In this document: positions 1 through 64,000 of the stretch, piece after piece
Layout of the letters: every line of letters begins with the position of its first letter
How positions within the stretch are numbered: the stretch's first letter is position 1
Source of the DNA: Bacteroidia bacterium
GTDB lineage: Bacteria; Bacteroidota; Bacteroidia; J057
Length of the DNA stretch: 64,000 nucleotides
Assembly: GCA_022760475.1 (NCBI GenBank)
Contig: JALEFZ010000088.1
Coordinates: 124,001 to 188,000 of the forward strand
Direction: 5' to 3'
Translations under genes and position numbers: made by a program
Notes under the pieces: model-generated
Told to the model about the DNA's origin: nothing
Databases searched by the model: none
The model's input: the letters and a program-made list of their open reading frames with translations, nothing else

Positions 1-661
1 ATAAAGGATTGATGGTAATTTGACCATCGCTATTTTGGCAACTAGCATCCAAAATGACCTCATTCAGTTCCATTTCGTCCAGCTCAACGGTAATGGAAAT
101 AGAATCTGCACAAGCTTGGTTGGAGATAACTTTGGCCTGGACGTCATAAGTTCCTCCTTGGTCAAAGTGGAAACTTGGGACCGTCTGGTTGGAAAAAGCC
201 ACTGTACCATTGGGAGAGGTCGCCTTCCATTCATAGGTGAGGTTGGCCTGAGGGGCTACATCTACTGAAAAATCATAAAAACCAGGGCCACAGATTTTTT
301 GGTTTGAGCTAATAGAATTGATGATGGGTTGCTCCCCAACTCTTAAGGGCCTTCCCTGGAAGTAATAATTGAGCCAGACAAAGTTGGTTCCATCATAGAA
401 TTTTAAAAGGGCAGAAGTATTGTATGTTCCAGGAGAGCTGTAGGTGTGGGTTACAGTTAATGGGCCTTGAACTCGTGGCGAGCCATCATCAAAGTCCCAT
501 GTAATGTCGAGGAAGTTTCCTACAATTTGTGAAATGGTGAAGGTCGCACTAAGGCTATCACAGCCAACTGAGTCAGTACGGGTCAGCACAGCTGATTGCT
601 GGGCATAGGAAATAGAAAAGGCTCCCAATAGGAGACCTATGAGAATGATTTGTGTTCTCAT
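1..661 (-). CDS. Secreted T9SS cargo protein with PKD domain, N-terminal part (cut by window edge)
   Basis: The frame is open on the minus strand from an ATG at 659-661 to the window edge, so about 220 N-terminal residues are visible. The protein begins with a signal peptide (MRTQIILIGLLLGAFSIS, then YAQ). A conserved segment with TRTDSVGCDSLS follows, then a PKD-like domain at about residues 45-90 (WDFDDGS ... HTYSSPGTY). The visible end carries a C-x-x-S-D-G-x-I-T-I-N-P motif like that in its three neighbours, so this is the fourth member of the tandem paralogue array. Those paralogues end in a type A sorting domain, so export by the type IX secretion system and surface attachment or release is likely. 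The C-terminus and exact role are unseen. The start is well supported because the signal peptide begins right there. Confidence 0.85.
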   Translation of the reverse strand, partial: MRTQIILIGLLLGAFSISYAQQSAVLTRTDSVGCDSLSATFTISQIVGNFLDITWDFDDGSPRVQGPLTVTHTYSSPGTYNTSALLKFYDGTNFVWLNYYFQGRPLRVGEQPIINSISSNQKICGPGFYDFSVDVAPQANLTYEWKATSPNGTVAFSNQTVPSFHFDQGGTYDVQAKVISNQACADSISITVELDEMELNEVILDASCQNSDGQITINPL

Positions 662-747
662 GATTAATGGTTGTTTTTTATGTGAAAAAAGCTTGGTGTG
701 CTATTAGAGATGAAAAGCTGTTAAAAAGCTTTGTTTAATCTCTAAAT

Positions 748-755
748 CAAAGGTA
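748..755 (-). promoter_or_regulatory. Possible Bacteroidota -7 box upstream of the first T9SS gene
   Basis: On the minus strand this reads TACCTTTG, a perfect match to the TAnnTTTG -7 consensus of the Bacteroidota housekeeping sigma factor, about 87 bases before the ATG. I see no clear TTG -33 element at the expected distance, so confidence is low. This gene lacks the ECF-like element found before its three paralogues. Confidence 0.3.
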
Positions 756-830
756 GGAAAAATGCACCAGATTTTAGATCAGCATTAGGTAATATTTTAG
801 TCTTTGGTTCAGCAGGCCATCAAAAACTTA

Positions 831-854
831 GGCGTATGATTCACATCATACGCC
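831..854 (-). terminator. Intrinsic terminator after the 899-3490 gene
   Basis: A perfect 10-bp stem (GGCGTATGAT / ATCATACGCC) with a 4-base loop is followed on the minus strand by TAAGTTTTTG. It lies about 45 bases after the stop of the T9SS gene at 899-3490. Two near copies lie behind the next two paralogues. Confidence 0.8.
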
Positions 855-898
855 CGGGATTGTAAGTAGGATAATTACCTCGCCTAATAATTCGGTAC

Positions 899-3490
899 TT
901 ATTTGTTGAGGCTAACTCGCTTGACGAATTGCCCTTTATTTGTTTTCACACGTACCAGGTAAACGCCTTGTTCCTTGCCTGAGAGATCAATGATTTGCTT
1001 ATCAGTCTGAAGGATTTGCCTTCCAGTTAGGTCATAAACAGAGATTGCCTCAATATTGGAATCTATGCTACTGATATTGAATATTCCCTTGCTTGGATTG
1101 GGGTATATTAAAATTCCATCAGGGGCAGGATCTGCTATAGAGGTAGGATCTGCTATGGTATTTACAACAGTATTGGTAATGATAGGAGCATTGAAATCAA
1201 AGAAAATGGCAGCGGTATTTTTGATTTCAGTCTCAGGTGTCAATACCCCTTCATGCCTCACTGCAAAGATGAAATGCCCCTGGCTACCTTCAGGATCTGA
1301 GGTAGAGTCGGGCAGGTTGATATTGTCAAACCTGACTTCCATGATGTTGTCTTTCATGTTCAATTTGTAGGGATGACTTGCAGCCACCGGCTTGACGGTT
1401 TGGTAACGAAGGTTTGCATCCAGGGTGTCGCGAAGTACAACAAATTCTGCCGGGAAGTTTCCTGTGTTTTGGAATCGGATGGTATATTCCATGATGTTTT
1501 CTTCAGGCTTGATATAGCCCTCAGATCCTTCTCCTATGGGATCTACCTGCTTGTCATTAGGGTCATAAGAACCACGGACGAATCTTGTTCTAGCCTTAAT
1601 GTTATTTGCAGGGTTAACATCATTTGTTATTGGGCCTATCTCTGCAGAGTAATTGATCAGGGTATTCAGTGGGACGGTGCTGTCTATTTCTCCAAAGACC
1701 TGAAAGTATGCTATTTGGCCTGGAAGCAGGTTGCTGACATTCCAAATTGCCGTGCGGGTATTTGGGTCATAGTTTACCGCAGTAGGATTTGAGCTTAGGT
1801 AGGTTACCAAGGGATCATGGGTAAACTCTACAATTCCATTCATAGGAACGGTTCCTAAATTACTAGCATGAATGGTATATCTGTGGGAGAAGCCGGGACG
1901 GATAATGGTGTTGTTAACCGTAACAGCAAGGTCAATGATCATGCTATCTGGTTGCAGGGCAAAGTCCAGTCCCGATACATCGGAAAGGTTGATGGTTTGG
2001 GTGTAAGATCCCGAAGAAGGACATGCCGATGAAAAACTGGGGAAAGATGCAGCAGAAATGGTGATGTCATAAGTTCCTGATGGTACCGAGAAGCCATAAT
2101 TTCCATTGTTGTCCAGTGAGGTCGTTTGACTCCCTCCGTCTAACAAAACTGTTCCTCCGCTTAGGTAGAAATCATTGCCATCAAGGATACAGTTTCCATT
2201 TTCATCATAGAATACCCTTCCTGAAAGCATGTAGGTACAGCTATCTTCTACCTCTACAAAGGCAACTTCGCGGTCTGCGCATCCAGTGGCGTCTGTAACC
2301 ACTACCGAATAACCTCCCTGAGGAATGTTTGAGTTCAAACTGGTGGTAACCCCATTTGACCAAGAGTATGCAAAGGGAGGATTAGATCCTGTGGCAAATA
2401 CTTCCAGGCTTCCTCCATTTCCAGAACAGTCTGCATCGGTAGAAGCGAAATTGACATTCAGGACATCAGAATCAATTTCGATTGTTTCAGTGAATGAACA
2501 ACTGTTGTCAGAGATGGTAACAGTGTAAATTCCCCTAGGCAAACCAGTTCTGTCTTCGGTAGTTGCGCCATCGTTCCAAAGGAAGTTCACTGGACCATTG
2601 CTGGCATTAATAGTAATGTCAACTTCTCCTGTTGAGTCCTGGTCGCACACGATATTGGTGGTGGAGATTCTGTAGTCGATTGAACTGTCTAGTTCGACAG
2701 TAAGGGTATCGTAAAACGAGCATCCAAAAAGATAACCATAAGAAACCTCGGCCAAGTAGTCTCCTGCTGGCAGGTTATTGACTACCTTACCTGAGTCTCC
2801 GGTAGACCAGACAATTGGTCCCTGAAGGGCAGTTCCATTAGATAGGGTAGGGTTAAGGGTAATTGAGCCATCACTTCCACCACAACTGGCATCCATAATC
2901 ACTGGGTTCAGGTTTAAGGTATTCAGTAAAGTGAATGAAAAAGTTTCTATATATGGGCATGCTGGATCAAAATACGTTCGGTATTCCATGGTATAGGTTC
3001 CTTCCTGACTCAGGTTAAAGTTTGATTGCTGGGTATTAGAGGTGGAAGAAGTCCCATCAGGAAATGTCAGGTTCCACTCATGGAGTGCCGCCGAGGTATC
3101 TACCAAAGATTCGAAGGTATAGATACCGGGGCTACAGGCTCGGTTGCCAGCAATTCCTACACGAAAGACACGGGGAGGGCCTATCCTTACTTCTCCTGGA
3201 TAAATCCATCGATTCTGTGGTGTTCCTCCTGCAAAACTGACTTGTACGAAGGGGAAATATTGTCCATTTGTGGCATAAGTATGCGTTGGGTTTTGCAGAG
3301 TGCTGGTATTCCCATCTCCAAAATTCCAGAGATAGGACGTAGGAGTTCCCGAGGTCGCAGTTACACCAAAGTTGATGGTAAGTGGGCTACAGCCGATGGA
3401 GTCGCTCCATGTGACGACTGCATTGTTTTGGGCAGATATGAAGGATATGGCACCGACAATCCAGCCCATGAAAAGGAATAGTTTTTTCAT
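899..3490 (-). CDS. Secreted multidomain T9SS cargo protein (PKD, SprB-like, type A sorting domain)
   Basis: 863 residues. A signal peptide (about 1-20, ending SAQ) is followed by a PKD domain at about 30-105 (YLWNFGDGNTST ... HTYATNGQYFP). Two or three SprB-like repeats follow at about 190-410 (VDITINASNGPVNFLWNDG, SYSVVVTDATGCADR). Next are a short carboxypeptidase-regulatory-like segment (GRVFYDENGNC), a DUF11/CARDB-like beta domain, and a conserved block around SYDPNDKQV and MEYTIRFQNTG. The last 75 or so residues are a type A T9SS sorting domain (LIYPNPSKGIF ... VYDLTGRQI ... GVYLVRVKT). Such proteins cross the outer membrane by T9SS and are cleaved and anchored or released. No catalytic domain is visible, so adhesion or a structural surface role is most likely. 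It is a tandem paralogue of the two genes upstream and the partial gene downstream, and is probably transcribed alone, with its own promoter-like element and terminator. Confidence 0.9.
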   Translation of the reverse strand: MKKLFLFMGWIVGAISFISAQNNAVVTWSDSIGCSPLTINFGVTATSGTPTSYLWNFGDGNTSTLQNPTHTYATNGQYFPFVQVSFAGGTPQNRWIYPGEVRIGPPRVFRVGIAGNRACSPGIYTFESLVDTSAALHEWNLTFPDGTSSTSNTQQSNFNLSQEGTYTMEYRTYFDPACPYIETFSFTLLNTLNLNPVIMDASCGGSDGSITLNPTLSNGTALQGPIVWSTGDSGKVVNNLPAGDYLAEVSYGYLFGCSFYDTLTVELDSSIDYRISTTNIVCDQDSTGEVDITINASNGPVNFLWNDGATTEDRTGLPRGIYTVTISDNSCSFTETIEIDSDVLNVNFASTDADCSGNGGSLEVFATGSNPPFAYSWSNGVTTSLNSNIPQGGYSVVVTDATGCADREVAFVEVEDSCTYMLSGRVFYDENGNCILDGNDFYLSGGTVLLDGGSQTTSLDNNGNYGFSVPSGTYDITISAASFPSFSSACPSSGSYTQTINLSDVSGLDFALQPDSMIIDLAVTVNNTIIRPGFSHRYTIHASNLGTVPMNGIVEFTHDPLVTYLSSNPTAVNYDPNTRTAIWNVSNLLPGQIAYFQVFGEIDSTVPLNTLINYSAEIGPITNDVNPANNIKARTRFVRGSYDPNDKQVDPIGEGSEGYIKPEENIMEYTIRFQNTGNFPAEFVVLRDTLDANLRYQTVKPVAASHPYKLNMKDNIMEVRFDNINLPDSTSDPEGSQGHFIFAVRHEGVLTPETEIKNTAAIFFDFNAPIITNTVVNTIADPTSIADPAPDGILIYPNPSKGIFNISSIDSNIEAISVYDLTGRQILQTDKQIIDLSGKEQGVYLVRVKTNKGQFVKRVSLNK

Positions 3491-3545
3491 GAGAATGTTA
3501 AATATGGTTGAGTAAAGTTTTCTAGTTCAAGGCCTTGTAACTACC

Positions 3546-3573
3546 TACACGTTTCCTTTTTTAGAATGGTTGG
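3546..3573 (-). promoter_or_regulatory. ECF-sigma-like promoter of the 899-3490 gene
   Basis: On the minus strand the sequence is CCAACC-N16-CGTGTA, 55 bases before the ATG. The same two blocks with exactly 16 bases between them occur before the next two paralogues, while the spacer sequences differ. An AAC-type -35 and CGT-type -10 at this spacing is the usual layout of ECF sigma promoters. Confidence 0.55.
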
Positions 3574-3614
3574 GTTGATTAAAAATTATTTAATGAGAAA
3601 ATTCCAAAAATAAA

Positions 3615-3638
3615 GGCGTGCAATTCACATCGCACGCC
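3615..3638 (-). terminator. Intrinsic terminator after the 3678-6290 gene
   Basis: A 10-bp stem with a 4-base loop. The only mismatch on the plus strand becomes a G-U wobble in the minus-strand transcript, which shows that the minus transcript is the one under selection. TTTATTTTTGG follows the stem. The flanking bases 3639-3671 are almost identical to those after the next paralogue. Confidence 0.85.
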
Positions 3639-3677
3639 AAAGGATATACCACTCCTTAAAACTAGTTCTTAAAATGC

Positions 3678-6290
3678 TTATTTATTTAAGCTGATTCTTT
3701 TCACAACGATTCCTCTATTAGTCTGAATCTGGACCAGATAGATTCCTTCTTTTTCCTGGCTTAGGTCTATCGACTGTTCATTAGTATGGAGAACTTCTCG
3801 CCCTGTGATATCAAAGACACGAATTAGCTGAATGTTGGCATCAAGTCCATTGACCTGGAATAGTCCATGAGTTGGGTTGGGATAAATAAGGATGCCGTCT
3901 TTAGCAGGTTCTAGGATAGAAGAAGGTTCTGCAATGGTGCTCAATACGGTATTGGTGAATATGGGCTTGTTGAAGTCAAAGTAAATGGCCGCCTGATTGC
4001 TAATCTCCGTCAAGGGAGCCAATACCCCATCATGCCTGATGACAAAGGTGAAGAAGCCTTGGCTTCCTTCTGGGTCTGAGATGGAATCAGGAAGATTGAT
4101 GTTATCAAAACGAACTTCAAGTTCATCACCTTTTAATCTCATTTTGTAGGGGTGGCTTGCAGCCACGGGCTTGATGGATTCTAAATCCAAATCTGAATCA
4201 AGGGTATCTCGAAGCACAACAAACTCCGCTGGGAATGTACCGGTATTCTGGAATCGAATGGTATATTCCATGATGTTTTCTGTAGGTTCAATGAAGCCTT
4301 CAGGCCCTTCACCTGCCGGAAATACCTGCTTGTCATTAGGGTCAAATGATCCTACAACGGTACTTGGGTGATTATAGAAATTGTTGGATTGGTCATTGTC
4401 ATTGGTAACTGGACCTACATCCGCAATAATGTTAATCGAAGTTCCCAGAGGAGTGGTGGCAGACACTTGACCTACTACGGTAAACTTGATCATTCTGGAG
4501 GGCAGAAGGTTGCTAAAGTCAAAAATGGCGGTTCGGGTCTGGGGATCATAATTTACTGGGGCAGGTGTGGCATTTTGGTATGATACCTGACTATCATGAG
4601 TAAATGTCAGCAGTCCACTCATGGGAACAGTGCCTAAATTTTGAACAAAAATCTGATAGCTATGGTTGAATCCGGGTCTAATAGCATTTGTATAAATAGA
4701 GGTAGCCAGGTCAATGATGTTGGTATCCGGTGTAAGGGCAAAATCAAGGTTTCCGATGTCTGATAAAGTAACTGTGGGATTAAATGAACCATTGGCAGGA
4801 CAGGAAATACTGAATGCTGGGAAAGAACGGCCTATGGAAGGTGCCACGGTATGGCTTCCTGGAGGTACAGAAAAGCTGTAAGAACCTGTAGGGTCCAGTT
4901 GGACATACTCGGCTCCATTATTCAACTTTATCCAACCTTCCGTGATATAAAAGTCATTGCCATCCAGGATACAGTTGCCATTTTCATCATAAAATACCTT
5001 ACCTGAAATCGTATATGCGCAGGTATCTGCCGGTTCCACAAAGGCTACTTCTCGGTCGGCACATCCTGTGGCATCAGTTACAACTACTGAGTAACCTCCC
5101 GCTGTAATATTCGGATTGATAGCTGTTGTAACCCCATTTGACCATGAAAAGGAATATGGGCTTTGACCGCCGCTGACAAAAGCTTCTAGGGAACCACCAT
5201 TACCTGAACAGTCAGAATCCAGGGCTGTGAAGGTGACCGAAAGGCTATCAGCTTCAATTTCAATATCTTCAGTCCTCGTACAACTGTTATCAGTCATGGT
5301 AACTGTGTAGGTGCCAGCTGGGATATTGCTTAGGTCTTCACTAACATCACCTGTGTTCCAAAGGAAGCTGACAGGGCCATTGCTGGCATTGATGGTGATA
5401 TCAATTGCGCCTACCGAATCTAGTTCACAGGGTACATTCGTAGTAGAGATGCTATAATCGAGGGTTCCTATTTCGTCTACATAGAAGGTATCAATGGCAG
5501 TACATCCACCTTGAAATCCCCATATCACCTCAGCTGAATATGCTCCCATGGCAAGGTTGCTGATGCTTGTTCCAGTCATTCCATTTGACCAATTGACATT
5601 TACCGAGGGATTGGTTCCGTTGATGCTGGGCATTAGCGAAATGGCCCCGTCGCTGCTCCCACAATTTGCATCGGTAATCATAGGGTTGAATGCCAAGGTA
5701 TCCACCGTAATTATTCGGCTGTAGGATCCCGCGCAATTTGGATCAAAAAATGCCCTTGCTTCAATGGTGTAGGTTCCAACTTGGTCTAAGTCAAAACTTG
5801 ACATAAACTGGGTGGAACTGGTCGTAGATCCATTTGGGAAAGTAACAATCCATTCATAATCAAGGTAAGGGATCAATAAGGAATCTACATCCATGATGAA
5901 ATCATAATCACCAGTACCACATATGGTGTTAAAAGTATTGCCAAATGTGAAGTTAAAGTCCCTAACCCGTGGTGTCCCAACAAACATGGGTTGGGAGTTA
6001 TTGAATGTAAAGATCTGGGAGGTGCCAGTAGCAAAACTTACCGTTACCCATGGGAAATAAATTCCTGTACTACTGTAGGTATGGGTAGGGTTTTGAAGCG
6101 TACTTGTATTCCCATCTCCAAAATTCCAATCAAAAGATGTAGCTGTTCCTGATGTAACGACGACATCGAAATCAACAGTTAAGGAGGTACAGTCTGAAGA
6201 GTCAGATCTGGTAATAGCCGCTGTGTTTTGGGAAAGTCCCCATCCTATCAGGCAAAAGAATAGGCAGAAAAGTAGAATTTGTGTTTTCAT
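3678..6290 (-). CDS. Secreted multidomain T9SS cargo protein, paralogue 2
   Basis: 870 residues from the ATG at 6288-6290. An in-frame extension reaches 6428 but would run back through the terminator hairpin of the upstream gene and the promoter-like element at 6351-6378. The internal ATG also begins a proper signal peptide (MKTQILLFCLFFCLIGWGLS). Domain order matches its neighbours: PKD (FDWNFGDGNTST), SprB-like repeats, FYDENGNC segment, CARDB/DUF11-like beta domain, the DPNDKQVFPAGEGPEGF block, and a type A T9SS sorting domain (LIYPNPTHGLF ... VFDITGREV ... GIYLVQIQT). The C-terminal half is visibly closer to the paralogues than the N-terminal third. The likely role is a surface-exposed or released structural or adhesive protein. 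No enzymatic domain is seen. Confidence 0.9.
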   Translation of the reverse strand: MKTQILLFCLFFCLIGWGLSQNTAAITRSDSSDCTSLTVDFDVVVTSGTATSFDWNFGDGNTSTLQNPTHTYSSTGIYFPWVTVSFATGTSQIFTFNNSQPMFVGTPRVRDFNFTFGNTFNTICGTGDYDFIMDVDSLLIPYLDYEWIVTFPNGSTTSSTQFMSSFDLDQVGTYTIEARAFFDPNCAGSYSRIITVDTLAFNPMITDANCGSSDGAISLMPSINGTNPSVNVNWSNGMTGTSISNLAMGAYSAEVIWGFQGGCTAIDTFYVDEIGTLDYSISTTNVPCELDSVGAIDITINASNGPVSFLWNTGDVSEDLSNIPAGTYTVTMTDNSCTRTEDIEIEADSLSVTFTALDSDCSGNGGSLEAFVSGGQSPYSFSWSNGVTTAINPNITAGGYSVVVTDATGCADREVAFVEPADTCAYTISGKVFYDENGNCILDGNDFYITEGWIKLNNGAEYVQLDPTGSYSFSVPPGSHTVAPSIGRSFPAFSISCPANGSFNPTVTLSDIGNLDFALTPDTNIIDLATSIYTNAIRPGFNHSYQIFVQNLGTVPMSGLLTFTHDSQVSYQNATPAPVNYDPQTRTAIFDFSNLLPSRMIKFTVVGQVSATTPLGTSINIIADVGPVTNDNDQSNNFYNHPSTVVGSFDPNDKQVFPAGEGPEGFIEPTENIMEYTIRFQNTGTFPAEFVVLRDTLDSDLDLESIKPVAASHPYKMRLKGDELEVRFDNINLPDSISDPEGSQGFFTFVIRHDGVLAPLTEISNQAAIYFDFNKPIFTNTVLSTIAEPSSILEPAKDGILIYPNPTHGLFQVNGLDANIQLIRVFDITGREVLHTNEQSIDLSQEKEGIYLVQIQTNRGIVVKRISLNK

Positions 6291-6350
6291 TAAATTCAAA
6301 TTAATAGGTGTTGGTAAAAGAAATTGTTGGTTGTGCCATATGTACCAACA

Positions 6351-6378
6351 TACACGTCTTGTTTTTTTGAAAGGTTGG
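6351..6378 (-). promoter_or_regulatory. ECF-sigma-like promoter of the 3678-6290 gene
   Basis: Minus strand CCAACC-N16-CGTGTA, 60 bases upstream of the ATG at 6290. It is the second of three copies of this element with identical spacing, after the terminator of the upstream paralogue. Confidence 0.55.
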
Positions 6379-6407
6379 GGAGGTAGGGAAGTTATTTCAA
6401 AAAAATA

Positions 6408-6431
6408 GGCGTGCGATTCGCATCGCACGCC
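6408..6431 (-). terminator. Intrinsic terminator after the 6471-9056 gene
   Basis: A perfect 10-bp stem (GGCGTGCGAT / ATCGCACGCC, loop of 4) is followed on the minus strand by TATTTTTTTG. It is a near copy of the hairpin at 3615-3638, including the flank up to the stop codon region. Confidence 0.9.
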
Positions 6432-6470
6432 AAAGGATATACCACTCCTTAAAACTAGTTTTTGTTAATC

Positions 6471-9056
6471 TTATTTTCTCAGACTGATTCTTTTAACGCT
6501 TAGGCCTTTGTTGCTTTGAATTTGAACAAGGTATACGCCTTCTTTCTCTCCGGAAAGGTCAATCAGTTGCTGATCAGTTCTCAAAACTTCTCTACCAGTA
6601 ATGTCGAATACGCGAACCTGCTCGATATCTACATTCAGGCCATTTACCTGGAATAGACCACGGGTAGGGTTAGGGTAAAGAAGGATTCCGTCTTTGGCAG
6701 GATCTACAACAGATGAAGGTTCTGCGATGGTATTGACAACTGTATTTGTGTAAATCGGCTTGTTGAAGTCGAAGTAGATGGCCGCCTGATTGGATATCTC
6801 CGTAAGTGGAGCAAGTACTCCGTCGTGGCGGATCACAAACTTGAAGTATCCCTGGCTTCCAGCTGGATCTGAAGCTGAGTCAGGCAGGTTGATGTTGTCA
6901 AAACGAACCTCCATGGCATTTCCTTTCATGGTCAGTTTGTATGGGTGGCTGGCAGCTACAGGCTTTAGAGAGGCAAGTGCCAGGTTGGCATCAAGCGTAT
7001 CTCGTAGCACTACGAATTCAGCTGGGAAGTTACCCGTATTCTGGAACCTGATGGTGTACTCCATGATGTCATCAGTAGGCTCAATAAATCCTTCTGGGCC
7101 TTCACCTTCTGGAATTACCTGCTTATCATTCGGGTCGAATGAACCTACTACCAGGCGAACCTGCTGAGTAGAGTTGTTCACTGGGTCTACATCATTGGTG
7201 ATGGGGCCTACTTCTGCAAGGCTGGTAATGGCCGTGCCCAACTGAGTGCTTGGAGGAACATATCCTGTGATTTCGTATCTCTCCCATCTGCCAGGTAGCA
7301 GGTTGTTGAAGCTCCAGATTGCAGTTCTGGTGGCAGGGTCGTAGTTGACTGCCGAAGGGGAAGAACTTTGGTAGGTAACTGCCTGGTCATGGGTAAAGCT
7401 AACCAGACCACTCATTGGTGTTGCACCGAAGTTGTAGGCAACCACATAGTATCTGTGGTTGAATCCAGGTCTTATTGGCCCAATGGTCATATACACAGCC
7501 AGGTCGATCAGATTGGTATCTGGCGTCATAGCGAAGTCAAGGCCATTAACATCAGAGAAAGTAACGGTTGTATTGTGAGAACCTCCTGCTGGACAAGCGG
7601 GTGAGAAGTATGGGAATGAAAAGCTGGAAGGCTCAATGTCGTAGGTACCAGAAGGAACTGTGAAAGTATACGTACCGGATGAGTCTAGGCTGGTGTACTG
7701 GGCACCGTTGTCAAGGATCATTAGGCCACTGGTGATATAGAAATCATTTCCATCCATGATGCAGTTGCCATTTTCATCATAAAATACCTTACCTGAAACT
7801 GTATAGAAACAAGAGTCAGCAGGCTCTACAAAAGCAACTTCTCTGTCCGCACAACCTGTTGCATCCGTAACGACTACAGAGTATCCTCCTGCTGCGATAT
7901 TGGGGTTGATGCTGGTAGTTACGCCATTAGACCAAGAGTATGTATAAGGAGATTGACCTCCTGTAACGAATACTTCAAGGGAACCTCCATTACCTGCACA
8001 GTCAGAGTCGGTAGAAGTGAAAGTAACATCAAGGCTATCTCCGTCAATTACGATGGTTTCGGAGAAGCTACAGCTGTTGTCAGAGATCGTAACTGTATAA
8101 GTTCCTCCAGGGAGGTTTGTCAAGTCTTCGGTAGTTGCTCCATTGCTCCAAAGGAAGTTTACAGGGCCATCACTTGAGTTGATGGTGATGTCAATTTCTC
8201 CAGTAGAATCTTGCTCACAAGCTACATTCACTGAACTGATGCTATAATCCAGTGTACCTGAAACTCCAACCGTGAAGCTATCTCTGGCTACACACTGGAA
8301 GTTAGGGCCGTATAGAAATTCTCCAACGTAGGTTCCAGGTGCAAGGTTGTTGATGACATTTCCTGAATCACCGGTAGACCAAAAAACAAAACCCTGGAAG
8401 ACTCCTCCACTAGGACTGACAGAAATTGATCCATTGTTGGCACCACAGCTTGCGTCAGTAATGACAGCGTTAAAGTTTACGGTATCCACAGTGAAAGTCT
8501 GATCCATTGAATCAGGACAGGCAGGATCAATCCAGGTTCTATAACGTAGGGTATATGTTCCCGAAAGATTCATGTTGAAATTAGGAAACAGAGCCGTTGA
8601 GTTCTGAGAAGTTCCATCGGGATAGAACATGGTCCAGTTATAGGTAGCAACTCCGCGTGAAGCAGAGTCCGTAAAGGCGCGGAACTCGTAGTTGTCAGGT
8701 CCACAGATCGTCCCAAATGACTGGATTGACCAGATATCTGGAGGCCCAACAAAAGTTGGTCCACTTCCAAAGAAGAATGATTGAGGCCCTCCTGTGGTGA
8801 AGGTTACCACAACATATGGGTAATAAGTTCCATTCGCGGTGTAGGTGTGGGTTGGGTTAGCCATTGTACTGGTATTTCCATCCCCAAAGATCCAGTTGTA
8901 GGATACTGGAGTTCCCGACATGGGTACAAATGCAAAGCTCGAAGTCAAGCTGTTACAGCCAACTGAGTCTGTACGGGTTGGGAAGCCATTGTTTTGGGCG
9001 AAGCCAATGCTCAGTAACCCAAATAACATGGATATGAGTAGAATTGATTTTTTCAT
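6471..9056 (-). CDS. Secreted multidomain T9SS cargo protein, paralogue 3
   Basis: 861 residues. The signal peptide (MKKSILLISMLFGLLSIGFA, then Q) starts at the chosen ATG. Next come a PKD domain (YNWIFGDGNTST ... HTYTANGTYYP), SprB-like repeats (about 190-400, including VDITINSSDGPVNFLWSNG-like text), the FYDENGNC segment, and the CARDB-like beta domain. A DPNDKQVIPEGEGPEGF block and a type A sorting domain (LLYPNPTRGLF ... VFDITGREV ... GVYLVQIQS) close the protein. Architecture and length match the two downstream genes, so this array arose by tandem duplication. Export by T9SS is inferred from the C-terminal domain. The ligand or partner is unknown. It has its own promoter-like element and terminator. 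Confidence 0.9.
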   Translation of the reverse strand: MKKSILLISMLFGLLSIGFAQNNGFPTRTDSVGCNSLTSSFAFVPMSGTPVSYNWIFGDGNTSTMANPTHTYTANGTYYPYVVVTFTTGGPQSFFFGSGPTFVGPPDIWSIQSFGTICGPDNYEFRAFTDSASRGVATYNWTMFYPDGTSQNSTALFPNFNMNLSGTYTLRYRTWIDPACPDSMDQTFTVDTVNFNAVITDASCGANNGSISVSPSGGVFQGFVFWSTGDSGNVINNLAPGTYVGEFLYGPNFQCVARDSFTVGVSGTLDYSISSVNVACEQDSTGEIDITINSSDGPVNFLWSNGATTEDLTNLPGGTYTVTISDNSCSFSETIVIDGDSLDVTFTSTDSDCAGNGGSLEVFVTGGQSPYTYSWSNGVTTSINPNIAAGGYSVVVTDATGCADREVAFVEPADSCFYTVSGKVFYDENGNCIMDGNDFYITSGLMILDNGAQYTSLDSSGTYTFTVPSGTYDIEPSSFSFPYFSPACPAGGSHNTTVTFSDVNGLDFAMTPDTNLIDLAVYMTIGPIRPGFNHRYYVVAYNFGATPMSGLVSFTHDQAVTYQSSSPSAVNYDPATRTAIWSFNNLLPGRWERYEITGYVPPSTQLGTAITSLAEVGPITNDVDPVNNSTQQVRLVVGSFDPNDKQVIPEGEGPEGFIEPTDDIMEYTIRFQNTGNFPAEFVVLRDTLDANLALASLKPVAASHPYKLTMKGNAMEVRFDNINLPDSASDPAGSQGYFKFVIRHDGVLAPLTEISNQAAIYFDFNKPIYTNTVVNTIAEPSSVVDPAKDGILLYPNPTRGLFQVNGLNVDIEQVRVFDITGREVLRTDQQLIDLSGEKEGVYLVQIQSNKGLSVKRISLRK

Positions 9057-9115
9057 AAAAATCCGGTTGAAGGTTTAGAATGTAATTGTAAAGGATGTAA
9101 CATCTTCCAACAAGC

Positions 9116-9143
9116 TACACGTGCAGCTTGTCGGAGTGGTTGG
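9116..9143 (-). promoter_or_regulatory. ECF-sigma-like promoter of the 6471-9056 gene
   Basis: Minus strand CCAACC-N16-CGTGTA, 59 bases before the ATG at 9056. Its -10 side lies inside a 22-base inverted repeat (9110-9131, one mismatch). The repeat could be an operator or a weak terminator for rmuC upstream, though no T-run follows it. Confidence 0.5.
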
Positions 9144-9161
9144 GTAAGAATGAAAAAAAAG

Positions 9162-10469
9162 TTAAGAAAGTTCTTTTCTGTTTTTGATTCCCAGCAATCG
9201 CAGCTTTTCGGCTCGGCTGCTCAGGCTGCCCTGGCCATCTTTTAGCTTGAGCATGGCATCGTGATAACTTCGCTGGGCTTTTTCCAGGCTGGCACCAATC
9301 TTTTCCATTTCATTGACGTATCCCACAAACTTATCATAAAGGGCACCTCCTTGTCTGGCGATTTCCTGGGCATACTCGTTTTGTTGCTCTAGTTTCCAAA
9401 GGGAAGCTACGGTACGCAGGGTAGCTGAGAGGGTAGTAGGACCAACAAGGATGATCTTTTTGTCCCATGCATAGGAAAAGAGGTCTGTTTTATGCTGTAA
9501 GGCGAGGTTAAAAGCTGGCTCAATGGGCATAAAAAGCAGGGTAAACTCCGGGCTGTTGACCCCTTCCAGGTCATCATACCGCTTTTCACTCAGCTGGTTG
9601 ATATGAATCTGAACCGCGTCCAGGTGCTGCTTTAGTAAGGCTTCTCTTCTTGCTTCGGATTCTGCGTGAATGAGTTTTTCGTAGGCAACCAGAGAAACCT
9701 TTGAATCAACAATCAGGTGCTTGTTTTCGGGTAGGCAAATGACCACATCTGGCTGAAGTCTACGACCATCATGGGATTTTAAATCCATATTTTTGCCTTG
9801 GACGACGAATTCATGTCCTTCTCGCAGGCCACTGCTTTCCAGTATTTTGGAAAGGATCATTTCCCCCCAGTTTCCTTGTAACTTTTTGTCTCCCTTAAGT
9901 GCGCGGGTAAGGTTCCTGGCTTCTTCACTCATTTGGAGGTTTAAGCCTACCAGTTTTTCAATTTCTCTTTGAAGGGAAAACCTTTCCCTGGCTTCTTTTT
10001 GATAGGTGTTTTCTACCCTTTTCTCAAAATCTTCTATTCGATCCTTTAGGGGTTGAAGCAAATGGTGCAGTTGGAATTGATTGTCTGAGGCGAGCTTTTT
10101 GCTATTACGCTCGAGGATATTTCTGGCAAGGCTTTCAAATTCCAGACGGAAACTTTGTTGGAGCTGGCCAAGGTCTTTTTGTCGGTTGTCCATCTGGTGG
10201 GAAAGTTGGCTGTAGGATTCCTTCATTCGGCTGAGTTCACTGGTCAGGTCCAGTATCTGGGATTGATAATCTATCTGGTCAGCCTTGCTTTGACCATATT
10301 GGGATTCCAGCTTATGGTACTGATCCGTGAGGAGGCGTTTTTCAGATTCCAACTGAACCTGAAGTCTTTTTTCTTTTCCTACTCTCTCTTGAAAATATAA
10401 ATACACAATTAGGCTGGCGATCACTACTCCACCCAAAAATCCCATTATTCCTATCAACCAAACTTCCAT
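9162..10469 (-). CDS. rmuC: DNA recombination protein RmuC
   Basis: 435 residues. A single N-terminal membrane segment (about 6-26) is followed by a long coiled coil (about 30-165), then the RmuC domain (about 170-415). Recognisable parts include GNWGEMILSKILESSGL, a PD-(D/E)xK-like core with LQPDVVICLP then LIVDSKVSL, and the family signature FMPIEPAFNLAL. RmuC proteins limit inversions at short inverted repeats and are thought to be membrane-tethered nucleases. The exact biochemistry is not settled. It is separated from the T9SS array by an inverted repeat and is divergent from the EAD11-TPR gene. Start, length and domains agree with the family. Confidence 0.92.
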   Translation of the reverse strand: MEVWLIGIMGFLGGVVIASLIVYLYFQERVGKEKRLQVQLESEKRLLTDQYHKLESQYGQSKADQIDYQSQILDLTSELSRMKESYSQLSHQMDNRQKDLGQLQQSFRLEFESLARNILERNSKKLASDNQFQLHHLLQPLKDRIEDFEKRVENTYQKEARERFSLQREIEKLVGLNLQMSEEARNLTRALKGDKKLQGNWGEMILSKILESSGLREGHEFVVQGKNMDLKSHDGRRLQPDVVICLPENKHLIVDSKVSLVAYEKLIHAESEARREALLKQHLDAVQIHINQLSEKRYDDLEGVNSPEFTLLFMPIEPAFNLALQHKTDLFSYAWDKKIILVGPTTLSATLRTVASLWKLEQQNEYAQEIARQGGALYDKFVGYVNEMEKIGASLEKAQRSYHDAMLKLKDGQGSLSSRAEKLRLLGIKNRKELS

Positions 10470-10665
10470 ATGCTCAACTATTGATATCCAAATTAGTATT
10501 TTGTGGGGAAAAATCTAGTTTTTTTGGAATGAGATGTTGTGTGGAGGGAAGGCTTCGACGACTTGGACTTTCTGACAGGTATTAAAATTGGAAAAGAGCT
10601 TTATTTTCGAAATATTCAATTATATAGGCATTTACATAATATTCAAGCGTAATCCATTCAAATAA

Positions 10666-11478
10666 ATGACTGAAGACATCAATAAAATCAGGAAGTTATT
10701 TATTCAGCAAGATCATGAAGAAGCATTTAAACAAATAAATTTCATCCTGGAATCAGGAAGGGGAGCTGAATTGAGGAACCAATTTTTACAAACTCAAATT
10801 CGCTATGAACGAATTAAAAAAGCCCGCATTGAAAATCAATTGAGCTTTGATGAAGCAAGCAGGGAGTCAAGTAAATTGGACATGGCTATTCTGGCCTTGC
10901 TGGATAAGTTGGAAAAAGGAAGTGAGGGGCAAGAATCCAGGGACTTTAGCCATATGGAGCGGGTTTCCTTTGGTGAGCTAAAGGGATTAAGTCGAGAGAA
11001 ATTATTGACTTACATCCAGCATTTCAAGAATGACATTACCAATGGAAATACGAGCAGTGAGACCTACTATTGCATCGGGCTAGTGAATCTTCACCTGGGG
11101 CTTTATGACCTGGCGCAAAACAATCTTTCCAAGGCCATTGAAATCGACCCAGATGAAGGACGAAGTTATTACTTTCTTGCCTTGGCGAAGTTGCAGCGAA
11201 GAAGGCCTTCCAACCTGATCATGCCAGAACTAAAAGAAATAGAACAGCTTGTTTTGGCTGGCATAAGTTTAAGCCCATCAAAGGCGGTATTTTATTGCTT
11301 CCTTGCCTACCTCAAATATGAGTATTACCTAATGAACGGAATGTCTGATGGGAAGCCTGGGGTAAATGAATTGGTCAACTCAGGAAAATCAAAAAGCATA
11401 GACAGTACTGAAATTGAGCGCCTGGAGGAAATTCAGGGAATCCATAATCATATCATAGTTAATTATTTTAAAGGATAA
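10666..11478 (+). CDS. EAD11-like adaptor domain fused to TPR repeats
   Basis: 270 residues, no signal peptide, so cytoplasmic. Residues 1-85 look like effector-associated domain 11 (EAD11): IRKLFIQQDHEEAFKQI, then a helix with LQTQIRYERIKKARIEN, then LSFDEASRESSKLDMAIL and ALLDKLEK. Residues about 115-265 form TPR-like helical repeats (YYCIGLVNLHLGLYDLAQ, NLSKAIEIDPDEGRSYYFLA). EADs are small helical adaptor domains that join sensors to effectors by homotypic contact in bacterial conflict systems. Here the effector would be another protein. The gene is followed after 3 bases by an unknown ORF, almost certainly co-transcribed. The same EAD11 pattern recurs in the protein at 17830-18327. The family call rests on remembered motif patterns, not a profile search. 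Confidence 0.7.
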   Translation: MTEDINKIRKLFIQQDHEEAFKQINFILESGRGAELRNQFLQTQIRYERIKKARIENQLSFDEASRESSKLDMAILALLDKLEKGSEGQESRDFSHMERVSFGELKGLSREKLLTYIQHFKNDITNGNTSSETYYCIGLVNLHLGLYDLAQNNLSKAIEIDPDEGRSYYFLALAKLQRRRPSNLIMPELKEIEQLVLAGISLSPSKAVFYCFLAYLKYEYYLMNGMSDGKPGVNELVNSGKSKSIDSTEIERLEEIQGIHNHIIVNYFKG

Positions 11479-11481
11479 AAA

Positions 11482-12165
11482 ATGTCAACAGCAGTAACCA
11501 AAAACGGAAAAATCATTAAAAATTACTTTTCTGACTCCATTTTTACTTCTGGCCCCAAGGATAAAGAGGTCGACAAACTGATCGAGAAGAGCTATGAAGG
11601 ACTATATGACAAGGCCTTAGCCAAGGCCAGCATCAATGCTTCGGATTGCATCAGGCCTTCGGTGATCATTACAGGTCCTAAGTTGAATAATCTTGGAGGA
11701 GCTGAGTTTTCTATAAAAAAGGGGAAGGACAATTACATCCGTTACATTCCATTGGGCATTACGATCATAAACTTCCTCCCTCACCAGTTGGTGGCATATC
11801 AATGTGTATTTGACCCAACCACTGAAAATGCATTGAATGAAAGTACCCTGGAATATTTTTATAAGGATGTTGTAGCTTTGGAGACCAAGACGATTTCCAG
11901 GACGGAGAAGACTTATACCTTCAGTGAAAAGGTGATCAACAAAATTCCGGTCATCAAGAAGTTGTTTGACACGGGAAAGGTTGAGCAATACAATGACGCA
12001 GAAATTTTTGTACTGACTACGAGTGGAGGTACCAAGTTGGAAGTTGTTTTGACGGAGCGGGTATTGATTGAGGCTGTTGGAGGTGGAGAATTACCAAAGA
12101 CCTTGTCAGAAAATTCGGTGAAGGTGGTTCGGAAAATGCTTCGCGAAAAAAAGATGAGTTATTGA
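11482..12165 (+). CDS. Unknown protein, co-transcribed with the EAD11-TPR gene
   Basis: 227 residues, no signal peptide or membrane segment. I do not recognise the family. The protein is mixed alpha/beta: a charged N-terminal helix (about 25-50), a beta-rich middle (PSVIITGPKLNNLGGAEFSI ... YIRYIPLGITIINFLPHQLV), a segment EYFYKDVVALETKTISR, a beta-hairpin (AEIFVLTTSGGTKLEVVLTE), and a basic C-terminal tail (VVRKMLREKKM). The hairpin followed by an ER-rich helix is loosely like PH-type folds, but this is only an impression. The start lies 3 bases after the stop of the EAD11-TPR gene, so the two are translated from one transcript and probably act together as a sensor or effector pair. Confidence 0.75.
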   Translation: MSTAVTKNGKIIKNYFSDSIFTSGPKDKEVDKLIEKSYEGLYDKALAKASINASDCIRPSVIITGPKLNNLGGAEFSIKKGKDNYIRYIPLGITIINFLPHQLVAYQCVFDPTTENALNESTLEYFYKDVVALETKTISRTEKTYTFSEKVINKIPVIKKLFDTGKVEQYNDAEIFVLTTSGGTKLEVVLTERVLIEAVGGGELPKTLSENSVKVVRKMLREKKMSY

Positions 12166-12222
12166 GGGGGCTGCTGATTTTGAGGGCAGCTATTCTTGTT
12201 TTCTTTCGGTTAAATTAAATTC

Positions 12223-12747
12223 ATGAATATAGTAGTTGCTTCTCAGAATCCCGTAAAATTAGATGCTGTCCAAGAGGGAGTTGAAGAACTGTGGCCTAAC
12301 ATTGACCCGGATATCATAGGGCTAAGTGTTCCTTCAGGCGTGGGTGCCCAGCCTATGACCGAGATGGAGACCCTTGAGGGGGCCAGAAATCGTGTCCGTA
12401 GGGCGATAGAGCATTCCCCTAGTGCCAATTATTGGGCTGGGATAGAAGGTGGGGTTCAGGATATTGGGAAAAAAATGGCTGCTTTTGCCTGGGTGGTGGT
12501 CTCTGATGGTGAGAAATGGGGAGAAGCCCGTTCGGCGACTTTCTTTTTGCCTGATGAGGTGGCTAAACTGGTACGCAGTGGAATAGAATTGGGAGAAGCT
12601 GACGACAAGGTGTTTGGTGCCACAAATTCAAAACAAAAAAATGGTGCCATAGGCCTATTGACCCATAACACCATTACCCGTACCAGCCTTTATGTGCCGG
12701 CTGTTATCATGGCTTTCATACCATTTATCCGACCTGAATTTTATTGA
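12223..12747 (+). CDS. yjjX: Inosine/xanthosine triphosphatase, YjjX family
   Basis: 174 residues. It opens with MNIVVASQNPVKLDAV, the substrate-binding start of the NTPase family, followed by GAQPMTEMETLEGARNR and YWAGIEGGV, the hallmark motifs of YjjX (DUF84). The enzyme hydrolyses ITP and XTP, removing deaminated purine nucleotides from the pool. Length agrees with the family. It sits 57 bases after the unknown partner of the EAD11 gene and is convergent with the S46 peptidase. A shared transcript with the upstream pair is possible but not needed. Confidence 0.9.
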   Translation: MNIVVASQNPVKLDAVQEGVEELWPNIDPDIIGLSVPSGVGAQPMTEMETLEGARNRVRRAIEHSPSANYWAGIEGGVQDIGKKMAAFAWVVVSDGEKWGEARSATFFLPDEVAKLVRSGIELGEADDKVFGATNSKQKNGAIGLLTHNTITRTSLYVPAVIMAFIPFIRPEFY

Positions 12748-12777
12748 ATTCGTGCTGGAAATATGCTGAGTAGCATT

Positions 12778-12809
12778 AACCCTGTCAGGCTTATAACCCT
12801 GACAGGGTT
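12778..12809. terminator. Bidirectional hairpin between convergent yjjX and S46 peptidase genes
   Basis: A perfect 12-bp stem (AACCCTGTCAGG / CCTGACAGGGTT) with an 8-base loop lies between two convergent stops. There is no strong T-run on either side, so it may act with other factors. The sequence resembles short intergenic repeats found in Bacteroidota. Confidence 0.6.
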
Positions 12810-12818
12810 GTACAAAAA

Positions 12819-15092
12819 TTATTTGCCTTCTACAATCTCTTTCAGAAGATTTTGTGAATCTGCATACTTGTCTACCAAAAACAGGATGAACCTCACATCA
12901 GCAACAATCGTTCTGTTTACTTCTTGGAGTACCTCTACGTCCCCACACATGGACTCCCAGTTGCCATCAAAGGCCACACCGATCAGCTCACCTTTTCCAT
13001 TTAATACCGGAGATCCAGAGTTGCCGCCAGTGATGTCATTGGTGGTAAGGAAGCATACATTCAATTTGCCATCCTTGTCAGCATAAGAACCATAATCCCC
13101 CGCATTGATCAGGTTTCTAAGTTTCTCAGGAACATCAAAATCCGGGTTCTCAGGATCATATTTTTCCATGAGCCCCTTGGCAGTTGTGAAGTATTTGTAA
13201 GTGATGGAATCCCCCGCACTGTAAGCCTGAACCTTACCGTATGAAAATCTGGTGGTAGAGTTGGCATCGGGGTAGAAACTGCGTTCAGGATACATTTCCA
13301 TCATGCCCTTGATGTAGGTTTTTCTCAGATCACCGATTTGCGAATTGAAGGCCTGCATCACGAGGGCTGCCTTTGAAGAATACAACTCAAGCATGTCGTT
13401 GAGCATCATGAAAAGTGGGTCATTCTTCAATTTATCTTTATCAGGATTATCCAGAAAAGCTTTTACTACTTCAGGGTTTCCAGCCAAAGACCTATCATAA
13501 GCCGTATCTGCCCAAGCGAGGAACTTCTCCAGGTCAGACATGGCAGCCCACTTGGCTTTGTTTTTCTTCTGCTGCTTTTTGAGCTTCTTCTTCTCCTTTT
13601 TGGTTAAATCAGTTTTTTCACTCAATGGGAAAGGCTTAGTACCTGCAACCACTGACTTGAAAAGTTCAGGCTTGATTTCATCCCTCAGCCCAGTAAATAC
13701 AGTTTCCAGGTGGCCCATGTAGATTTCTTTATCCATGGTCCTCAGGAAATCATCATAATACTCACCTAATCCTTCCTTGATGCGTCCAATTTCAGCTTCC
13801 TGCATTTCTTTGGTACCACGACTCATGAATGCATCCAATCTGCGAAGGTTAGTGTAGGTAAATCTAAGTGCATCTGAGGCCGCGTCAGGATAGATGAAGG
13901 TATAAATCAACAATTGATTGATGTGGTCTGCATCTTCTCTTACTTCGTAAAGCTCCTTGATGTCCTCGAGGATGTTTCCGTATTCTTTTTTACGCTCAGG
14001 GTCCGCTTCAGCCCAGGCCTGGAAAGCCTTTTCCATTCCTTGGCGCTTGCCTACAATGTCATTGCGCTTAAGCATGGTGGAAGCACCTTTGAAATACTTG
14101 TAGTAATTCATCAGGCTGGCGTAAGCACCTGTCAGGCGTAGCCTGTTCTCCTCGCTCTCGTCCATGGCTTTTTTGATCGCAGTCGTAGAAACCTTCCTCA
14201 TTGCAATGTGGTCAGGATAGTTCTGATCAATCAAGTTAGAGACTGCATAAGAAGTAAGGTATCTTGTGGTAGATCCTGGGTAGCCCATGATCATGCTGAA
14301 GTCTCCTTCTTTCACTCCATCTGTGCTTACAGGGAAGAAATGCTTGGGCTGGTAAGGGACATTGTCTTCAGCATACTCAGCCGGCTGGTTGTCTTTACCT
14401 GCATAAACCCTGATCAGGGTAAAATCTGAAGTATGGCGTGGCCACATCCAGTTGTCGGTATCATACCCATATTTCCCTACATCCTGTGGTGGTACACCTG
14501 CCAGCCTTACATCTGGATATACCTGGTATACATAAAGGTAGTATTCTAGGCCGTGGTAAGCTTCAGCAATGTCAACAACATATTTTCCGTCTTGCTCAGC
14601 CTCAGCAGCAATGATCTGCATATTGGTTTCCATCTTCTCTTTGCCACCGGCCATAACTCGGTCGGTTACATTTTCGATTTTGATCAGGAAACCTGCCGTC
14701 ATTCCTTCCAAGGGGATTTCTTCCTCATAACTACCTGCCCAAAAACCGTTTTCCAGGTGATCAGTTTCAGGAGTAGAAATAGCCGCTACCTCATCATAGG
14801 TACAGTGGTGGTTGGTAAGAAGAAGCCCCTGAGAGGTGATGGCACCTGCGGTACAAGAACCGCCATTCAATACCACGATAGCATCTTTTAGTGATCTGGC
14901 TGTATCGTTGTAAATGGTAGCTGGGTCAATTTCCAGGCCTACTTTCTTCATTTCTTCTCCTTTGAGAGAAGCTACTGTGTTAGGAATCCACATCCCTTCT
15001 ACATAACCTGGATTAGGACTGTATTGGGCGAATGTGTTAAGGGCGATTAAGCTAAGAAGGCCTAATAGTACCCCGCGAAGGCTTTTGTTCAT
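12819..15092 (-). CDS. S46 family dipeptidyl-peptidase, DPP7-type
   Basis: 757 residues with a signal peptide (MNKSLRGVLLGLLSLIALN, then TFAQ). The chymotrypsin-like core shows LLTNHHC with the catalytic His (H96), WMWPRHTSDFTLIRVYA with the catalytic Asp, and GGNSGSPVLNGKGE with Ser692. A helical lid region with a lysine-rich stretch (KKEKKKLKKQQKKNKAKW) interrupts the core, as in the family. Eighteen residues after the catalytic Ser is a Gly (FDGNWE). In the family this position is Gly in DPP7 (hydrophobic P1) and Arg in DPP11 (acidic P1), so DPP7-like specificity is expected. The enzyme releases dipeptides from N-termini in the periplasm, feeding peptide uptake. Confidence 0.93.
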   Translation of the reverse strand: MNKSLRGVLLGLLSLIALNTFAQYSPNPGYVEGMWIPNTVASLKGEEMKKVGLEIDPATIYNDTARSLKDAIVVLNGGSCTAGAITSQGLLLTNHHCTYDEVAAISTPETDHLENGFWAGSYEEEIPLEGMTAGFLIKIENVTDRVMAGGKEKMETNMQIIAAEAEQDGKYVVDIAEAYHGLEYYLYVYQVYPDVRLAGVPPQDVGKYGYDTDNWMWPRHTSDFTLIRVYAGKDNQPAEYAEDNVPYQPKHFFPVSTDGVKEGDFSMIMGYPGSTTRYLTSYAVSNLIDQNYPDHIAMRKVSTTAIKKAMDESEENRLRLTGAYASLMNYYKYFKGASTMLKRNDIVGKRQGMEKAFQAWAEADPERKKEYGNILEDIKELYEVREDADHINQLLIYTFIYPDAASDALRFTYTNLRRLDAFMSRGTKEMQEAEIGRIKEGLGEYYDDFLRTMDKEIYMGHLETVFTGLRDEIKPELFKSVVAGTKPFPLSEKTDLTKKEKKKLKKQQKKNKAKWAAMSDLEKFLAWADTAYDRSLAGNPEVVKAFLDNPDKDKLKNDPLFMMLNDMLELYSSKAALVMQAFNSQIGDLRKTYIKGMMEMYPERSFYPDANSTTRFSYGKVQAYSAGDSITYKYFTTAKGLMEKYDPENPDFDVPEKLRNLINAGDYGSYADKDGKLNVCFLTTNDITGGNSGSPVLNGKGELIGVAFDGNWESMCGDVEVLQEVNRTIVADVRFILFLVDKYADSQNLLKEIVEGK

Positions 15093-15146
15093 TTTTGTTG
15101 ATTTGATTTATTCTGGATATACAAAATTGGCTTTATTAATCTTAAA

Positions 15147-15896
15147 CTATTGTTCTCTGTGAACATGATGGGATGATGCCTGAGCTGTAGGCATAACCAC
15201 GATATCGTTAATGGTTACATGGGGAGGTGTACTGGCCACATAGGCAATCACTTCTGCCACATCTTTACCTCTAAGGGGTTCCATACCATTATAGACGTTG
15301 TCTGCGCGGTCCTTGTCACCCTTGAAGCGAACCATAGAAAACTCTGTTTCCACCAGTCCAGGAGCTACATTCGTAACCTTGATCCCATGCTGAAGCATAT
15401 CTATACGCATGGCCTTAGACAAGGCATCGACTGCATGTTTTGAAGCACAATATACATTGCCCCCTGGATAAACCTCCTTACCTGCGATTGACCCTACGTT
15501 AATGATGTGTCCTTTTTTTCTGGCAATCATTCCAGGAGCAATGCTCCTACTGACATAAAGAAGGCCTTTTACATTGGTATCCAACATCCTTTCCCAATCA
15601 TCGATCAGTCCCTCCTGCAATGGCCCTTTACCTACGGCCAGGCCAGCATTGTTGACCAGGATGTCAATGTCTTGCCACGCTTCTGGTAGGTTTTCCAGTT
15701 TGTTTCCTACTTCGTCTTGATTTCTTACATCGAATGCCAGACAAAGAACCTCTGTCTGTAGGCGGTTTTTCAAGGCCTCAAGGCGTTCTTCCCTTCGTCC
15801 AGTAAGGATAAGCCTATGGCCCTGGTGAGAAAACAGTTCGGCAGTAGCTTCTCCGATTCCTGCTGTCGCTCCGGTAATCAGTATCGTTTTTTTCAT
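15147..15896 (-). CDS. Short-chain dehydrogenase/reductase (SDR)
   Basis: 249 residues, classical SDR. It has the TGATAGIGEAT glycine motif with an RREER sequence favouring NADP, NNAG at the end of beta-4, the catalytic Ser in NVGSIAG, and YCASKHA with the Tyr-x-x-x-Lys. The overall pattern (LDTNVKGLLYVSRSIAPGM, GLVETEFSMVRFKGD) resembles the YdfG/3-hydroxy acid dehydrogenase group, which oxidises L-serine, L-allo-threonine or 3-hydroxypropionate-type substrates. The substrate cannot be fixed from sequence alone. It lies downstream of the GNAT gene on the same strand (20-base gap) and could share its transcript. Confidence 0.88.
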   Translation of the reverse strand: MKKTILITGATAGIGEATAELFSHQGHRLILTGRREERLEALKNRLQTEVLCLAFDVRNQDEVGNKLENLPEAWQDIDILVNNAGLAVGKGPLQEGLIDDWERMLDTNVKGLLYVSRSIAPGMIARKKGHIINVGSIAGKEVYPGGNVYCASKHAVDALSKAMRIDMLQHGIKVTNVAPGLVETEFSMVRFKGDKDRADNVYNGMEPLRGKDVAEVIAYVASTPPHVTINDIVVMPTAQASSHHVHREQ

Positions 15897-15920
15897 AAGT
15901 TTTGCTAAAGGAGGAAAATA

Positions 15921-16400
15921 TCAATCAAATGTCCATTCAGAAAGTTGATCCTTGTAGAGCTTACAGTCAATCCATTCGGAATCAAAAACGGTATTCAGTT
16001 TTTTATACATTTCGATTGCTGGCTTATTCCAATCCAAGACCTGCCATTTCATCATCTGGGCATCATTTTCAAGGGCAAAAGACACCAAACTGTCAAATAA
16101 TTTTTTCCCGATTCCCTGGCGTCGAAATGAACTGCTGACTACAAGGTCATCCAGGTAAAGCATCTTCCCTTTCCATGTTGAGTATGCAAAATAGAAAAGA
16201 GCAATGCCTATGATATGTTTATCTTCATTCTCGGCAACAAAACAGTGAAATAAAGGTTTTTCTAACTGAAATCCATCTCGCTTGTAGATTTCCGCAGTAG
16301 TTTTGACGGCTTCTGGAGCCTTTTCGTATTCGGCAAGTTCACGAACCAATGCATGGACGGCATCCATGTCCGATTCCATAGCCATTCTGATGTGTATCAT
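15921..16400 (-). CDS. GNAT N-acetyltransferase, SSAT-like
   Basis: 159 residues. The fold begins with IRMAMESDMDAVHALVRELAEYE. Motif A is VVSSSFRRQGIGKKLF with the acetyl-CoA pyrophosphate loop, and the C-terminal part has WQVLDWNKPAIEMYKKL. The LVRELAEYEKAP opening, LFYFAYSTWKGKMLYLDDL and VLDWN-P-A motifs are close to spermidine/spermine and thialysine N-acetyltransferases, so a polyamine-like or lysine-analogue amine is a reasonable substrate. Cytoplasmic. It is followed by the SDR gene on the same strand. Confidence 0.85.
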   Translation of the reverse strand: MIHIRMAMESDMDAVHALVRELAEYEKAPEAVKTTAEIYKRDGFQLEKPLFHCFVAENEDKHIIGIALFYFAYSTWKGKMLYLDDLVVSSSFRRQGIGKKLFDSLVSFALENDAQMMKWQVLDWNKPAIEMYKKLNTVFDSEWIDCKLYKDQLSEWTFD

Positions 16401-16502
16401 AAGTGGATTTTTCTCTTTGGGATAAATAACTGAATTTGCATCTCACAAGTTAGCCTACGCTAACAGAGAAGTTAAAAACGGATAGCATTACTTCTGCAAT
16501 TT

Positions 16503-17510
16503 ATGGCTCCCAAGCTAAAGTATTTTCCCCAAATAGATGTTCTCAGGGCTTTGGCCATAATCGGAGTGATTCTCAGCCACTGGTTTCATCAGGTAGACTG
16601 GATATTTTCTCTGAAGTTGGGAAGGCTTGGGGTTGACCTGTTTTTCGTGATCAGTGGCTTTTTGATTACCAGAATTTTATTCTTTCAAAAAGAAAAAGGC
16701 CATGTCAAAGCTGCGTTAAGGACCTTCTATGCAAGGAGGGTTCTCCGAATATTTCCAGTTTATTATCTCGTTGTATTCCTCTCAGCAATATTTCATGATG
16801 GTCTTGTCAGGGAGGCATTGCCGTGGAACCTGACCTACACTTCCAACTTTTTTATGCTCAAAATCGAAGCATGGGTTGGAGTTATTACACATTTTTGGTC
16901 ATTATCTGTTGAAGAACAATTTTACCTCCTTTGGCCATTTCTGATTTTGCTCTTTAGGCAAAAAAGACTCCCTCAGGTGATCATGGTAGCCATCATGCTA
17001 GGAGTCCTGAGCAGGCTTTTTTTCTGGCTAATGGATTGGAATTACCTCTATGTCATGATTTTTCCAAGTTCCTGTCTGGATGTATTGGGAGCAGGAGCCT
17101 TGCTGGCATGGCTATACGAAACCCTGCCCTTTGAGAAGTATCAAAAACTCCTGAGCAATCCATGGGCTTTGGTTGGAGGCATATTGCTTTTGGCCTTGAT
17201 GTATATTCCTGGCAATTCGTTAGAACCGGTGGGTTTCAGGTTGGCTGAAAGTTTTTTGTTTTTCTTCATCGTTGGTAGGGCTACCTTGGGTGCTCGGGCA
17301 AATAAGCCCCTTGTCTTCCTGGGGAAAATCAGCTATTCGACCTACCTCTTCCATAATTTTATTCCGGGCATATTGCTAGGAATGACGTGGCCTGAAAATA
17401 TTTTCCTCAAGGGCCTGATAGAATTCCTGCTTCTCATTCTGATATCGTGGGTTTCCTATCGCTGGGTAGAAAAACCCATTAATTCATTGAAAAAGCACTT
17501 TCCTTACTGA
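16503..17510 (+). CDS. Acyltransferase 3 family membrane protein (OafA-like)
   Basis: 335 residues with about ten hydrophobic membrane segments. The N-terminus has the family signature: RALAIIGVILSHWFHQ with the conserved His, then RLGVDLFFVISGFLIT and RRVLRIFPVYYLVV. It lacks the extra SGNH domain of long OafA proteins. Such proteins O-acylate sugars of surface polysaccharides or lipids using cytoplasmic acyl-CoA. The substrate is unknown and there are no polysaccharide genes nearby. Its last 7 bases overlap the 3' end of cutA on the opposite strand. Confidence 0.88.
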   Translation: MAPKLKYFPQIDVLRALAIIGVILSHWFHQVDWIFSLKLGRLGVDLFFVISGFLITRILFFQKEKGHVKAALRTFYARRVLRIFPVYYLVVFLSAIFHDGLVREALPWNLTYTSNFFMLKIEAWVGVITHFWSLSVEEQFYLLWPFLILLFRQKRLPQVIMVAIMLGVLSRLFFWLMDWNYLYVMIFPSSCLDVLGAGALLAWLYETLPFEKYQKLLSNPWALVGGILLLALMYIPGNSLEPVGFRLAESFLFFFIVGRATLGARANKPLVFLGKISYSTYLFHNFIPGILLGMTWPENIFLKGLIEFLLLILISWVSYRWVEKPINSLKKHFPY

Positions 17511-17824
17511 TTAGTTGCTTCCTCAGCAATCCATTTCAAATAAGGTTCATGGCCATTTTGAATGGGAAGGCTTATCACACAGGGAACATCATAGCTATGG
17601 AGGGCAGTTACTTCATGGCTGATTTTGTCTACAAGTTGGGCCTGAGACTTGGCTATGAGGATACATTCATGATCCTCCACGATTTTTCCCTCCCACCAGT
17701 ATGCTGAGATCATGTTATCTATGACATTGATGCAAGCTACCAGACGTTTTTGGAGGAGTGATTTCCCAATTTCAAGGGCTTGTTGTTTATCCTTACAAGT
17801 GATGTAGATGAAGGTGGGGTTCAT
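17504..17824 (-). CDS. cutA: CutA, divalent cation tolerance protein family
   Basis: 106 residues, full length for CutA. Motifs are FIYITCKDKQQALEIGKSLL, LVACINVIDNMISAYWWEGKI, ECILIAKSQ, and the C-terminal YDVPCVISLPI. CutA is a very stable trimer named for copper tolerance. Its cellular role is still unclear, and it resembles PII signalling proteins in fold. It is the last gene of a three-gene minus-strand unit: the upstream EAD adaptor stops 5 bases before the cutA start. That arrangement is unusual and suggests co-transcription, though cutA may simply be a resident gene behind an inserted module. Confidence 0.93.
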   Translation of the reverse strand: MNPTFIYITCKDKQQALEIGKSLLQKRLVACINVIDNMISAYWWEGKIVEDHECILIAKSQAQLVDKISHEVTALHSYDVPCVISLPIQNGHEPYLKWIAEEATNQ

Positions 17825-17829
17825 ATGAA

Positions 17830-18327
17830 TTATTGTGGAATCAATGATAATATATCATTCAAAATTGTGTTTTTGAGTACTTCAGCATTTTCAAAGGAAA
17901 GAATTCCCTTGGATAAATCTTCTTCGAATCTGGTAAACCTGTTTTGAAGTATGGCCAAGCTATTTTTATCTACAAAGCCTTCTTTGCTCAGAGCATGGAG
18001 TTCCTTTACGGCTTCTTGAAGCTTATTTTTGCTTATCGCTTCTCTTATTTTTTGGGTTGAATCATTGATGAGTTCTTGGGGGATTTCCTTTAGGGTATTG
18101 TTTAATGGGATTATTCCTAAGTTCTCCAAACTATAATTGACTAAGGTATCCAACTCTGGAATTCTTTCTCTCCTTTCTACAGCCAGAATTAACTCCCTTG
18201 CAAAAGCAGATTTCGTTTTTCCATCAATTTCCTCATGATCTATCCCCATTTTTACACTCATTTCCCTTAACTCCTCAAGATTAAAGAATTTTTTCAGAGT
18301 AGCGAGTCTTTCTACGAATGAGTTCAT
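17830..18327 (-). CDS. Double effector-associated-domain adaptor (EAD plus EAD11-like)
   Basis: 165 residues made almost entirely of two small helical domains. Residues about 5-68 (KKFFNLEELREMSVKMGIDH, DGKTKSAFARELILAVERR, RIPEL) match a known EAD pattern: F-x-x-E-E-L, a GI-D/E-Y/H-E step, K-x-x-K/R-x-x-E-L, and R-x-x-R-L/I-x-x-L. The same pattern is in residues 91-150 of the upstream protein. Residues about 92-165 (KIREAISKNKLQEAVKEL, LAILQNRFTRFEEDLSK, GILSFENAEVLKN) match EAD11 and align with the N-terminus of the protein at 10666. No catalytic region is present, so it should act as a bridge. It starts 5 bases after its upstream neighbour and lies 5 bases before cutA. Visibly more A+T-rich than its flanks. 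Confidence 0.75.
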   Translation of the reverse strand: MNSFVERLATLKKFFNLEELREMSVKMGIDHEEIDGKTKSAFARELILAVERRERIPELDTLVNYSLENLGIIPLNNTLKEIPQELINDSTQKIREAISKNKLQEAVKELHALSKEGFVDKNSLAILQNRFTRFEEDLSKGILSFENAEVLKNTILNDILSLIPQ

Positions 18328-18332
18328 AATAC

Positions 18333-19256
18333 TTAAATCCTAATGCCTCTATAATCAAGTTTGCCACACCTTCGGCAAAACCTTTCCTCTCTATCATTTA
18401 CACCTAACTCCATCCTCCATGGACTCCATTGATGTCGTTCAATATTATCTCTTTCTCTTGTTCCACACCTGTCACACTTTCGGAATGTTGTACATTGATT
18501 TGGGTATTCATATTTCCATTCGCCCCAGTTGTGATCAACAAATGTTTCCCTGACTGGATTCTGCACTCCACAACACTTACAGTATCTGACTTTTTCACAG
18601 GATTGGCTTGATCTATATTGAGCTACTCCCCATATGTGATGTTCCTTGGATTCTATTTCGCCACACCTTTGACACCTACGATCCTTTTGGCATGTAAGTG
18701 ACGGATCATATGCCCAATCAAAAGTTCCATTATCAATGTCATGTTTTAGCCCTTGAAGATCTATGTTAATTTCCTCAATTCTACTAATGAGGTGATCAGA
18801 TAAACCCTCGATAGCATTTAGAAAGGCAATATTCAGGTCTTTTAAGCGCGCATTCCGCGAACAAACGATTATGAGTTCTGTGATTTTTCTTCTTTTTGTA
18901 TTCCCCTCTAAGTTCTCATATTCAATCCCAATAACAGCACAGATAGTTTTAATCTCATCTTCTCTATACTTTTGAAATATAGAGTTGATTTCTTTGATTC
19001 TATTAATGTAAAAAATCCGTGTTTTTCTTTTCTGGGAGGGACCCCAAGTTCCCCAATGGTGCTTTCCAACGCGGTTGTCTTCTTTGCCGCAGCGTTTGCA
19101 GCTTCTTTCTTGCAGGCAACTTCCTTCCTTGGTATAAACCCATGGATTCCAATCATGGAGTAAATCACTGGCACACATTAAATCTTTACCAGATTCAAGG
19201 GTATCATTGAACCATTTTGAGACGGACTTAAAAAAGTCCTGCATTTCATTTTCCAT
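18333..19256 (-). CDS. EAD-containing protein with five zinc-ribbon-like repeats
   Basis: 307 residues, cytoplasmic. Five units of the form H-x-W-x-x-W ... C ... R-x-C-x-x-C-G occur: one at residues 35-72 (C47, C53, C56), then four at about 180-300 (C189/C195/C198, C220/C226/C229, C255/C261/C264, C294/C297). His-Trp pairs lie between them at 67-68, 207-209, 242-244 and 276-278. An EAD domain sits between the first and second units at about 91-150 (IFQKYREDEIKTICAVIGIE, NTKRRKITELIIV, ARLKDL), matching that of the next protein. The ribbons probably bind zinc and recognise a nucleic acid, protein or modified molecule, and the EAD would pass the signal to the adaptor. It is first in a three-gene unit. 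No catalytic motif is recognised. Low G+C relative to neighbours suggests transfer. Confidence 0.72.
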   Translation of the reverse strand: MENEMQDFFKSVSKWFNDTLESGKDLMCASDLLHDWNPWVYTKEGSCLQERSCKRCGKEDNRVGKHHWGTWGPSQKRKTRIFYINRIKEINSIFQKYREDEIKTICAVIGIEYENLEGNTKRRKITELIIVCSRNARLKDLNIAFLNAIEGLSDHLISRIEEINIDLQGLKHDIDNGTFDWAYDPSLTCQKDRRCQRCGEIESKEHHIWGVAQYRSSQSCEKVRYCKCCGVQNPVRETFVDHNWGEWKYEYPNQCTTFRKCDRCGTRERDNIERHQWSPWRMELGVNDREERFCRRCGKLDYRGIRI

Positions 19257-19329
19257 TACTACTTAGGTTAATCTAATTTTTTGTGATCTATTTAACTACT
19301 TGGTATTGTATCTATTCCTAAGATAAAAA

Positions 19330-19359
19330 AAATGGTTGAACCCAATGGCTCAACCATTT
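19330..19359 (-). terminator. Intrinsic terminator of the FAD oxidoreductase / 4Fe-4S operon
   Basis: A 10-bp perfect stem (AAATGGTTGA / TCAACCATTT) is followed on the minus strand by a run of eight T. It sits about 20 bases after the stop of the 4Fe-4S protein gene and isolates the EAD unit from it. Confidence 0.88.
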
Positions 19360-19378
19360 AAAATCAATAACTTATTTC

Positions 19379-20980
19379 TTAATACCTCACATCATCCATT
19401 CTTGAATTTCCAGTGTTAGGTCCATTTTCAAGAGAAAGAACACCTCTTGGACATACCGCGGAACATACCCCACATCCTACACAACTTGCCCTTACAATAT
19501 TCTGTCCCCTCTGGGCATAAGCCCTTACGTCGATACCCATTTCGCAGTAGGTAGAGCAGTTGCCACAAGAGATACACTGGCCACCATTGGTTGTGATGCG
19601 GAATCTCGAGAAGAATCTTTGCTGAAGACCCAAAATCGCTGCCATCGGGCATCCGAAACGGCACCATACACGGCTACCCATAAGCGGATAGAATCCAACC
19701 CCTACTACGCCAGAAAAGGCTGCGCCTATGAAGAACCCATACCACTTGCGAAGTGGATAGGTATCCTCCATGAAGAAAATCTTGCCATTGGAGGCAAACA
19801 AGGCCTGAATGGTAAGTCCAGTGATCGCCACCATGATGATGGAAGCAATCACTTTGACATTGGGGCTGATGGTACTGAACAGCTTGGGACGAAGCCAAAG
19901 CAGGGCGGTAAGGCCCAAAAGTGTTATCGAAACCATGGCCGTGAAGATCTCCTTTGTAATCCAGTATCCTGCATCATCGTGCTGATTGAGGTAACTGAAT
20001 ACAACCGCTACCGTCATGATCACAGCAAAGGCCAGCACGCCATGTATCAACCAACGCTCTATGCGCCATGCCTTCAAGGATTTATCAGATAAGTGTCTGA
20101 AAGGATCTCCAGCCGTTTCGGCAAGGCCACCACATCCACACACCCAACTGCAATACCATCTTTTTCCAAAGAAATAAGTTAGAATAGGCGAAATGATGAA
20201 GATAGAACTGATGCCCACCACCAGCATGATGAAACCAAGGTTCCCTGTGAGTGAATTCAAACCATCATTTGTCATGGCTTCAATTCGGTATCCGTCAAAG
20301 TTGTAGTAATTCAAGGGCCACATGTTTTTCAAATCGTAATAGGGGACCGAAACCCCTGTCGCTTGAATCGCTTCTTGATGGTTTAGCCTTGCCATGAATT
20401 CAGGAATGAGGAAAGCAAAGGCAGTCTGGAAAAACATGATGGATAAGGTTCTGATCTTGTGGTAGTTGGAGTGTCTGTATTTCCAAATGAACTTTACCCC
20501 TAAAATCAGGATGGAAATGGTGTAAAATGTTCCATATACAAACCATTGAGAAGCAGGATTGCCACTAAGCATTTTACTCAAAGGATCAAAAACTGCAATT
20601 AAACCTGTATTTGGACCTTCACTATTTAAACCCAACCATTCTGGAAACCAGTAAAGTGAGATGTAAAAGGCCGTTAGGGCAACGCCAAAAATCCATCCCA
20701 AGGCTCCTCTGTTGCTTTCTGAGAAAAACCATACCCCATTATTTTTGATACCTGCTGCCTCATGGCTATAGGTTTCCCAGGTATACCCTACTCCCCCAAC
20801 TGTCAACAATCCAAGGATTGTCCAAAGAAAGGTAGCCTCTCTTGTTGCTGCCGCTCCAAAGAGAGAGATGAAAATCATCGTGATAGCGACCCCTACAAGT
20901 GCCAAAAAGACTTTTTGAGAGGTGCTCATATTTCGTGGATGTGGATTGGCCAGCGAAAGACTGGTATCTACTTGACTCAT
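19379..20980 (-). CDS. Polytopic membrane 4Fe-4S protein, NapH/NosR-like
   Basis: 533 residues with about nine or ten membrane segments and four cysteine clusters: WYCSWVCGCGG, WCRFGCPMAA, and two ferredoxin-type [4Fe-4S] motifs near the C-terminus (CISCGNCSTYCEMG and CVGCGVCSAVCPRG). This is the layout of NapH/NosR/CcoG-type polyferredoxins, which pass electrons across or along the membrane. It lies 31 bases after an FAD/NAD(P) oxidoreductase gene on the same strand and both end at one terminator. The likely role is a membrane electron conduit fed by that flavoprotein. The terminal acceptor is unknown. No nitrate, nitrous oxide or cytochrome oxidase genes are adjacent. Confidence 0.85.
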   Translation of the reverse strand: MSQVDTSLSLANPHPRNMSTSQKVFLALVGVAITMIFISLFGAAATREATFLWTILGLLTVGGVGYTWETYSHEAAGIKNNGVWFFSESNRGALGWIFGVALTAFYISLYWFPEWLGLNSEGPNTGLIAVFDPLSKMLSGNPASQWFVYGTFYTISILILGVKFIWKYRHSNYHKIRTLSIMFFQTAFAFLIPEFMARLNHQEAIQATGVSVPYYDLKNMWPLNYYNFDGYRIEAMTNDGLNSLTGNLGFIMLVVGISSIFIISPILTYFFGKRWYCSWVCGCGGLAETAGDPFRHLSDKSLKAWRIERWLIHGVLAFAVIMTVAVVFSYLNQHDDAGYWITKEIFTAMVSITLLGLTALLWLRPKLFSTISPNVKVIASIIMVAITGLTIQALFASNGKIFFMEDTYPLRKWYGFFIGAAFSGVVGVGFYPLMGSRVWCRFGCPMAAILGLQQRFFSRFRITTNGGQCISCGNCSTYCEMGIDVRAYAQRGQNIVRASCVGCGVCSAVCPRGVLSLENGPNTGNSRMDDVRY

Positions 20981-21011
20981 CGTTTTATGTTGATTTGAGA
21001 ATGTTAGTGGA

Positions 21012-22355
21012 TTATGATTTTAAGACTGCGAATGCATTCCTTAAACCTTTTTTCCTTTTCAGTTTAAGGTCGGTATTGTTTTGTTCGTTGTAGAGTCGAA
21101 CCAATTCCCGTTCGTAGGAGCGGAAGAATTCTGGGTCAAAGTTTGCTGCTCCCAGGTTTTGAAGAACTTCTTCGATGCTGGCCTGACTTTCGATCCATTT
21201 GATGCATACATCCGAGCGATACCTTATGCCCATGAGGTTGAAGCCTGTGACGATGCCCGTTGCAGCGTTGTAGACAATCCTGACCGATTTATGATCATGG
21301 GGATGCTCCCAGTAGAGGTGTCTTTCGCCATCTCTGATCTCACTTGCGACATCTCCATATACCTGATACTCAAGGTTGATAAACTTAGCCGAGTTAAACC
21401 ATGTCTTTTGGACATATTCTGTATGGCCATTGACGAGTGTTTGAGCCAATACTGGCCCCATGTGCTTGCCCGTATACCATACCGCTTCGATTGGTCTGCG
21501 GCCTGAAGCCGGATGGCGAAGCTGGGCACAGTCTCCTACTGCAAAGATGTCTTTGACAGAGGTCTCTAGGTATTTGTCTACCAAAAAACCCCTGTGGGTT
21601 TCAATACCAGCTTGTGCAGCCAGGTCAATGTTGGGGTGTACACCCGCTGTCAAACCTACAAACTGGCATGGGATCTCTTCGCCTTCATTGGTGATGATAC
21701 ATCGAACGCGGCCATTTTCATCAGGTAAAATCTCTTTGAGTTCTGTGCCAAGCCTCAGGTCGATGCCATGTGTATTTCTGATCTCACGGTTGATCATGGC
21801 TGATTCGTCAGGCGGCATGACCCTGTTCCAGAAACTCTCCTCCCTTACCAGAAAGGTAACTGGGATGTGGCGAGAGTGAAACATTTCCGCCATTTCTATT
21901 CCGATCAGTCCTCCTCCCACAACCACGGCATGTTTCAGGTCTCTGGAATACTCTTCCATACTCTGAAGGTCATTGTACGATACCATGCCTTGGACTCCGG
22001 CTAGGTCCTGACCCGGCCAACCAAATTTGTTGGGGCTGGAACCTGTTGCAAGTACCAGCTTGTCATAGGGTAGGGCATCTCCATCCGAAAAGGTAAGGGT
22101 CCTTTTCTCAGGGTCAACCTGGGTTACATATTTCCTTATGAGCTTGATCCTGTTTTTGGCCCAGAAGAATTTCTCGTAGGGTTGGGTATTCTCAAAGGTC
22201 ATATGACCCATGTAAATGTACATCAAGGCGGTCCTAGACCAGTGGAAGTCCGTTTCGGCAGAGATCATGGTGATATCACAATCGCTGTCAAGTTTACGAA
22301 CATGCCTGGCTACAGAGACACCGGCGATGCCATTACCAATAATGACGACATGCAT
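21012..22355 (-). CDS. NAD(P)/FAD-dependent oxidoreductase (pyridine nucleotide-disulfide type)
   Basis: 447 residues. The N-terminal FAD-binding GxGxxG is VVIIGNGIAGVSVARHV. The ATGS motif is KLVLATGSSPN. The NAD(P) site is HAVVVGGGLIGIEMAEMF, and the second FAD motif is DIFAVGDCAQLR. It lacks a CxxC redox disulfide, so it belongs with the rubredoxin/nitrite reductase-like flavoproteins rather than the disulfide reductases. Electrons from NAD(P)H would be passed to a partner, most simply the 4Fe-4S membrane protein encoded 31 bases downstream. A palindrome and TGTGA direct repeats lie upstream and may control it. Confidence 0.87.
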   Translation of the reverse strand: MHVVIIGNGIAGVSVARHVRKLDSDCDITMISAETDFHWSRTALMYIYMGHMTFENTQPYEKFFWAKNRIKLIRKYVTQVDPEKRTLTFSDGDALPYDKLVLATGSSPNKFGWPGQDLAGVQGMVSYNDLQSMEEYSRDLKHAVVVGGGLIGIEMAEMFHSRHIPVTFLVREESFWNRVMPPDESAMINREIRNTHGIDLRLGTELKEILPDENGRVRCIITNEGEEIPCQFVGLTAGVHPNIDLAAQAGIETHRGFLVDKYLETSVKDIFAVGDCAQLRHPASGRRPIEAVWYTGKHMGPVLAQTLVNGHTEYVQKTWFNSAKFINLEYQVYGDVASEIRDGERHLYWEHPHDHKSVRIVYNAATGIVTGFNLMGIRYRSDVCIKWIESQASIEEVLQNLGAANFDPEFFRSYERELVRLYNEQNNTDLKLKRKKGLRNAFAVLKS

Positions 22356-22457
22356 GTTTAGAAAGGTTGGTATTTGGAAAATAATGATATCGAAGAGGAA
22401 TTTAACATTCCTTCCTTTAATCTACCATTCAAGTTGGCCTATATCATTGGACATTGA

Positions 22458-22473
22458 TGTCACGTGAGTGACA
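22458..22473. promoter_or_regulatory. Palindromic candidate operator upstream of the FAD oxidoreductase
   Basis: TGTCAC-N4-GTGACA, a perfect inverted repeat about 105 bases before the oxidoreductase start. Half-sites of this kind suit Crp/Fnr-family regulators. Three direct TGTGA repeats follow at 22528, 22549 and 22560, spaced 21 and 11 bases, roughly on one helix face. Confidence 0.4.
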
Positions 22474-22584
22474 GAAGTTGCAAAGCCGGAAGGATTGTTT
22501 GATTGCTTGGCAAAGCAACTATTTCTATGTGACACAATAATATAAATCTGTGATAAAGTTGTGAGAACTTTGTAAGGATTACAT

Positions 22585-22599
22585 CCCCCAATCAGGGGG
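22585..22599 (-). terminator. Hairpin after prmC
   Basis: CCCCC-N5-GGGGG stem-loop, 28 bases past the prmC stop on the minus strand. The stem is strong but no T-run follows, so it is only a possible terminator. Confidence 0.4.
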
Positions 22600-22627
22600 A
22601 ATTGCAAAACCCCCAAATGGGCGATTA

Positions 22628-23521
22628 TCACGAATCCTTTGGGGTTTTACCATATACCATCCTGTCTTTTCCTGCGAGGTCCTGGTGGACTTCCACATGA
22701 ACATATCCCATTTTTTCTAAAAGGTCCTTGCATGCCTCCCCTTGACTGAAGTGGATTTCAAAAAAGATATGTCCAGCCGGGATCAACCATTCTTTTCCCC
22801 TTTGGGCAATGATTTCATAAAACCTCAAAAGATCATCATCTGGAACAAAGAGAGCTTGTGGTGGCTCATATTCCCTTACATTGATGTCCATTTCAATTTC
22901 CTCACTTTGCGGAACATAGGGAGGATTGGAAACCAGTATGTCCAAAGCGGAGAAGGTTGTAGAATCTGTTTCAAAAATATCCTGCTGGATCCAGTGGAGT
23001 AGCAAGGCTTTGTCCTCACTATTTTTTCTGGCGATCTCTATGGCCTGTTCGCTAATGTCCATGCCATAGAATGCAGATGGATTAAGGCCTTCCTTTTGCA
23101 GTTCCAATCCCAAGGTAATAGGGATGCAACCACTCCCTGTTCCGATGTCCAGCAGCCTTGGTGCCTTTGATCTGTTTTCCTTTAGCCATTTTTCCTTCAT
23201 CCAAATCACCAATGCTTCAGTCTCCGGCCTGGGAATAAGGACTCCCTGGCTTACATAGAAATCGTATCCATAAAAGTGAGCGCTTTCTACTACATATTGA
23301 ACAGGCTCACCTTTTTCCAGTCTTTGGGCGCGCTCCACGGCCATCTCATAGTGCTCCTGACTGAAGTCTGCCTCGTCTTCCCAGGCCATATTCCAGGGCA
23401 TTTCAAAGCTGTAATCCCAAAAATAACGGACAATGGCACGGGCCTCTTCTTTGGGATAAAGGAGTTGCAGGTGTCTTTCCAACAAAAGGAGAAAGGCTTT
23501 TATGTTTCGAGGCCAAATCAT
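22628..23521 (-). CDS. prmC: Peptide chain release factor N5-glutamine methyltransferase PrmC
   Basis: 297 residues. The N-terminal helical domain (about 1-100) is followed by a Rossmann-type methyltransferase with the SAM loop LLDIGTGSGCIPITL, the acidic YGMDISEQAI strand end, and the catalytic VSNPPYVPQSE that binds the glutamine side chain. PrmC methylates the GGQ glutamine of release factors RF1/RF2 with SAM and is needed for efficient termination. The size is normal and the call firm. It is separated by 272 bases from the oxidoreductase gene, with a G/C-rich hairpin between. Confidence 0.95.
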   Translation of the reverse strand: MIWPRNIKAFLLLLERHLQLLYPKEEARAIVRYFWDYSFEMPWNMAWEDEADFSQEHYEMAVERAQRLEKGEPVQYVVESAHFYGYDFYVSQGVLIPRPETEALVIWMKEKWLKENRSKAPRLLDIGTGSGCIPITLGLELQKEGLNPSAFYGMDISEQAIEIARKNSEDKALLLHWIQQDIFETDSTTFSALDILVSNPPYVPQSEEIEMDINVREYEPPQALFVPDDDLLRFYEIIAQRGKEWLIPAGHIFFEIHFSQGEACKDLLEKMGYVHVEVHQDLAGKDRMVYGKTPKDS

Positions 23522-23760
23522 GCTGCAAGATAAGTTTTTCTAAAAGCTAAGGTTTTATCAATTGCTCATTAAACTTTCATTCCAGAGAGTTTATTGTAAT
23601 GCTTGGCCTGTAAATGCTTGTTAGACAATGCCTTTTAGGTAATTAGGCTAGATTTTTTGATAAAATATGAAACTGATCTGTAACCAATGCAAGAAAAGTA
23701 CTTATGCAAATGAAAATCAGAAACGGCCGATACTGAATAGACATCATAACTAATGAGAAA

Positions 23761-24579
23761 ATGAAAACGAGAATCTTAATTCTAATTGTAGTATGTATGG
23801 GCAGTCTTTTGCCCGCTCAGGTATCGGTCAGGAAAGACGACCAATTTTACAAGCGTCTGGTGGTTCAAAGAATGGATTTGGACGAAAAGTTTAACGTCCC
23901 TTATAGAGGAGTCAGTCGCCACCCATCAGATCAGGATGGAGGACCCAATGGCATGGTTCAGGCCTTACTCAAAGGATTAAAAGAAGGAAAAATTGTCGCT
24001 TATGATCCCGACGACCTGACTAAGGTCATGACCTATGAGGATGTGGTGCAGCGCATGAAGGACTTTGAGCAGGCATTGACTGGAGAGCTGGGTGAAATTG
24101 ATTCCCTGGACACCGACTGGGTAGATGATGAATGGGATGAAGATTTTCCCGAGGAGGAGGACGAGGATATCCTGGAGGATTTTGATACTGGAACTTCTGA
24201 GTTTGACCCCCTCAAAGACTTGAGCAATTATGAGTCTGTCGTACAATGGACGGAGGAATGGATTTTTGACAAAAACAGGAGCAAGATGGTTCAGCAAATC
24301 AAGGACATTCAATTGATATGGGCTGATCCGGGAGGGGCAATCATGGAAAAGTACCTGGCAGTTTTCAGGTGGGGGGAAGCCAAAGAAGTATTGGCGGATG
24401 CCCGTTGGCACAATAGACACAATGACGCTGCTCACCTGAACCTAAAGCAAGCATTTGACATGAGGATGTTTCACAGCTATGTGATCAATGTTTCAGGAAA
24501 AGGAGTCAAAAGTTTGTGGGAAGCAGAAAAGCGCAGGTTGGAATTGGTTGAATATGAACACCACCTCTGGAGTTATTGA
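23761..24579 (+). CDS. GldN-like type IX secretion / gliding protein
   Basis: 272 residues with a signal peptide (MKTRILILIVVCMGSLLPA, then QV). The N-terminal half has the GldN-type opening (FYKRLVVQRMDLDEKFNVPY ... LLKGLKEGKIVAYDPDD). The C-terminal part carries the clearest family match: VLADARWHNRHNDAAHLN, FDMRMFHSYVINV, and LELVEYEHHLW. A very acidic stretch (about 108-140, DWVDDEWDEDFPEEEDEDIL) separates the halves. GldN/PorN works in the periplasm with GldK in a ring around the T9SS motor. This copy is alone, without gldKLM beside it, so it is a divergent paralogue rather than the core gene. It probably supports secretion or gliding in some variant way. Confidence 0.75.
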   Translation: MKTRILILIVVCMGSLLPAQVSVRKDDQFYKRLVVQRMDLDEKFNVPYRGVSRHPSDQDGGPNGMVQALLKGLKEGKIVAYDPDDLTKVMTYEDVVQRMKDFEQALTGELGEIDSLDTDWVDDEWDEDFPEEEDEDILEDFDTGTSEFDPLKDLSNYESVVQWTEEWIFDKNRSKMVQQIKDIQLIWADPGGAIMEKYLAVFRWGEAKEVLADARWHNRHNDAAHLNLKQAFDMRMFHSYVINVSGKGVKSLWEAEKRRLELVEYEHHLWSY

Positions 24580-24695
24580 TAGATGAATTGATGTTGAGTT
24601 AAAGGATTTGTAGCCAATTGTTTAGGGTGCTGGGAAACACTAATTTAAGGCTACGGCACAAGCACAAGATTCACATTTCACTACTAGGTTTTTCC

Positions 24696-24730
24696 ACTGT
24701 CTGTAGATAAGTTCTGCAGACAGTTTTTTA
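24696..24730 (+). terminator. Intrinsic terminator after the GldN-like gene
   Basis: An 11-bp stem with one U-G wobble (ACTGTCTGTAG / CTGCAGACAGT), a 7-base loop and a run of T directly after. It is 117 bases past the stop. Confidence 0.88.
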
Positions 24731-24768
24731 TTTCCAGGCGTTGATATCAAAACAAAATTCTTAATGCC

Positions 24769-24882
24769 TTATCTCCATGTTGGGGATAAGTAGAATAAAC
24801 TCCTAGCTCTGAGGATTTTGTTATTAACATTTTCGCAAATATGAAAAAGTACTTCAAGGTTATCCCCAGCTGTTGTGTATAA
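24769..24882. promoter_or_regulatory. Two inverted pairs of DnaA-box-like nonamers before the ribonucleotide reductase
   Basis: The nonamers are TTATCTCCA (24769-24777, plus), TTATCCCCA (24781-24789, minus), TTATCCCCA (24860-24868, plus) and TTATACACA (24874-24882, minus). The last is an exact match to TTATnCACA and the others are one or two bases off. Each pair is head-to-head with a 3- or 5-base gap. DnaA control of ribonucleotide reductase promoters is known in Escherichia coli, so this may be a cell-cycle control site. Confidence 0.4.
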
Positions 24883-25001
24883 GTCTTATTGATGAAGAAT
24901 CACAGTGAGGGTAATTTACATAATACAAAATGACCGCTAGTCCTAGCCCTTGTCCTACTACATATTTAGCGTATTGAACTTTTGAAACACAGGAACTAAA
25001 A

Positions 25002-27578
25002 ATGGTAATATCTACTCAAGCCCAAAATCCCCAAAAAGGGCAACGCACCAAGTCTTATACCTACGATGAGGTATTTGCAGCTTCAAAGGAATACTTTGAC
25101 GGAGATGAGTTATCCGCGAATGTTTGGATCAACAAATACGCCCTGAAAGATTCCTATGGCAACTTATATGACCGCACGCCTGATGACATGCACAAGCGTT
25201 TGGCCAAAGAAATCTCAAGAATTGAGAGCAAATACCCCAATGCATATAAAGAAAAACAAATCTACGAGGCGCTAAGCAAATTCAAGCACATCGTTCCACA
25301 AGGGGGCCCAATGGCTGGTATTGGCAACCAGTTTCAGGTAGTTTCTCTTTCTAACTGTTTTGTGATAGGCCATGACTCTCGTGCAGACTCATATGGAGGG
25401 GTACTTAAGTTGGATGAAGAGCAAGTTCAACTCATGAAAAGACGTGGAGGTGTGGGCCATGACCTCTCATACATCCGTCCGAAAGGAAGTCCTGTCATGA
25501 ACTCAGCCCTTTCTTCTACTGGTGTAGTTCCATTCATGGAAAGATATTCAAACTCTACCCGCGAAGTTGCTCAGGATGGAAGAAGAGGGGCGTTGATGCT
25601 CTCCATTTCTGTAAAGCACCCGGATGCCGAGAACTTCATTGATGCCAAGATGGATGGAACCAAGGTAACCGGTGCCAACGTATCTGTACGAATCTCCGAC
25701 GACTTCATGGAGGCAGTAAAGGCTGAAAGCCCATACCTTCAAAAATATCCATTGGAATCGGATGATCCTTTATTTACCAAAGAAATAAACGCTAAAAGTC
25801 TTTGGGATAAGATCATTCACAATGCATGGTCTTCAGCCGAGCCTGGTATCCTGTTCTGGGATACTGTAAGGAAAGAATCTATCCCTGATTGTTATGACGA
25901 TCTTGGATTTAAGACTGTTTCTACCAATCCCTGTGGAGAGATTCCGCTTTGTCCTTATGACTCTTGTCGCTTGTTGGCGATCAACCTATATAGCTTCGTA
26001 AAGAATCCATTTACCCCTGAAGCCAGTTTTGACTTTGAGAATTTTAAAGCTCACGTCAAAATGGCCCAGCGCATCATGGATGACATCGTAGACCTTGAGC
26101 TTGAGAAAATCGAGCTTATCCTGGATAAGATTGACAAAGATCCAGAGCATGAAGAAATCAAGCGCACAGAAAGAATACTTTGGGAGAAAATTCGTGAAAA
26201 GTGTATCAAAGGAAGAAGAACGGGTGTAGGAATCACTGGAGAAGGAGACATGCTAGCTGCGCTTGGCAAGAGGTATGGATCTGATGAGGCGACAGAATTT
26301 TCTGTGGAGGTACACAAGACCCTGGCCTTGACTGCATATAGAACTTCTGTAGAGATGGCCCAGGATAGAGGAGCCTTCCCTATCTATGATGCCAAAAGAG
26401 AAGAAAATAACCCATTTATCCAGCGCATCAAAGCCGAAGACCCACAGCTTTATAAAGATATGGTTAAGCACGGTCGCCGCAACATTGCTATGCTGACCAT
26501 CGCTCCCACAGGAACTGTATCACTTATGACGCAGACTACCTCAGGAATTGAACCTGTGTTCATGGTCTCATATAAGCGCCGTCGTAAGGTGAACCCCAAT
26601 GACCAGAATGTGAAGATTGACTTTGTAGATGAGGTAGGCGATTCATGGGAAGAATATCACGTATTCCACCACCACTTCCGCACCTGGCTATCTGTCAATG
26701 GATATGACCTGGACCAGGTAGCCAAGATGACTCAGGAAGATCTTAATGAATTGATTAAGCAGTCTCCATACCACCACGCAACCTCTAATGACGTGGATTG
26801 GGTTGCAAAGGTAAAAATGCAAGGAGCTGTTCAGAAATGGGTAGACCACTCTATTTCCGTAACGGTAAATGTCCCCAATGATATTTCAGAGGAAATGGTT
26901 TCCAAGATTTATCAGACTGGTTGGGAAGTAGGTTGTAAAGGAATTACCATCTATAGGGATGGTTCTCGTTCAGGTGTACTTGTTACCAATGACGATAAAG
27001 GTAAGAAGAAGAAAGAAGGAGAGTTTGTTGAGACGCATGCACCAAAACGTCCCGACAAGCTGGAAGCGGAAGTAGTAAGGTTCTCAAATGGCGCCGAGAA
27101 ATGGGTAGCTGTAGTTGGATTGTTGAATGGTAAGCCATATGAGATCTTTACCGGGCATGCGGAGCACTCCTTCTCTATTCTTTCTTTTGTAGATAAAGGC
27201 TGGGTAGTAAAAAATAAAGACGATCAAGGTGAAAGCCGCTACGACTTCCAATACCTGGATAGGGACGGATACAAAATCACCATCGAGGGGCTTTCCCGTA
27301 CCTTTGACAAAGAATACTGGAATTATGCCAAGCTGATTTCAGGCGTATTGCGCCATGGAATGCCGCTGCAGCATGTAGTTCACCTGGTAAGTAACTTACA
27401 CCTGGATGCCGCTTCCCTGAACACATGGAAGAATGGTGTAGCCAGAGCCTTGAAAAGATTCATCCCTGATGGTACTGAGCCAGTGGAAACCAGCTGTCCC
27501 GAATGTGGTGAAAATGCACTCGTGTATGAAGAAGGCTGTTTGAACTGTAAGGCCTGTGGACACAGCAAATGTGAGTAG
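25002..27578 (+). CDS. nrdJ: Adenosylcobalamin-dependent (class II) ribonucleotide reductase
   Basis: 858 residues. The barrel shows SLSNCFVIGHDSRADSYGG, the phosphate and specificity loops (RRGGVGHDLSYIRPKGS), the FMERYSNSTREVAQDGRRGA segment, and the active-site NPCGE motif (STNPCGEIPL) with the thiyl-radical Cys. MLTIAPTGTVSLM is the family's later signature. The C-terminus has a zinc-ribbon-like C-x-x-C ... C-x-x-C tail (SCPECG ... CLNCKACG) typical of NrdJ. The enzyme makes deoxyribonucleotides using B12 instead of a metallo-cofactor subunit, so it works with or without oxygen. No ATP-cone is visible at the N-terminus. It is a single-gene unit with its own terminator. Confidence 0.95.
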   Translation: MVISTQAQNPQKGQRTKSYTYDEVFAASKEYFDGDELSANVWINKYALKDSYGNLYDRTPDDMHKRLAKEISRIESKYPNAYKEKQIYEALSKFKHIVPQGGPMAGIGNQFQVVSLSNCFVIGHDSRADSYGGVLKLDEEQVQLMKRRGGVGHDLSYIRPKGSPVMNSALSSTGVVPFMERYSNSTREVAQDGRRGALMLSISVKHPDAENFIDAKMDGTKVTGANVSVRISDDFMEAVKAESPYLQKYPLESDDPLFTKEINAKSLWDKIIHNAWSSAEPGILFWDTVRKESIPDCYDDLGFKTVSTNPCGEIPLCPYDSCRLLAINLYSFVKNPFTPEASFDFENFKAHVKMAQRIMDDIVDLELEKIELILDKIDKDPEHEEIKRTERILWEKIREKCIKGRRTGVGITGEGDMLAALGKRYGSDEATEFSVEVHKTLALTAYRTSVEMAQDRGAFPIYDAKREENNPFIQRIKAEDPQLYKDMVKHGRRNIAMLTIAPTGTVSLMTQTTSGIEPVFMVSYKRRRKVNPNDQNVKIDFVDEVGDSWEEYHVFHHHFRTWLSVNGYDLDQVAKMTQEDLNELIKQSPYHHATSNDVDWVAKVKMQGAVQKWVDHSISVTVNVPNDISEEMVSKIYQTGWEVGCKGITIYRDGSRSGVLVTNDDKGKKKKEGEFVETHAPKRPDKLEAEVVRFSNGAEKWVAVVGLLNGKPYEIFTGHAEHSFSILSFVDKGWVVKNKDDQGESRYDFQYLDRDGYKITIEGLSRTFDKEYWNYAKLISGVLRHGMPLQHVVHLVSNLHLDAASLNTWKNGVARALKRFIPDGTEPVETSCPECGENALVYEEGCLNCKACGHSKCE

Positions 27579-27605
27579 GAAACTTCTTTAAAGTGATATG
27601 CCATA

Positions 27606-27637
27606 AAGCCATCCTGATTATTCGGGATGGCTTTTTT
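27606..27637 (+). terminator. Intrinsic terminator after the ribonucleotide reductase gene
   Basis: Stem AAGCCATCC / GGATGGCTT with a 10-base loop followed by TTTTTT, about 30 bases past the stop. Confidence 0.92.
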
Positions 27638-27666
27638 CGTGATCGCATGCTCCCTTTAGCATTCTG

Positions 27667-29460
27667 TTATGTGTTGGGCAAATTTTGAAAATTGGGTAGA
27701 TGAATTCTGAAACTCGAACCCACACCTTCAGTACTTTCCATGCCTATCCTGCCGTTCAACTTCTGAACTGTTTCTTTCACAATATATAATCCGATCCCGG
27801 TTCCACTACTTTTCTTCGACCCCCTGAAAAACATGTCAAACACCTTGTCTTTGCAGTCCTCCCTTATTCCGATCCCATTGTCTTTGATACATAGGCTCGT
27901 TTCTTCTGCACTATGATGAATTTCTACCCTGATGTATGGTTCTTCCTTGCTCAGGTCTGCATAGTTGATGGCATTGGAAAGAAGGTTTTTAAGGATAATA
28001 GCTATCCGCTTGGCATCAGAGAAAAATGGAGCATTTCCTCGCTCGATGACCCTTATGTCCAGTTTATCAGAATTCGATAGGTATTGAAAATCCCTCAATG
28101 TCTCTCTAAGCATACCTGCAAGGTCGATTTCAGAAATTTCAATCTTCAGCTTATCATTTTGAGAGTAATCCTTGATGTCGTCTATAAAGGTTTCCAGCTT
28201 TTTGATACTCACCTCCATCAAATTTAAGTACCTAAGGGTATCTGTATCCTCAGTACCCATTCGTGTGATGTCGATCAACCCCAGGACCGATACCAGTGGA
28301 GCCCTCAAGTCATGCGAGGTACTCCAAACAAATCGATCCAATTCCTCATTTTTCTTTTTCAGGCTTTCTTGGGCTTCCTTGAGGTGTGTAACATCCCTCA
28401 CCGCCCCATCAAAGTACAGATTTCCATGTTCATCCTGGAGCTTGGTACTACTCATCAAGCCCCAGAAGGTACTTCCATCCTTCTTCTTGAATTTGACTTC
28501 CCTGTTCACAAAGAAATTATTTTCCTGCATGAAATCGACAATCTCTTTTCGTTCGCCGGGCTTGGCGTATAGGCTATCCAGGTTAATTTTTTGGATCTCC
28601 TCAAGATTTTTGTAGCCAAATAACTCTATGAAAGACTGGTTGATGTATTCTATGCCAGCTTCCCTGGTAGTCCTGAATATGCCTTCATGGATATTTTTAC
28701 TGATAGAGAAGAGCAGGTCTTGCTGATGTCTTACTTCATTGGTCTTGGCGACAATTTCAGTGATGTCTCGTCCGAAGAACGAAAATCCTTCTACTCCCCC
28801 TTCAGGGTTCTTGATGGGATTAATGGAACATTGAAAGTGTAGGGTACGATCGCCTACATTCATGGCGAAGGTATGTTTACATGGAATGCCCTTCATGGCA
28901 TTGGAGAAATGTACTTTCCAAAAGTCTACCACCTTGGGAGGGAGGTTTTCAAGGATATTTACTCCTTTATAAAATTCAAATCCCATTCCTTGAGTAGCAA
29001 ATTCTTTGGCCGCAGTGTTGAATACCAGGATTTCATAGTTTTTGTTAACCGAAAAGATCTGGTCGTGGGTGTTTTCCAGTATACCCTGAAGGTTTTGCTC
29101 CTGGACAGAAAATTCATGAGACCTCTCCAACATCAATTTCTCAAGCAGGTTGAAGCGATTTTCCAGATCTAAAACATCCTTCTTTAATTTATATGCCGCT
29201 CTAAGTAGCTCTTTGTGTTGATCATTGACCTCTCCAGCCAACTCCTCAACTTGCTCAGGGGCTGCATGGTCGTTAAGTAAGATTTTGAGTAACCTATCAT
29301 TATCTGTTCTTACCTCTTTTTGTGCTGTAAAAGCGGTATTTTGTAATTGAAGCAACTGCTCATACAGCTCTTCTTTTGTATAATGATCGATTGTTTTAAG
29401 TTTTTTTTCAGGCAAGGTGATCGGGTGCTGGGGTTTGGAGGTTCGCTCTAAAGAATTCAT
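27667..29460 (-). CDS. PAS-domain sensor histidine kinase
   Basis: 597 residues from the ATG at 29458-29460. An 11-residue extension to 29493 is possible but begins with an odd hydrophobic run. There is no membrane segment, so it is cytoplasmic. An N-terminal coiled coil (about 10-115) is followed by two PAS domains (about 120-235 and 255-365; GFSFFGRDITEI and GNLYFDGAVRDVTHLKEAQ mark their ends). The HisKA box is WSTSHDLRAPLVSVLGL with the phospho-His, and the ATPase has ILKNLLSNAINYAD (N box), CIKDNGIGI (G1) and GTGIGLYIVKE (G2). It autophosphorylates in response to a PAS-sensed signal. No response regulator is adjacent on its strand, so it is an orphan kinase. Confidence 0.88.
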   Translation of the reverse strand: MNSLERTSKPQHPITLPEKKLKTIDHYTKEELYEQLLQLQNTAFTAQKEVRTDNDRLLKILLNDHAAPEQVEELAGEVNDQHKELLRAAYKLKKDVLDLENRFNLLEKLMLERSHEFSVQEQNLQGILENTHDQIFSVNKNYEILVFNTAAKEFATQGMGFEFYKGVNILENLPPKVVDFWKVHFSNAMKGIPCKHTFAMNVGDRTLHFQCSINPIKNPEGGVEGFSFFGRDITEIVAKTNEVRHQQDLLFSISKNIHEGIFRTTREAGIEYINQSFIELFGYKNLEEIQKINLDSLYAKPGERKEIVDFMQENNFFVNREVKFKKKDGSTFWGLMSSTKLQDEHGNLYFDGAVRDVTHLKEAQESLKKKNEELDRFVWSTSHDLRAPLVSVLGLIDITRMGTEDTDTLRYLNLMEVSIKKLETFIDDIKDYSQNDKLKIEISEIDLAGMLRETLRDFQYLSNSDKLDIRVIERGNAPFFSDAKRIAIILKNLLSNAINYADLSKEEPYIRVEIHHSAEETSLCIKDNGIGIREDCKDKVFDMFFRGSKKSSGTGIGLYIVKETVQKLNGRIGMESTEGVGSSFRIHLPNFQNLPNT

Positions 29461-30232
29461 TAACAAAAAGTCATGTAATAAAAACTCTACCACAAAAACA
29501 TGAATCCAGGGCGAAGAGTTCAGTTTCTATAGGTGGAAGTAGTATGTCTGTTGGTTTAAGATAAGAAATATTCGATTTATGAATTTGCTAATGTCAGGTT
29601 TCTATTGGAATTGATCAAAAATTGCACTTTGAGAGCTAGAAATTAAACCAATTCCAGAAAGGTTCATGTAGTAGAAATGGATTTTTGACACTTTATTTAT
29701 TGAGGATTAATTCAAATTGAATGGATGGATGTTGCCCTACCCAGATTGACCTTTTGTAGAACCCATAGCTTCAGTTGATTTTTTTCCATTGAAGAGAAGG
29801 GGTAAAAGTTGAAGGTTCAGAATGTAGGCATAAAGCTTTCAGGAGGGTGAGAAGACACTAGCTAACATGAACCTCTTCAAAATCATTGTAGAAAGAAAAC
29901 AGCATAACAGATAAAAGAGGCTCAGAAACCTTACAGATTGCTTATACGACTTTCAAGATTTGGTAAGTGAGAAATTATGGACTTAATATTGCCATTTTAG
30001 GGGGCAAAATTCTGGGATCAAAATTCCTGTAAGTAATCGAATTAAATAGTCTTTGTTCCTCAATATTCCATATTCTTATAAAAGCATATGTCTATTATAG
30101 CTAATTAGTCTATATTTGTAGTATTTACTACATATTAATTTCTTATAGGGCTTTGTGGTACCAGACTTATTTTTGTTGGCCTGCCTTGCTTGATAAGAGT
30201 TAATAAGATGAGAATCTTTAATTAGGGAAAAT
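29461..30232. other. Intergenic region between the histidine kinase and the response regulator
   Basis: 772 bases, A+T-rich, between two divergent genes. I find no convincing gene, RNA or repeat. A TATATTTG sequence at 30111-30118 fits the TAnnTTTG -7 consensus and could be the response regulator promoter, but no -33 TTG stands at the right distance. Confidence 0.5.
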
Positions 30233-30907
30233 ATGAAGACAAAAATTCTTCTGGTAGACGACGAAGAGGATATTCTTGATTTGTTGGAATACAACCTCGA
30301 AAAAGAAGGCTACGAAACCATTCGAGCAATGAACGGAAATGAGGCCATTGATGTTGCTCAAAAGGAACTTCCCGATTTGATCCTCATGGATGTTATGATG
30401 CCAGATCTTGATGGGATTGAGGCTTGTAGAAGGATTCGCAGCATCCAGGGTTTGGAAAAGATATTCATTGTTTTCTTGACAGCACGTTCGGAGGAGTATT
30501 CAGAAGTTGCTGGTTTTGATGCAGGAGGTGATGACTATATCTCAAAGCCCATTAAACCAAGAATCCTGATCAGCCGAATCAAAGCCATCCTTAGAAGAGA
30601 ACTGGATTCCAAAGATCCCAACACACTCTTTGTGGGAGACCTTGAGATCATCAAAGATGAGTACATCGTTCGGAAAGGCGAACGTACCCTTTCCCTTCCA
30701 AGGAAGGAGTTTGAGTTGCTATATTTCCTGGCTTCTCATGCAGGAAAGGTTTTTAGTAGAGAAAAACTACTCGAAAATGTCTGGGGTGATGTATATGTAG
30801 TTGACCGTACAGTCGATGTCCACGTAAGGAAGCTCAGAGAAAAACTTGGAAATGAATACATTCAGACCATCAAGGGGGTAGGCTACAAGTTCTCCAACAA
30901 CCTTTGA
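30233..30907 (+). CDS. OmpR/PhoB-family response regulator
   Basis: 224 residues. The receiver domain (1-120) has the acidic pocket LLVDDEEDIL, phospho-acceptor D53 in LILMDVMMPD, the Thr in FLTARSEEY and the Lys in YISKPIKPR. The winged-helix DNA-binding domain (about 130-224) has LSLPRKEFELLYFLASH, RTVDVHVRKLREKLG and IQTIKGVGYKF. This is the PhoB type. The kinase gene about 210 bases downstream (31117) is its likely partner. A strong terminator between them means that either kinase expression is reduced or it has its own promoter. The signal sensed is not evident. Confidence 0.92.
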   Translation: MKTKILLVDDEEDILDLLEYNLEKEGYETIRAMNGNEAIDVAQKELPDLILMDVMMPDLDGIEACRRIRSIQGLEKIFIVFLTARSEEYSEVAGFDAGGDDYISKPIKPRILISRIKAILRRELDSKDPNTLFVGDLEIIKDEYIVRKGERTLSLPRKEFELLYFLASHAGKVFSREKLLENVWGDVYVVDRTVDVHVRKLREKLGNEYIQTIKGVGYKFSNNL

Positions 30908-30931
30908 TTGAAATAATTCTGATTGGAAATC

Positions 30932-30969
30932 AAGGCTGAAACCTAAGCGATTAGGTTTCAGCCTTTTTT
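30932..30969 (+). terminator. Intrinsic terminator after the response regulator
   Basis: A perfect 14-bp stem (AAGGCTGAAACCTA / TAGGTTTCAGCCTT) with a 6-base loop and a T-run. It stands between a response regulator and its presumed kinase. Confidence 0.93.
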
Positions 30970-31116
30970 CTTTTGAAAATATCTATCACAGACCTGAAGT
31001 TTATTTTGAGTTAAAATTGGCTTAGCATATTTGATTCTGGATATGTCGGGATTAAATTGAATTTCTTGTCCGGCATTTATGTAGGTATTATCCAAACACC
31101 TCAAACGCAATAAATT

Positions 31117-32085
31117 TTGATCAACCCCAATGACTTCAGGTCAGGGCAGCGCCCCAAGTTACCTTCATCCATATTGGTAAGTTTATACTTGTCAATGGGT
31201 CTTGCCATATTATATGGAGTACTCAAGTCCATCAATTTGCCACTGGATAACGCTACGATATATGAAGGGCTGATATTTTTCTTCCTGAGTTTTACAGCCT
31301 TGGTTGTAGTTTTGGAATGGCTTGTATTCAGGAGGCTTAAGAATCTGCATTTATTTAATCAGAGAGAGATTAAAAAATTGAAAGACCTTGAGGCCTTCAG
31401 GAGAGAGTTTCTGGGAGAGGTTTCTCACGAGTTGAAAACTCCCATTTTTGCCGTTCAGGGATTCATCCATACCCTGATCGATGGTGCAATGGAGGACAAA
31501 CGAGTCAGGATGAAGTTCCTCAAGAAAGCCATGAAGAATGCTGATCGCCTCTCCAGCCTTGTTCAAGACCTTTTGATCATTACCCAGGCAGAATCGGGTG
31601 AGATGGAAATGAAGATTCGTAAATTTTCAATTTATGAATTGGTTTGTGATGTCCTGGATAGCCTAGAGCATAAATTCACCAAAAAGAAAAGGAATATTTC
31701 TTACCAAATTGATACCAAGGGACTGGAGGAGGTACTGGTTCTTGCTGACCGCGAACGTATTCAGCAAGTATTGACCAATCTTATAGATAATGCAATAAAG
31801 TATGGGGCGCCTGAAGGTGAAGTAGTCATTGCTTTGAAGGAAGATAATGGAAAATTGTTAACCAGTGTAAAAGATGACGGTCCAGGCATAGAGCAAGAGC
31901 ATTTGGATAAAATCTTCAGAAGGTTCTACCGGGTAGATAAAAGCCGTTCGAGGGAAAAAGGAGGTACCGGTTTGGGATTAGCGATCTGTAAGCACCTGCT
32001 GAAAATGCATGGGGAGCAGATCACGGTTCAAAGTAAAGTAGGAGAGGGAACTACATTTACCTTTAGCCTCAAACTGGCAGCATGA
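31117..32085 (+). CDS. Membrane sensor histidine kinase, PhoR-like
   Basis: 322 residues. Two membrane segments lie near residues 17-36 and 50-72, with almost no periplasmic loop between them. HisKA (about 88-155) has FLGEVSHELKTPIFAVQGF with the phospho-His. The ATPase has VLTNLIDNAIKYG, VKDDGPGIEQEHL, and GTGLGLAICKHLL. The start is probably TTG at 31117, because a stop lies two codons upstream and the first internal ATG would cut off the first membrane segment. It is the probable partner of the upstream PhoB-like regulator. The short external loop suggests it senses membrane state or a partner protein. Confidence 0.85.
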   Translation: MINPNDFRSGQRPKLPSSILVSLYLSMGLAILYGVLKSINLPLDNATIYEGLIFFFLSFTALVVVLEWLVFRRLKNLHLFNQREIKKLKDLEAFRREFLGEVSHELKTPIFAVQGFIHTLIDGAMEDKRVRMKFLKKAMKNADRLSSLVQDLLIITQAESGEMEMKIRKFSIYELVCDVLDSLEHKFTKKKRNISYQIDTKGLEEVLVLADRERIQQVLTNLIDNAIKYGAPEGEVVIALKEDNGKLLTSVKDDGPGIEQEHLDKIFRRFYRVDKSRSREKGGTGLGLAICKHLLKMHGEQITVQSKVGEGTTFTFSLKLAA

Positions 32086-32457
32086 GGAAGTAAATGGTAA
32101 AAATGGCAATCTTTCTGTTGGGGTGATTTTTTGAATTATCTAAAAATAATCGCATTATCAGGGCATATATCCTACAAACTCCACAAAACTAGTATTTGTC
32201 AAAAAACTTGGGCGTTTTGCATTTTTGAATGTAAGAACAATGCCTGCTGTGCTTTTTTTTTTTGAATTTTTGCCAGAGTCTATTGCTCAATTATGAGGTG
32301 AAAAGCCGAAAAAAATAGAGATAAGTATCTGATTTTGAACAATTTGTATGATGGGCTGTCTTTTGGTTTCAAATGACAAATCCACTTTTAATGTTTGTTT
32401 TTCCCTTGTAAGCCATGTATTTTTAAATCTGCATGTCCAATTCCCAAAGTCTTTAAC
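32086..32457. other. Intergenic region before the 2026-residue T9SS gene
   Basis: 372 bases, A+T-rich with a run of ten or more T near 32257. No gene, hairpin or CCAACC-N16-CGTGTA element is visible. It presumably holds the promoter of the long T9SS gene. Confidence 0.5.
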
Positions 32458-35400
32458 ATGAAGCAATTTTTTACACGAATACTGGCATTATTATGCCTGA
32501 TTTGGGGATCGCTGTACGCCCAGAATGCGGGGGTAACAACGATTGTAAACTTTGACCTGACGAATTGTAGTATCTACTCCGGAGGTATTCCTCTGACTGT
32601 CAGGTACAGCAACTTCGGTACGACCAATATTACATCAGTTCCGTTAGGCTACCAGGTTTCGGGTGGTACGGCGGTTTCTGAAACCAATGCCGTCGCAATC
32701 GCGGGTGGTGCAAATGACACCTATACCTTTACTGCGCTTGTTTCCTTGCCGAACCCAAGCTCAGCTTATACCTTAAAGGTATGGACCGCGGTTCCCGGAG
32801 ATACAGATGCAACTGATGACACACTTCAGATTAACTTCTTTTCTCCTGCTACCAATGCACTGCCGTTTGTGGAGACATTTGAAAACTTTACCCCACAAAC
32901 CAACTCCTCCAACCCTGGAATCCTTAACAATGGATGGCGAAGGGTTACAACAGGTATTTTTAACTGGCACGTTGCTAACAACACTACTCCTACTTTCTCC
33001 ACTGGACCTATTGGTAACCATACACCTCTAGGCTCGATATTCATGTTCTCCGAGTCCTCTTCAGGATCTCTGGGAGATGTTCATAAACTGATTTCTCCTT
33101 GTATCGACCTTGGAGGAACCAACGGACCTAGGCTTTCGTTCTGGTACCACATGTTCGGTGCCCAGATGGGAACCATGGAACTTCATATAATTGCAAACAA
33201 CGATACCTCCCTCGCTTGGCAGATTGTTGGACAGCAACAAACTGCAGGTGCAGATCCATGGATCGAAGCCATTGTAGATTTATCTGCTTATGCCGGACAG
33301 GTAGTTGCTCTGGAATACCGGGCGACCCGTGGCAATGGCAACAATGGAGACATGGCTATAGACGATATTTTCCTTTTTGATCCAGCTCCGGTAGATCCCG
33401 GTGTTTCTGCTGTGATCACGCCTTCCAGCCCTACCTGTTACGGTCCAAACGAAACGATCACTGTTACCCTGCAAAACCTAGGCTCACAGGCCTTAGACCT
33501 GGCTGTAAATCCTGTTACAGTTGGAGCTCAGATTACGGGACCTTTGAATAATACATACTCAACAGTCCTAAATACAGGAACCATTCCTACTTTTGGCTCT
33601 ATCCAGGTCGACATTACTACCAATGCGGATTTTTCAGCTGTAGGTAACTATACCTTGAAGGCTTATTCTTCTACAGCTGCTGACCCCAACTTCTTTAATG
33701 ATACCACCACAGTTCCAGTCAGAAATCTTCCTGTAACAGTGGGAGCGAATCGGGAGACATTTGAGACCTTCTCTGTCGGGATTCCTGGTATCCTTGCCAA
33801 CAACTGGACAAGAACCAATACCAGCAACCTGAAAGGATGGCATGTGGGTTCCGGTGGTACGCCAAGTTTTGGTACAGGTCCTGTCGGTAACAATACAGCC
33901 ACTGGTACCAGGTACATGCACATTGAAGCAAACAATACAGTCAATGGAGAAGAGTTTGAACTTGCCTCCTCATGTATCGATGTTTCTGGCCTCCTGGCGC
34001 CAAAGCTAAGTTTCTACTACCACATGTTTGGTCCTGATATTGGGACTTTGGATGTGTTTATTAGAAATGGTTCTTCAAATGTAAACGTATTTTCTATTTC
34101 AGGGCCACAGCAGACAGGCTCAAATACTGTATATGACTCAGCCTTGGTAGACCTGCTTCCCTACAAAAACAGTGTTTTCCAGGTGGTATTCAGGGTTACG
34201 ACAGTTGGTGGTACTCAGGGAGACATTGCTCTTGATGACATCAACATTTTTGAGCCACCTGCTTTTGACGGGCAGTTGAGCAGAATCCTGTCTCCTGAAT
34301 CCTCTTGTGGGCTTACTGCTACTGAGCCAGTCATCATAGAGGTCGTAAATGGAGGAACAGATACCCTGACAAGCATTGATGTATCGTTCAACCCGGATGC
34401 GACGGGCTTCATTCCCAATGAAACAATCCCTGGTAGTTTATTCCCGGGAGATACGGTGATATATACCTTCAATGCCACGGCCAACTTCGCTGGTGTAGGT
34501 ATCCATACCCTGGATGCAAGAATTTCTTCAACCACACCAGCCGATCAGAATGGTACCAATAACGACCAAAGTATTACTGTAAGGAACCTGGGATCCACAG
34601 TAACGACCCTTCCATACTTCGAAAACTTTGAAGCGGGAGCCGGTGGGTGGTCTTCCGGTGGTTCCAATAACTCATGGGCTTTCGGAACTCCTGCCAAAAC
34701 CACCATCATAGGTGCAGCTTCAGGTGTTAACGCTTGGGTAACTGGTGGCCTCGGTCCCGGTAACTATAACAACTCGGAGGCATCCTTTGTAGTAGGGCCT
34801 TGTTTTGATTTTTCCAATGTTTCAGTTCCGATCTTTGAAATGGACATTTGGTGGAACTCAGAATTCAGTTGGGATGGTGCGGTACTGGAGTCTTCCATAG
34901 ACGGTGGCCTTAGCTGGCAGCGTGTAGGGAATTTGAATGATCCCACAAACTGGTACAATGACAACACCATCAATGGCCTTAGTAACTTCAACTATAACTT
35001 TGGTGATCAAGTAGGTTGGACTGGACGTGGAGCGCCCGGACAATTTTTCGCAGGCGAAGGTAGTAATGGCTGGGTCAGGGCTCAGCGCGAGCTGGATGGC
35101 CTTGGAGGTCAGGGAGCCGTTCTGCTTCGTATAATATTTGGAACAGACTTCTCTGTAACTGACGACGGCTTTGCTTTTGATAACATCTTTATCTACGAAA
35201 AACCAGACTTCAACGCAGCTGCAGACAGACTTCTTTCTCCTTCGGGGGGATGTGGTTTCGATTCAACAACCTTTGTAACTATCTCCTACATCAACAACGG
35301 TACTCAGCCATTTGATACCCTTGATGTATTCTATAGTGTAAATGGCGGACCATTTATAGTAGAAGAAACCTTTGGCTTACTTCAGCCTGGTGATACCGGA

Positions 35401-38400
35401 TTCCACACCTTTAGTGTGCCTGCGAATATGGGCAACTTGGCCATCAACTATGATGTAACCTTCGGTACCAGCCTTGAGACAGATACACTATCGTTGGACG
35501 ACTCACTCAGTGTAACGCTTGTTCCAGTGGCTGTCCCTACCGTAAGGAATTATCCATATGTTCAGGACTTTGAAAATGGTCAGGATGGATGGTCTTCAGT
35601 CGGAACGATTAACTCATGGGCATTTGGTTATCCAAACAAGCTCACCATACGAGGGGCTGCTTCGGATTCGAATGCATGGGTTACTGGTGGACTCGGTACC
35701 GGGTTCCACTTTCCCAATGAAGATTCCTGGGTTATCAGCCCTTGTCTGGACATGACTAGCCTGGCTAACCCACAGATCTCTTTGGCTATCTGGTACAACT
35801 GTCAGTTCAGCGCTGATGGAGCAGTGCTTCAGGCATCCATTGACGGAGGTAATACCTGGGCGAATGTAGGTAATGTGGGGGACCCGGTAAACTGGTTCAA
35901 TGACAACTCAATCTTTGGTGGTCCTGGTGGTCAGCAGTCTGGATGGACTGGTAGAGGAAATGGTACATTCGGTCCTGGTTCGGGAGGATGGATCATCGCC
36001 AAGCATGGACTAACAGGTCTGGGTGGACAGCCTTCTGTAAGGCTTAGGGTTGCTTTTGGTTCAAGTGGATTCACCCAGGATGATGGATTCGCATTTGACG
36101 ATATCTTCATTTGGGACAGGGCTACCAATGACATTGCTGGGGTGAACTTTATCAACCTGCCAAGAACGTTCTGTGATAATGACTCTGCAAGACTGCAGAT
36201 CGAAATCAGAAACGACGGACTTAATACCCAATTTAACTTCCCTGTAGAGGTGGTGATTACAGGGCCAAACGGATCCGATACCATCACTACCAACTATGCA
36301 AATCCAATTGCACCTGATGGTGTGGGTACCGTAGACTTTGGATTCTACAGCAATTCTAATGGTGGAACCTACACATTGAAAGCCTATCCAAGCCTTCCGG
36401 GTGATACCACCGTCTTCAATGATACCCTTTTTGCCAGCTTCCAGATCAATGAAATCACAGCTGCACCAACAGCAGTCTCTGACTCCATCTGTTCTGCTGG
36501 TGGAACTTCATTTACCCTGATTGCACAGCCACCATCCCCGAGTGTAAGGATGCAGTGGTTCGACGCACCTGTTGCAGGTAGTGTTGTAGCCGAAGGTGAT
36601 ACCTTCATTACGCCAGTCCTCAACAACTCTCAGGTTTACTATGTAGAGGCATCTAATTCGGAAAACTACACGGTAGGCCCTGTTACCTTCAGTAATGTCA
36701 GCCCCTTCGGAGGATTTGACACAGACTTTACTCAAGGATTGGAATTCGACGTGTTCGAAGACCTTGTACTCGAATCAGTCAGGGTATTCCCTGAGAATGG
36801 TGGTTCTGGAACCATCGGGGTAAGAATCATCAATACGACGACTACACCTCCGGTATTTGAAACCAGGACATTCCCATTCAGTGGTTCGGTTGCAGATACG
36901 GTATTGACCTTGAATATACCATTGACTCCAGCTACGGGCTATGTAATTAGCGCCATAGGAACCAATCTGGGTCCCGGTAATGGCCTGTTTAGAAATACCT
37001 TCAACGCTACTTATCCATATGAGGAGCAGGATATTCTGAGCATTACCAACAGTACGTTTGGAGCGACCAGTACGAGATATTATTACTTCTACAACTGGAA
37101 GGTACGTACAACAGGCTGTCCTAGCCCAAGAACAAGGGTAGATGCAATCGTGCAAACTCCTCCGGTAGTTGATCTTGGATTGGATGGAGCGTTTTGTGGA
37201 TCTTATGCACTTGACGTGAGCGATCCTGATGTAGTGAGCTACCAGTGGTTCAAAGATGGAGTGCCATTTGCAACAGGACCTAATCAAACCATCGATTCTA
37301 CGGGGCTTTACTCTATCCTGGTTACCAATACCGTAGGCTGTACAGGTACTGACTCTGTGGTGCTGACTATCAATCAAGCACCTACTGCAGAGGTTGGCTC
37401 AGACTCCTCGTCCTGTGATCCTATTCTTCTGACTGCAGACACTACAGGAATCAGCAATGCCAACTACTTCTGGTTCTCCACCTTTGCAGATAACCAGGAT
37501 TCTTCCAAAAACGCTTATTTGGCGAATGGATCAGGTACCTATATCCTGACTGTAAATGCACTTGGTTGTACAGCTAAGGATACCGTTAATGTTACCATAT
37601 TCCCACCACCGGCAGTAGATCTTGGACCAGATAGAGCTACTTGTAGCGACCTTACCCTGGATGCAGGATCAGGAGTTTCATACCAGTGGAGCACAGGGGA
37701 TACAACTCAGACTGTTACGCTCACAGCTCCATTCCCAACTAAAGATACAGTTTCAGTAATTGTTACTTCCATGCAGGGATGTATCGGGACAGATACAGTA
37801 GTTGTAGATGAAGGTGTACCTCCGGTTATCAACCTTCCAGACAGCATAGCTGAGTGTGATCAGGTAACGCTGGATGCAGGAAACCCTGGTATGTCTTACG
37901 ACTGGAGCAATGGAGATAGTGTCAGAATGATAACCGTAAATACTTCTGGCAACTACGCAGTAACTGTTACCAATGCTGACGGCTGCGAAACAACCGAAGA
38001 CGTAGAGGTCGAGATTCTTGAGAGCCCTGCTGCTGCTGCAAGCTACTCTATCCAACCCAACGGCTTTACCGTAGCATTCAATAATCAGTCTACGCCAATT
38101 GATTCTTCTACGACCTTCCTGTGGGACTTCAACGATGGTAGCGGGAATACAAGCACTGATCAAAACCCGGTCTATACCTTCCCATTCCCTGGTACTTACC
38201 TCGTAACTTTGGAGGTTACGAACAGATGTGGCACCTCTACCGTAGAAGTTCTTGTTGCGAATGTGGCAGTTGATGCTTATCCATTGGATGAAATCATTAC
38301 CCTCTATCCAAACCCTACTTCAGGTGAGTTCTACCTGAGGGGGGATGACCTTAGGTTAGCTGAACTTCAAATCGAGGTAAGCGACCTGAGAGGTAGAAAA

Positions 38401-38538
38401 ATTTACACCTATCGTTCAGAGAAGTTCATTGGTCAACTGGATCAGAAGGTTGACCTGAGCGATCAGTCCAGAGGCGTTTATATCGTGAAGATTTCCGATG
38501 GAACAAGGAATGTATTTCACCGTGTGGTGAAACAATAA
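32458..38538 (+). CDS. Very large secreted T9SS protein with duplicated MAM-like modules, PKD and type A sorting domain
   Basis: 2026 residues from the ATG at 32458, which opens a signal peptide (MKQFFTRILALLCLIWGSLYA). An in-frame extension to 32395 is unlikely. Modules in order: CARDB-like domain (about 25-130), MAM-like jelly roll (136-308), CARDB-like, second MAM-like (431-601), CARDB-like, then two long jelly-roll units that resemble each other (717-916 and 1032-1222; both with NSWAFG, NAWVTGGLG, DGAVL-S/A-SIDGG, DDGFAFD). After these come Ig-like and SprB-like repeats (about 1330-1870), a PKD domain (about 1881-1930, FLWDFNDGSGNTST), and a type A T9SS sorting domain (about 1945-2026, TLYPNPTSGEF ... 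SRGVYIVKI). It is probably a surface adhesin or glycan-binding protein. No catalytic residues are seen. Confidence 0.9.
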   Translation: MKQFFTRILALLCLIWGSLYAQNAGVTTIVNFDLTNCSIYSGGIPLTVRYSNFGTTNITSVPLGYQVSGGTAVSETNAVAIAGGANDTYTFTALVSLPNPSSAYTLKVWTAVPGDTDATDDTLQINFFSPATNALPFVETFENFTPQTNSSNPGILNNGWRRVTTGIFNWHVANNTTPTFSTGPIGNHTPLGSIFMFSESSSGSLGDVHKLISPCIDLGGTNGPRLSFWYHMFGAQMGTMELHIIANNDTSLAWQIVGQQQTAGADPWIEAIVDLSAYAGQVVALEYRATRGNGNNGDMAIDDIFLFDPAPVDPGVSAVITPSSPTCYGPNETITVTLQNLGSQALDLAVNPVTVGAQITGPLNNTYSTVLNTGTIPTFGSIQVDITTNADFSAVGNYTLKAYSSTAADPNFFNDTTTVPVRNLPVTVGANRETFETFSVGIPGILANNWTRTNTSNLKGWHVGSGGTPSFGTGPVGNNTATGTRYMHIEANNTVNGEEFELASSCIDVSGLLAPKLSFYYHMFGPDIGTLDVFIRNGSSNVNVFSISGPQQTGSNTVYDSALVDLLPYKNSVFQVVFRVTTVGGTQGDIALDDINIFEPPAFDGQLSRILSPESSCGLTATEPVIIEVVNGGTDTLTSIDVSFNPDATGFIPNETIPGSLFPGDTVIYTFNATANFAGVGIHTLDARISSTTPADQNGTNNDQSITVRNLGSTVTTLPYFENFEAGAGGWSSGGSNNSWAFGTPAKTTIIGAASGVNAWVTGGLGPGNYNNSEASFVVGPCFDFSNVSVPIFEMDIWWNSEFSWDGAVLESSIDGGLSWQRVGNLNDPTNWYNDNTINGLSNFNYNFGDQVGWTGRGAPGQFFAGEGSNGWVRAQRELDGLGGQGAVLLRIIFGTDFSVTDDGFAFDNIFIYEKPDFNAAADRLLSPSGGCGFDSTTFVTISYINNGTQPFDTLDVFYSVNGGPFIVEETFGLLQPGDTGFHTFSVPANMGNLAINYDVTFGTSLETDTLSLDDSLSVTLVPVAVPTVRNYPYVQDFENGQDGWSSVGTINSWAFGYPNKLTIRGAASDSNAWVTGGLGTGFHFPNEDSWVISPCLDMTSLANPQISLAIWYNCQFSADGAVLQASIDGGNTWANVGNVGDPVNWFNDNSIFGGPGGQQSGWTGRGNGTFGPGSGGWIIAKHGLTGLGGQPSVRLRVAFGSSGFTQDDGFAFDDIFIWDRATNDIAGVNFINLPRTFCDNDSARLQIEIRNDGLNTQFNFPVEVVITGPNGSDTITTNYANPIAPDGVGTVDFGFYSNSNGGTYTLKAYPSLPGDTTVFNDTLFASFQINEITAAPTAVSDSICSAGGTSFTLIAQPPSPSVRMQWFDAPVAGSVVAEGDTFITPVLNNSQVYYVEASNSENYTVGPVTFSNVSPFGGFDTDFTQGLEFDVFEDLVLESVRVFPENGGSGTIGVRIINTTTTPPVFETRTFPFSGSVADTVLTLNIPLTPATGYVISAIGTNLGPGNGLFRNTFNATYPYEEQDILSITNSTFGATSTRYYYFYNWKVRTTGCPSPRTRVDAIVQTPPVVDLGLDGAFCGSYALDVSDPDVVSYQWFKDGVPFATGPNQTIDSTGLYSILVTNTVGCTGTDSVVLTINQAPTAEVGSDSSSCDPILLTADTTGISNANYFWFSTFADNQDSSKNAYLANGSGTYILTVNALGCTAKDTVNVTIFPPPAVDLGPDRATCSDLTLDAGSGVSYQWSTGDTTQTVTLTAPFPTKDTVSVIVTSMQGCIGTDTVVVDEGVPPVINLPDSIAECDQVTLDAGNPGMSYDWSNGDSVRMITVNTSGNYAVTVTNADGCETTEDVEVEILESPAAAASYSIQPNGFTVAFNNQSTPIDSSTTFLWDFNDGSGNTSTDQNPVYTFPFPGTYLVTLEVTNRCGTSTVEVLVANVAVDAYPLDEIITLYPNPTSGEFYLRGDDLRLAELQIEVSDLRGRKIYTYRSEKFIGQLDQKVDLSDQSRGVYIVKISDGTRNVFHRVVKQ

Positions 38539-38558
38539 ATTAAATTATTCTGAATGAG

Positions 38559-38590
38559 GCAGATAGTCCTATGGGCTATCTGCTTTTTTT
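38559..38590 (+). terminator. Intrinsic terminator after the 2026-residue T9SS gene
   Basis: An 11-bp stem with one U-G wobble (GCAGATAGTCC / GGGCTATCTGC), a 3-base loop and a run of seven T, 20 bases past the stop. Confidence 0.92.
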
Positions 38591-38681
38591 ATGTTAAAGT
38601 TTTGCAGATTTGGTGGAAACTTTTGGGGTTTTGAGCCCTTTTTGCTTTTTTTGCAGTCCAGTTTTTCAAGCAAATCTTATC

Positions 38682-39380
38682 ATGGCTAAAAAGGCAACAA
38701 AGAAAAGTCAAGTAGAGGACGTAGATCTGGAGTACGAAGAGGTTGAAGGTAAAGAGCAAAAAAGCATCGAAGAGATCATCTCGGACAACAGAAACCTTAT
38801 TCTGGGTATCGTAGGAGGTATTCTTTTGATCGTACTTGGATTTATCGGATTTCGCCTGTTGAAATCTTCTCAGGACACCGAAGCTCAGGAATTGATGGTA
38901 GAGGCTCCCTATTATTTTGAAGCTGATTCACTTTCCAAAGCTCTGGAAGGGGACAACGATAATCTTGGTTTCATTGACATTGCCGATGAATTTGGTGGTA
39001 CCAAATCTGCAAACCAAGCCAACTATTATTCTGGAATCATTTCTCTGAAACAAGGGAATCCTGATGCCGCCATCGAATACCTCAACAAAGTATCAACTAC
39101 CAATACACTTCTTGATCCCATGAAGCACATAGCTCTGGCCAATTCTTACGCGGCCTTGGGAGACTTTGGAGCAGCTGGTAAAAACTTCGAGAAAGCATCA
39201 AGGCTACCAAAAGAGACTGACTACTCAACTCCATACTTACTTCTAAAGGCTGGTGAAGCCTACGAACTTGCTGGGGACAATAAGAAAGCCCTAAGCCTTT
39301 ACAAAAGCATTCAGAAGTCTTTTCCCAAAGCTGCTGAAGAGGTAAATATTGAAAAGTATTTGGCAAGAATGGGCGAGTAA
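38682..39380 (+). CDS. TPR membrane protein, YfgM-like
   Basis: 232 residues from the ATG at 38682 (MAKKATKKSQVEDVDLEYEE). An in-frame extension to 38610 runs through T-rich promoter sequence and is unlikely. An acidic, lysine-rich cytoplasmic tail is followed by one membrane segment (about 38-60, LILGIVGGILLIVLGFIGF) and a periplasmic TPR domain (NYYSGIISLKQGNPDAAIEY, HIALANSYAALGDFGAAG, LLKAGEAYELAGDNKKAL). This layout matches YfgM-type proteins that assist folding near the Sec translocon. It lies 2 bases before ribH, so the two are co-transcribed. The functional link to riboflavin synthesis is not apparent. Confidence 0.82.
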   Translation: MAKKATKKSQVEDVDLEYEEVEGKEQKSIEEIISDNRNLILGIVGGILLIVLGFIGFRLLKSSQDTEAQELMVEAPYYFEADSLSKALEGDNDNLGFIDIADEFGGTKSANQANYYSGIISLKQGNPDAAIEYLNKVSTTNTLLDPMKHIALANSYAALGDFGAAGKNFEKASRLPKETDYSTPYLLLKAGEAYELAGDNKKALSLYKSIQKSFPKAAEEVNIEKYLARMGE

Positions 39381-39382
39381 GC

Positions 39383-39868
39383 ATGAGCGTCAACAAACCC
39401 CACGACCTTTCCCAAATCCGTTATGAAGGTGGCAAAGACCACTTGGCATCAAAAGTTGCCATAGTCGTAAGTAAGTGGAATACAGAAATCACTGAAACCT
39501 TATTCCAAGGCGCTAAAGACGTCTTGATAGCAGCAGGAGTCAACCCCAATTTTATCCAAAGGGTAGACGTTCCAGGTTCATATGAACTTCCAATGGGAGC
39601 TGATCATGCCTTGAAGAATCAACCTGAGCTTGATGGAGTGATTTGTCTTGGTTGCGTTATTCAAGGAGAGACTAGGCACTTTGAATTCATTTCTGATGCA
39701 GTAGCTCAAGGCATCATGAGAGTTGGCCTTGATTACCACAAGCCTGTAATTTTTGGTGTGCTTACACCAGATACAGATCAACAAGCCAAAGATCGTGCAG
39801 GTGGAAAATATGGCAACAAAGGTGAAGAGGCTGCTGTTGCGCTTCTTGAAATGTTGGATCTAGGATAA
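39383..39868 (+). CDS. ribH: 6,7-dimethyl-8-ribityllumazine synthase
   Basis: 161 residues. Motifs are VAIVVSKWNTEITETLFQGA (phosphate and ribityl binding), VDVPGSYELPMGA, and GCVIQGETRHFEFI with the catalytic His. The enzyme condenses 5-amino-6-ribitylaminouracil with dihydroxybutanone phosphate to give lumazine, the step before riboflavin synthase. Length is normal. It is co-transcribed with the TPR membrane protein and followed by a strong terminator. Confidence 0.95.
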   Translation: MSVNKPHDLSQIRYEGGKDHLASKVAIVVSKWNTEITETLFQGAKDVLIAAGVNPNFIQRVDVPGSYELPMGADHALKNQPELDGVICLGCVIQGETRHFEFISDAVAQGIMRVGLDYHKPVIFGVLTPDTDQQAKDRAGGKYGNKGEEAAVALLEMLDLG

Positions 39869-39892
39869 TTAGAAAACATTACATAAAAAATT

Positions 39893-39924
39893 AAGGGCTA
39901 CTTCAAATGAAGTAGCCCTTTTTA
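39893..39924 (+). terminator. Intrinsic terminator after ribH
   Basis: A perfect 12-bp stem (AAGGGCTACTTC / GAAGTAGCCCTT) with an AAAT loop and a T-run. Confidence 0.94.
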
Positions 39925-39943
39925 TTGGGGTGGGGGAATCGTC

Positions 39944-40321
39944 TTACCTAATTAGCGCTATTGCGCCTTTTTCTTGAACCGTACTGCCATTATCAGCGAT
40001 CTTGAATTGTAGTACCCATGAGTAGTGTCCCTGAGGCAATGGAATTCCGTTTTCGGAACCATCCCACACCTTTCTGGGATCAATGGTCTGAAATACCAGT
40101 CTTTTATGATTGTCATAAATTTTAAGTGAGTATGAAGCATATTTACAAGCTGTTTCTATGAGAAACAGATCGTTGATGCCATCCCCATTAGGACTGATAC
40201 TTTCGGGTATATACACCACACATTCGCCATCGTCAGATGCCGGCGACTCGTCTTTAAAGTCAAATGAACAATTTAATAACAGCAAGGAAGATAAAAAGCT
40301 AAAAAACAGGAGCTTGTTCAT
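39944..40321 (-). CDS. Tiny lipoprotein made of a type B (gliding-associated) sorting domain
   Basis: 125 residues. The signal peptide with lipobox is MNKLLFFSFLSSLLLLNC, giving a lipidated Cys at position 18. After a short acidic linker (about 19-33), the rest is a CHU_C/gliding motility-associated C-terminal domain: YIPESISPNGDGINDLF, YSLKIYDNHKRLVFQT, KVWDGSENGIPLPQGHYSW. That domain normally sits at the end of large secreted T9SS proteins with type B sorting. Here there is no cargo. It could be a remnant of a longer gene, or a small lipoprotein that uses the fold by itself. The reading frame is clean and the signal peptide intact, so a real small protein is favoured. Convergent with ribH. 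Confidence 0.8.
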   Translation of the reverse strand: MNKLLFFSFLSSLLLLNCSFDFKDESPASDDGECVVYIPESISPNGDGINDLFLIETACKYASYSLKIYDNHKRLVFQTIDPRKVWDGSENGIPLPQGHYSWVLQFKIADNGSTVQEKGAIALIR

Positions 40322-40682
40322 GGGGTATATTTGTTCTCTCTCTGTTGCAATAATAATTAGATATTATCATTACTTAACTTTCTCTTTACTGAATGGATAT
40401 TTTTACACGTTTAATCAACTGTTTTTCCTCTTATTTGGGAAAAGTATTTTTTGTGGAATATTATTTGTGTAGCCAATCTTCTAAAAATGTGGCCGTCATG
40501 AGCTGTCTTTTTTTTTAGTCAAAGAATTAATTGCCCAGAGGATGAGAAGGGAGATTCGAAGTGCCTACGTCTAATTGTGCATACAGGATTCCTTCCTGCA
40601 AGAATTACTTTTCTGGAGGCAGAATGGAAATTTTGTTTAATAGGTGGATAATTTTCTGGTCAAAAAAGCGCTTAATCTTACC
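40322..40682. other. Intergenic region between the mini-lipoprotein and uvrC
   Basis: 361 bases with no convincing gene or RNA. On the minus strand an ACGTGTA sequence at 40404-40410 lies 83 bases before the lipoprotein ATG and resembles the -10 block of the T9SS array promoters, but there is no CCAACC at the matching distance. Confidence 0.45.
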
Positions 40683-42497
40683 TTAAATTAACCCATCCTT
40701 GATTGCCTTTTGAAGGATTTCAGCCTTCTTTTTTCCAAGTTTAGCCTCTAATTCCGCTACGGGAGCCTCCTTTAATTTTTTAATTGATCGGAATTTCTTG
40801 ATAATTTCTTTCTCTGCCTGTGGACCAATACCTTTTATCTGTGTCAACTTAGAGCGTTGGTTGGTGTTACTGCGCTTCTGTCGATGAAAGGTAATAGCAA
40901 AGCGGTGAGCTTCATTCCTGAGTTGCTGTATCAGGTGAAGGGCCGGGCTCTTCTTGTCAATGTGCAAAGGGATGGGATCATCGACCCGATATATTTCCTC
41001 CAAACGCTTGGCGATGCCGATCATTGGGATCTTGCCTAGTAGCCCGAGTTCTTGCAAAGCCTCCGCAGCACTGCTCAATTGCCCCTTACCGCCATCAATG
41101 ATGATCAATTTAGGAAGGTCTTTTTCCTCATCTAGCAAACGCTTGTATCGGCGACCGACTATTTCTGTCATGGACGCAAAGTCATTGGGCCCTTCGACAG
41201 TTTTTATATTGAAGTGTCTGTAATCTCTTTTGGATGGTTTTCCATTTTTGAATACTACACAAGAAGCTACAGGAGAACTTCCTTGAAAATTGGAATTATC
41301 AAAACACTCAATATGATCCGGCAGGTTGCTCATGTTAAGCTCCTTCTGTAGCTCCTCCATCATGGACTCATGTACAGGCTTTCGTTTTTTGAAATTCTGA
41401 TTGTAAAGTTTTTCAGTGAGCAAGGTCCGGCAATTTTTCAACGATAGGTCTACCAGGTGTTTCTTATCTCCACGTTGGGGTACACTGAGCTTATACCCTT
41501 CCAGAACATCGTCCTCTTCAATCTCAATATTGGTAATGATTTCCTGTTCAAGCTCTTCATCACCAGCCATCATGTATTCGATGGTGGCAAGTAAGATTTC
41601 ACTTTCGCTTTCTTCATGCTTTTGCTTGAATTCCCATGAGTGGGTCTGGATAATCGCACCGTTGACCACCTTGAAGTGATTGACAACAGAAAGGTGTTCT
41701 TCAGATTCAATGGCCAGGACTTCCAGGTCATTTATCTTTTCAGAAACGACCGTAGATCTCCTTTTATATGCCCTCACACTTTCCAGCCTACGTTTGTAGA
41801 AATCTGCTTTTTCAAACTCGAACTGGGCTGCCGCTTCATTCATTTTTCCTTCCACATGCTTCAAAACAGGCTGAAGGTTTCCCCTTAGAATGTGCCTGAC
41901 CTGAGCAATTCCTTCCATATATTCCTCTTCTTTGACCCTGCCTTCACAAGGGGCACCACAGTTTCCAATCTGAAACTCCAGGCATCTTTTGAATTTTCCT
42001 GCCTCAATGTTCTTCTCAGACAAGTAAAAGTTACAGGTCCGCAACTGGATAATACTTCGAATCAATTCCAATATGGCCTTCATGGTTGCCACGCTGGGGT
42101 AGGGGCCATAATAGGTAGAGCCATCATCAATTTTTGTGCGAGTAGGGAAGACCCTTGGAAATCGCTCATTCTTTATACAAATGTATGGATAGGTTTTGCC
42201 ATCTTTGAGGAGGATGTTGTATCGGGGTTGATGGTTCTTTATCAGGTTATTTTCCAGGAGAAGGGCTTCTACTTCACTGTTAGTAACGGTATAAGCGACA
42301 TCTCTGATGTTGCGTACCATATGAGAAATCCTGTAGGAATGCCCTCTTGAATTGGTGAAATAGCTCCCAACTCTTTTCCTCAAACTTTTGGCTTTCCCAA
42401 TGTATATGATCTTTCCATCCTGATTCAAAAACCGGTAAACCCCTGGTTGATCAGGAAGGGCCCTGACCTTTTCAATGACTTCTTTTTGGATCTCCAT
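40683..42497 (-). CDS. uvrC: Excinuclease ABC subunit C
   Basis: 604 residues from the ATG at 42495-42497 (MEIQKEVIEKVRALPDQPG), the usual UvrC beginning. A 10-residue extension to 42527 is possible. GIY-YIG nuclease at about 10-90 (GVYRFLNQDGKIIYIGKAKS), a Cys-containing linker (GNCGAPCEG), a UVR motif at about 205-240 (FEFEKADFYKRRLESV), an RNase H-like nuclease (IECFDNSNFQGSSPVAS) and a C-terminal helix-hairpin-helix (LTQIKGIGPQAEKEII). UvrC makes both incisions in nucleotide excision repair with UvrA and UvrB, neither of which is in this window. It is a single-gene unit by spacing. Confidence 0.95.
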   Translation of the reverse strand: MEIQKEVIEKVRALPDQPGVYRFLNQDGKIIYIGKAKSLRKRVGSYFTNSRGHSYRISHMVRNIRDVAYTVTNSEVEALLLENNLIKNHQPRYNILLKDGKTYPYICIKNERFPRVFPTRTKIDDGSTYYGPYPSVATMKAILELIRSIIQLRTCNFYLSEKNIEAGKFKRCLEFQIGNCGAPCEGRVKEEEYMEGIAQVRHILRGNLQPVLKHVEGKMNEAAAQFEFEKADFYKRRLESVRAYKRRSTVVSEKINDLEVLAIESEEHLSVVNHFKVVNGAIIQTHSWEFKQKHEESESEILLATIEYMMAGDEELEQEIITNIEIEEDDVLEGYKLSVPQRGDKKHLVDLSLKNCRTLLTEKLYNQNFKKRKPVHESMMEELQKELNMSNLPDHIECFDNSNFQGSSPVASCVVFKNGKPSKRDYRHFNIKTVEGPNDFASMTEIVGRRYKRLLDEEKDLPKLIIIDGGKGQLSSAAEALQELGLLGKIPMIGIAKRLEEIYRVDDPIPLHIDKKSPALHLIQQLRNEAHRFAITFHRQKRSNTNQRSKLTQIKGIGPQAEKEIIKKFRSIKKLKEAPVAELEAKLGKKKAEILQKAIKDGLI

Positions 42498-43007
42498 AAA
42501 CTCTTTTATACCCAATTTAGAGTACATTTGTTCTGCGAACTTATGCCTTAATTCTGAATAAGAATATCTTTTCTGAATCAGGCAAATTCCAGAAATCCAA
42601 TTTAAGTTAATTTCACCAAGGGGAAAATGCTGTCAGCATTTCTAGGGTGAATTATTCCCCCTGATCTGTCTTGGGGCCTTGATTTGTTCTTGAACCGCTT
42701 CATTAGGCTCAGGCCTCTACAACAGGAAACCATTGTTTATGATTTTTGGACTCGAACCCTTAAATCTAGAATGGCGAGGGTACAACATGGACAGCCTTCT
42801 ACCGCGGCTTCTAAACCTATGTAGGGGGCAGGTATTAATTGCCTAGCCCTACAGCTGTTTTTCTTCCTGAATTGTTACCTGGCTCCAAGGGTTATTTCTC
42901 ACTGGATACTTTGTGCTCCATACTGGATTATTTGATAAACATTGACTAATTGTGCATTTTATACATGAAAAATCTGGTTTTCGATTGCGTATCTTCTTCA
43001 ATACCAT
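42498..43007. other. Intergenic region with two bulged inverted repeats
   Basis: 510 bases between divergent genes. At 42612-42651 there is a compound hairpin: TTCACC / GGTGAA enclosing AAATGCT-GTC-AGCATTT. At 42820-42853 a second nested hairpin is TGTAGGG / CCCTACA enclosing GGCA / TGCC. Neither ends in a T-run. No ORF is convincing, and a tRNA-like GGTTCGAGTCC (minus, near 42746) has no supporting cloverleaf. Confidence 0.45.
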
Positions 43008-43523
43008 ATGAGAGCATTAGCACTTACCTACATTCCAATCGCCATCCTGGCCATGAGCCTTTTCATCAGTAGAAAAGATCAGCGACTTCTTGTTTCAAAT
43101 GCCTTTGCATTGGGATTGGTTTCTGTTTTGCAGCTCTTGCTAGAGGTGAGCAGGATTCAATGGCTTCTCAAGTCCGGCGAATTCTGGAAGTGGATGGTTT
43201 ATTTGAATGAAGAGTATGCCCATCAACTCTTTATCCCCCATCTCTTGCTGGGGATTGCAGTGATTTTTCTCCCTTTGTTAAACTTCAAGTCCGTCAATAG
43301 AGATAATCTGGACCTCCAAAAAATAATCTTGCTGGTTTACCTGGGATACATGGCCCTGGAGATTGTCCTGTGGAATCAAAACTTTGTTCTCCCAGGCTGG
43401 AATAGGCTCATTCCCAAGATGCCTTTCGTTTGGATGCTCGGGATATTTGGCGGGATGCTGATGTTGGTAAATGTAGTGGTTTTGAAATTCAGGCTATTAC
43501 CCGAATTGAGAGAAAATAATTGA
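43008..43523 (+). CDS. Unknown integral membrane protein
   Basis: 171 residues with about five hydrophobic segments (near 2-18, 27-46, 74-92, 104-122 and 140-160) joined by short basic loops. I do not recognise the family. The last codon directly abuts the stop codon of the convergent small-subunit gene, so the two 3' ends share no spacer. Its promoter region carries two inverted repeats. Function unknown. Confidence 0.65.
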   Translation: MRALALTYIPIAILAMSLFISRKDQRLLVSNAFALGLVSVLQLLLEVSRIQWLLKSGEFWKWMVYLNEEYAHQLFIPHLLLGIAVIFLPLLNFKSVNRDNLDLQKIILLVYLGYMALEIVLWNQNFVLPGWNRLIPKMPFVWMLGIFGGMLMLVNVVVLKFRLLPELRENN

Positions 43524-43895
43524 TCACTTTTGGGCAAATGGATGGGCACATACTTTTTTATAGGGATGGTAAAGTTCCTCAAATTTAATCCTCTCATTTT
43601 TAGCAGCATTAAGGGCATTAGAAGAAAGTAAAAACATCCTGACAGTTTCATCCCGGGGCTCATTCAGATATTCCATGCTAATGAGTAGGTAGTATTTCCA
43701 AATGCGGCCTTCGGCCCCCCATTTGAAATCCATCCACGCCTTCCAGAATTTTTCCAACTCTATTTTTTCAACTTCAAAGCCAATAGACTCTAATTTGGCC
43801 TGCAGCAAGGCTACCTTATTTCGAAGAAAGAATCCCCCCAAGCCCAAAAGGATGGCTCCCATCATCAATATACCCAGGAATCTTCTTCTGTTCAT
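43524..43895 (-). CDS. Small subunit accompanying GMC oxidoreductase (gluconate dehydrogenase subunit 3-like)
   Basis: 123 residues. The N-terminus MNRRRFLGILMMGAILLGL has a short twin-Arg-like start and one hydrophobic segment, so it is membrane-anchored or exported. The rest is helical and rich in Trp and Lys (FWKAWMDFKWG). The gene starts 6 bases after a GMC oxidoreductase gene, the position usually held by the gluconate 2-dehydrogenase subunit 3 family, which helps export and folding of the flavoprotein. Sequence similarity to that family is weak by eye, so the name rests mainly on context. Confidence 0.55.
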   Translation of the reverse strand: MNRRRFLGILMMGAILLGLGGFFLRNKVALLQAKLESIGFEVEKIELEKFWKAWMDFKWGAEGRIWKYYLLISMEYLNEPRDETVRMFLLSSNALNAAKNERIKFEELYHPYKKVCAHPFAQK

Positions 43896-43901
43896 GAATG
43901 T

Positions 43902-45314
43902 TTAAATCAGATCTGCAGATCGAATGGCCATCGCAGAGAGGGTCAAGCTGGGATTGGCTGCTGCCATGCTGCTGAAGCTCCCCGCTCCAAGTAAATATAC
44001 ATTTCTAAATTTATGATGCCTTTGCGTATGATCGACTACACTTGTTGAAGGATCATTCCCCATGACATGTCCACCAATAATATGAGATTCTCCACTACTC
44101 AGCCTCCGGTCATAAGAAATCGATTCAACCGGAAAGTCCCTTAGCAGCTTTTCCATCCTTGATGGCAAATTCTTTACCGATCTCTTCAAGTAATCCGAAG
44201 GGCCTTTGTAGCTAACGATGGGTACATGCCTGTTCGCTGATAGCCGTACGGCGCTTTCAAACTTGTAGAGGTCCTCAAAAATGAACTTGAAGCGTGCGAT
44301 ATGCCTAAGCTTGCCCTTTTCAATCCTGATGAGTTCAGGTGGATTGTGACTCTCAATCAGACAGGATGCCATTTCCTTTCTAAAAGCTCCGTCATAAAGC
44401 ATCCACATATTGGAGGTTATTGTGGTGCTGCCGCCCCTGTTGTCGATGCCAAGCATCAATTCTGCATAAAGCGACCGCTGTTCACCGACTCCTGTGCCCA
44501 GTAGCAGGGAGTCGTCTCCCGAATTCAGCATGATATGGCTGTTGAATATCGGATTGGCTGCAAGGACAAAAAGCTCTGCCTCAACCGTGTTTTCTTTTCC
44601 GTCTTGAAGGTAAATGGCTTTTTGGGCTAAGCCATTTTGGAGATCCAGGGCAACAACCTGTGCCTGGCTAATGAGTTCAACCCCTTCATAACATTCAGAA
44701 AAATGCTCCGAAATGGTGAATTTCGATTGGATGGGGCAGACATGGCATGTAGAATTTGCGCAGCAGGCCGTACGACTGCCCCCTTTGGGACTCCGTGCGG
44801 TAGCTTGTGCGTGAACGAGGCTCCCAAATTTCTTTTGCAGGATCGCATCAAATGGTAGGATTTTATGGGCAGGAAGGGGATAAGGAGCTATTTTGGGAAA
44901 TGGAGTTTCTGCGGGTCCAGAGACTTCCATCCATTGCTCGGCCTGGGTATAGTAGGGAATCAAATCCTCATATGAGATAGGCCAATCCTGTCCTTGGCCA
45001 TATAAGCTGAAAAGCCGAAAATCCTGCGGCAAAAATCGGGGGGTACATGCCCACCAGGAATTAGACCCACCTCCAAATGCAAGGTCAAAATGATATTGAT
45101 GGCGATCGTCATTTTTCTGAATGGCTGCTTGCCAGGGATTGGGCATGTTGTCGATCCCTTTTTCTTCCCTCGCTGCGGTAAGTCTTTCTGCGTGTGCTAC
45201 TTTTCTGCCTCGTTCAAGTACCAATACTCGGGCATCAGGATATTTTTCTTTGTATTTCTTTAGAAAAAATGTTCCTGAAAACCCAGTGCCAATGATGACG
45301 AGATCATATTTCAT
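43902..45314 (-). CDS. GMC-family FAD oxidoreductase
   Basis: 470 residues. The ADP-binding motif is LVIIGTGFSGTFFL. FDLAFGGGSNSWWACTPRF is the FAD-covering loop. The C-terminal domain has SHIIGGHVMG and NPSLTLSAMAIR, placing the catalytic His and Asn of the glucose-methanol-choline family. A Cys-rich insert at about 180-200 (TACCANSTCHVCP) resembles an extra metal-binding or disulfide loop. The protein likely oxidises a sugar or alcohol. It overlaps the rsmA stop by 4 bases (ATGA), so it is translationally coupled to it, and is followed by the small subunit gene. No signal peptide is evident; export would use the partner. Confidence 0.85.
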   Translation of the reverse strand: MKYDLVIIGTGFSGTFFLKKYKEKYPDARVLVLERGRKVAHAERLTAAREEKGIDNMPNPWQAAIQKNDDRHQYHFDLAFGGGSNSWWACTPRFLPQDFRLFSLYGQGQDWPISYEDLIPYYTQAEQWMEVSGPAETPFPKIAPYPLPAHKILPFDAILQKKFGSLVHAQATARSPKGGSRTACCANSTCHVCPIQSKFTISEHFSECYEGVELISQAQVVALDLQNGLAQKAIYLQDGKENTVEAELFVLAANPIFNSHIMLNSGDDSLLLGTGVGEQRSLYAELMLGIDNRGGSTTITSNMWMLYDGAFRKEMASCLIESHNPPELIRIEKGKLRHIARFKFIFEDLYKFESAVRLSANRHVPIVSYKGPSDYLKRSVKNLPSRMEKLLRDFPVESISYDRRLSSGESHIIGGHVMGNDPSTSVVDHTQRHHKFRNVYLLGAGSFSSMAAANPSLTLSAMAIRSADLI

Positions 45315-46078
45315 GACTGCTCTTGCTTAAGCATGCTTGTCAGGTAGATGAAATCCTTCACGCTTAGGCGTTCAGCCCGAAGGCTTTTCCAGTCTTCCCA
45401 TTCAGGAAATTCTTCAAATTCAATCCCCTTTAAGGCATTTCTGAGGGTTTTCCTTCGCTGACCGAAGGCTTGTTTCACCACTTTGCGCAGATTCTGAAAG
45501 CTTACCGAAGGTTCTTCAGCCTTGGGGACCATTCTGATAACACCACTGTTGACTTTGGGAGGGGGGCGGAAAACTGTCGGGGGGACGGTGAATTCGTAGC
45601 TTATGTCAAAATAAGCCTGTAACAAAACACTCAATACACCATAGATTTTGTTTCCCTCTTTGGCACTCATCCTTTCAGCTACTTCCTTCTGAATCATAAA
45701 AACTCCTTCCTTTACAAGGGTTCTGTGTTCAAGGAGGAGGAAAAAAATGGGAGAACTGATGTTGTAAGGAAGGTTGCCAATGATGGATAGGGGTTGATCT
45801 CCGCTGGGTTTCCATTTTAGGACATCAAGGTGGTGAATGCTCAGCTTATCCAGGCCAAAGCGTCTGGTAAGAAACGCTACTGCTTCCGGGTCTACTTCCA
45901 CTACAGAGATTTTGGGATGTTTTTCGAGAAGAAACTGGGTCATGACACCCTCGCCAGGACCAATTTCAACAACAGGCTGTGGTGGCTCGGCCTCCAGGGC
46001 TTCAGCAATTCTTCTGGCAACATTCAGATCCTTCAGGAAATGCTGCCCCCAGAATTTTTTCGGTTTCAGTTTATCCAA
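45311..46078 (-). CDS. rsmA: 16S rRNA (adenine1518/1519-N6)-dimethyltransferase
   Basis: 255 residues. Opens KPKKFWGQHFLKDLNVARRI, the RsmA signature, then the SAM loop VVEIGPGEGVMTQFL and the catalytic IGNLPYNISSPIFF. The C-terminal helical domain has KQAFGQRRKTLRNALKG. It dimethylates two adjacent adenines in helix 45 of 16S rRNA late in 30S assembly. Length is normal. The downstream GMC oxidoreductase gene overlaps its stop by 4 bases, an odd functional partner. It is divergent from pepA across 74 bases. Confidence 0.96.
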   Translation of the reverse strand: MDKLKPKKFWGQHFLKDLNVARRIAEALEAEPPQPVVEIGPGEGVMTQFLLEKHPKISVVEVDPEAVAFLTRRFGLDKLSIHHLDVLKWKPSGDQPLSIIGNLPYNISSPIFFLLLEHRTLVKEGVFMIQKEVAERMSAKEGNKIYGVLSVLLQAYFDISYEFTVPPTVFRPPPKVNSGVIRMVPKAEEPSVSFQNLRKVVKQAFGQRRKTLRNALKGIEFEEFPEWEDWKSLRAERLSVKDFIYLTSMLKQEQS

Positions 46079-46152
46079 TTAGAATTGTATTTTAGACGCT
46101 TGAATTACACAAATATACGCAGAAAGGAGACTTTTGCCCCAAGCCCAATAAG

Positions 46153-47571
46153 ATGATTAACCTTAACCTGACTGATCAACTCCCTGCTTTTACAGGAAAG
46201 CAGTTGCTAGCCTTACTTTCAAGCCCCAAAGAGAATTTCCCGCAAAGTGGGAGATACAGCAGTTTGGAAGCTCAACTGGGATCAGGCTATCCTAAAAAAG
46301 GAAGTAAAAGAATGTTGGTCTTTGATGGAAGGCCTATCATAATTCTTGGTTTGGGAAGTATGGAGGCCGAAGAAATCCGAAAAGCTGTCCATCAGGCAGT
46401 AGCCACATCCAACGAAATGGGTTTCGAGGAGCTTATACTTGATGGTTTGGGAAATCATGGAGATTACTTCAAAGCAGCTACTGAAGCCGCCCTCCTGAGT
46501 TCTTACAACTTTGACCATTACAAAGGAAAAGCTGGTCAAGATTCCTTGAAGCAGCTAACTTTTCTTGGAAATGGAGTGGAGGAGAGTATTTCTGAAGGCA
46601 AAAAAATTGCGGAAGCGACCTGCCATGCCAGAGACTTGGTCAATGAACCTTTGGTAACCCTTACTGCAGTGGAGATGAGCCGGAGGATTGAAAAACTGGG
46701 CAAGCAATATGGCTTTGCTGTAGAGGTCTTGCACAAAGGGCGTATCCAATCCCTGAAAATGGGAGGCTTACTGGCCGTAAACCGCGGTTCTGAAGACCCT
46801 CCTACCTTTTCTATTCTTGAGTATAAACCAGAAAATCCTAGCAATGACAAACCGATCATCCTAGTCGGAAAAGGGGTGGTATATGATACCGGTGGCCTTA
46901 GCCTTAAGCCTACTGCCAATTCTATGGACTTCATGAAGGCGGATATGGGAGGTGCAGCAGCTGTCATTGGTGCATTTTGTGGGATCGCAGCTTTGGGACT
47001 AAATAAACATGTGATTGGACTGGTTCCTTCTACTGATAACAGACCTGGCAAAAATGCCTACGTTCCAGGTGATGTCATCAAAATGTTTGATGGATCAACC
47101 GTAGAAGTATTGAACACAGATGCTGAAGGGCGAATGTTACTGGCAGATGCCTTGGCTTATGCCAAAAAATATGATCCCAAATTGGTCATTGACTTGGCTA
47201 CCCTAACGGGAGCAAAGGTAGTTGCCATAGGTTCTGTAGGTTTGGCGATGATGGCAAACAAAATTGATGAGGAGACCAGGGCCACAATCAAAGCATCAGG
47301 TGAAAGGGTATATGAAAGGCTGGTTGAATTTCCACTTTGGGAGGAGTATGGCGCCATGCTGAAAAGCGACATAGCTGACAGGAAGAATATTGGTGGTAGG
47401 GAAGCAGGTTCTATTACCGCCGCAAAATTTTTAGAACACTTTACGGACTATCCCTGGATTCATTTGGATATTGCTGGTTCTGCCTTTTCACACAAGCCGG
47501 ATGGCTACAGAGGGAAGAATGGAACGGGAGTGGGAGTTCGTTTATTGATAGACTTTATTTCTCAAATTTGA
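46153..47571 (+). CDS. pepA: M17 leucyl aminopeptidase
   Basis: 472 residues. The N-terminal domain (about 1-155) is followed by the catalytic domain with two-metal motifs VGKGVVYDTGGLSLKP (Lys and Asp ligands), MKADMGGAA (Asp ligand) and the family signature NTDAEGRMLLADALAYA (Asp, Glu and the Arg). The hexameric enzyme removes N-terminal residues, preferring Leu, in cytoplasmic peptide turnover. Such enzymes use two divalent ions, commonly Zn or Mn. It is co-transcribed with pdxA (gap of 4 bases). Confidence 0.95.
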   Translation: MINLNLTDQLPAFTGKQLLALLSSPKENFPQSGRYSSLEAQLGSGYPKKGSKRMLVFDGRPIIILGLGSMEAEEIRKAVHQAVATSNEMGFEELILDGLGNHGDYFKAATEAALLSSYNFDHYKGKAGQDSLKQLTFLGNGVEESISEGKKIAEATCHARDLVNEPLVTLTAVEMSRRIEKLGKQYGFAVEVLHKGRIQSLKMGGLLAVNRGSEDPPTFSILEYKPENPSNDKPIILVGKGVVYDTGGLSLKPTANSMDFMKADMGGAAAVIGAFCGIAALGLNKHVIGLVPSTDNRPGKNAYVPGDVIKMFDGSTVEVLNTDAEGRMLLADALAYAKKYDPKLVIDLATLTGAKVVAIGSVGLAMMANKIDEETRATIKASGERVYERLVEFPLWEEYGAMLKSDIADRKNIGGREAGSITAAKFLEHFTDYPWIHLDIAGSAFSHKPDGYRGKNGTGVGVRLLIDFISQI

Positions 47572-47575
47572 ATCT

Positions 47576-48640
47576 ATGGCACAAAACCATAAACCTAAGA
47601 TTGGTATTACCATGGGTGATGTTAATGGCATCGGCCCCGAACTAATCATAAAGGCATTTTTAGATCAGCGCTTCAAGGAGAGCTTTATCCCGATTGTATA
47701 CGGTTCATCAAGGGTAATCAATATTTACCGCAAAGTAATGAACATCAGTAAGTTTCATTATGTGGTGATCCAGAAGCCTTCTCAAGCCCAATACAAAAAG
47801 CTGAATATCATCGAATCTGTTCCAGGCTTGGAAAGGGTGGATATTGGGAAATCTTCAGAAATTGGAGGGAAGGCAGCCAATGCAGCTTTGCAAAAAGCCA
47901 TTCAGGACGCCCAGCATGGGGAAATTGATGCGCTGGTAACCATGCCCGTAGACAAGAAATCCATGCAGGAATTTGTTCCTGAGTTCAAAGGGCATACGGA
48001 ACTGTTGGCGGAGGCATTTAACGTTCCTCAGAACCTGATGATGATGGTTTCAGAGGAAATAAAGGTAGCAACCGTTACCAACCACCTGGCTGTCAGGGAT
48101 GTTTCTCGGAATTTGTCTGTAGAAAGAATAGTTGCCAAAGCCAGGATACTGAATGAATCTCTGGAAAATGATTTTTCTATTCAGAAGCCAATGATTGCCA
48201 TTCTTGGATTGAACCCTCATGCGGGAGATAGGGGCTTGATAGGAACTGAAGAAGCAGAGGTCATAACTCATGCTGTTACAGAATTGAAAAAGTCTGGCAT
48301 CAAAGCTTTTGGGCCTTATCCTGCGGATGGATTTTTTGGTGCACTTACTTACAAGAAATTCCATGCAACCCTGGCGATGTATCATGACCAGGGATTGATC
48401 CCTTTCAAACTGATCGCAGGCTATCATGGAGTGAATTTTACAGCCGGTATCCCATTCATAAGAACTTCACCTGACCATGGCGTAGCTTATGATATTGCCG
48501 GAAAAGGAACTGCTGACCCTGCCAGTGTTCGCCAGTCCATTTATTTGGCGATGGATATCCTCAGGGAAAGGGAGATGAACAAAGAGTTGAAAAAGAATCC
48601 ATTAAAACCCTTGACTGACCTGGAAAAGGAAATGGATTGA
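47576..48640 (+). CDS. pdxA: 4-hydroxythreonine-4-phosphate dehydrogenase
   Basis: 354 residues. Typical motifs are PKIGITMGDVNGIGPELIIK at the start, GHTELLAEAF, AILGLNPHAGDRGLIGTEE, and CPADGFFG-like PYPADGFFGAL with the substrate site. MYHDQGLIPFK and TSPDHGVAYDIAGKG hold the zinc-binding His and the NAD site. PdxA oxidises and decarboxylates 4-phosphohydroxy-L-threonine to the amino ketone used by PdxJ in pyridoxal phosphate synthesis. It is co-transcribed with pepA. Confidence 0.95.
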   Translation: MAQNHKPKIGITMGDVNGIGPELIIKAFLDQRFKESFIPIVYGSSRVINIYRKVMNISKFHYVVIQKPSQAQYKKLNIIESVPGLERVDIGKSSEIGGKAANAALQKAIQDAQHGEIDALVTMPVDKKSMQEFVPEFKGHTELLAEAFNVPQNLMMMVSEEIKVATVTNHLAVRDVSRNLSVERIVAKARILNESLENDFSIQKPMIAILGLNPHAGDRGLIGTEEAEVITHAVTELKKSGIKAFGPYPADGFFGALTYKKFHATLAMYHDQGLIPFKLIAGYHGVNFTAGIPFIRTSPDHGVAYDIAGKGTADPASVRQSIYLAMDILREREMNKELKKNPLKPLTDLEKEMD

Positions 48641-48657
48641 TACATATCTGAAAAGAT

Positions 48658-48691
48658 CCTTCGGCCATAGGAAACATTCTGTGACCGAAGG
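48658..48691 (+). terminator. Weak hairpin after pdxA
   Basis: CCTTCGG / CCGAAGG stem with a 20-base loop region, 18 bases past the pdxA stop. No T-run, so it may be only a weak terminator. Confidence 0.3.
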
Positions 48692-48862
48692 CCGCTCTCA
48701 ACTCTAGTACCCATATTCTCTCTTATATCCTAAGCTATAGCCTATGTTGTCCTGAGCAATTTTTCTTGCTCGCTTGATGGATGTCTGCCCTTTGCTCTAT
48801 GTGCAATTCCTTCTGTCATCCGTTTTAATTCCCTTTGTCATCCAGAGGATAGGCAAAGGATC

Positions 48863-49510
48863 TCACACTATCTTAGTCCCCGACGAAGGCAAAGCAATTG
48901 CCTCCTGTAGCTTGTTCAGGTATTTCCCCAAATGGAACCCATCCATCAATGCATGATTGACCGCTACTGAAATAGGCATTTTCAATCGCCCCGATTCTTC
49001 AAAATATTTGCCAAATACAATCTTGGGAATCGAATCCCCTTCGATAAATTTCTTTGCATGCTTAAATGAACTAAAAGAAGTCCATGGAATCACAGAATAA
49101 TGAATCATGTTTAATTCCCCTGTCTTAGGGTCCAATTCTTTGCTTTCCAATTGTTGGGCAATTCGTTCTTTGCCGTCCCTAACGAAGGCTTCCAAAGAAT
49201 CATGAAGAACGAAATAGCAAAATGAAAAAGTTTCATCCTCATGCAAGACAGGAGATCCACAATTGATACGATCGTAAACGATCACCTTATCATCAAGTAA
49301 CCTCATCCTGAATTCCTCCATTTCATTGGCGACTTTGAGGGAATAATACAAGATGCAAAGGTTGAAGGAGTAGTTTTTCTCCCTTGAATATCTTTGTAGA
49401 TCAGTCACATCTAAATAAGAGCAAATATTGAAGAAAGGATCTTCAAAGCTCCTGAAATAGTCATAGGTGGACTTTCTGTTCCAATTGATGAGGTCTAGCT
49501 CTTTGTACAT
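48863..49510 (-). CDS. Chloramphenicol acetyltransferase-family protein
   Basis: 215 residues from the ATG at 49508-49510 (MYKELDLINWNRKSTYDYF), which fits the usual CAT start of D-x-x-x-W-x-R-K. A 26-residue extension to 49588 does not match the family. The catalytic motif near the C-terminus is VAVNHALMDGFHLGKYL, that is H-x-x-x-D-G with the catalytic His. INCGSPVLHEDETFSFCYF and IPWTSFSSFKHA match the core. CAT enzymes form trimers and acetylate chloramphenicol or other hydroxyl groups. Many chromosomal members of Bacteroidota do not confer resistance, so the substrate is unproven. It is convergent with pdxA. Confidence 0.85.
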   Translation of the reverse strand: MYKELDLINWNRKSTYDYFRSFEDPFFNICSYLDVTDLQRYSREKNYSFNLCILYYSLKVANEMEEFRMRLLDDKVIVYDRINCGSPVLHEDETFSFCYFVLHDSLEAFVRDGKERIAQQLESKELDPKTGELNMIHYSVIPWTSFSSFKHAKKFIEGDSIPKIVFGKYFEESGRLKMPISVAVNHALMDGFHLGKYLNKLQEAIALPSSGTKIV

Positions 49511-49679
49511 AGAGGCAAATTTATATCCTGCCAATCGAAGATGCCAACCATTTAAATAATTGAGGAGTAGGTACAGATTCCAATACATAGTTCCCGTTTA
49601 ATCCCTTTGGCCTACACAGGACGATCCTAAGCTGAATTATGCCGTTCAAACAAGTAAATGCTATTGATTTGAAGCCAAT

Positions 49680-50375
49680 ATGAAATACCTGATTACATTA
49701 ATTGCTTTTTCCCTGGCCACTTTCGCATTCGCCCAGGTCCATGATGTCGAACGTTCGGATGTCTTGTATGTACATGCCCAAAGTGGCTTGAAATTGCGAG
49801 AAACCCCTGGCTCAGATGGCAAATTGATCACCTCCATGCCTTATGGGGCAAAGGTGAAATTCATCAACTGGACAAATTCAAGCCTGAAGGTTAAGGATTT
49901 TGGCGGATATGAGTTCTCTGAGGGTTGGGTTGAAATAGAATATAAGGGCAAAAGAGGCTATGCCTTTAAAGGGTACCTATCTGCATTGAAACCGATTCTC
50001 TCTGATCAAAAAAATTACTGGATCAGACAGTACATTGAGGAAAATTATACCCTCGTCTACACCACCAACTTCAATTTTGATGGAAAAAAAGAAAATGGTA
50101 AATCCTGCCATCGATGGGAATACTACAAAGAAGGCTTGTTACGAGAATCGAATACCTGTTCAAGTGAATCCTGGACATTCCGGTATCATTTCCCAAATAT
50201 GCAAATGAGAGAAGTAGCCTTATTAATGATGAAGTTACTCAGCCTGAAAGATCATCCCCTTCATGTTGAATACAATGCTGAAACCAATCAAATCTTCATC
50301 GAAGGAGAGCTGGAATACTATACCATAATGACCGTACACGGTTTGGGAGTAATGTTGATCGCAGATTTTGGATGA
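49680..50375 (+). CDS. Secreted SH3-type protein (paralogue of the next gene)
   Basis: 231 residues with a signal peptide (MKYLITLIAFSLATFAFA, then Q). Residues about 28-105 look like a bacterial SH3 domain: VLYVHAQSGLKLRETPGSDG, SMPYGAKVKFINW, WVEIEYKGKRGYAFKGYLS. The C-terminal half is a beta-rich region of unknown type with C-x-R-W and TCSSESW motifs. The bacterial SH3 domain often binds cell-wall or surface polymers in the periplasm. It is followed 73 bases later by a paralogue of the same size and layout. Function unknown. Confidence 0.8.
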   Translation: MKYLITLIAFSLATFAFAQVHDVERSDVLYVHAQSGLKLRETPGSDGKLITSMPYGAKVKFINWTNSSLKVKDFGGYEFSEGWVEIEYKGKRGYAFKGYLSALKPILSDQKNYWIRQYIEENYTLVYTTNFNFDGKKENGKSCHRWEYYKEGLLRESNTCSSESWTFRYHFPNMQMREVALLMMKLLSLKDHPLHVEYNAETNQIFIEGELEYYTIMTVHGLGVMLIADFG

Positions 50376-50448
50376 AGGGAGTTGAAAGACGGGGACTTAA
50401 GTAAGCTGTCTTAAAAATTAGAAAATCAGTACTTTAACATAAAAAGTT

Positions 50449-51153
50449 GTGAAGAAATTTATTGTTTATTTCCTTCCTGGCATGCTACTGTTGCCCTTCT
50501 TTCTGTCGGGCTTTACTCCCAAAGAGGAAAGCAATGAAGTTTACGTCCATGCCTTAAGCGGCTTGAATATGAGGGCTTCAGCCAATCCTTCTGCCCTAAA
50601 GATCCTGAGTATTCCTTATGGAGAAAAGGTCAGGATCAAGCAAATCTCTTCTGAAATACTGGAATTGAAGGATTTTGGAGGCTATCCTGTGATAGACAAT
50701 TGGTATGAAGTGGAGTACAAGGGAAGATCGGGCTTTGTGTTTGGAGCTTATCTTTCCGATTTCCCACCTGTAACTACATCTGAGTTAGGTCAACCTATAG
50801 GGATGTATAAATATCTCCGCCAGCATTTTAGTGTACTATATGCCAAAGTTACTGCAAAGAGTGAGGGCGGAAATGATTGTCAGCACATCAATATACTAGA
50901 GGGGGGAATAATTGAAGTGCTTGATCAGTGTGGGGAGCATTGTGATTTTTCCAGGTACACCTTCGAAAACAACAACGTGCAGCAGGTACTTGCTGTGTAT
51001 CAAGCAAGCTGGAAAAACTCAAATTCCAAGTACATTTATTCCTACGATGAAAAAAGCAAACGCATTTATGCCACTGTTGATCTATGCGATTTGGTCATTA
51101 CGCCCCTGGTCTCTGGAGGGGTGATGATAGAGATGGAATGTTGTGGGTGTTAA
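50449..51153 (+). CDS. Secreted SH3-type protein (paralogue of the previous gene)
   Basis: 234 residues with a GTG start at 50449 and signal peptide (KKFIVYFLPGMLLLPFFLS). The SH3-like part (about 28-105: EVYVHALSGLNMRASANPSA, SIPYGEKVRIKQI, WYEVEYKGRSGFVFGAYLS) parallels the previous protein almost block for block. The C-terminal half differs more and is richer in Cys (DQCGEHCDF, MECCGC), suggesting disulfides or a metal site. It is tandem with, and probably co-transcribed with, its paralogue. The lack of an ATG at a better place favours GTG. Function unknown. Confidence 0.75.
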   Translation: MKKFIVYFLPGMLLLPFFLSGFTPKEESNEVYVHALSGLNMRASANPSALKILSIPYGEKVRIKQISSEILELKDFGGYPVIDNWYEVEYKGRSGFVFGAYLSDFPPVTTSELGQPIGMYKYLRQHFSVLYAKVTAKSEGGNDCQHINILEGGIIEVLDQCGEHCDFSRYTFENNNVQQVLAVYQASWKNSNSKYIYSYDEKSKRIYATVDLCDLVITPLVSGGVMIEMECCGC

Positions 51154-51159
51154 ATGCCC

Positions 51160-51825
51160 TCAATGGCTAATGACCATTCGGACTTCCTGCCTGAATCCTT
51201 CATCGCCACAATCTGCATCAAAAACCGCAACCTCTGTTCCTTCCAGGTAGATGCTTCTGAGAAATAGGTCTTCATAGGCTTCCCATGTTCCTCCCACAGG
51301 GGTATTGCGGCAAGTTTCTACCAGAAAAAAAATATAGCCGGAGGCCTGAGAAATTAGGCCTCCAGCTTTTGCAATTTGTATATCTGATTGTTTGTTTTTG
51401 GTCCGAAATGCTTCCAGAGCAGTTTTTGCCTTATTTTCATTGGGATAAATCCAGACAAAAAGTATAAAGTTTTCGTGATTCAGTTTCTCGGCTGCTATCC
51501 CCCGAATATATTTTTCTCGACTTTGATGAAAGTATGCTTTGATGGTAGTAGCACCTTCAAAACCAAGCCTATTGGATAGGGAATCTTTGCCTGGATGAAA
51601 GCTAAGCTCGGCCTTATTTTCCCCCAATACATCCGCGATAAATGCCTCAAATTTTGTCATCAATTTGGGTTCAGTTTCATCTGGATTTTGCTTTTGGGCT
51701 ATGTTAAGGGTAGAATTACCTTCAGAAGTAGGTGGTGATTTTGCCTCATCTGGCCTGCATGCATTAAAAGCAAGTAGTAAAGCGCATACAAGTAGCAATT
51801 GGAAAGTGCCAATCAAATTCTTCAT
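51160..51825 (-). CDS. Lipoprotein of unknown function
   Basis: 221 residues. The signal peptide with lipobox ends LLAFNAC, so the mature protein is lipid-anchored at Cys23. A Pro/Ser/Glu-rich linker follows (about 24-50). The remaining 170 residues are mixed alpha/beta, with repeated hydrophobic strands (NFILFVWIYPNENKAKTALE, GGLISQASGYIFFLVETC). No known domain is recognised. It lies downstream of a TPR membrane protein (10-base gap) and is probably co-transcribed with it. Convergent with the SH3 paralogues. Confidence 0.7.
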   Translation of the reverse strand: MKNLIGTFQLLLVCALLLAFNACRPDEAKSPPTSEGNSTLNIAQKQNPDETEPKLMTKFEAFIADVLGENKAELSFHPGKDSLSNRLGFEGATTIKAYFHQSREKYIRGIAAEKLNHENFILFVWIYPNENKAKTALEAFRTKNKQSDIQIAKAGGLISQASGYIFFLVETCRNTPVGGTWEAYEDLFLRSIYLEGTEVAVFDADCGDEGFRQEVRMVISH

Positions 51826-51835
51826 GGGCCCACAT

Positions 51836-52759
51836 TTAGGTATTTTTATTTTCAGGCTTCTTTTTTAAAAATGACCAGAACCCCCAAAAAAGAAGTATGG
51901 AGACCAGCATAAGTACAACAAAGAAATTTTCCTTCAAGAAGTTTTGAAACTCCCTCGCTTTACGAGCGGGTTCATTCCTTTTTACAAGCCTTTTAGCTTC
52001 TTCGATTCTTTGGTTGAGTATGGTGGATTCAAATCCATATTCCTGGGCCATTGCATAGGCTTCCAGGGCATATTCAAGGTTGAATGCAAGGGTTGCCGCA
52101 TTTCCAAGGTCGTAATAGAGGTTCCCAACGATCTGATTTTCAGGCTTCACAAATTTGGTTCTCTCCCTTAGCTGGTGCTGAATATGATAGAATAGTTCCT
52201 CAACCTCCCAGCCAGTTTTATTCTCGGGAATTAGGCCATTACCAAAATCAAGCCCTAGAATGGATGAGTTGGAATTGTTGCTGCCATTGAGCTTGAATTC
52301 CAGGATTTTGACATGAATCCATTCCGTTCCATGATGTGAGTCAGGGTTGAGTTTCATTGACTTCTTTATCCAGAATAAGGCCGAATCAGGCTTCCCAATT
52401 AGTTCATAAATGGTTCCGAGGTTGGATGCTGTGGCATATAAATCTGGCTTTTTTCCCTCAATTTCATGGTAAATGTTCTTTGCGTTTTGCAATTCCCCTA
52501 GGTAAATCAGGTTTGCTGCATAGTCCGAAAGCTCTTCCAGGCTTCCGTTGGTCTTATATTCCTTTAAGTGCTGGTCAGCCTCTTTCTCCAGGGAATGTTT
52601 ATCAAGCTGAGATATATGAAAATTAACTTCATTATAAAAATGTGTCTCTACGATTTCGCCATTTGCTTTTGTATGGATTTCGAATTTGTTGATGCAGGCA
52701 TAACTCAGGCCGTGTGCCAAGAGCATGAAGAGGGCTAATAAATGATTTTTGTGGTACAT
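51836..52759 (-). CDS. Secreted TPR protein with C-terminal membrane segment
   Basis: 307 residues. A signal peptide (about 1-21, LLALFMLLAHGLSYACIN) is followed by helical TPR-like repeats (about 60-250: NLIYLGELQNAKNIYHEIEG, ATASNLGTIYELIGKPDSAL, AATLAFNLEYALEAYAMAQ). A hydrophobic segment near the C-terminus (about 278-296, FFVVLMLVSILLFWGFWSF) ends in a KKKPENK tail, giving a periplasmic TPR domain anchored from its end. Such proteins usually hold protein complexes at the envelope. It starts a two-gene unit with the lipoprotein gene. Specific function unknown. Confidence 0.75.
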   Translation of the reverse strand: MYHKNHLLALFMLLAHGLSYACINKFEIHTKANGEIVETHFYNEVNFHISQLDKHSLEKEADQHLKEYKTNGSLEELSDYAANLIYLGELQNAKNIYHEIEGKKPDLYATASNLGTIYELIGKPDSALFWIKKSMKLNPDSHHGTEWIHVKILEFKLNGSNNSNSSILGLDFGNGLIPENKTGWEVEELFYHIQHQLRERTKFVKPENQIVGNLYYDLGNAATLAFNLEYALEAYAMAQEYGFESTILNQRIEEAKRLVKRNEPARKAREFQNFLKENFFVVLMLVSILLFWGFWSFLKKKPENKNT

Positions 52760-52841
52760 GCTTGTGTATTTTTATCTTTCATGGTTTTGTTTCCAAATCG
52801 GCTTTCTTCAAGGAACTGGATTGCTATAGCCTTTTAATCCG

Positions 52842-53330
52842 TCATCTTACTGGAGCTTGCTTGCTTATAAATGACCTGATTTCCTCGTAGTCTGATTTTT
52901 TAGACAGGTAATTTTTGAGCATGCTTCGCTTTTTCTCTCCCGTTTCGATGTTCAGGATCGTATTTTGATAGACGTGAACTTCTGTGATTTCCTGGATTTT
53001 TGAAAAAAGAATCTCGGCAGGCTTCTGGATAAATCCATGACCCGGTATGATGATCCTATCCTCCTTGACTTCAAGGTATTGGATTCCCTTCGCCCGAAAA
53101 TAAATACCCATGATGGTCATTAGTGTAAGTAGGATACTACCTCCGAAAAGCACCCAAAAGAAAATGGTGGCAGATGAGGGGGGGAGATAAATCATTCTCA
53201 TAATGTTGATCCCTTCATCATTGGTCCTGGCGAAGTATTGCAAACCGATTGAGGCTGCAAGGAATGATAAGAGTCCCAGAATGAGTGGAGCCCATTTCGA
53301 GCCGTAAGGGTATTTTTTGTTCATGGTCAA
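52842..53330 (-). CDS. Membrane protein with C-terminal PH-like region
   Basis: 162 residues. Two membrane segments (about 12-32 and 54-76) are followed by a cytoplasmic region (about 80-158) with GIQYLEVKEDRIIIPGHGF and EILFSKIQEITEVHVYQNTI. That pattern resembles the bacterial PH-type domains that sit behind two membrane segments. Charged C-terminal tail. No partner is evident. It stands alone between the TPR gene and the GH3 gene. The name is a structural impression. Confidence 0.6.
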   Translation of the reverse strand: MTMNKKYPYGSKWAPLILGLLSFLAASIGLQYFARTNDEGINIMRMIYLPPSSATIFFWVLFGGSILLTLMTIMGIYFRAKGIQYLEVKEDRIIIPGHGFIQKPAEILFSKIQEITEVHVYQNTILNIETGEKKRSMLKNYLSKKSDYEEIRSFISKQAPVR

Positions 53331-53458
53331 TGGTGGGGAAAATCCAAACAGTTATGTTTTGAGCCAAAAGAAGGGCACAAGCAAGATTGTGCATTAAACT
53401 AATGCCGTTGATTTAAGCTACAAAACAATCTTCAATATGACCAGGATTAAATGATTAA

Positions 53459-53492
53459 GCGCAGGTCAAAACCCTTGAGGTTTAACCTGCGC
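53459..53492 (-). terminator. Hairpin after the GH3 gene
   Basis: Stem GCGCAGGT / ACCTGCGC with an inner AAACC / GGTTT stem, 27 bases past the GH3 stop on the minus strand. Only TTAATCATTT follows, so it is moderately convincing. Confidence 0.6.
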
Positions 53493-53519
53493 CTAGATTT
53501 TGATTTGAAGCAGCTATTA

Positions 53520-55454
53520 TTAGTAGCTCAAGCCATGCCCGAATTTGAACAATGGATTTTCACTGTCATAGGGTACATCAGTCTTTTGTTTCTTTACAGC
53601 CTCCATGGATGAAGGAAGTTCGAATGGGAGTTTACCTTTGGGAAAGACATTGCCGAATAATACCTCACATAGATTTTTGTCGCTGACGCCATAATTTGCA
53701 ATCAGTGCCTTGGAAGAGGCTGTGATGTCGGGAATTACGGCAGGGCGATCCAGGTAAATATCAACAATGCTCGGTACAGAATTCAGGGTTTTCAGGATAT
53801 CTGCCTTTTCCTTTCCTTTGAAATCAAGGTCACCATGGTGAAAACTCAAGGCCAGAAAATTTTTACTATCGACCGGATACCAGGGCGTATTTAGTCTTAC
53901 AATGGCAAAGTCTGCTTCTTCGGCTTTGCTAACTACGGTGGCGTATTTTGCTACGGTCGCACTGTCAATGTTCTTAATGAAGACCTTCAATTTATTCTTT
54001 GGTAATGGAAGGACAGCCTCATTTTTGAGTAGGGTCATGGATTCCATCTGGGTTTTGTTTCCCAGTTTTACCGCCTCTTCATTGGCAATTCTTTGGTCGA
54101 CCAGGGTTTCGTCTACAAATGGATTGTCAAACAAGCCCAATAAGAACTTTTGCCTAAGGATTCTCCTTAGGGATATGTCAATCCTTTCCTCGCTAAGCTT
54201 GCCTTCTTTGACCAGTTGAACTATCAGATCAGGTGCGGACTCCCCACCAAATTGATCACATCCTGCCTCAACTACCTTGAGTACCCTTTCAGCCCTGCTG
54301 AGGTTTTCAACTCCCCAAGCTCTTGCCTTCCAGACTACATCCGGCCCCAGATTCGCATCCGAAATAAGTCCCCAGTCTGTGCATACCACTCCATCAAATT
54401 TGTATTTTTCCCTCAGAAGACTGGTAATGATGGTCTTGTTGAATGACATGGCCACCTCTTCATCTGTCTGGCCTGTAGGTATTCCATAATAGGGCATGAT
54501 GGCGGCTGTATTGGCATCAAATGCCGCTTCAAAAGGAATAAGGTGGTAATCAAAATTATTTCCAGGGTAAATCTGGCCTTTCTGAAAGATGAAATGAGGA
54601 TCAAGTCCTTCTTTTTGAGGACCTCCCCCTGGAAAATGCTTGGTCATACAGGCTATGCTGCTATCACTCAAACTTGTTCCTTGCATACCTGCAATATAGG
54701 CTCTCACCATCCTGGCAGTGAGTTCTGCATCCTCTCCGAATGCACCATTGATCCTTGGCCAGCGAGGCTCTGTGGCAAGGTCAATCTGGGGGTGTAGGGA
54801 TTCCCTGATGCCCACAGCCAGGTATTCCTTGCGTACGACCTCTGCGAATTCCTTCACAACTTGCTCATCTCCCAAGGCAGCTAAACCCAATGTTTCACAA
54901 AATTGAGTAAATCCTGTGGCAGCCATCGAAAAAATATTTTTACTGAAGTGGTGTCTAGGATCTGATGATAGAGTAATCGGAATTCCCAAACGTGTATTTT
55001 CTGCCAACAATTGGGTATTGTTGTACCACTTTGCCAATAGGTCTGGCTTGCCCGCAACCGCCCAAATATTGAAATGATTCAGGTTCCTCGTTTTTATATG
55101 TTCAGCTACTGTTGGAAGCCTCTGTTGAAAAGGCTCAACACCGATTTTCTTATTAGGATCTGAGTCCACACTTACTGGGACCCCTGTGATAAACATCAAT
55201 CCTGCTTTCTCTTCAATGGTCATCTGGGAAATCAGGTCATTTATCCTGGTTTCAGTTGTCTGAGTAGCATCTTCATACGGGTCGAGTTGGCCATTGTGAT
55301 TCAGGTCTCGAAATTCTTGTCCATTTTGTTCCAGAATTATTTTTGACTTTTCTTTAACAAGAGAATGGAGTGTAGGTTTATTATCTGACTGACACCCTGT
55401 TAGGCCAATTAGGATTAACAGGACCCATGTTTTTCTTAATATTTTAAAAGTCAT
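53520..55454 (-). CDS. Glycoside hydrolase family 3 lipoprotein (beta-glucosidase-like)
   Basis: 644 residues. The lipobox is in VLLILIGLTGCQSD, so it is anchored in the envelope. The sequence DLNHNGQLDPYEDA is an EF-hand-like calcium loop seen in this GH3 group. The (beta/alpha)8 domain has MTIEEKAGLMF, ACMTKHFPGGGPQKEG, and FDGVVCTDWGLI with the nucleophile Asp. A second alpha/beta sandwich domain follows and is shorter than in large beta-glucosidases. The exact substrate (beta-glucoside or related) is not readable. It is divergent from a NUDIX-type regulator, and a TGTGTT-N5-AACACA palindrome lies 10 bases before its start, so repression by that regulator is likely. Confidence 0.88.
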   Translation of the reverse strand: MTFKILRKTWVLLILIGLTGCQSDNKPTLHSLVKEKSKIILEQNGQEFRDLNHNGQLDPYEDATQTTETRINDLISQMTIEEKAGLMFITGVPVSVDSDPNKKIGVEPFQQRLPTVAEHIKTRNLNHFNIWAVAGKPDLLAKWYNNTQLLAENTRLGIPITLSSDPRHHFSKNIFSMAATGFTQFCETLGLAALGDEQVVKEFAEVVRKEYLAVGIRESLHPQIDLATEPRWPRINGAFGEDAELTARMVRAYIAGMQGTSLSDSSIACMTKHFPGGGPQKEGLDPHFIFQKGQIYPGNNFDYHLIPFEAAFDANTAAIMPYYGIPTGQTDEEVAMSFNKTIITSLLREKYKFDGVVCTDWGLISDANLGPDVVWKARAWGVENLSRAERVLKVVEAGCDQFGGESAPDLIVQLVKEGKLSEERIDISLRRILRQKFLLGLFDNPFVDETLVDQRIANEEAVKLGNKTQMESMTLLKNEAVLPLPKNKLKVFIKNIDSATVAKYATVVSKAEEADFAIVRLNTPWYPVDSKNFLALSFHHGDLDFKGKEKADILKTLNSVPSIVDIYLDRPAVIPDITASSKALIANYGVSDKNLCEVLFGNVFPKGKLPFELPSSMEAVKKQKTDVPYDSENPLFKFGHGLSY

Positions 55455-55463
55455 AACTTGTAA

Positions 55464-55480
55464 TGTGTTTATTTAACACA
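55464..55480. promoter_or_regulatory. Palindromic candidate operator 1 between GH3 and NUDIX regulator
   Basis: TGTGTT-N5-AACACA, a perfect 6-5-6 inverted repeat immediately before the GH3 start (10 bases away on its coding side). Confidence 0.5.
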
Positions 55481-55496
55481 ATAAAGTTAATGATAA

Positions 55497-55513
55497 TATG
55501 TCTGATTGACATA
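55497..55513. promoter_or_regulatory. Palindromic candidate operator 2 between GH3 and NUDIX regulator
   Basis: TATGTC-N5-GACATA, a perfect 6-5-6 inverted repeat 17 bases before the regulator start. Its centre is 33 bases from the centre of operator 1, about three helical turns. The two share the T-R-T-G-T-Y half-site form. Confidence 0.5.
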
Positions 55514-55530
55514 ATAGAAAGTTGTATTTT

Positions 55531-56328
55531 ATGGATTTGCGGAAAAATAGTGTGGATTATATATCTGAGAGGGGCTTCGTTGATTTCGTTCCTGGTATTT
55601 CTATTGACTGTGTGGTATTTGGATACCACCAGCAGCGGCTACACGTCCTGCTGTTAAGGTGGAAGTATCAAGAGCTTTGGTCGCTTCCGGGAGGTTTTTT
55701 GGGTAAGGATGAGGAACTGGAGGATGCTGTCAATCGGGTATTGTTTGAAAGGACTGGTTTGCAAGACATTTTTCTGAGGCAATTCCGCACCTTCAGCTCA
55801 TTGAATAGGCACAGAAAAGAGGATGAGCTAAGGGAGGATACCTTCAAAAAAATCTTTAAATCAGCTTCACCTTCACGCCTTCAGGAAATCCTGAAATGGC
55901 TTTCTCAGCGATTTATTACGACCGGATTTTTGGCTATGCTGGAAAGTAGCCGGGTGAATCTTCATCCAGACCCCTTTAGCGACTCCTGTGAATGGATTCC
56001 TGTCGATCAACTGCCCTCTTTGATCCTTGACCACAAGAATATCATTCAAATGGCCTTGTTTCAGATGCGTCTCCAATTGAATTATTGGCCTGTTGGGAAA
56101 TCGCTTCTTCCTGAGAGGTTTACCATGATGGATCTGCAAACCCTTTATGAAGTCATTCTACAAAAGCCCCTGGATCGAGGGAATTTTCAGCGCAAAATGC
56201 GCAAGCTGGATGTCCTAAAAAGGCATGAAAAACTAATGACCGGAGCAGCCAATAAAGCCCCTTATCTCTACAGCTTTGATGAAGAGGTTTATTTTAAGTT
56301 ATTGGAAGAAGGGATTGGTTTTTCCTGA
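55531..56328 (+). CDS. NUDIX-fold transcriptional regulator (NrtR/AraR-like)
   Basis: 265 residues from the ATG at 55531. A TTG three codons upstream could also serve. The N-terminal NUDIX domain (about 15-165) starts VPGISIDCVVFGYHQQRLHV and has LWSLPGGFLGKDEELEDAV, but the following part lacks the canonical R-E-x-x-E-E catalytic residues (NRVLFERTG), so it should bind a ligand rather than hydrolyse one. The C-terminal winged-helix part (about 190-260) has FTMMDLQTLYEVILQKPLDR, NFQRKMRKLDVLKRHE and APYLYSFDEEVYFKL. Bacteroidota AraR/NrtR regulators have this layout and respond to a sugar or nucleotide ligand. The divergent GH3 gene is the likely target. Confidence 0.82.
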   Translation: MDLRKNSVDYISERGFVDFVPGISIDCVVFGYHQQRLHVLLLRWKYQELWSLPGGFLGKDEELEDAVNRVLFERTGLQDIFLRQFRTFSSLNRHRKEDELREDTFKKIFKSASPSRLQEILKWLSQRFITTGFLAMLESSRVNLHPDPFSDSCEWIPVDQLPSLILDHKNIIQMALFQMRLQLNYWPVGKSLLPERFTMMDLQTLYEVILQKPLDRGNFQRKMRKLDVLKRHEKLMTGAANKAPYLYSFDEEVYFKLLEEGIGFS

Positions 56329-56332
56329 TATG

Positions 56333-56860
56333 TTAAATGCTATGCCCAATTTTTATTAGGCTTTCCCTCAGTTTTTCAAATAAACCTACAGTTACTGGTA
56401 AGGACTGCAGATCCTGATTGTATACCTGGCCACATTCGAAGCAAAGGTGCAACATCCCGACACAATCGCCCGAGGCAGCATAAAATCCTATGGCATCTCT
56501 GAACACAGGTATGCAGGGGCTAGCTACTTCAAATCCATGCTCCTTTCTCAAGATATCAAGCAATTCAATGAGTTCGGGCTCGCCTTTTTCTAATTTCCTG
56601 ATTACTTCTGCAGATTTGTGGAGCTTCCCATGGGGGGCAATGATCAACTGATGATAAAGTTGAGTTTCTGAGCGCAAGGCTTCAATTGCCTTGTTGATTT
56701 TATTTGCCTGCATGTAGCGGGCAGTTTTAAGCTGCTTTTCAAAATCTATTATAGCAAGTTCGGATTCCTCAACCAATTTTTTGTATTTCTCTCCCCTAAG
56801 ACCCGAGTAGGTAATGACATATGCAAAATCCAGGTTTTCGAGGAATTGAGGTATTTTCAT
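56333..56860 (-). CDS. Unknown protein with C-terminal Cys motif
   Basis: 175 residues, no signal peptide or membrane segment. The protein is mainly helical with charged stretches (about 20-110: KKLVEESELAIIDFEKQLKT, IRKLEKGEPELIELLDILRK) and a beta-like C-terminal part with ASPCIPVFRDAIGFYAASG and CVGMLHLCFECGQVY. The last has a C-x-x-C that could bind metal or form a disulfide. Family unknown. The 3' end lies 4 bases from the stop of the convergent NUDIX regulator gene. Confidence 0.65.
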   Translation of the reverse strand: MKIPQFLENLDFAYVITYSGLRGEKYKKLVEESELAIIDFEKQLKTARYMQANKINKAIEALRSETQLYHQLIIAPHGKLHKSAEVIRKLEKGEPELIELLDILRKEHGFEVASPCIPVFRDAIGFYAASGDCVGMLHLCFECGQVYNQDLQSLPVTVGLFEKLRESLIKIGHSI

Positions 56861-57005
56861 TAGGAGCTGTTTAAATTTAAATTTTTGAGTTTACAGGTGG
56901 TGCTAAGGCTCGAAAAAATGATGAACTCAGGTTCTAAAAAGCCAACTGTAAAAAAGAAAGATAATTTTTAAATAGCTTCTAGCAACTTTATTTGGCATTT
57001 CTGCA

Positions 57006-57560
57006 TTAGGAGCGTGGCCCCATGTCTTCAAAAAGCCATACATTTTTTTCAAAATCCTCCATTTGTTGGGTATAGGGTTCAGAATTGATGTACATCCTGA
57101 TTATTCTGATAAAGTTTTTCCCATCTCGTCGAATGTAAAATTCCTGTCTCCTTGGACCCCATTTTCCTGATTTTATGTCAAATGAGAGTTTGTTGAAAGT
57201 TAAGCCGTGATACTCAATACTCTTTTCTCGTTTGACCAGGGAATTGCCTTTATGGCTTTCTAGTATTTCATCTATTACGACTTCCTCATATGCTGAATCA
57301 GGTACTTCTGAAATGGGCACATCAGGTTCAATATGAATGACATAAGAACAACCATTGCTCTGATCAATAAAGAATTTCTGTATCTCTTCTTTTGTATCCA
57401 GGCCTATCCTCACAATTCCCCATGGGGCCTGGTACCTGACCTTGATTTCGTGAAATTCGCTTTTCCAGTAGACAGGTCTTTTTTTGGGTGTAGAAACACA
57501 GGATGTAATGGAAATTGCCAGAAGCAATGTAGGTAATAGAAATACTTGAACTCGTTTCAT
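57006..57560 (-). CDS. Lipoprotein of unknown function
   Basis: 184 residues from the ATG at 57558-57560. A 7-residue extension to 57581 is possible. The signal peptide ends in the lipobox LLLAISITSC, so it is lipid-anchored. The mature part is a single beta-rich region with KVRYQAPWGIVRI, LTFNKLSFDIKSGKWGPRRQ, and NFIRIIRMYINSE. The pattern of a secreted beta-strand protein with a Phe/Tyr-rich core (about 60-170) is like lipoproteins that monitor or carry small molecules, but no family is recognised. Confidence 0.7.
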   Translation of the reverse strand: MKRVQVFLLPTLLLAISITSCVSTPKKRPVYWKSEFHEIKVRYQAPWGIVRIGLDTKEEIQKFFIDQSNGCSYVIHIEPDVPISEVPDSAYEEVVIDEILESHKGNSLVKREKSIEYHGLTFNKLSFDIKSGKWGPRRQEFYIRRDGKNFIRIIRMYINSEPYTQQMEDFEKNVWLFEDMGPRS

Positions 57561-57642
57561 GGTTGATTTTGATATGCCCAATATAGGATCTTTTGAAGAT
57601 CAGCTGGGTTAAGGAGTCCTTAATTTATCATAATTCTTACAT

Positions 57643-58488
57643 TCAGGAAAGAAAGGCCGTAATGGCTTCAGCAACTTCTTTTGGCTGCTCATCCACGATG
57701 AAATGCCCTCCATCCAGATGAACTATCTGAGAGTTTGGATAACATTCCTCCAGGCCAATGATGTATTCCTTGATGATAACCGGGTCTTTGATGCCATGGA
57801 TGACTAGGGTAGGAATGGCCAGTTTGATCCCTTCATATTGTCTCCAGCGTTTTCTGTCAATGTGGAGGGTTCTGTAAATGTTGGCTATGGTGGTCAGGCT
57901 ATTCGGGATTTTGTAACACCTGATGTACTCCTGGATCGCATCTTCCGGGATGGGATTGCTGATCCCACGGCTAAAGAACCTCACCCAAATTTCCTCTTTA
58001 CCACTGATCATAGCTTCTGGAAATTGGGGAATACTCAAGAAAAACTGGTACCAGGATGAGCGGTATAATTGTTTGACAAGGATCTCTGAGGCTTTCAATT
58101 GGCCTGTTCGATTGTTGATGATGACCATGTTGATCACAATCAACTTCAGGATACGTTTAGGCTTGCGCAAGGCCATTTCCTGGACAATGGCTCCTCCCCA
58201 GTCATGTCCACCAAGGTAGAACTTGTCTATCCCCAGCGCATCTGCAATCGCAAATATATCCTCAGACATCTGGTCTTTTGTGTACAACTCGATTTCCATC
58301 GCTCGGTTGCTATCCCCCATGCCCCTGATATCGACCGCAATCACGTAATAAGTTTCCAGGAAGGGAGCCATATGATGCCAGCAGTAGCTGCTTTGTGGCC
58401 AGCCATGAACGAGAATGAGAGGTGGAAGGTGGGAATCTCCGTATGTGCGAATGTTAAATTCTCCCCTTTGTGTCTGTATGAGTGCCAT
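57643..58488 (-). CDS. Alpha/beta hydrolase with Asp nucleophile (epoxide hydrolase-like)
   Basis: 281 residues. The oxyanion region is LILVHGWPQSSYCWHHM. The nucleophile elbow is YLGGHDWGGAIVQEMAL, with Asp in place of Ser as in epoxide hydrolases and haloalkane dehalogenases. The catalytic His is in HLDGGHFIVDEQPKEVAEAI. The cap domain (about 135-205) is helical. VAVDIRGMGDSN-type text (DIRGMGDSNRAMEIELY) is typical of epoxide hydrolases. The substrate is probably an epoxide or halogenated or lactone-like compound and cannot be fixed further. Cytoplasmic. Confidence 0.87.
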   Translation of the reverse strand: MALIQTQRGEFNIRTYGDSHLPPLILVHGWPQSSYCWHHMAPFLETYYVIAVDIRGMGDSNRAMEIELYTKDQMSEDIFAIADALGIDKFYLGGHDWGGAIVQEMALRKPKRILKLIVINMVIINNRTGQLKASEILVKQLYRSSWYQFFLSIPQFPEAMISGKEEIWVRFFSRGISNPIPEDAIQEYIRCYKIPNSLTTIANIYRTLHIDRKRWRQYEGIKLAIPTLVIHGIKDPVIIKEYIIGLEECYPNSQIVHLDGGHFIVDEQPKEVAEAITAFLS

Positions 58489-58522
58489 TGGTTATTAGAT
58501 ATGTCCCATTATAAGGATTAAT

Positions 58523-58879
58523 TTAAAATGGTTCATCATCTCCAAACTTTTCCAAAGGAAAATCCAGGGCATTACCAGTGTATTTTTGACCTTTGAGTTC
58601 TTCGATCTCCTCAAAGGGGATGGCAAACCAATGCTCCAGCTTACCAGATTTGTCTTCAGCTTTGTGAAGCAAGTCTCTTGGGTCATCCGTTTTTTCTAAT
58701 ATTCGTTTTAGCTTTTGTAGGTCTCCTTTTGAAAGAAATAAAACTGCCCTAAGGAATTGGTCAGTCCCAACATTCAAACCTGTTTCCACACATTCGCTCA
58801 ACAGTTGATTGACCATGGGCTGTTGGGCAATGCTGAATTGAGTTTTTATTTTTATCTCAATATCCTTCTTAAAAGACAT
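58523..58879 (-). CDS. Unknown small protein
   Basis: 118 residues from the ATG at 58877-58879 (MSFKKDIEIKIKTQFS). A longer start at 58960 is possible and would place the start 2 bases after the stop of the upstream gene. No signal peptide. It is helical and charged (SKGDLQKLKRILEKTD, LLHKAEDKSGKLEHW), ending in an acidic tail. No family is recognised. It sits between the alpha/beta hydrolase and a DUF4406-like gene on the same strand. Confidence 0.6.
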   Translation of the reverse strand: MSFKKDIEIKIKTQFSIAQQPMVNQLLSECVETGLNVGTDQFLRAVLFLSKGDLQKLKRILEKTDDPRDLLHKAEDKSGKLEHWFAIPFEEIEELKGQKYTGNALDFPLEKFGDDEPF

Positions 58880-58962
58880 GCCTATCCAACATTTAGAAAT
58901 ATCCTTCAAGAAGGGAAAATTAATAAGCCCGGCCAAGGCGAATTCCTGGCAGGGCTTCAAAT

Positions 58963-59319
58963 TTATACCGAGTCTGGAATTTCATCCAGGCTATAGAAAA
59001 TGGGTAAGCCTCGCTCTTTGGCAATTCGTACATCCTGGTCTGCACCATTTGATGCTCCTGGTATCCTGAGAACTGCATCGCATTTTTCGAGTAACCTGTG
59101 GGCTACAGGATATTGGATTTCATTCCAGATATCATCTCCTGGTTTTTGGGAGCCTGCCAATTTGAGCAGGGGAAGGGCAACCCACTCACCAATCATAGGG
59201 ACATGCCCCTTGCGGAATATCGGAAGAGCCATTGCTTCCAGATTGTCGAGGTTTCTTTGGATCAAAACAGGGTCGTCATTGGTTCCACTTCTGTAGGGAC
59301 CAGCAATTAGTATCAACAT
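58963..59319 (-). CDS. DUF4406 / nucleoside 2-deoxyribosyltransferase-like protein
   Basis: 118 residues. The start MLILIAGPYRSGTNDDP has the A-G-P-Y-R nucleotide-sugar-binding form of the nucleoside 2-deoxyribosyltransferase superfamily. VPMIGEWVALPLL and CDAVLRIPGASNGADQDV (with the S-x-G-A-D/E-x-D motif) support it. The superfamily cleaves or exchanges the glycosidic bond of deoxynucleosides, but many small members are of unknown role. Cytoplasmic. It may be co-transcribed with the small unknown gene next to it. Confidence 0.7.
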   Translation of the reverse strand: MLILIAGPYRSGTNDDPVLIQRNLDNLEAMALPIFRKGHVPMIGEWVALPLLKLAGSQKPGDDIWNEIQYPVAHRLLEKCDAVLRIPGASNGADQDVRIAKERGLPIFYSLDEIPDSV

Positions 59320-59392
59320 GGATTTCTTTTTTTCTCAATTAGCAGCCATGTGGTGAGAAAAAAAATAAGATAGTTTAAGAATTGAAGAAACC

Positions 59393-59974
59393 TTATTTAC
59401 CCTTTTTTTGATTTCTTATAGAACTTAAAAATTCTGGAGTAATGCCGAGGTAGGAAGCGATTTGCTTGAGGGTAACCATGTTGGCGATTTGGGGATATTT
59501 AGTCAAGAAACCTTCATAACGATCCTTGGCAGGCAAGGAAAGGTTTTGGATCATGCGCAACTGCTCCCTGCAATAGGCATTTTGCATGAGAATTCGGAAA
59601 AAACGATTGAACTTGGGGATATCCTCAAAGAGTGAATCAAGGCTTGCCTTGGAAAGACAGAGGACATGGCAAGGTTTTACCGCTTGTATGTTGACCATGG
59701 CAGGAAGTCCATTCAGAAAGCAATGCATGTCTGTAATCCACCAATCCCGAAGGGCAAACATCACCGTATTGTCCTTACCTGAAGGATTGAGGAAAAACGC
59801 CCTCAGCAGGCCTGAATTGACGAAATAAATAAATGGACAGGCCTCTCCTTGTTTGAGGATATAGTCATTTCTTGATAAATGCTTTTCTGCTAACAGGCTT
59901 CGAATATGACTTTCTTCAACAGCACTTAGGCTTATATGCTTATTGATGTTTTTGAAGAGTTGGTCTGTATTCAT
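59393..59974 (-). CDS. Crp/Fnr-family transcriptional regulator
   Basis: 193 residues. The cyclic-nucleotide-type beta-barrel (about 10-125: LSRNDYILKQGEACPFIYFV, NSGLLRAFFLNPSGKDNTVM) lacks the PxE(R) ligand residues of true CRP, so it probably senses something else. The helix-turn-helix near the C-terminus is TLKQIASYLGITPEFLSSIR. In Bacteroidota such proteins often control redox or nitrogen-oxide genes. It is divergent from katG across 178 bases, and a palindrome at 60057-60074 between them could be its site. Katalase control is an inference. Confidence 0.85.
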   Translation of the reverse strand: MNTDQLFKNINKHISLSAVEESHIRSLLAEKHLSRNDYILKQGEACPFIYFVNSGLLRAFFLNPSGKDNTVMFALRDWWITDMHCFLNGLPAMVNIQAVKPCHVLCLSKASLDSLFEDIPKFNRFFRILMQNAYCREQLRMIQNLSLPAKDRYEGFLTKYPQIANMVTLKQIASYLGITPEFLSSIRNQKKGK

Positions 59975-60056
59975 TCCTGTATTTGAAAGTCGAGATGGGA
60001 ATAAAACATATAAAAATAAGGAGTCAATAACAATTAATTATAGGTTGGTTTCTTTT

Positions 60057-60074
60057 AATAAGTAAGCCCTTATT
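60057..60074. promoter_or_regulatory. Palindrome between the Crp/Fnr regulator and katG
   Basis: AATAAG-N6-CTTATT, a perfect inverted repeat. It lies 83 bases before the regulator start and 79 bases before katG, a reasonable operator position. Half-sites do not match the usual TGTGA-type. Confidence 0.35.
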
Positions 60075-60146
60075 TCAACAACATTTTAGTCAATTTTTCT
60101 TTATCTAGTGAATGGAACTAAGCCTTTACGCATTAACGAAAACTAA

Positions 60147-62375
<2,229 letters not shown>

Positions 62376-62403
62376 TTCATAAAATTGGGTTTTATATAGA
62401 CAA

Positions 62404-62429
62404 AAAGGTGGCTCATTGAGCCACCTTTT
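62404..62429 (+). terminator. Intrinsic terminator after katG
   Basis: A perfect 11-bp stem (AAAGGTGGCTC / GAGCCACCTTT) with an ATT loop. The stem ends in a short T-run. It lies 29 bases after the katG stop and faces the convergent small gene. Confidence 0.9.
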
Positions 62430-62441
62430 ATATTTATTTAC

Positions 62442-62699
62442 CTACAGCTGCATTTGTAATTCCCTTTCAAATCGCTTTCGTGAAATTTGTTCTTGTCGTG
62501 TTTCTTCCTTCCTATGCTTCCTTGGATTTCCACATAGAGGACATGAGCAGACTTTCGGCGTATCAATTACCTTGTGGAATATCTTAGGGAAAAGATTCAG
62601 GTCAACATTGTCTTCCAATGTCCTTCCCCAATAATGCCTGCGCTTCTTTAACAGCCTTTCCCTATGAGATCTCCTGATAGCTCTTTTGTTGTTCTTCAT
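62442..62699 (-). CDS. Small basic protein with a C-x-C-x-x-C-G motif
   Basis: 85 residues, very basic (Lys and Arg rich). The N-terminal part has RRSHRERLLKKRRHYW, and the middle has VIDTPKVCSCPLCGNPRKHR. The C-x-C-x-x-C-G-N-P-R-K motif recurs in small Bacteroidota proteins of unknown role. The basic ends and Cys cluster suggest a nucleic acid or ribosome-binding zinc protein. It is convergent with katG and upstream of nothing else on its strand; the GNAT gene precedes it by 16 bases and may share its transcript. Confidence 0.7.
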   Translation of the reverse strand: MKNNKRAIRRSHRERLLKKRRHYWGRTLEDNVDLNLFPKIFHKVIDTPKVCSCPLCGNPRKHRKEETRQEQISRKRFERELQMQL

Positions 62700-62715
62700 T
62701 TAAAATAAAAAAGAA

Positions 62716-63246
62716 TCAATTACTCAAATCCTTAAGCATTACATAAAAGTTAAAACTTTCCTTCCCAATATCAAATCCGTGCGTTCCAACATTTGAGAAG
62801 CCATTCTTTACATAAAATGCAATGGCTCTTTTGTTGCTGTCCAAAACTGAAAGCCAGGTTTTTTCAAAGCCCAAATCTTTAGCTTCCTGGAGCAGGATCT
62901 GCTGTAGTTTAAAGCCAATTTTCATTGAAAGGAAGTCTTTTAGAACATAAATTTTTTGTAATTGGCATATTGAGTCTCCTTCCCAAAATGCTGATTTTGA
63001 ATTAAGTTTCAGTTTGGCGTAGCCAACCGGAAGTCTATCTACGAAGGCCAGCCAGAAGAGATTTTCGGACTTTTGAAGTCCCCTCTCAATTTTGTCAACG
63101 GAAAAAGTCTTTTCAAAATAGTCGAGCAGGTCTTGTTTGTCTGAAAAAAGGTGTCCAAATGTTTCTCCAAATGTAATCCTGCCTAGCAAGGATATATATG
63201 CTGCGTCGCTGATATCTGCTCGCCTGATTTGGAGTGTTGTGGACAT
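62716..63246 (-). CDS. GNAT N-acetyltransferase
   Basis: 176 residues. The N-terminus LQIRRADISDAAYISLLGRI begins the acetyltransferase fold. Motif A is QKIYVLKDFLSMKIGFKLQQ, with the acetyl-CoA loop less canonical than usual (no R/Q-x-x-G-x-G/A). The last part has KTWLSVLDSNKRAIAFYVKNGF, the common GNAT ending. The pattern SISLLGRITFGETFG-like opening is close to proteins that acetylate small amines or peptides. Substrate unknown. It precedes the small C-x-C-x-x-C-G protein gene by 16 bases. Confidence 0.82.
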   Translation of the reverse strand: MSTTLQIRRADISDAAYISLLGRITFGETFGHLFSDKQDLLDYFEKTFSVDKIERGLQKSENLFWLAFVDRLPVGYAKLKLNSKSAFWEGDSICQLQKIYVLKDFLSMKIGFKLQQILLQEAKDLGFEKTWLSVLDSNKRAIAFYVKNGFSNVGTHGFDIGKESFNFYVMLKDLSN

Positions 63247-63303
63247 AAAAGGGAAGGTCTTGGAAAGTGATCACCTAATTTTAAGGCTTTCTTTTCTACT
63301 TTC

Positions 63304-63747
63304 CTACTCCTTCACAGCTACCCACATAGGGCCTACAGCCAGAAGTAAGACAAGGATGTTAAAAAATGCGTTTGAAGGATTTCCTGAGGCAATAGATCCA
63401 CCTGTATCGAAGACAAACCAAAACAAAACTCCAATGACCACTGCTTGCCTGATGGCTTCAGGTGCCTTGTCATAAACTTTGGTTGAAAGCATCCATATAG
63501 TAGCTCCCCAACCCATCAAAAAACCCCCAGCCAGGGCAGATAAAAAACGGGTGTCACCCGAGCTGTAGGTTGCCGAGCCATCTAATGGCCAGCTCAATAG
63601 GTCTAGGGTCCACCTGGCAGGTTCCATGCTTGCCTCCATGCTTCCTAGAAAGAATACTGGGCCAAATGATCCTACAACAATGGCTGTGATCTTTAACCAG
63701 AATTTGTAGAAATTGTGCGTTCTGAATGATTTTTTCTCCTTTGTCAT
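63304..63747 (-). CDS. Unknown integral membrane protein
   Basis: 147 residues. About four membrane segments (near 17-36, 68-88, 100-117 and 124-142) with a charged N-terminal tail (MTKEKKSFRTHNFYKFW). GGFLMGWGATIWML and FDTGGSIASGNPSNAFFNIL are the most regular parts. I do not recognise the family. The gene is divergent from the partial oxidoreductase gene at 63889 and follows no clear operon. Function unknown. Confidence 0.65.
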   Translation of the reverse strand: MTKEKKSFRTHNFYKFWLKITAIVVGSFGPVFFLGSMEASMEPARWTLDLLSWPLDGSATYSSGDTRFLSALAGGFLMGWGATIWMLSTKVYDKAPEAIRQAVVIGVLFWFVFDTGGSIASGNPSNAFFNILVLLLAVGPMWVAVKE

Positions 63748-63888
63748 AACAAATTGTTTGATACACTATTATTACAAAGGACAAGGAGACAAGATTTAAT
63801 CACTTGTTGTAGACGGAACCGTCTGATGTCCTAAGACATGTGATTTTCATCATTTTGAAATCAAAATTCGCATAACGAAATTTGAGGC

Positions 63889-64000
63889 ATGCAAGAGCTA
63901 AACAATCAATTCGATATTATTGTAATTGGAGGTGGAATCGTAGGACTGAGTTCTGCGTACAAACTTCAGCTTAGAAATCCCGATCTTAAGATCCTAGTAT
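63889..64000 (+). CDS. FAD-dependent oxidoreductase, L-2-hydroxyglutarate oxidase-like, N-terminal part (cut by window edge)
   Basis: Only the first 37 residues are visible, starting at the ATG at 63889: MQELNNQFDIIVIGGGIVGL then SSAYKLQLRNPDLKILV. The G-x-G-x-x-G FAD motif in a GGGIVGLSSAYKL setting is typical of the DAO family and close to L-2-hydroxyglutarate oxidase (LhgO). That enzyme oxidises L-2-hydroxyglutarate to 2-oxoglutarate. Glycine oxidase or another DAO member is possible, as the rest of the gene lies beyond the window. Confidence 0.6.
   Translation, partial: MQELNNQFDIIVIGGGIVGLSSAYKLQLRNPDLKILV

Follow-up and report, generated by a model that had tools for sequence, protein, structure and literature searches.

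To our knowledge, what activates the genes for cargo proteins of the type IX secretion system (T9SS) is mostly not understood except in Porphyromonas gingivalis. In that species, the ECF sigma factor SigP (PGN_0274), together with PorXY, controls T9SS machinery genes, among them porT, porV and porP (PMC4800418, PMC8265659), and the motif C(T)AAA(G/C/T)A(T)A(C)T(A/G)A has been proposed for it (PMC4800418). In Flavobacterium psychrophilum, the promoter class SM6, which is of the ECF type and has a CGT -10 box, precedes genes of T9SS components (PMC9723704). Dma (dual membrane-spanning) proteins, according to PMC13088901, are composed of an N-terminal domain, a membrane helix, a long disordered tether and a C-terminal barrel, and pair with ECF21 sigma factors; in dma2 mutants of B. 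theta, one of the most strongly induced genes is the sigma gene of the same operon. The searched text of that paper contains no promoter motif of the Dma-partnered ECF factors. A literature search in a limited library, which is weak evidence, revealed no paper linking Dma-type pairs to T9SS cargo.

The window, a stretch of 64,000 nucleotides from a Bacteroidia bacterium, contains three T9SS cargo genes, each preceded by the element CCAACC-N16-CGTGTA. These elements are best explained as ECF sigma promoters, read by a sigma factor encoded on contig C24 of the same genome and held by a Dma-type predicted anti-sigma factor, which together would control genes of T9SS surface proteins (rough probability 85%). 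As with SigP, an ECF factor would thus be tied to type IX secretion. However, SigP is driven by PorX and targets machinery genes, whereas the C24 sigma factor is paired with a neighbouring Dma-like predicted anti-sigma factor and the genes behind the window elements encode cargo. The two motifs, compared by eye, do not match. The comparison with SigP drawn in the sequence-only reading is therefore a loose one, and SigP is not the closest match.

SM6 resembles the present case in its CGT box at -10 and in having an ECF/anti-sigma pair as well as T9SS genes among its targets. The targets listed in PMC9723704 include T9SS components (GldN, PorU) and Band-7 proteins, with no cargo set, in contrast to the cargo genes found here. 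The likeness to the Das/Dma systems lies in an ECF sigma gene adjoining a gene of Dma architecture, with further genes in the operon; it is a likeness of layout. The known members act on outer-membrane vesicles, NigD1 and glycan-use loci (PMC13088901), whereas here the targets would be T9SS cargo genes.

Cargo paralogues and candidate promoter elements in the window

The features of the window are as follows, all on the minus strand.

1..660, minus: 5' part of paralogue 4, with its ATG at about 660; the gene extends out of the window as far as about -1935; lacks the element
831..854, minus: hairpin of the same type as that at 6408..6431, between paralogues 1 and 4; probable terminator
899..3490, minus: paralogue 1, T9SS cargo protein of 863 aa with PKD, SprB repeats, DUF11, DUF7619 and Por_Secre_tail (Pfam)
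3546..3573, minus: CCAACC-N16-CGTGTA before paralogue 1, candidate ECF promoter; exact match, matrix score 31.2 bits
3615..3638, minus: hairpin of the same type as that at 6408..6431, between paralogues 2 and 1; probable terminator
3678..6290, minus: paralogue 2, T9SS cargo protein of 870 aa with similar domains (Pfam)
6351..6378, minus: CCAACC-N16-CGTGTA before paralogue 2, candidate ECF promoter; exact match, matrix score 23.5 bits
6408..6431, minus: hairpin GGCGTGCGAT-GCGA-ATCGCACGCC, between paralogues 3 and 2; probable terminator
6471..9056, minus: paralogue 3, T9SS cargo protein of 861 aa with similar domains (Pfam)
9116..9143, minus: CCAACC-N16-CGTGTA before paralogue 3, candidate ECF promoter; exact match, matrix score 28.6 bits

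Paralogues 1-3 all have Por_Secre_tail, the C-terminal sorting domain of T9SS cargo (Pfam). Paralogue 2 likely starts at ATG 6290 rather than at GTG 6428, with the signal-peptide-like N-terminus MKTQILLFCLFF. The three hairpins, located 3' of the cargo genes, are near-identical and have four-base loops. As these terminator-like structures separate the paralogues, each gene probably needs its own promoter.

The sequence-only reading had placed the element at these three positions, 55-60 bases before the ATG, with fixed blocks and differing spacers, and all of this was borne out. The matches are exact, the pattern did not occur in 100 dinucleotide shuffles of the window, and the last base of the element lies 55, 60 and 59 bases from the ATG of paralogues 1, 2 and 3, respectively. 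A weight matrix, trained on promoters of outside loci only and thus containing no sequence from the window's genome, placed the three sites on top in a scan of the 64 kb, with the runner-up at 5.7 bits.

Could the elements be leftovers of a duplicated upstream region, non-functional as promoters? The paralogues are in tandem and share 55-61% protein identity (59-61% between paralogue 3 and the other two), and their intergenic DNA is alike in places, for instance at the terminator hairpin. However, comparison of the three sites shows that the spacers have diverged while both blocks and their distance remained constant, and unlinked cargo genes on C24 as well as sigma operons of many lineages are preceded by this element with unchanged spacing (see below), which makes this explanation barely credible.

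It is also very unlikely that an activator binds to the element while the primary sigma factor initiates transcription close by. Two blocks at a fixed distance could represent a split operator, and site 3, as the only one, carries a 15-base inverted repeat (TCCAACAAGCTACAC/GTGCAGCTTGTCGGA, 9106-9135) centred on its -10 box (CACGTG), which may be due to chance or be an operator. Against this, the two blocks are neither inverted nor direct copies of each other, and their layout, an AAC-type -35 and a CGT-type -10 separated by 16 bases, is that of ECF promoters (16-17 bases), in addition to the linkage to ECF sigma genes. Furthermore, when the regions before the six genes were scanned for the primary-sigma promoter of Bacteroidota, the scores did not exceed those of random stretches.

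The element in the whole genome

The genome to which the window belongs (6.86 Mb, 96 contigs) contains four exact copies of the 12-base element, compared to none of the reversed-pattern control. The fourth copy is likewise located upstream of a T9SS cargo gene, at 42 bases. Allowing CCAACC-N16/17-CGTG(T/A), eight sites are found, six of which precede T9SS cargo genes, three in the window and three on C24.

C24:30718-32760: T9SS cargo gene with the element upstream
C24:32876-34915: T9SS cargo gene with the element upstream
C24:22135-24681: T9SS cargo gene with the element upstream

The other two sites are antisense within long open frames of unrelated genes on contigs C28 and C54, whose translations we read as similar to a ferrochelatase and a membrane-bound hydroxylase. 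The reversed control of this looser form gives four sites, so that two of the eight arising by chance agrees with expectation. With up to two mismatches, there is no enrichment genome-wide (246 matches against 398 for the reversed control), and only the near-exact form is therefore informative. A two-mismatch match at C24:30543 was discarded, as it overlaps a start codon.

The candidate sigma factor and its predicted anti-sigma factor

The third of the C24 cargo genes opens an operon, in which it is followed by the sigma gene, a 422-aa membrane protein (the predicted anti-sigma factor) and a 385-aa lipoprotein-like protein.

C24:21489-22055, minus: ECF sigma factor of 188 aa; Pfam Sigma70_r2 and r4_2, TIGR02937

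The operon is headed by the element in its N17 form (C24:24639) instead of N16. The lipoprotein-like protein carries PKD domains, and its model, of moderate confidence, shows a mostly beta, multi-domain fold. The N17 spacing speaks against the C24 factor as the reader of the window sites, and so does the fact that sigma gene and window lie on different contigs, with the motif as the one tie between them; it is the likely reader all the same.

The genome encodes 16 ECF factors related to the C24 sigma factor (E below 1e-8), and another of these, or several, might read the promoters instead. One example is a paralogue on contig C17, 45% identical, which belongs to a second operon of cargo, sigma, Dma-like and lipoprotein genes (C17:162845-168724, L083), where CCAACC precedes the cargo gene and the -10 region is different. 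As operon type and CCAACC box are the same, cross-recognition between the two factors is possible. A SigP counterpart is conceivable as well, as a PorX-like protein with a receiver-like N-terminus and PglZ is encoded at C63:3917-4498 (L177), and overlapping ECF regulons have been suggested in F. psychrophilum (PMC9723704). We consider this reading rather unlikely: CGTG(T/A) at 16-17 bases is absent from the C17 cargo promoter, the published SigP motif is different (PMC4800418), and the orthologues of the C24 sigma gene in other genera are located downstream of the CGTG(T/A) form. The -10 box may be what distinguishes paralogous pairs such as those of C24 and C17. A residue-base covariation analysis of sigma factors against -10 and -35 boxes gave top columns scattered over the protein, which were not separable from phylogeny. 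A PorX pathway may also exist alongside the C24 circuit.

The membrane protein encoded next to the C24 sigma gene has the Dma architecture, as predicted from its sequence and model: an N-terminal domain, a transmembrane helix, a disordered tether and an outer-membrane barrel, adjoining a sigma gene. In the AlphaFold model, helices span residues 3-17 and 24-75, disorder extends over 77-216, and a ten-strand barrel occupies 222-421 with a pLDDT mostly above 90; this barrel has structural matches to OmpA, Ail and OprF. Among the relatives collected below, the Dma-like gene directly follows the sigma gene in 73 of 80 loci, with most exceptions being cuts at contig ends, and usually overlaps it or starts within 20 bases. 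The N-terminus comprises about 40 cytosolic residues, of which W27 is invariant and D8 and A30 are nearly so; a membrane helix comes next, at about residue 45, and then a long stretch of variable sequence. On the basis of architecture and gene order, the protein is predicted to be the anti-sigma factor that inhibits the C24 sigma factor.

The element at sigma loci of other Bacteroidota

The relatives of the C24 sigma gene comprise 80 loci from named records, mostly from Saprospiraceae and other Bacteroidota, with a total of 1.21 Mb; not all of them are additional, as a few coincide with genomes of the G series (e.g., L092 is G010). CCAAC(C/T)-N16-CGT occurs within 3.5 kb upstream of the sigma gene on its own strand in 71 of these loci and on the opposite strand in none, while control spacings of 10-15 and 17-23 bases gave 0-5 each. 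All 28 occurrences of the exact element are on the sigma strand. With a slightly wider pattern, 72 loci have the element upstream; of the eight that lack it, only two have a full 10 kb of upstream sequence, whereas in six the sequence before the sigma gene is shorter than 3.5 kb. Non-sigma genes behind the element carry Por_Secre_tail in 27 of 30 cases. At the sequence level, the ECF-promoter reading already proposed for the window is strongly supported, because the element stands before ECF sigma genes and before T9SS cargo, with the same spacing and strand in those 71 loci and with N17 in the window's own genome.

Among the genomes of the window's family, the sigma operon or cargo-sigma operon begins with the element in G000 (the window's own genome), G005, G010, G012, G013, G014, G015 and G016. 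It directly precedes the orthologous sigma gene in G010, and again a cargo gene; in G005, it precedes two cargo genes besides the sigma gene. In G012, G013, G014 and G016, it is found before the cargo gene heading the sigma operon, and in G015 before the same cargo start, on an overlapping contig. G006, with a contig ending within the cargo gene, lies outside this comparison. Exact matches within long open frames (G006, G013:C66, G015:C262 and G017) were set aside as chance. Most unlinked CCAACC-N16/17-CGTGW matches in the relatives were left out, since their frequency is close to that of the reversed control; one of them, however, is located before a T9SS-type cargo gene (G005 C1:1214268).

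Alignment of the promoters revealed a conserved A and C just 5' of CCAACC, TTT 3' of it and an A/T tract upstream. The -10 box drifts by lineage between CGTGTA, CGTATT, CGTATA and others. In L144, L145, L151, L155, L158, L166 and similar loci, it has become CGTATT or CGTAAT and the -35 box CCAACT, with the 16-base spacing kept. At L150:2395 and 2518, tandem copies of the element precede a single sigma gene.

A proposed circuit

The promoter consensus would be (A)C-CCAACC-TTT at -35 and CGT(G/A)T(A/T) at -10, 16 bases apart. The anti-sigma factor would hold the sigma factor via its cytosolic domain of ~40 residues and reach, through the membrane helix and the disordered periplasmic tether, to the barrel in the outer membrane. 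A signal there, perhaps via the lipoprotein or the cargo itself, would free the sigma factor, and since the element heads the sigma factor's operon, the freed factor would transcribe its own operon (autoactivation) in addition to the remaining genes of T9SS surface proteins that follow the element. The regulon would include a total of six cargo genes, of which the window holds three. More tentatively, and less likely than not, this could be a phylum-wide trans-envelope feedback loop, in which the Dma barrel senses the display of T9SS cargo, via the lipoprotein or cargo of the operon, and frees the ECF factor for making more of the same surface proteins. A defined promoter, a probable sigma factor and a probable trans-envelope inhibitor, linked across many Bacteroidota, provide a simple pattern for regulon prediction, and the circuit offers a direct route to what the outer-membrane part of the Dma protein senses.

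The fourth paralogue

Upstream of paralogue 4 the element is absent, as initially noted, the best promoter-matrix score being -9.7 bits. The suggestion that this gene is simply controlled differently does not hold in that form, as it is also frameshifted ahead of its T9SS sorting domain, which goes on in another frame (contig C49:121500-124661 of the genome, i.e., window about -2500 to 660). Because the frameshift precedes the sorting domain, paralogue 4 may be decaying; the frame change may also be a sequencing error. Over its length, paralogue 4 is 36-39% identical to the other three.
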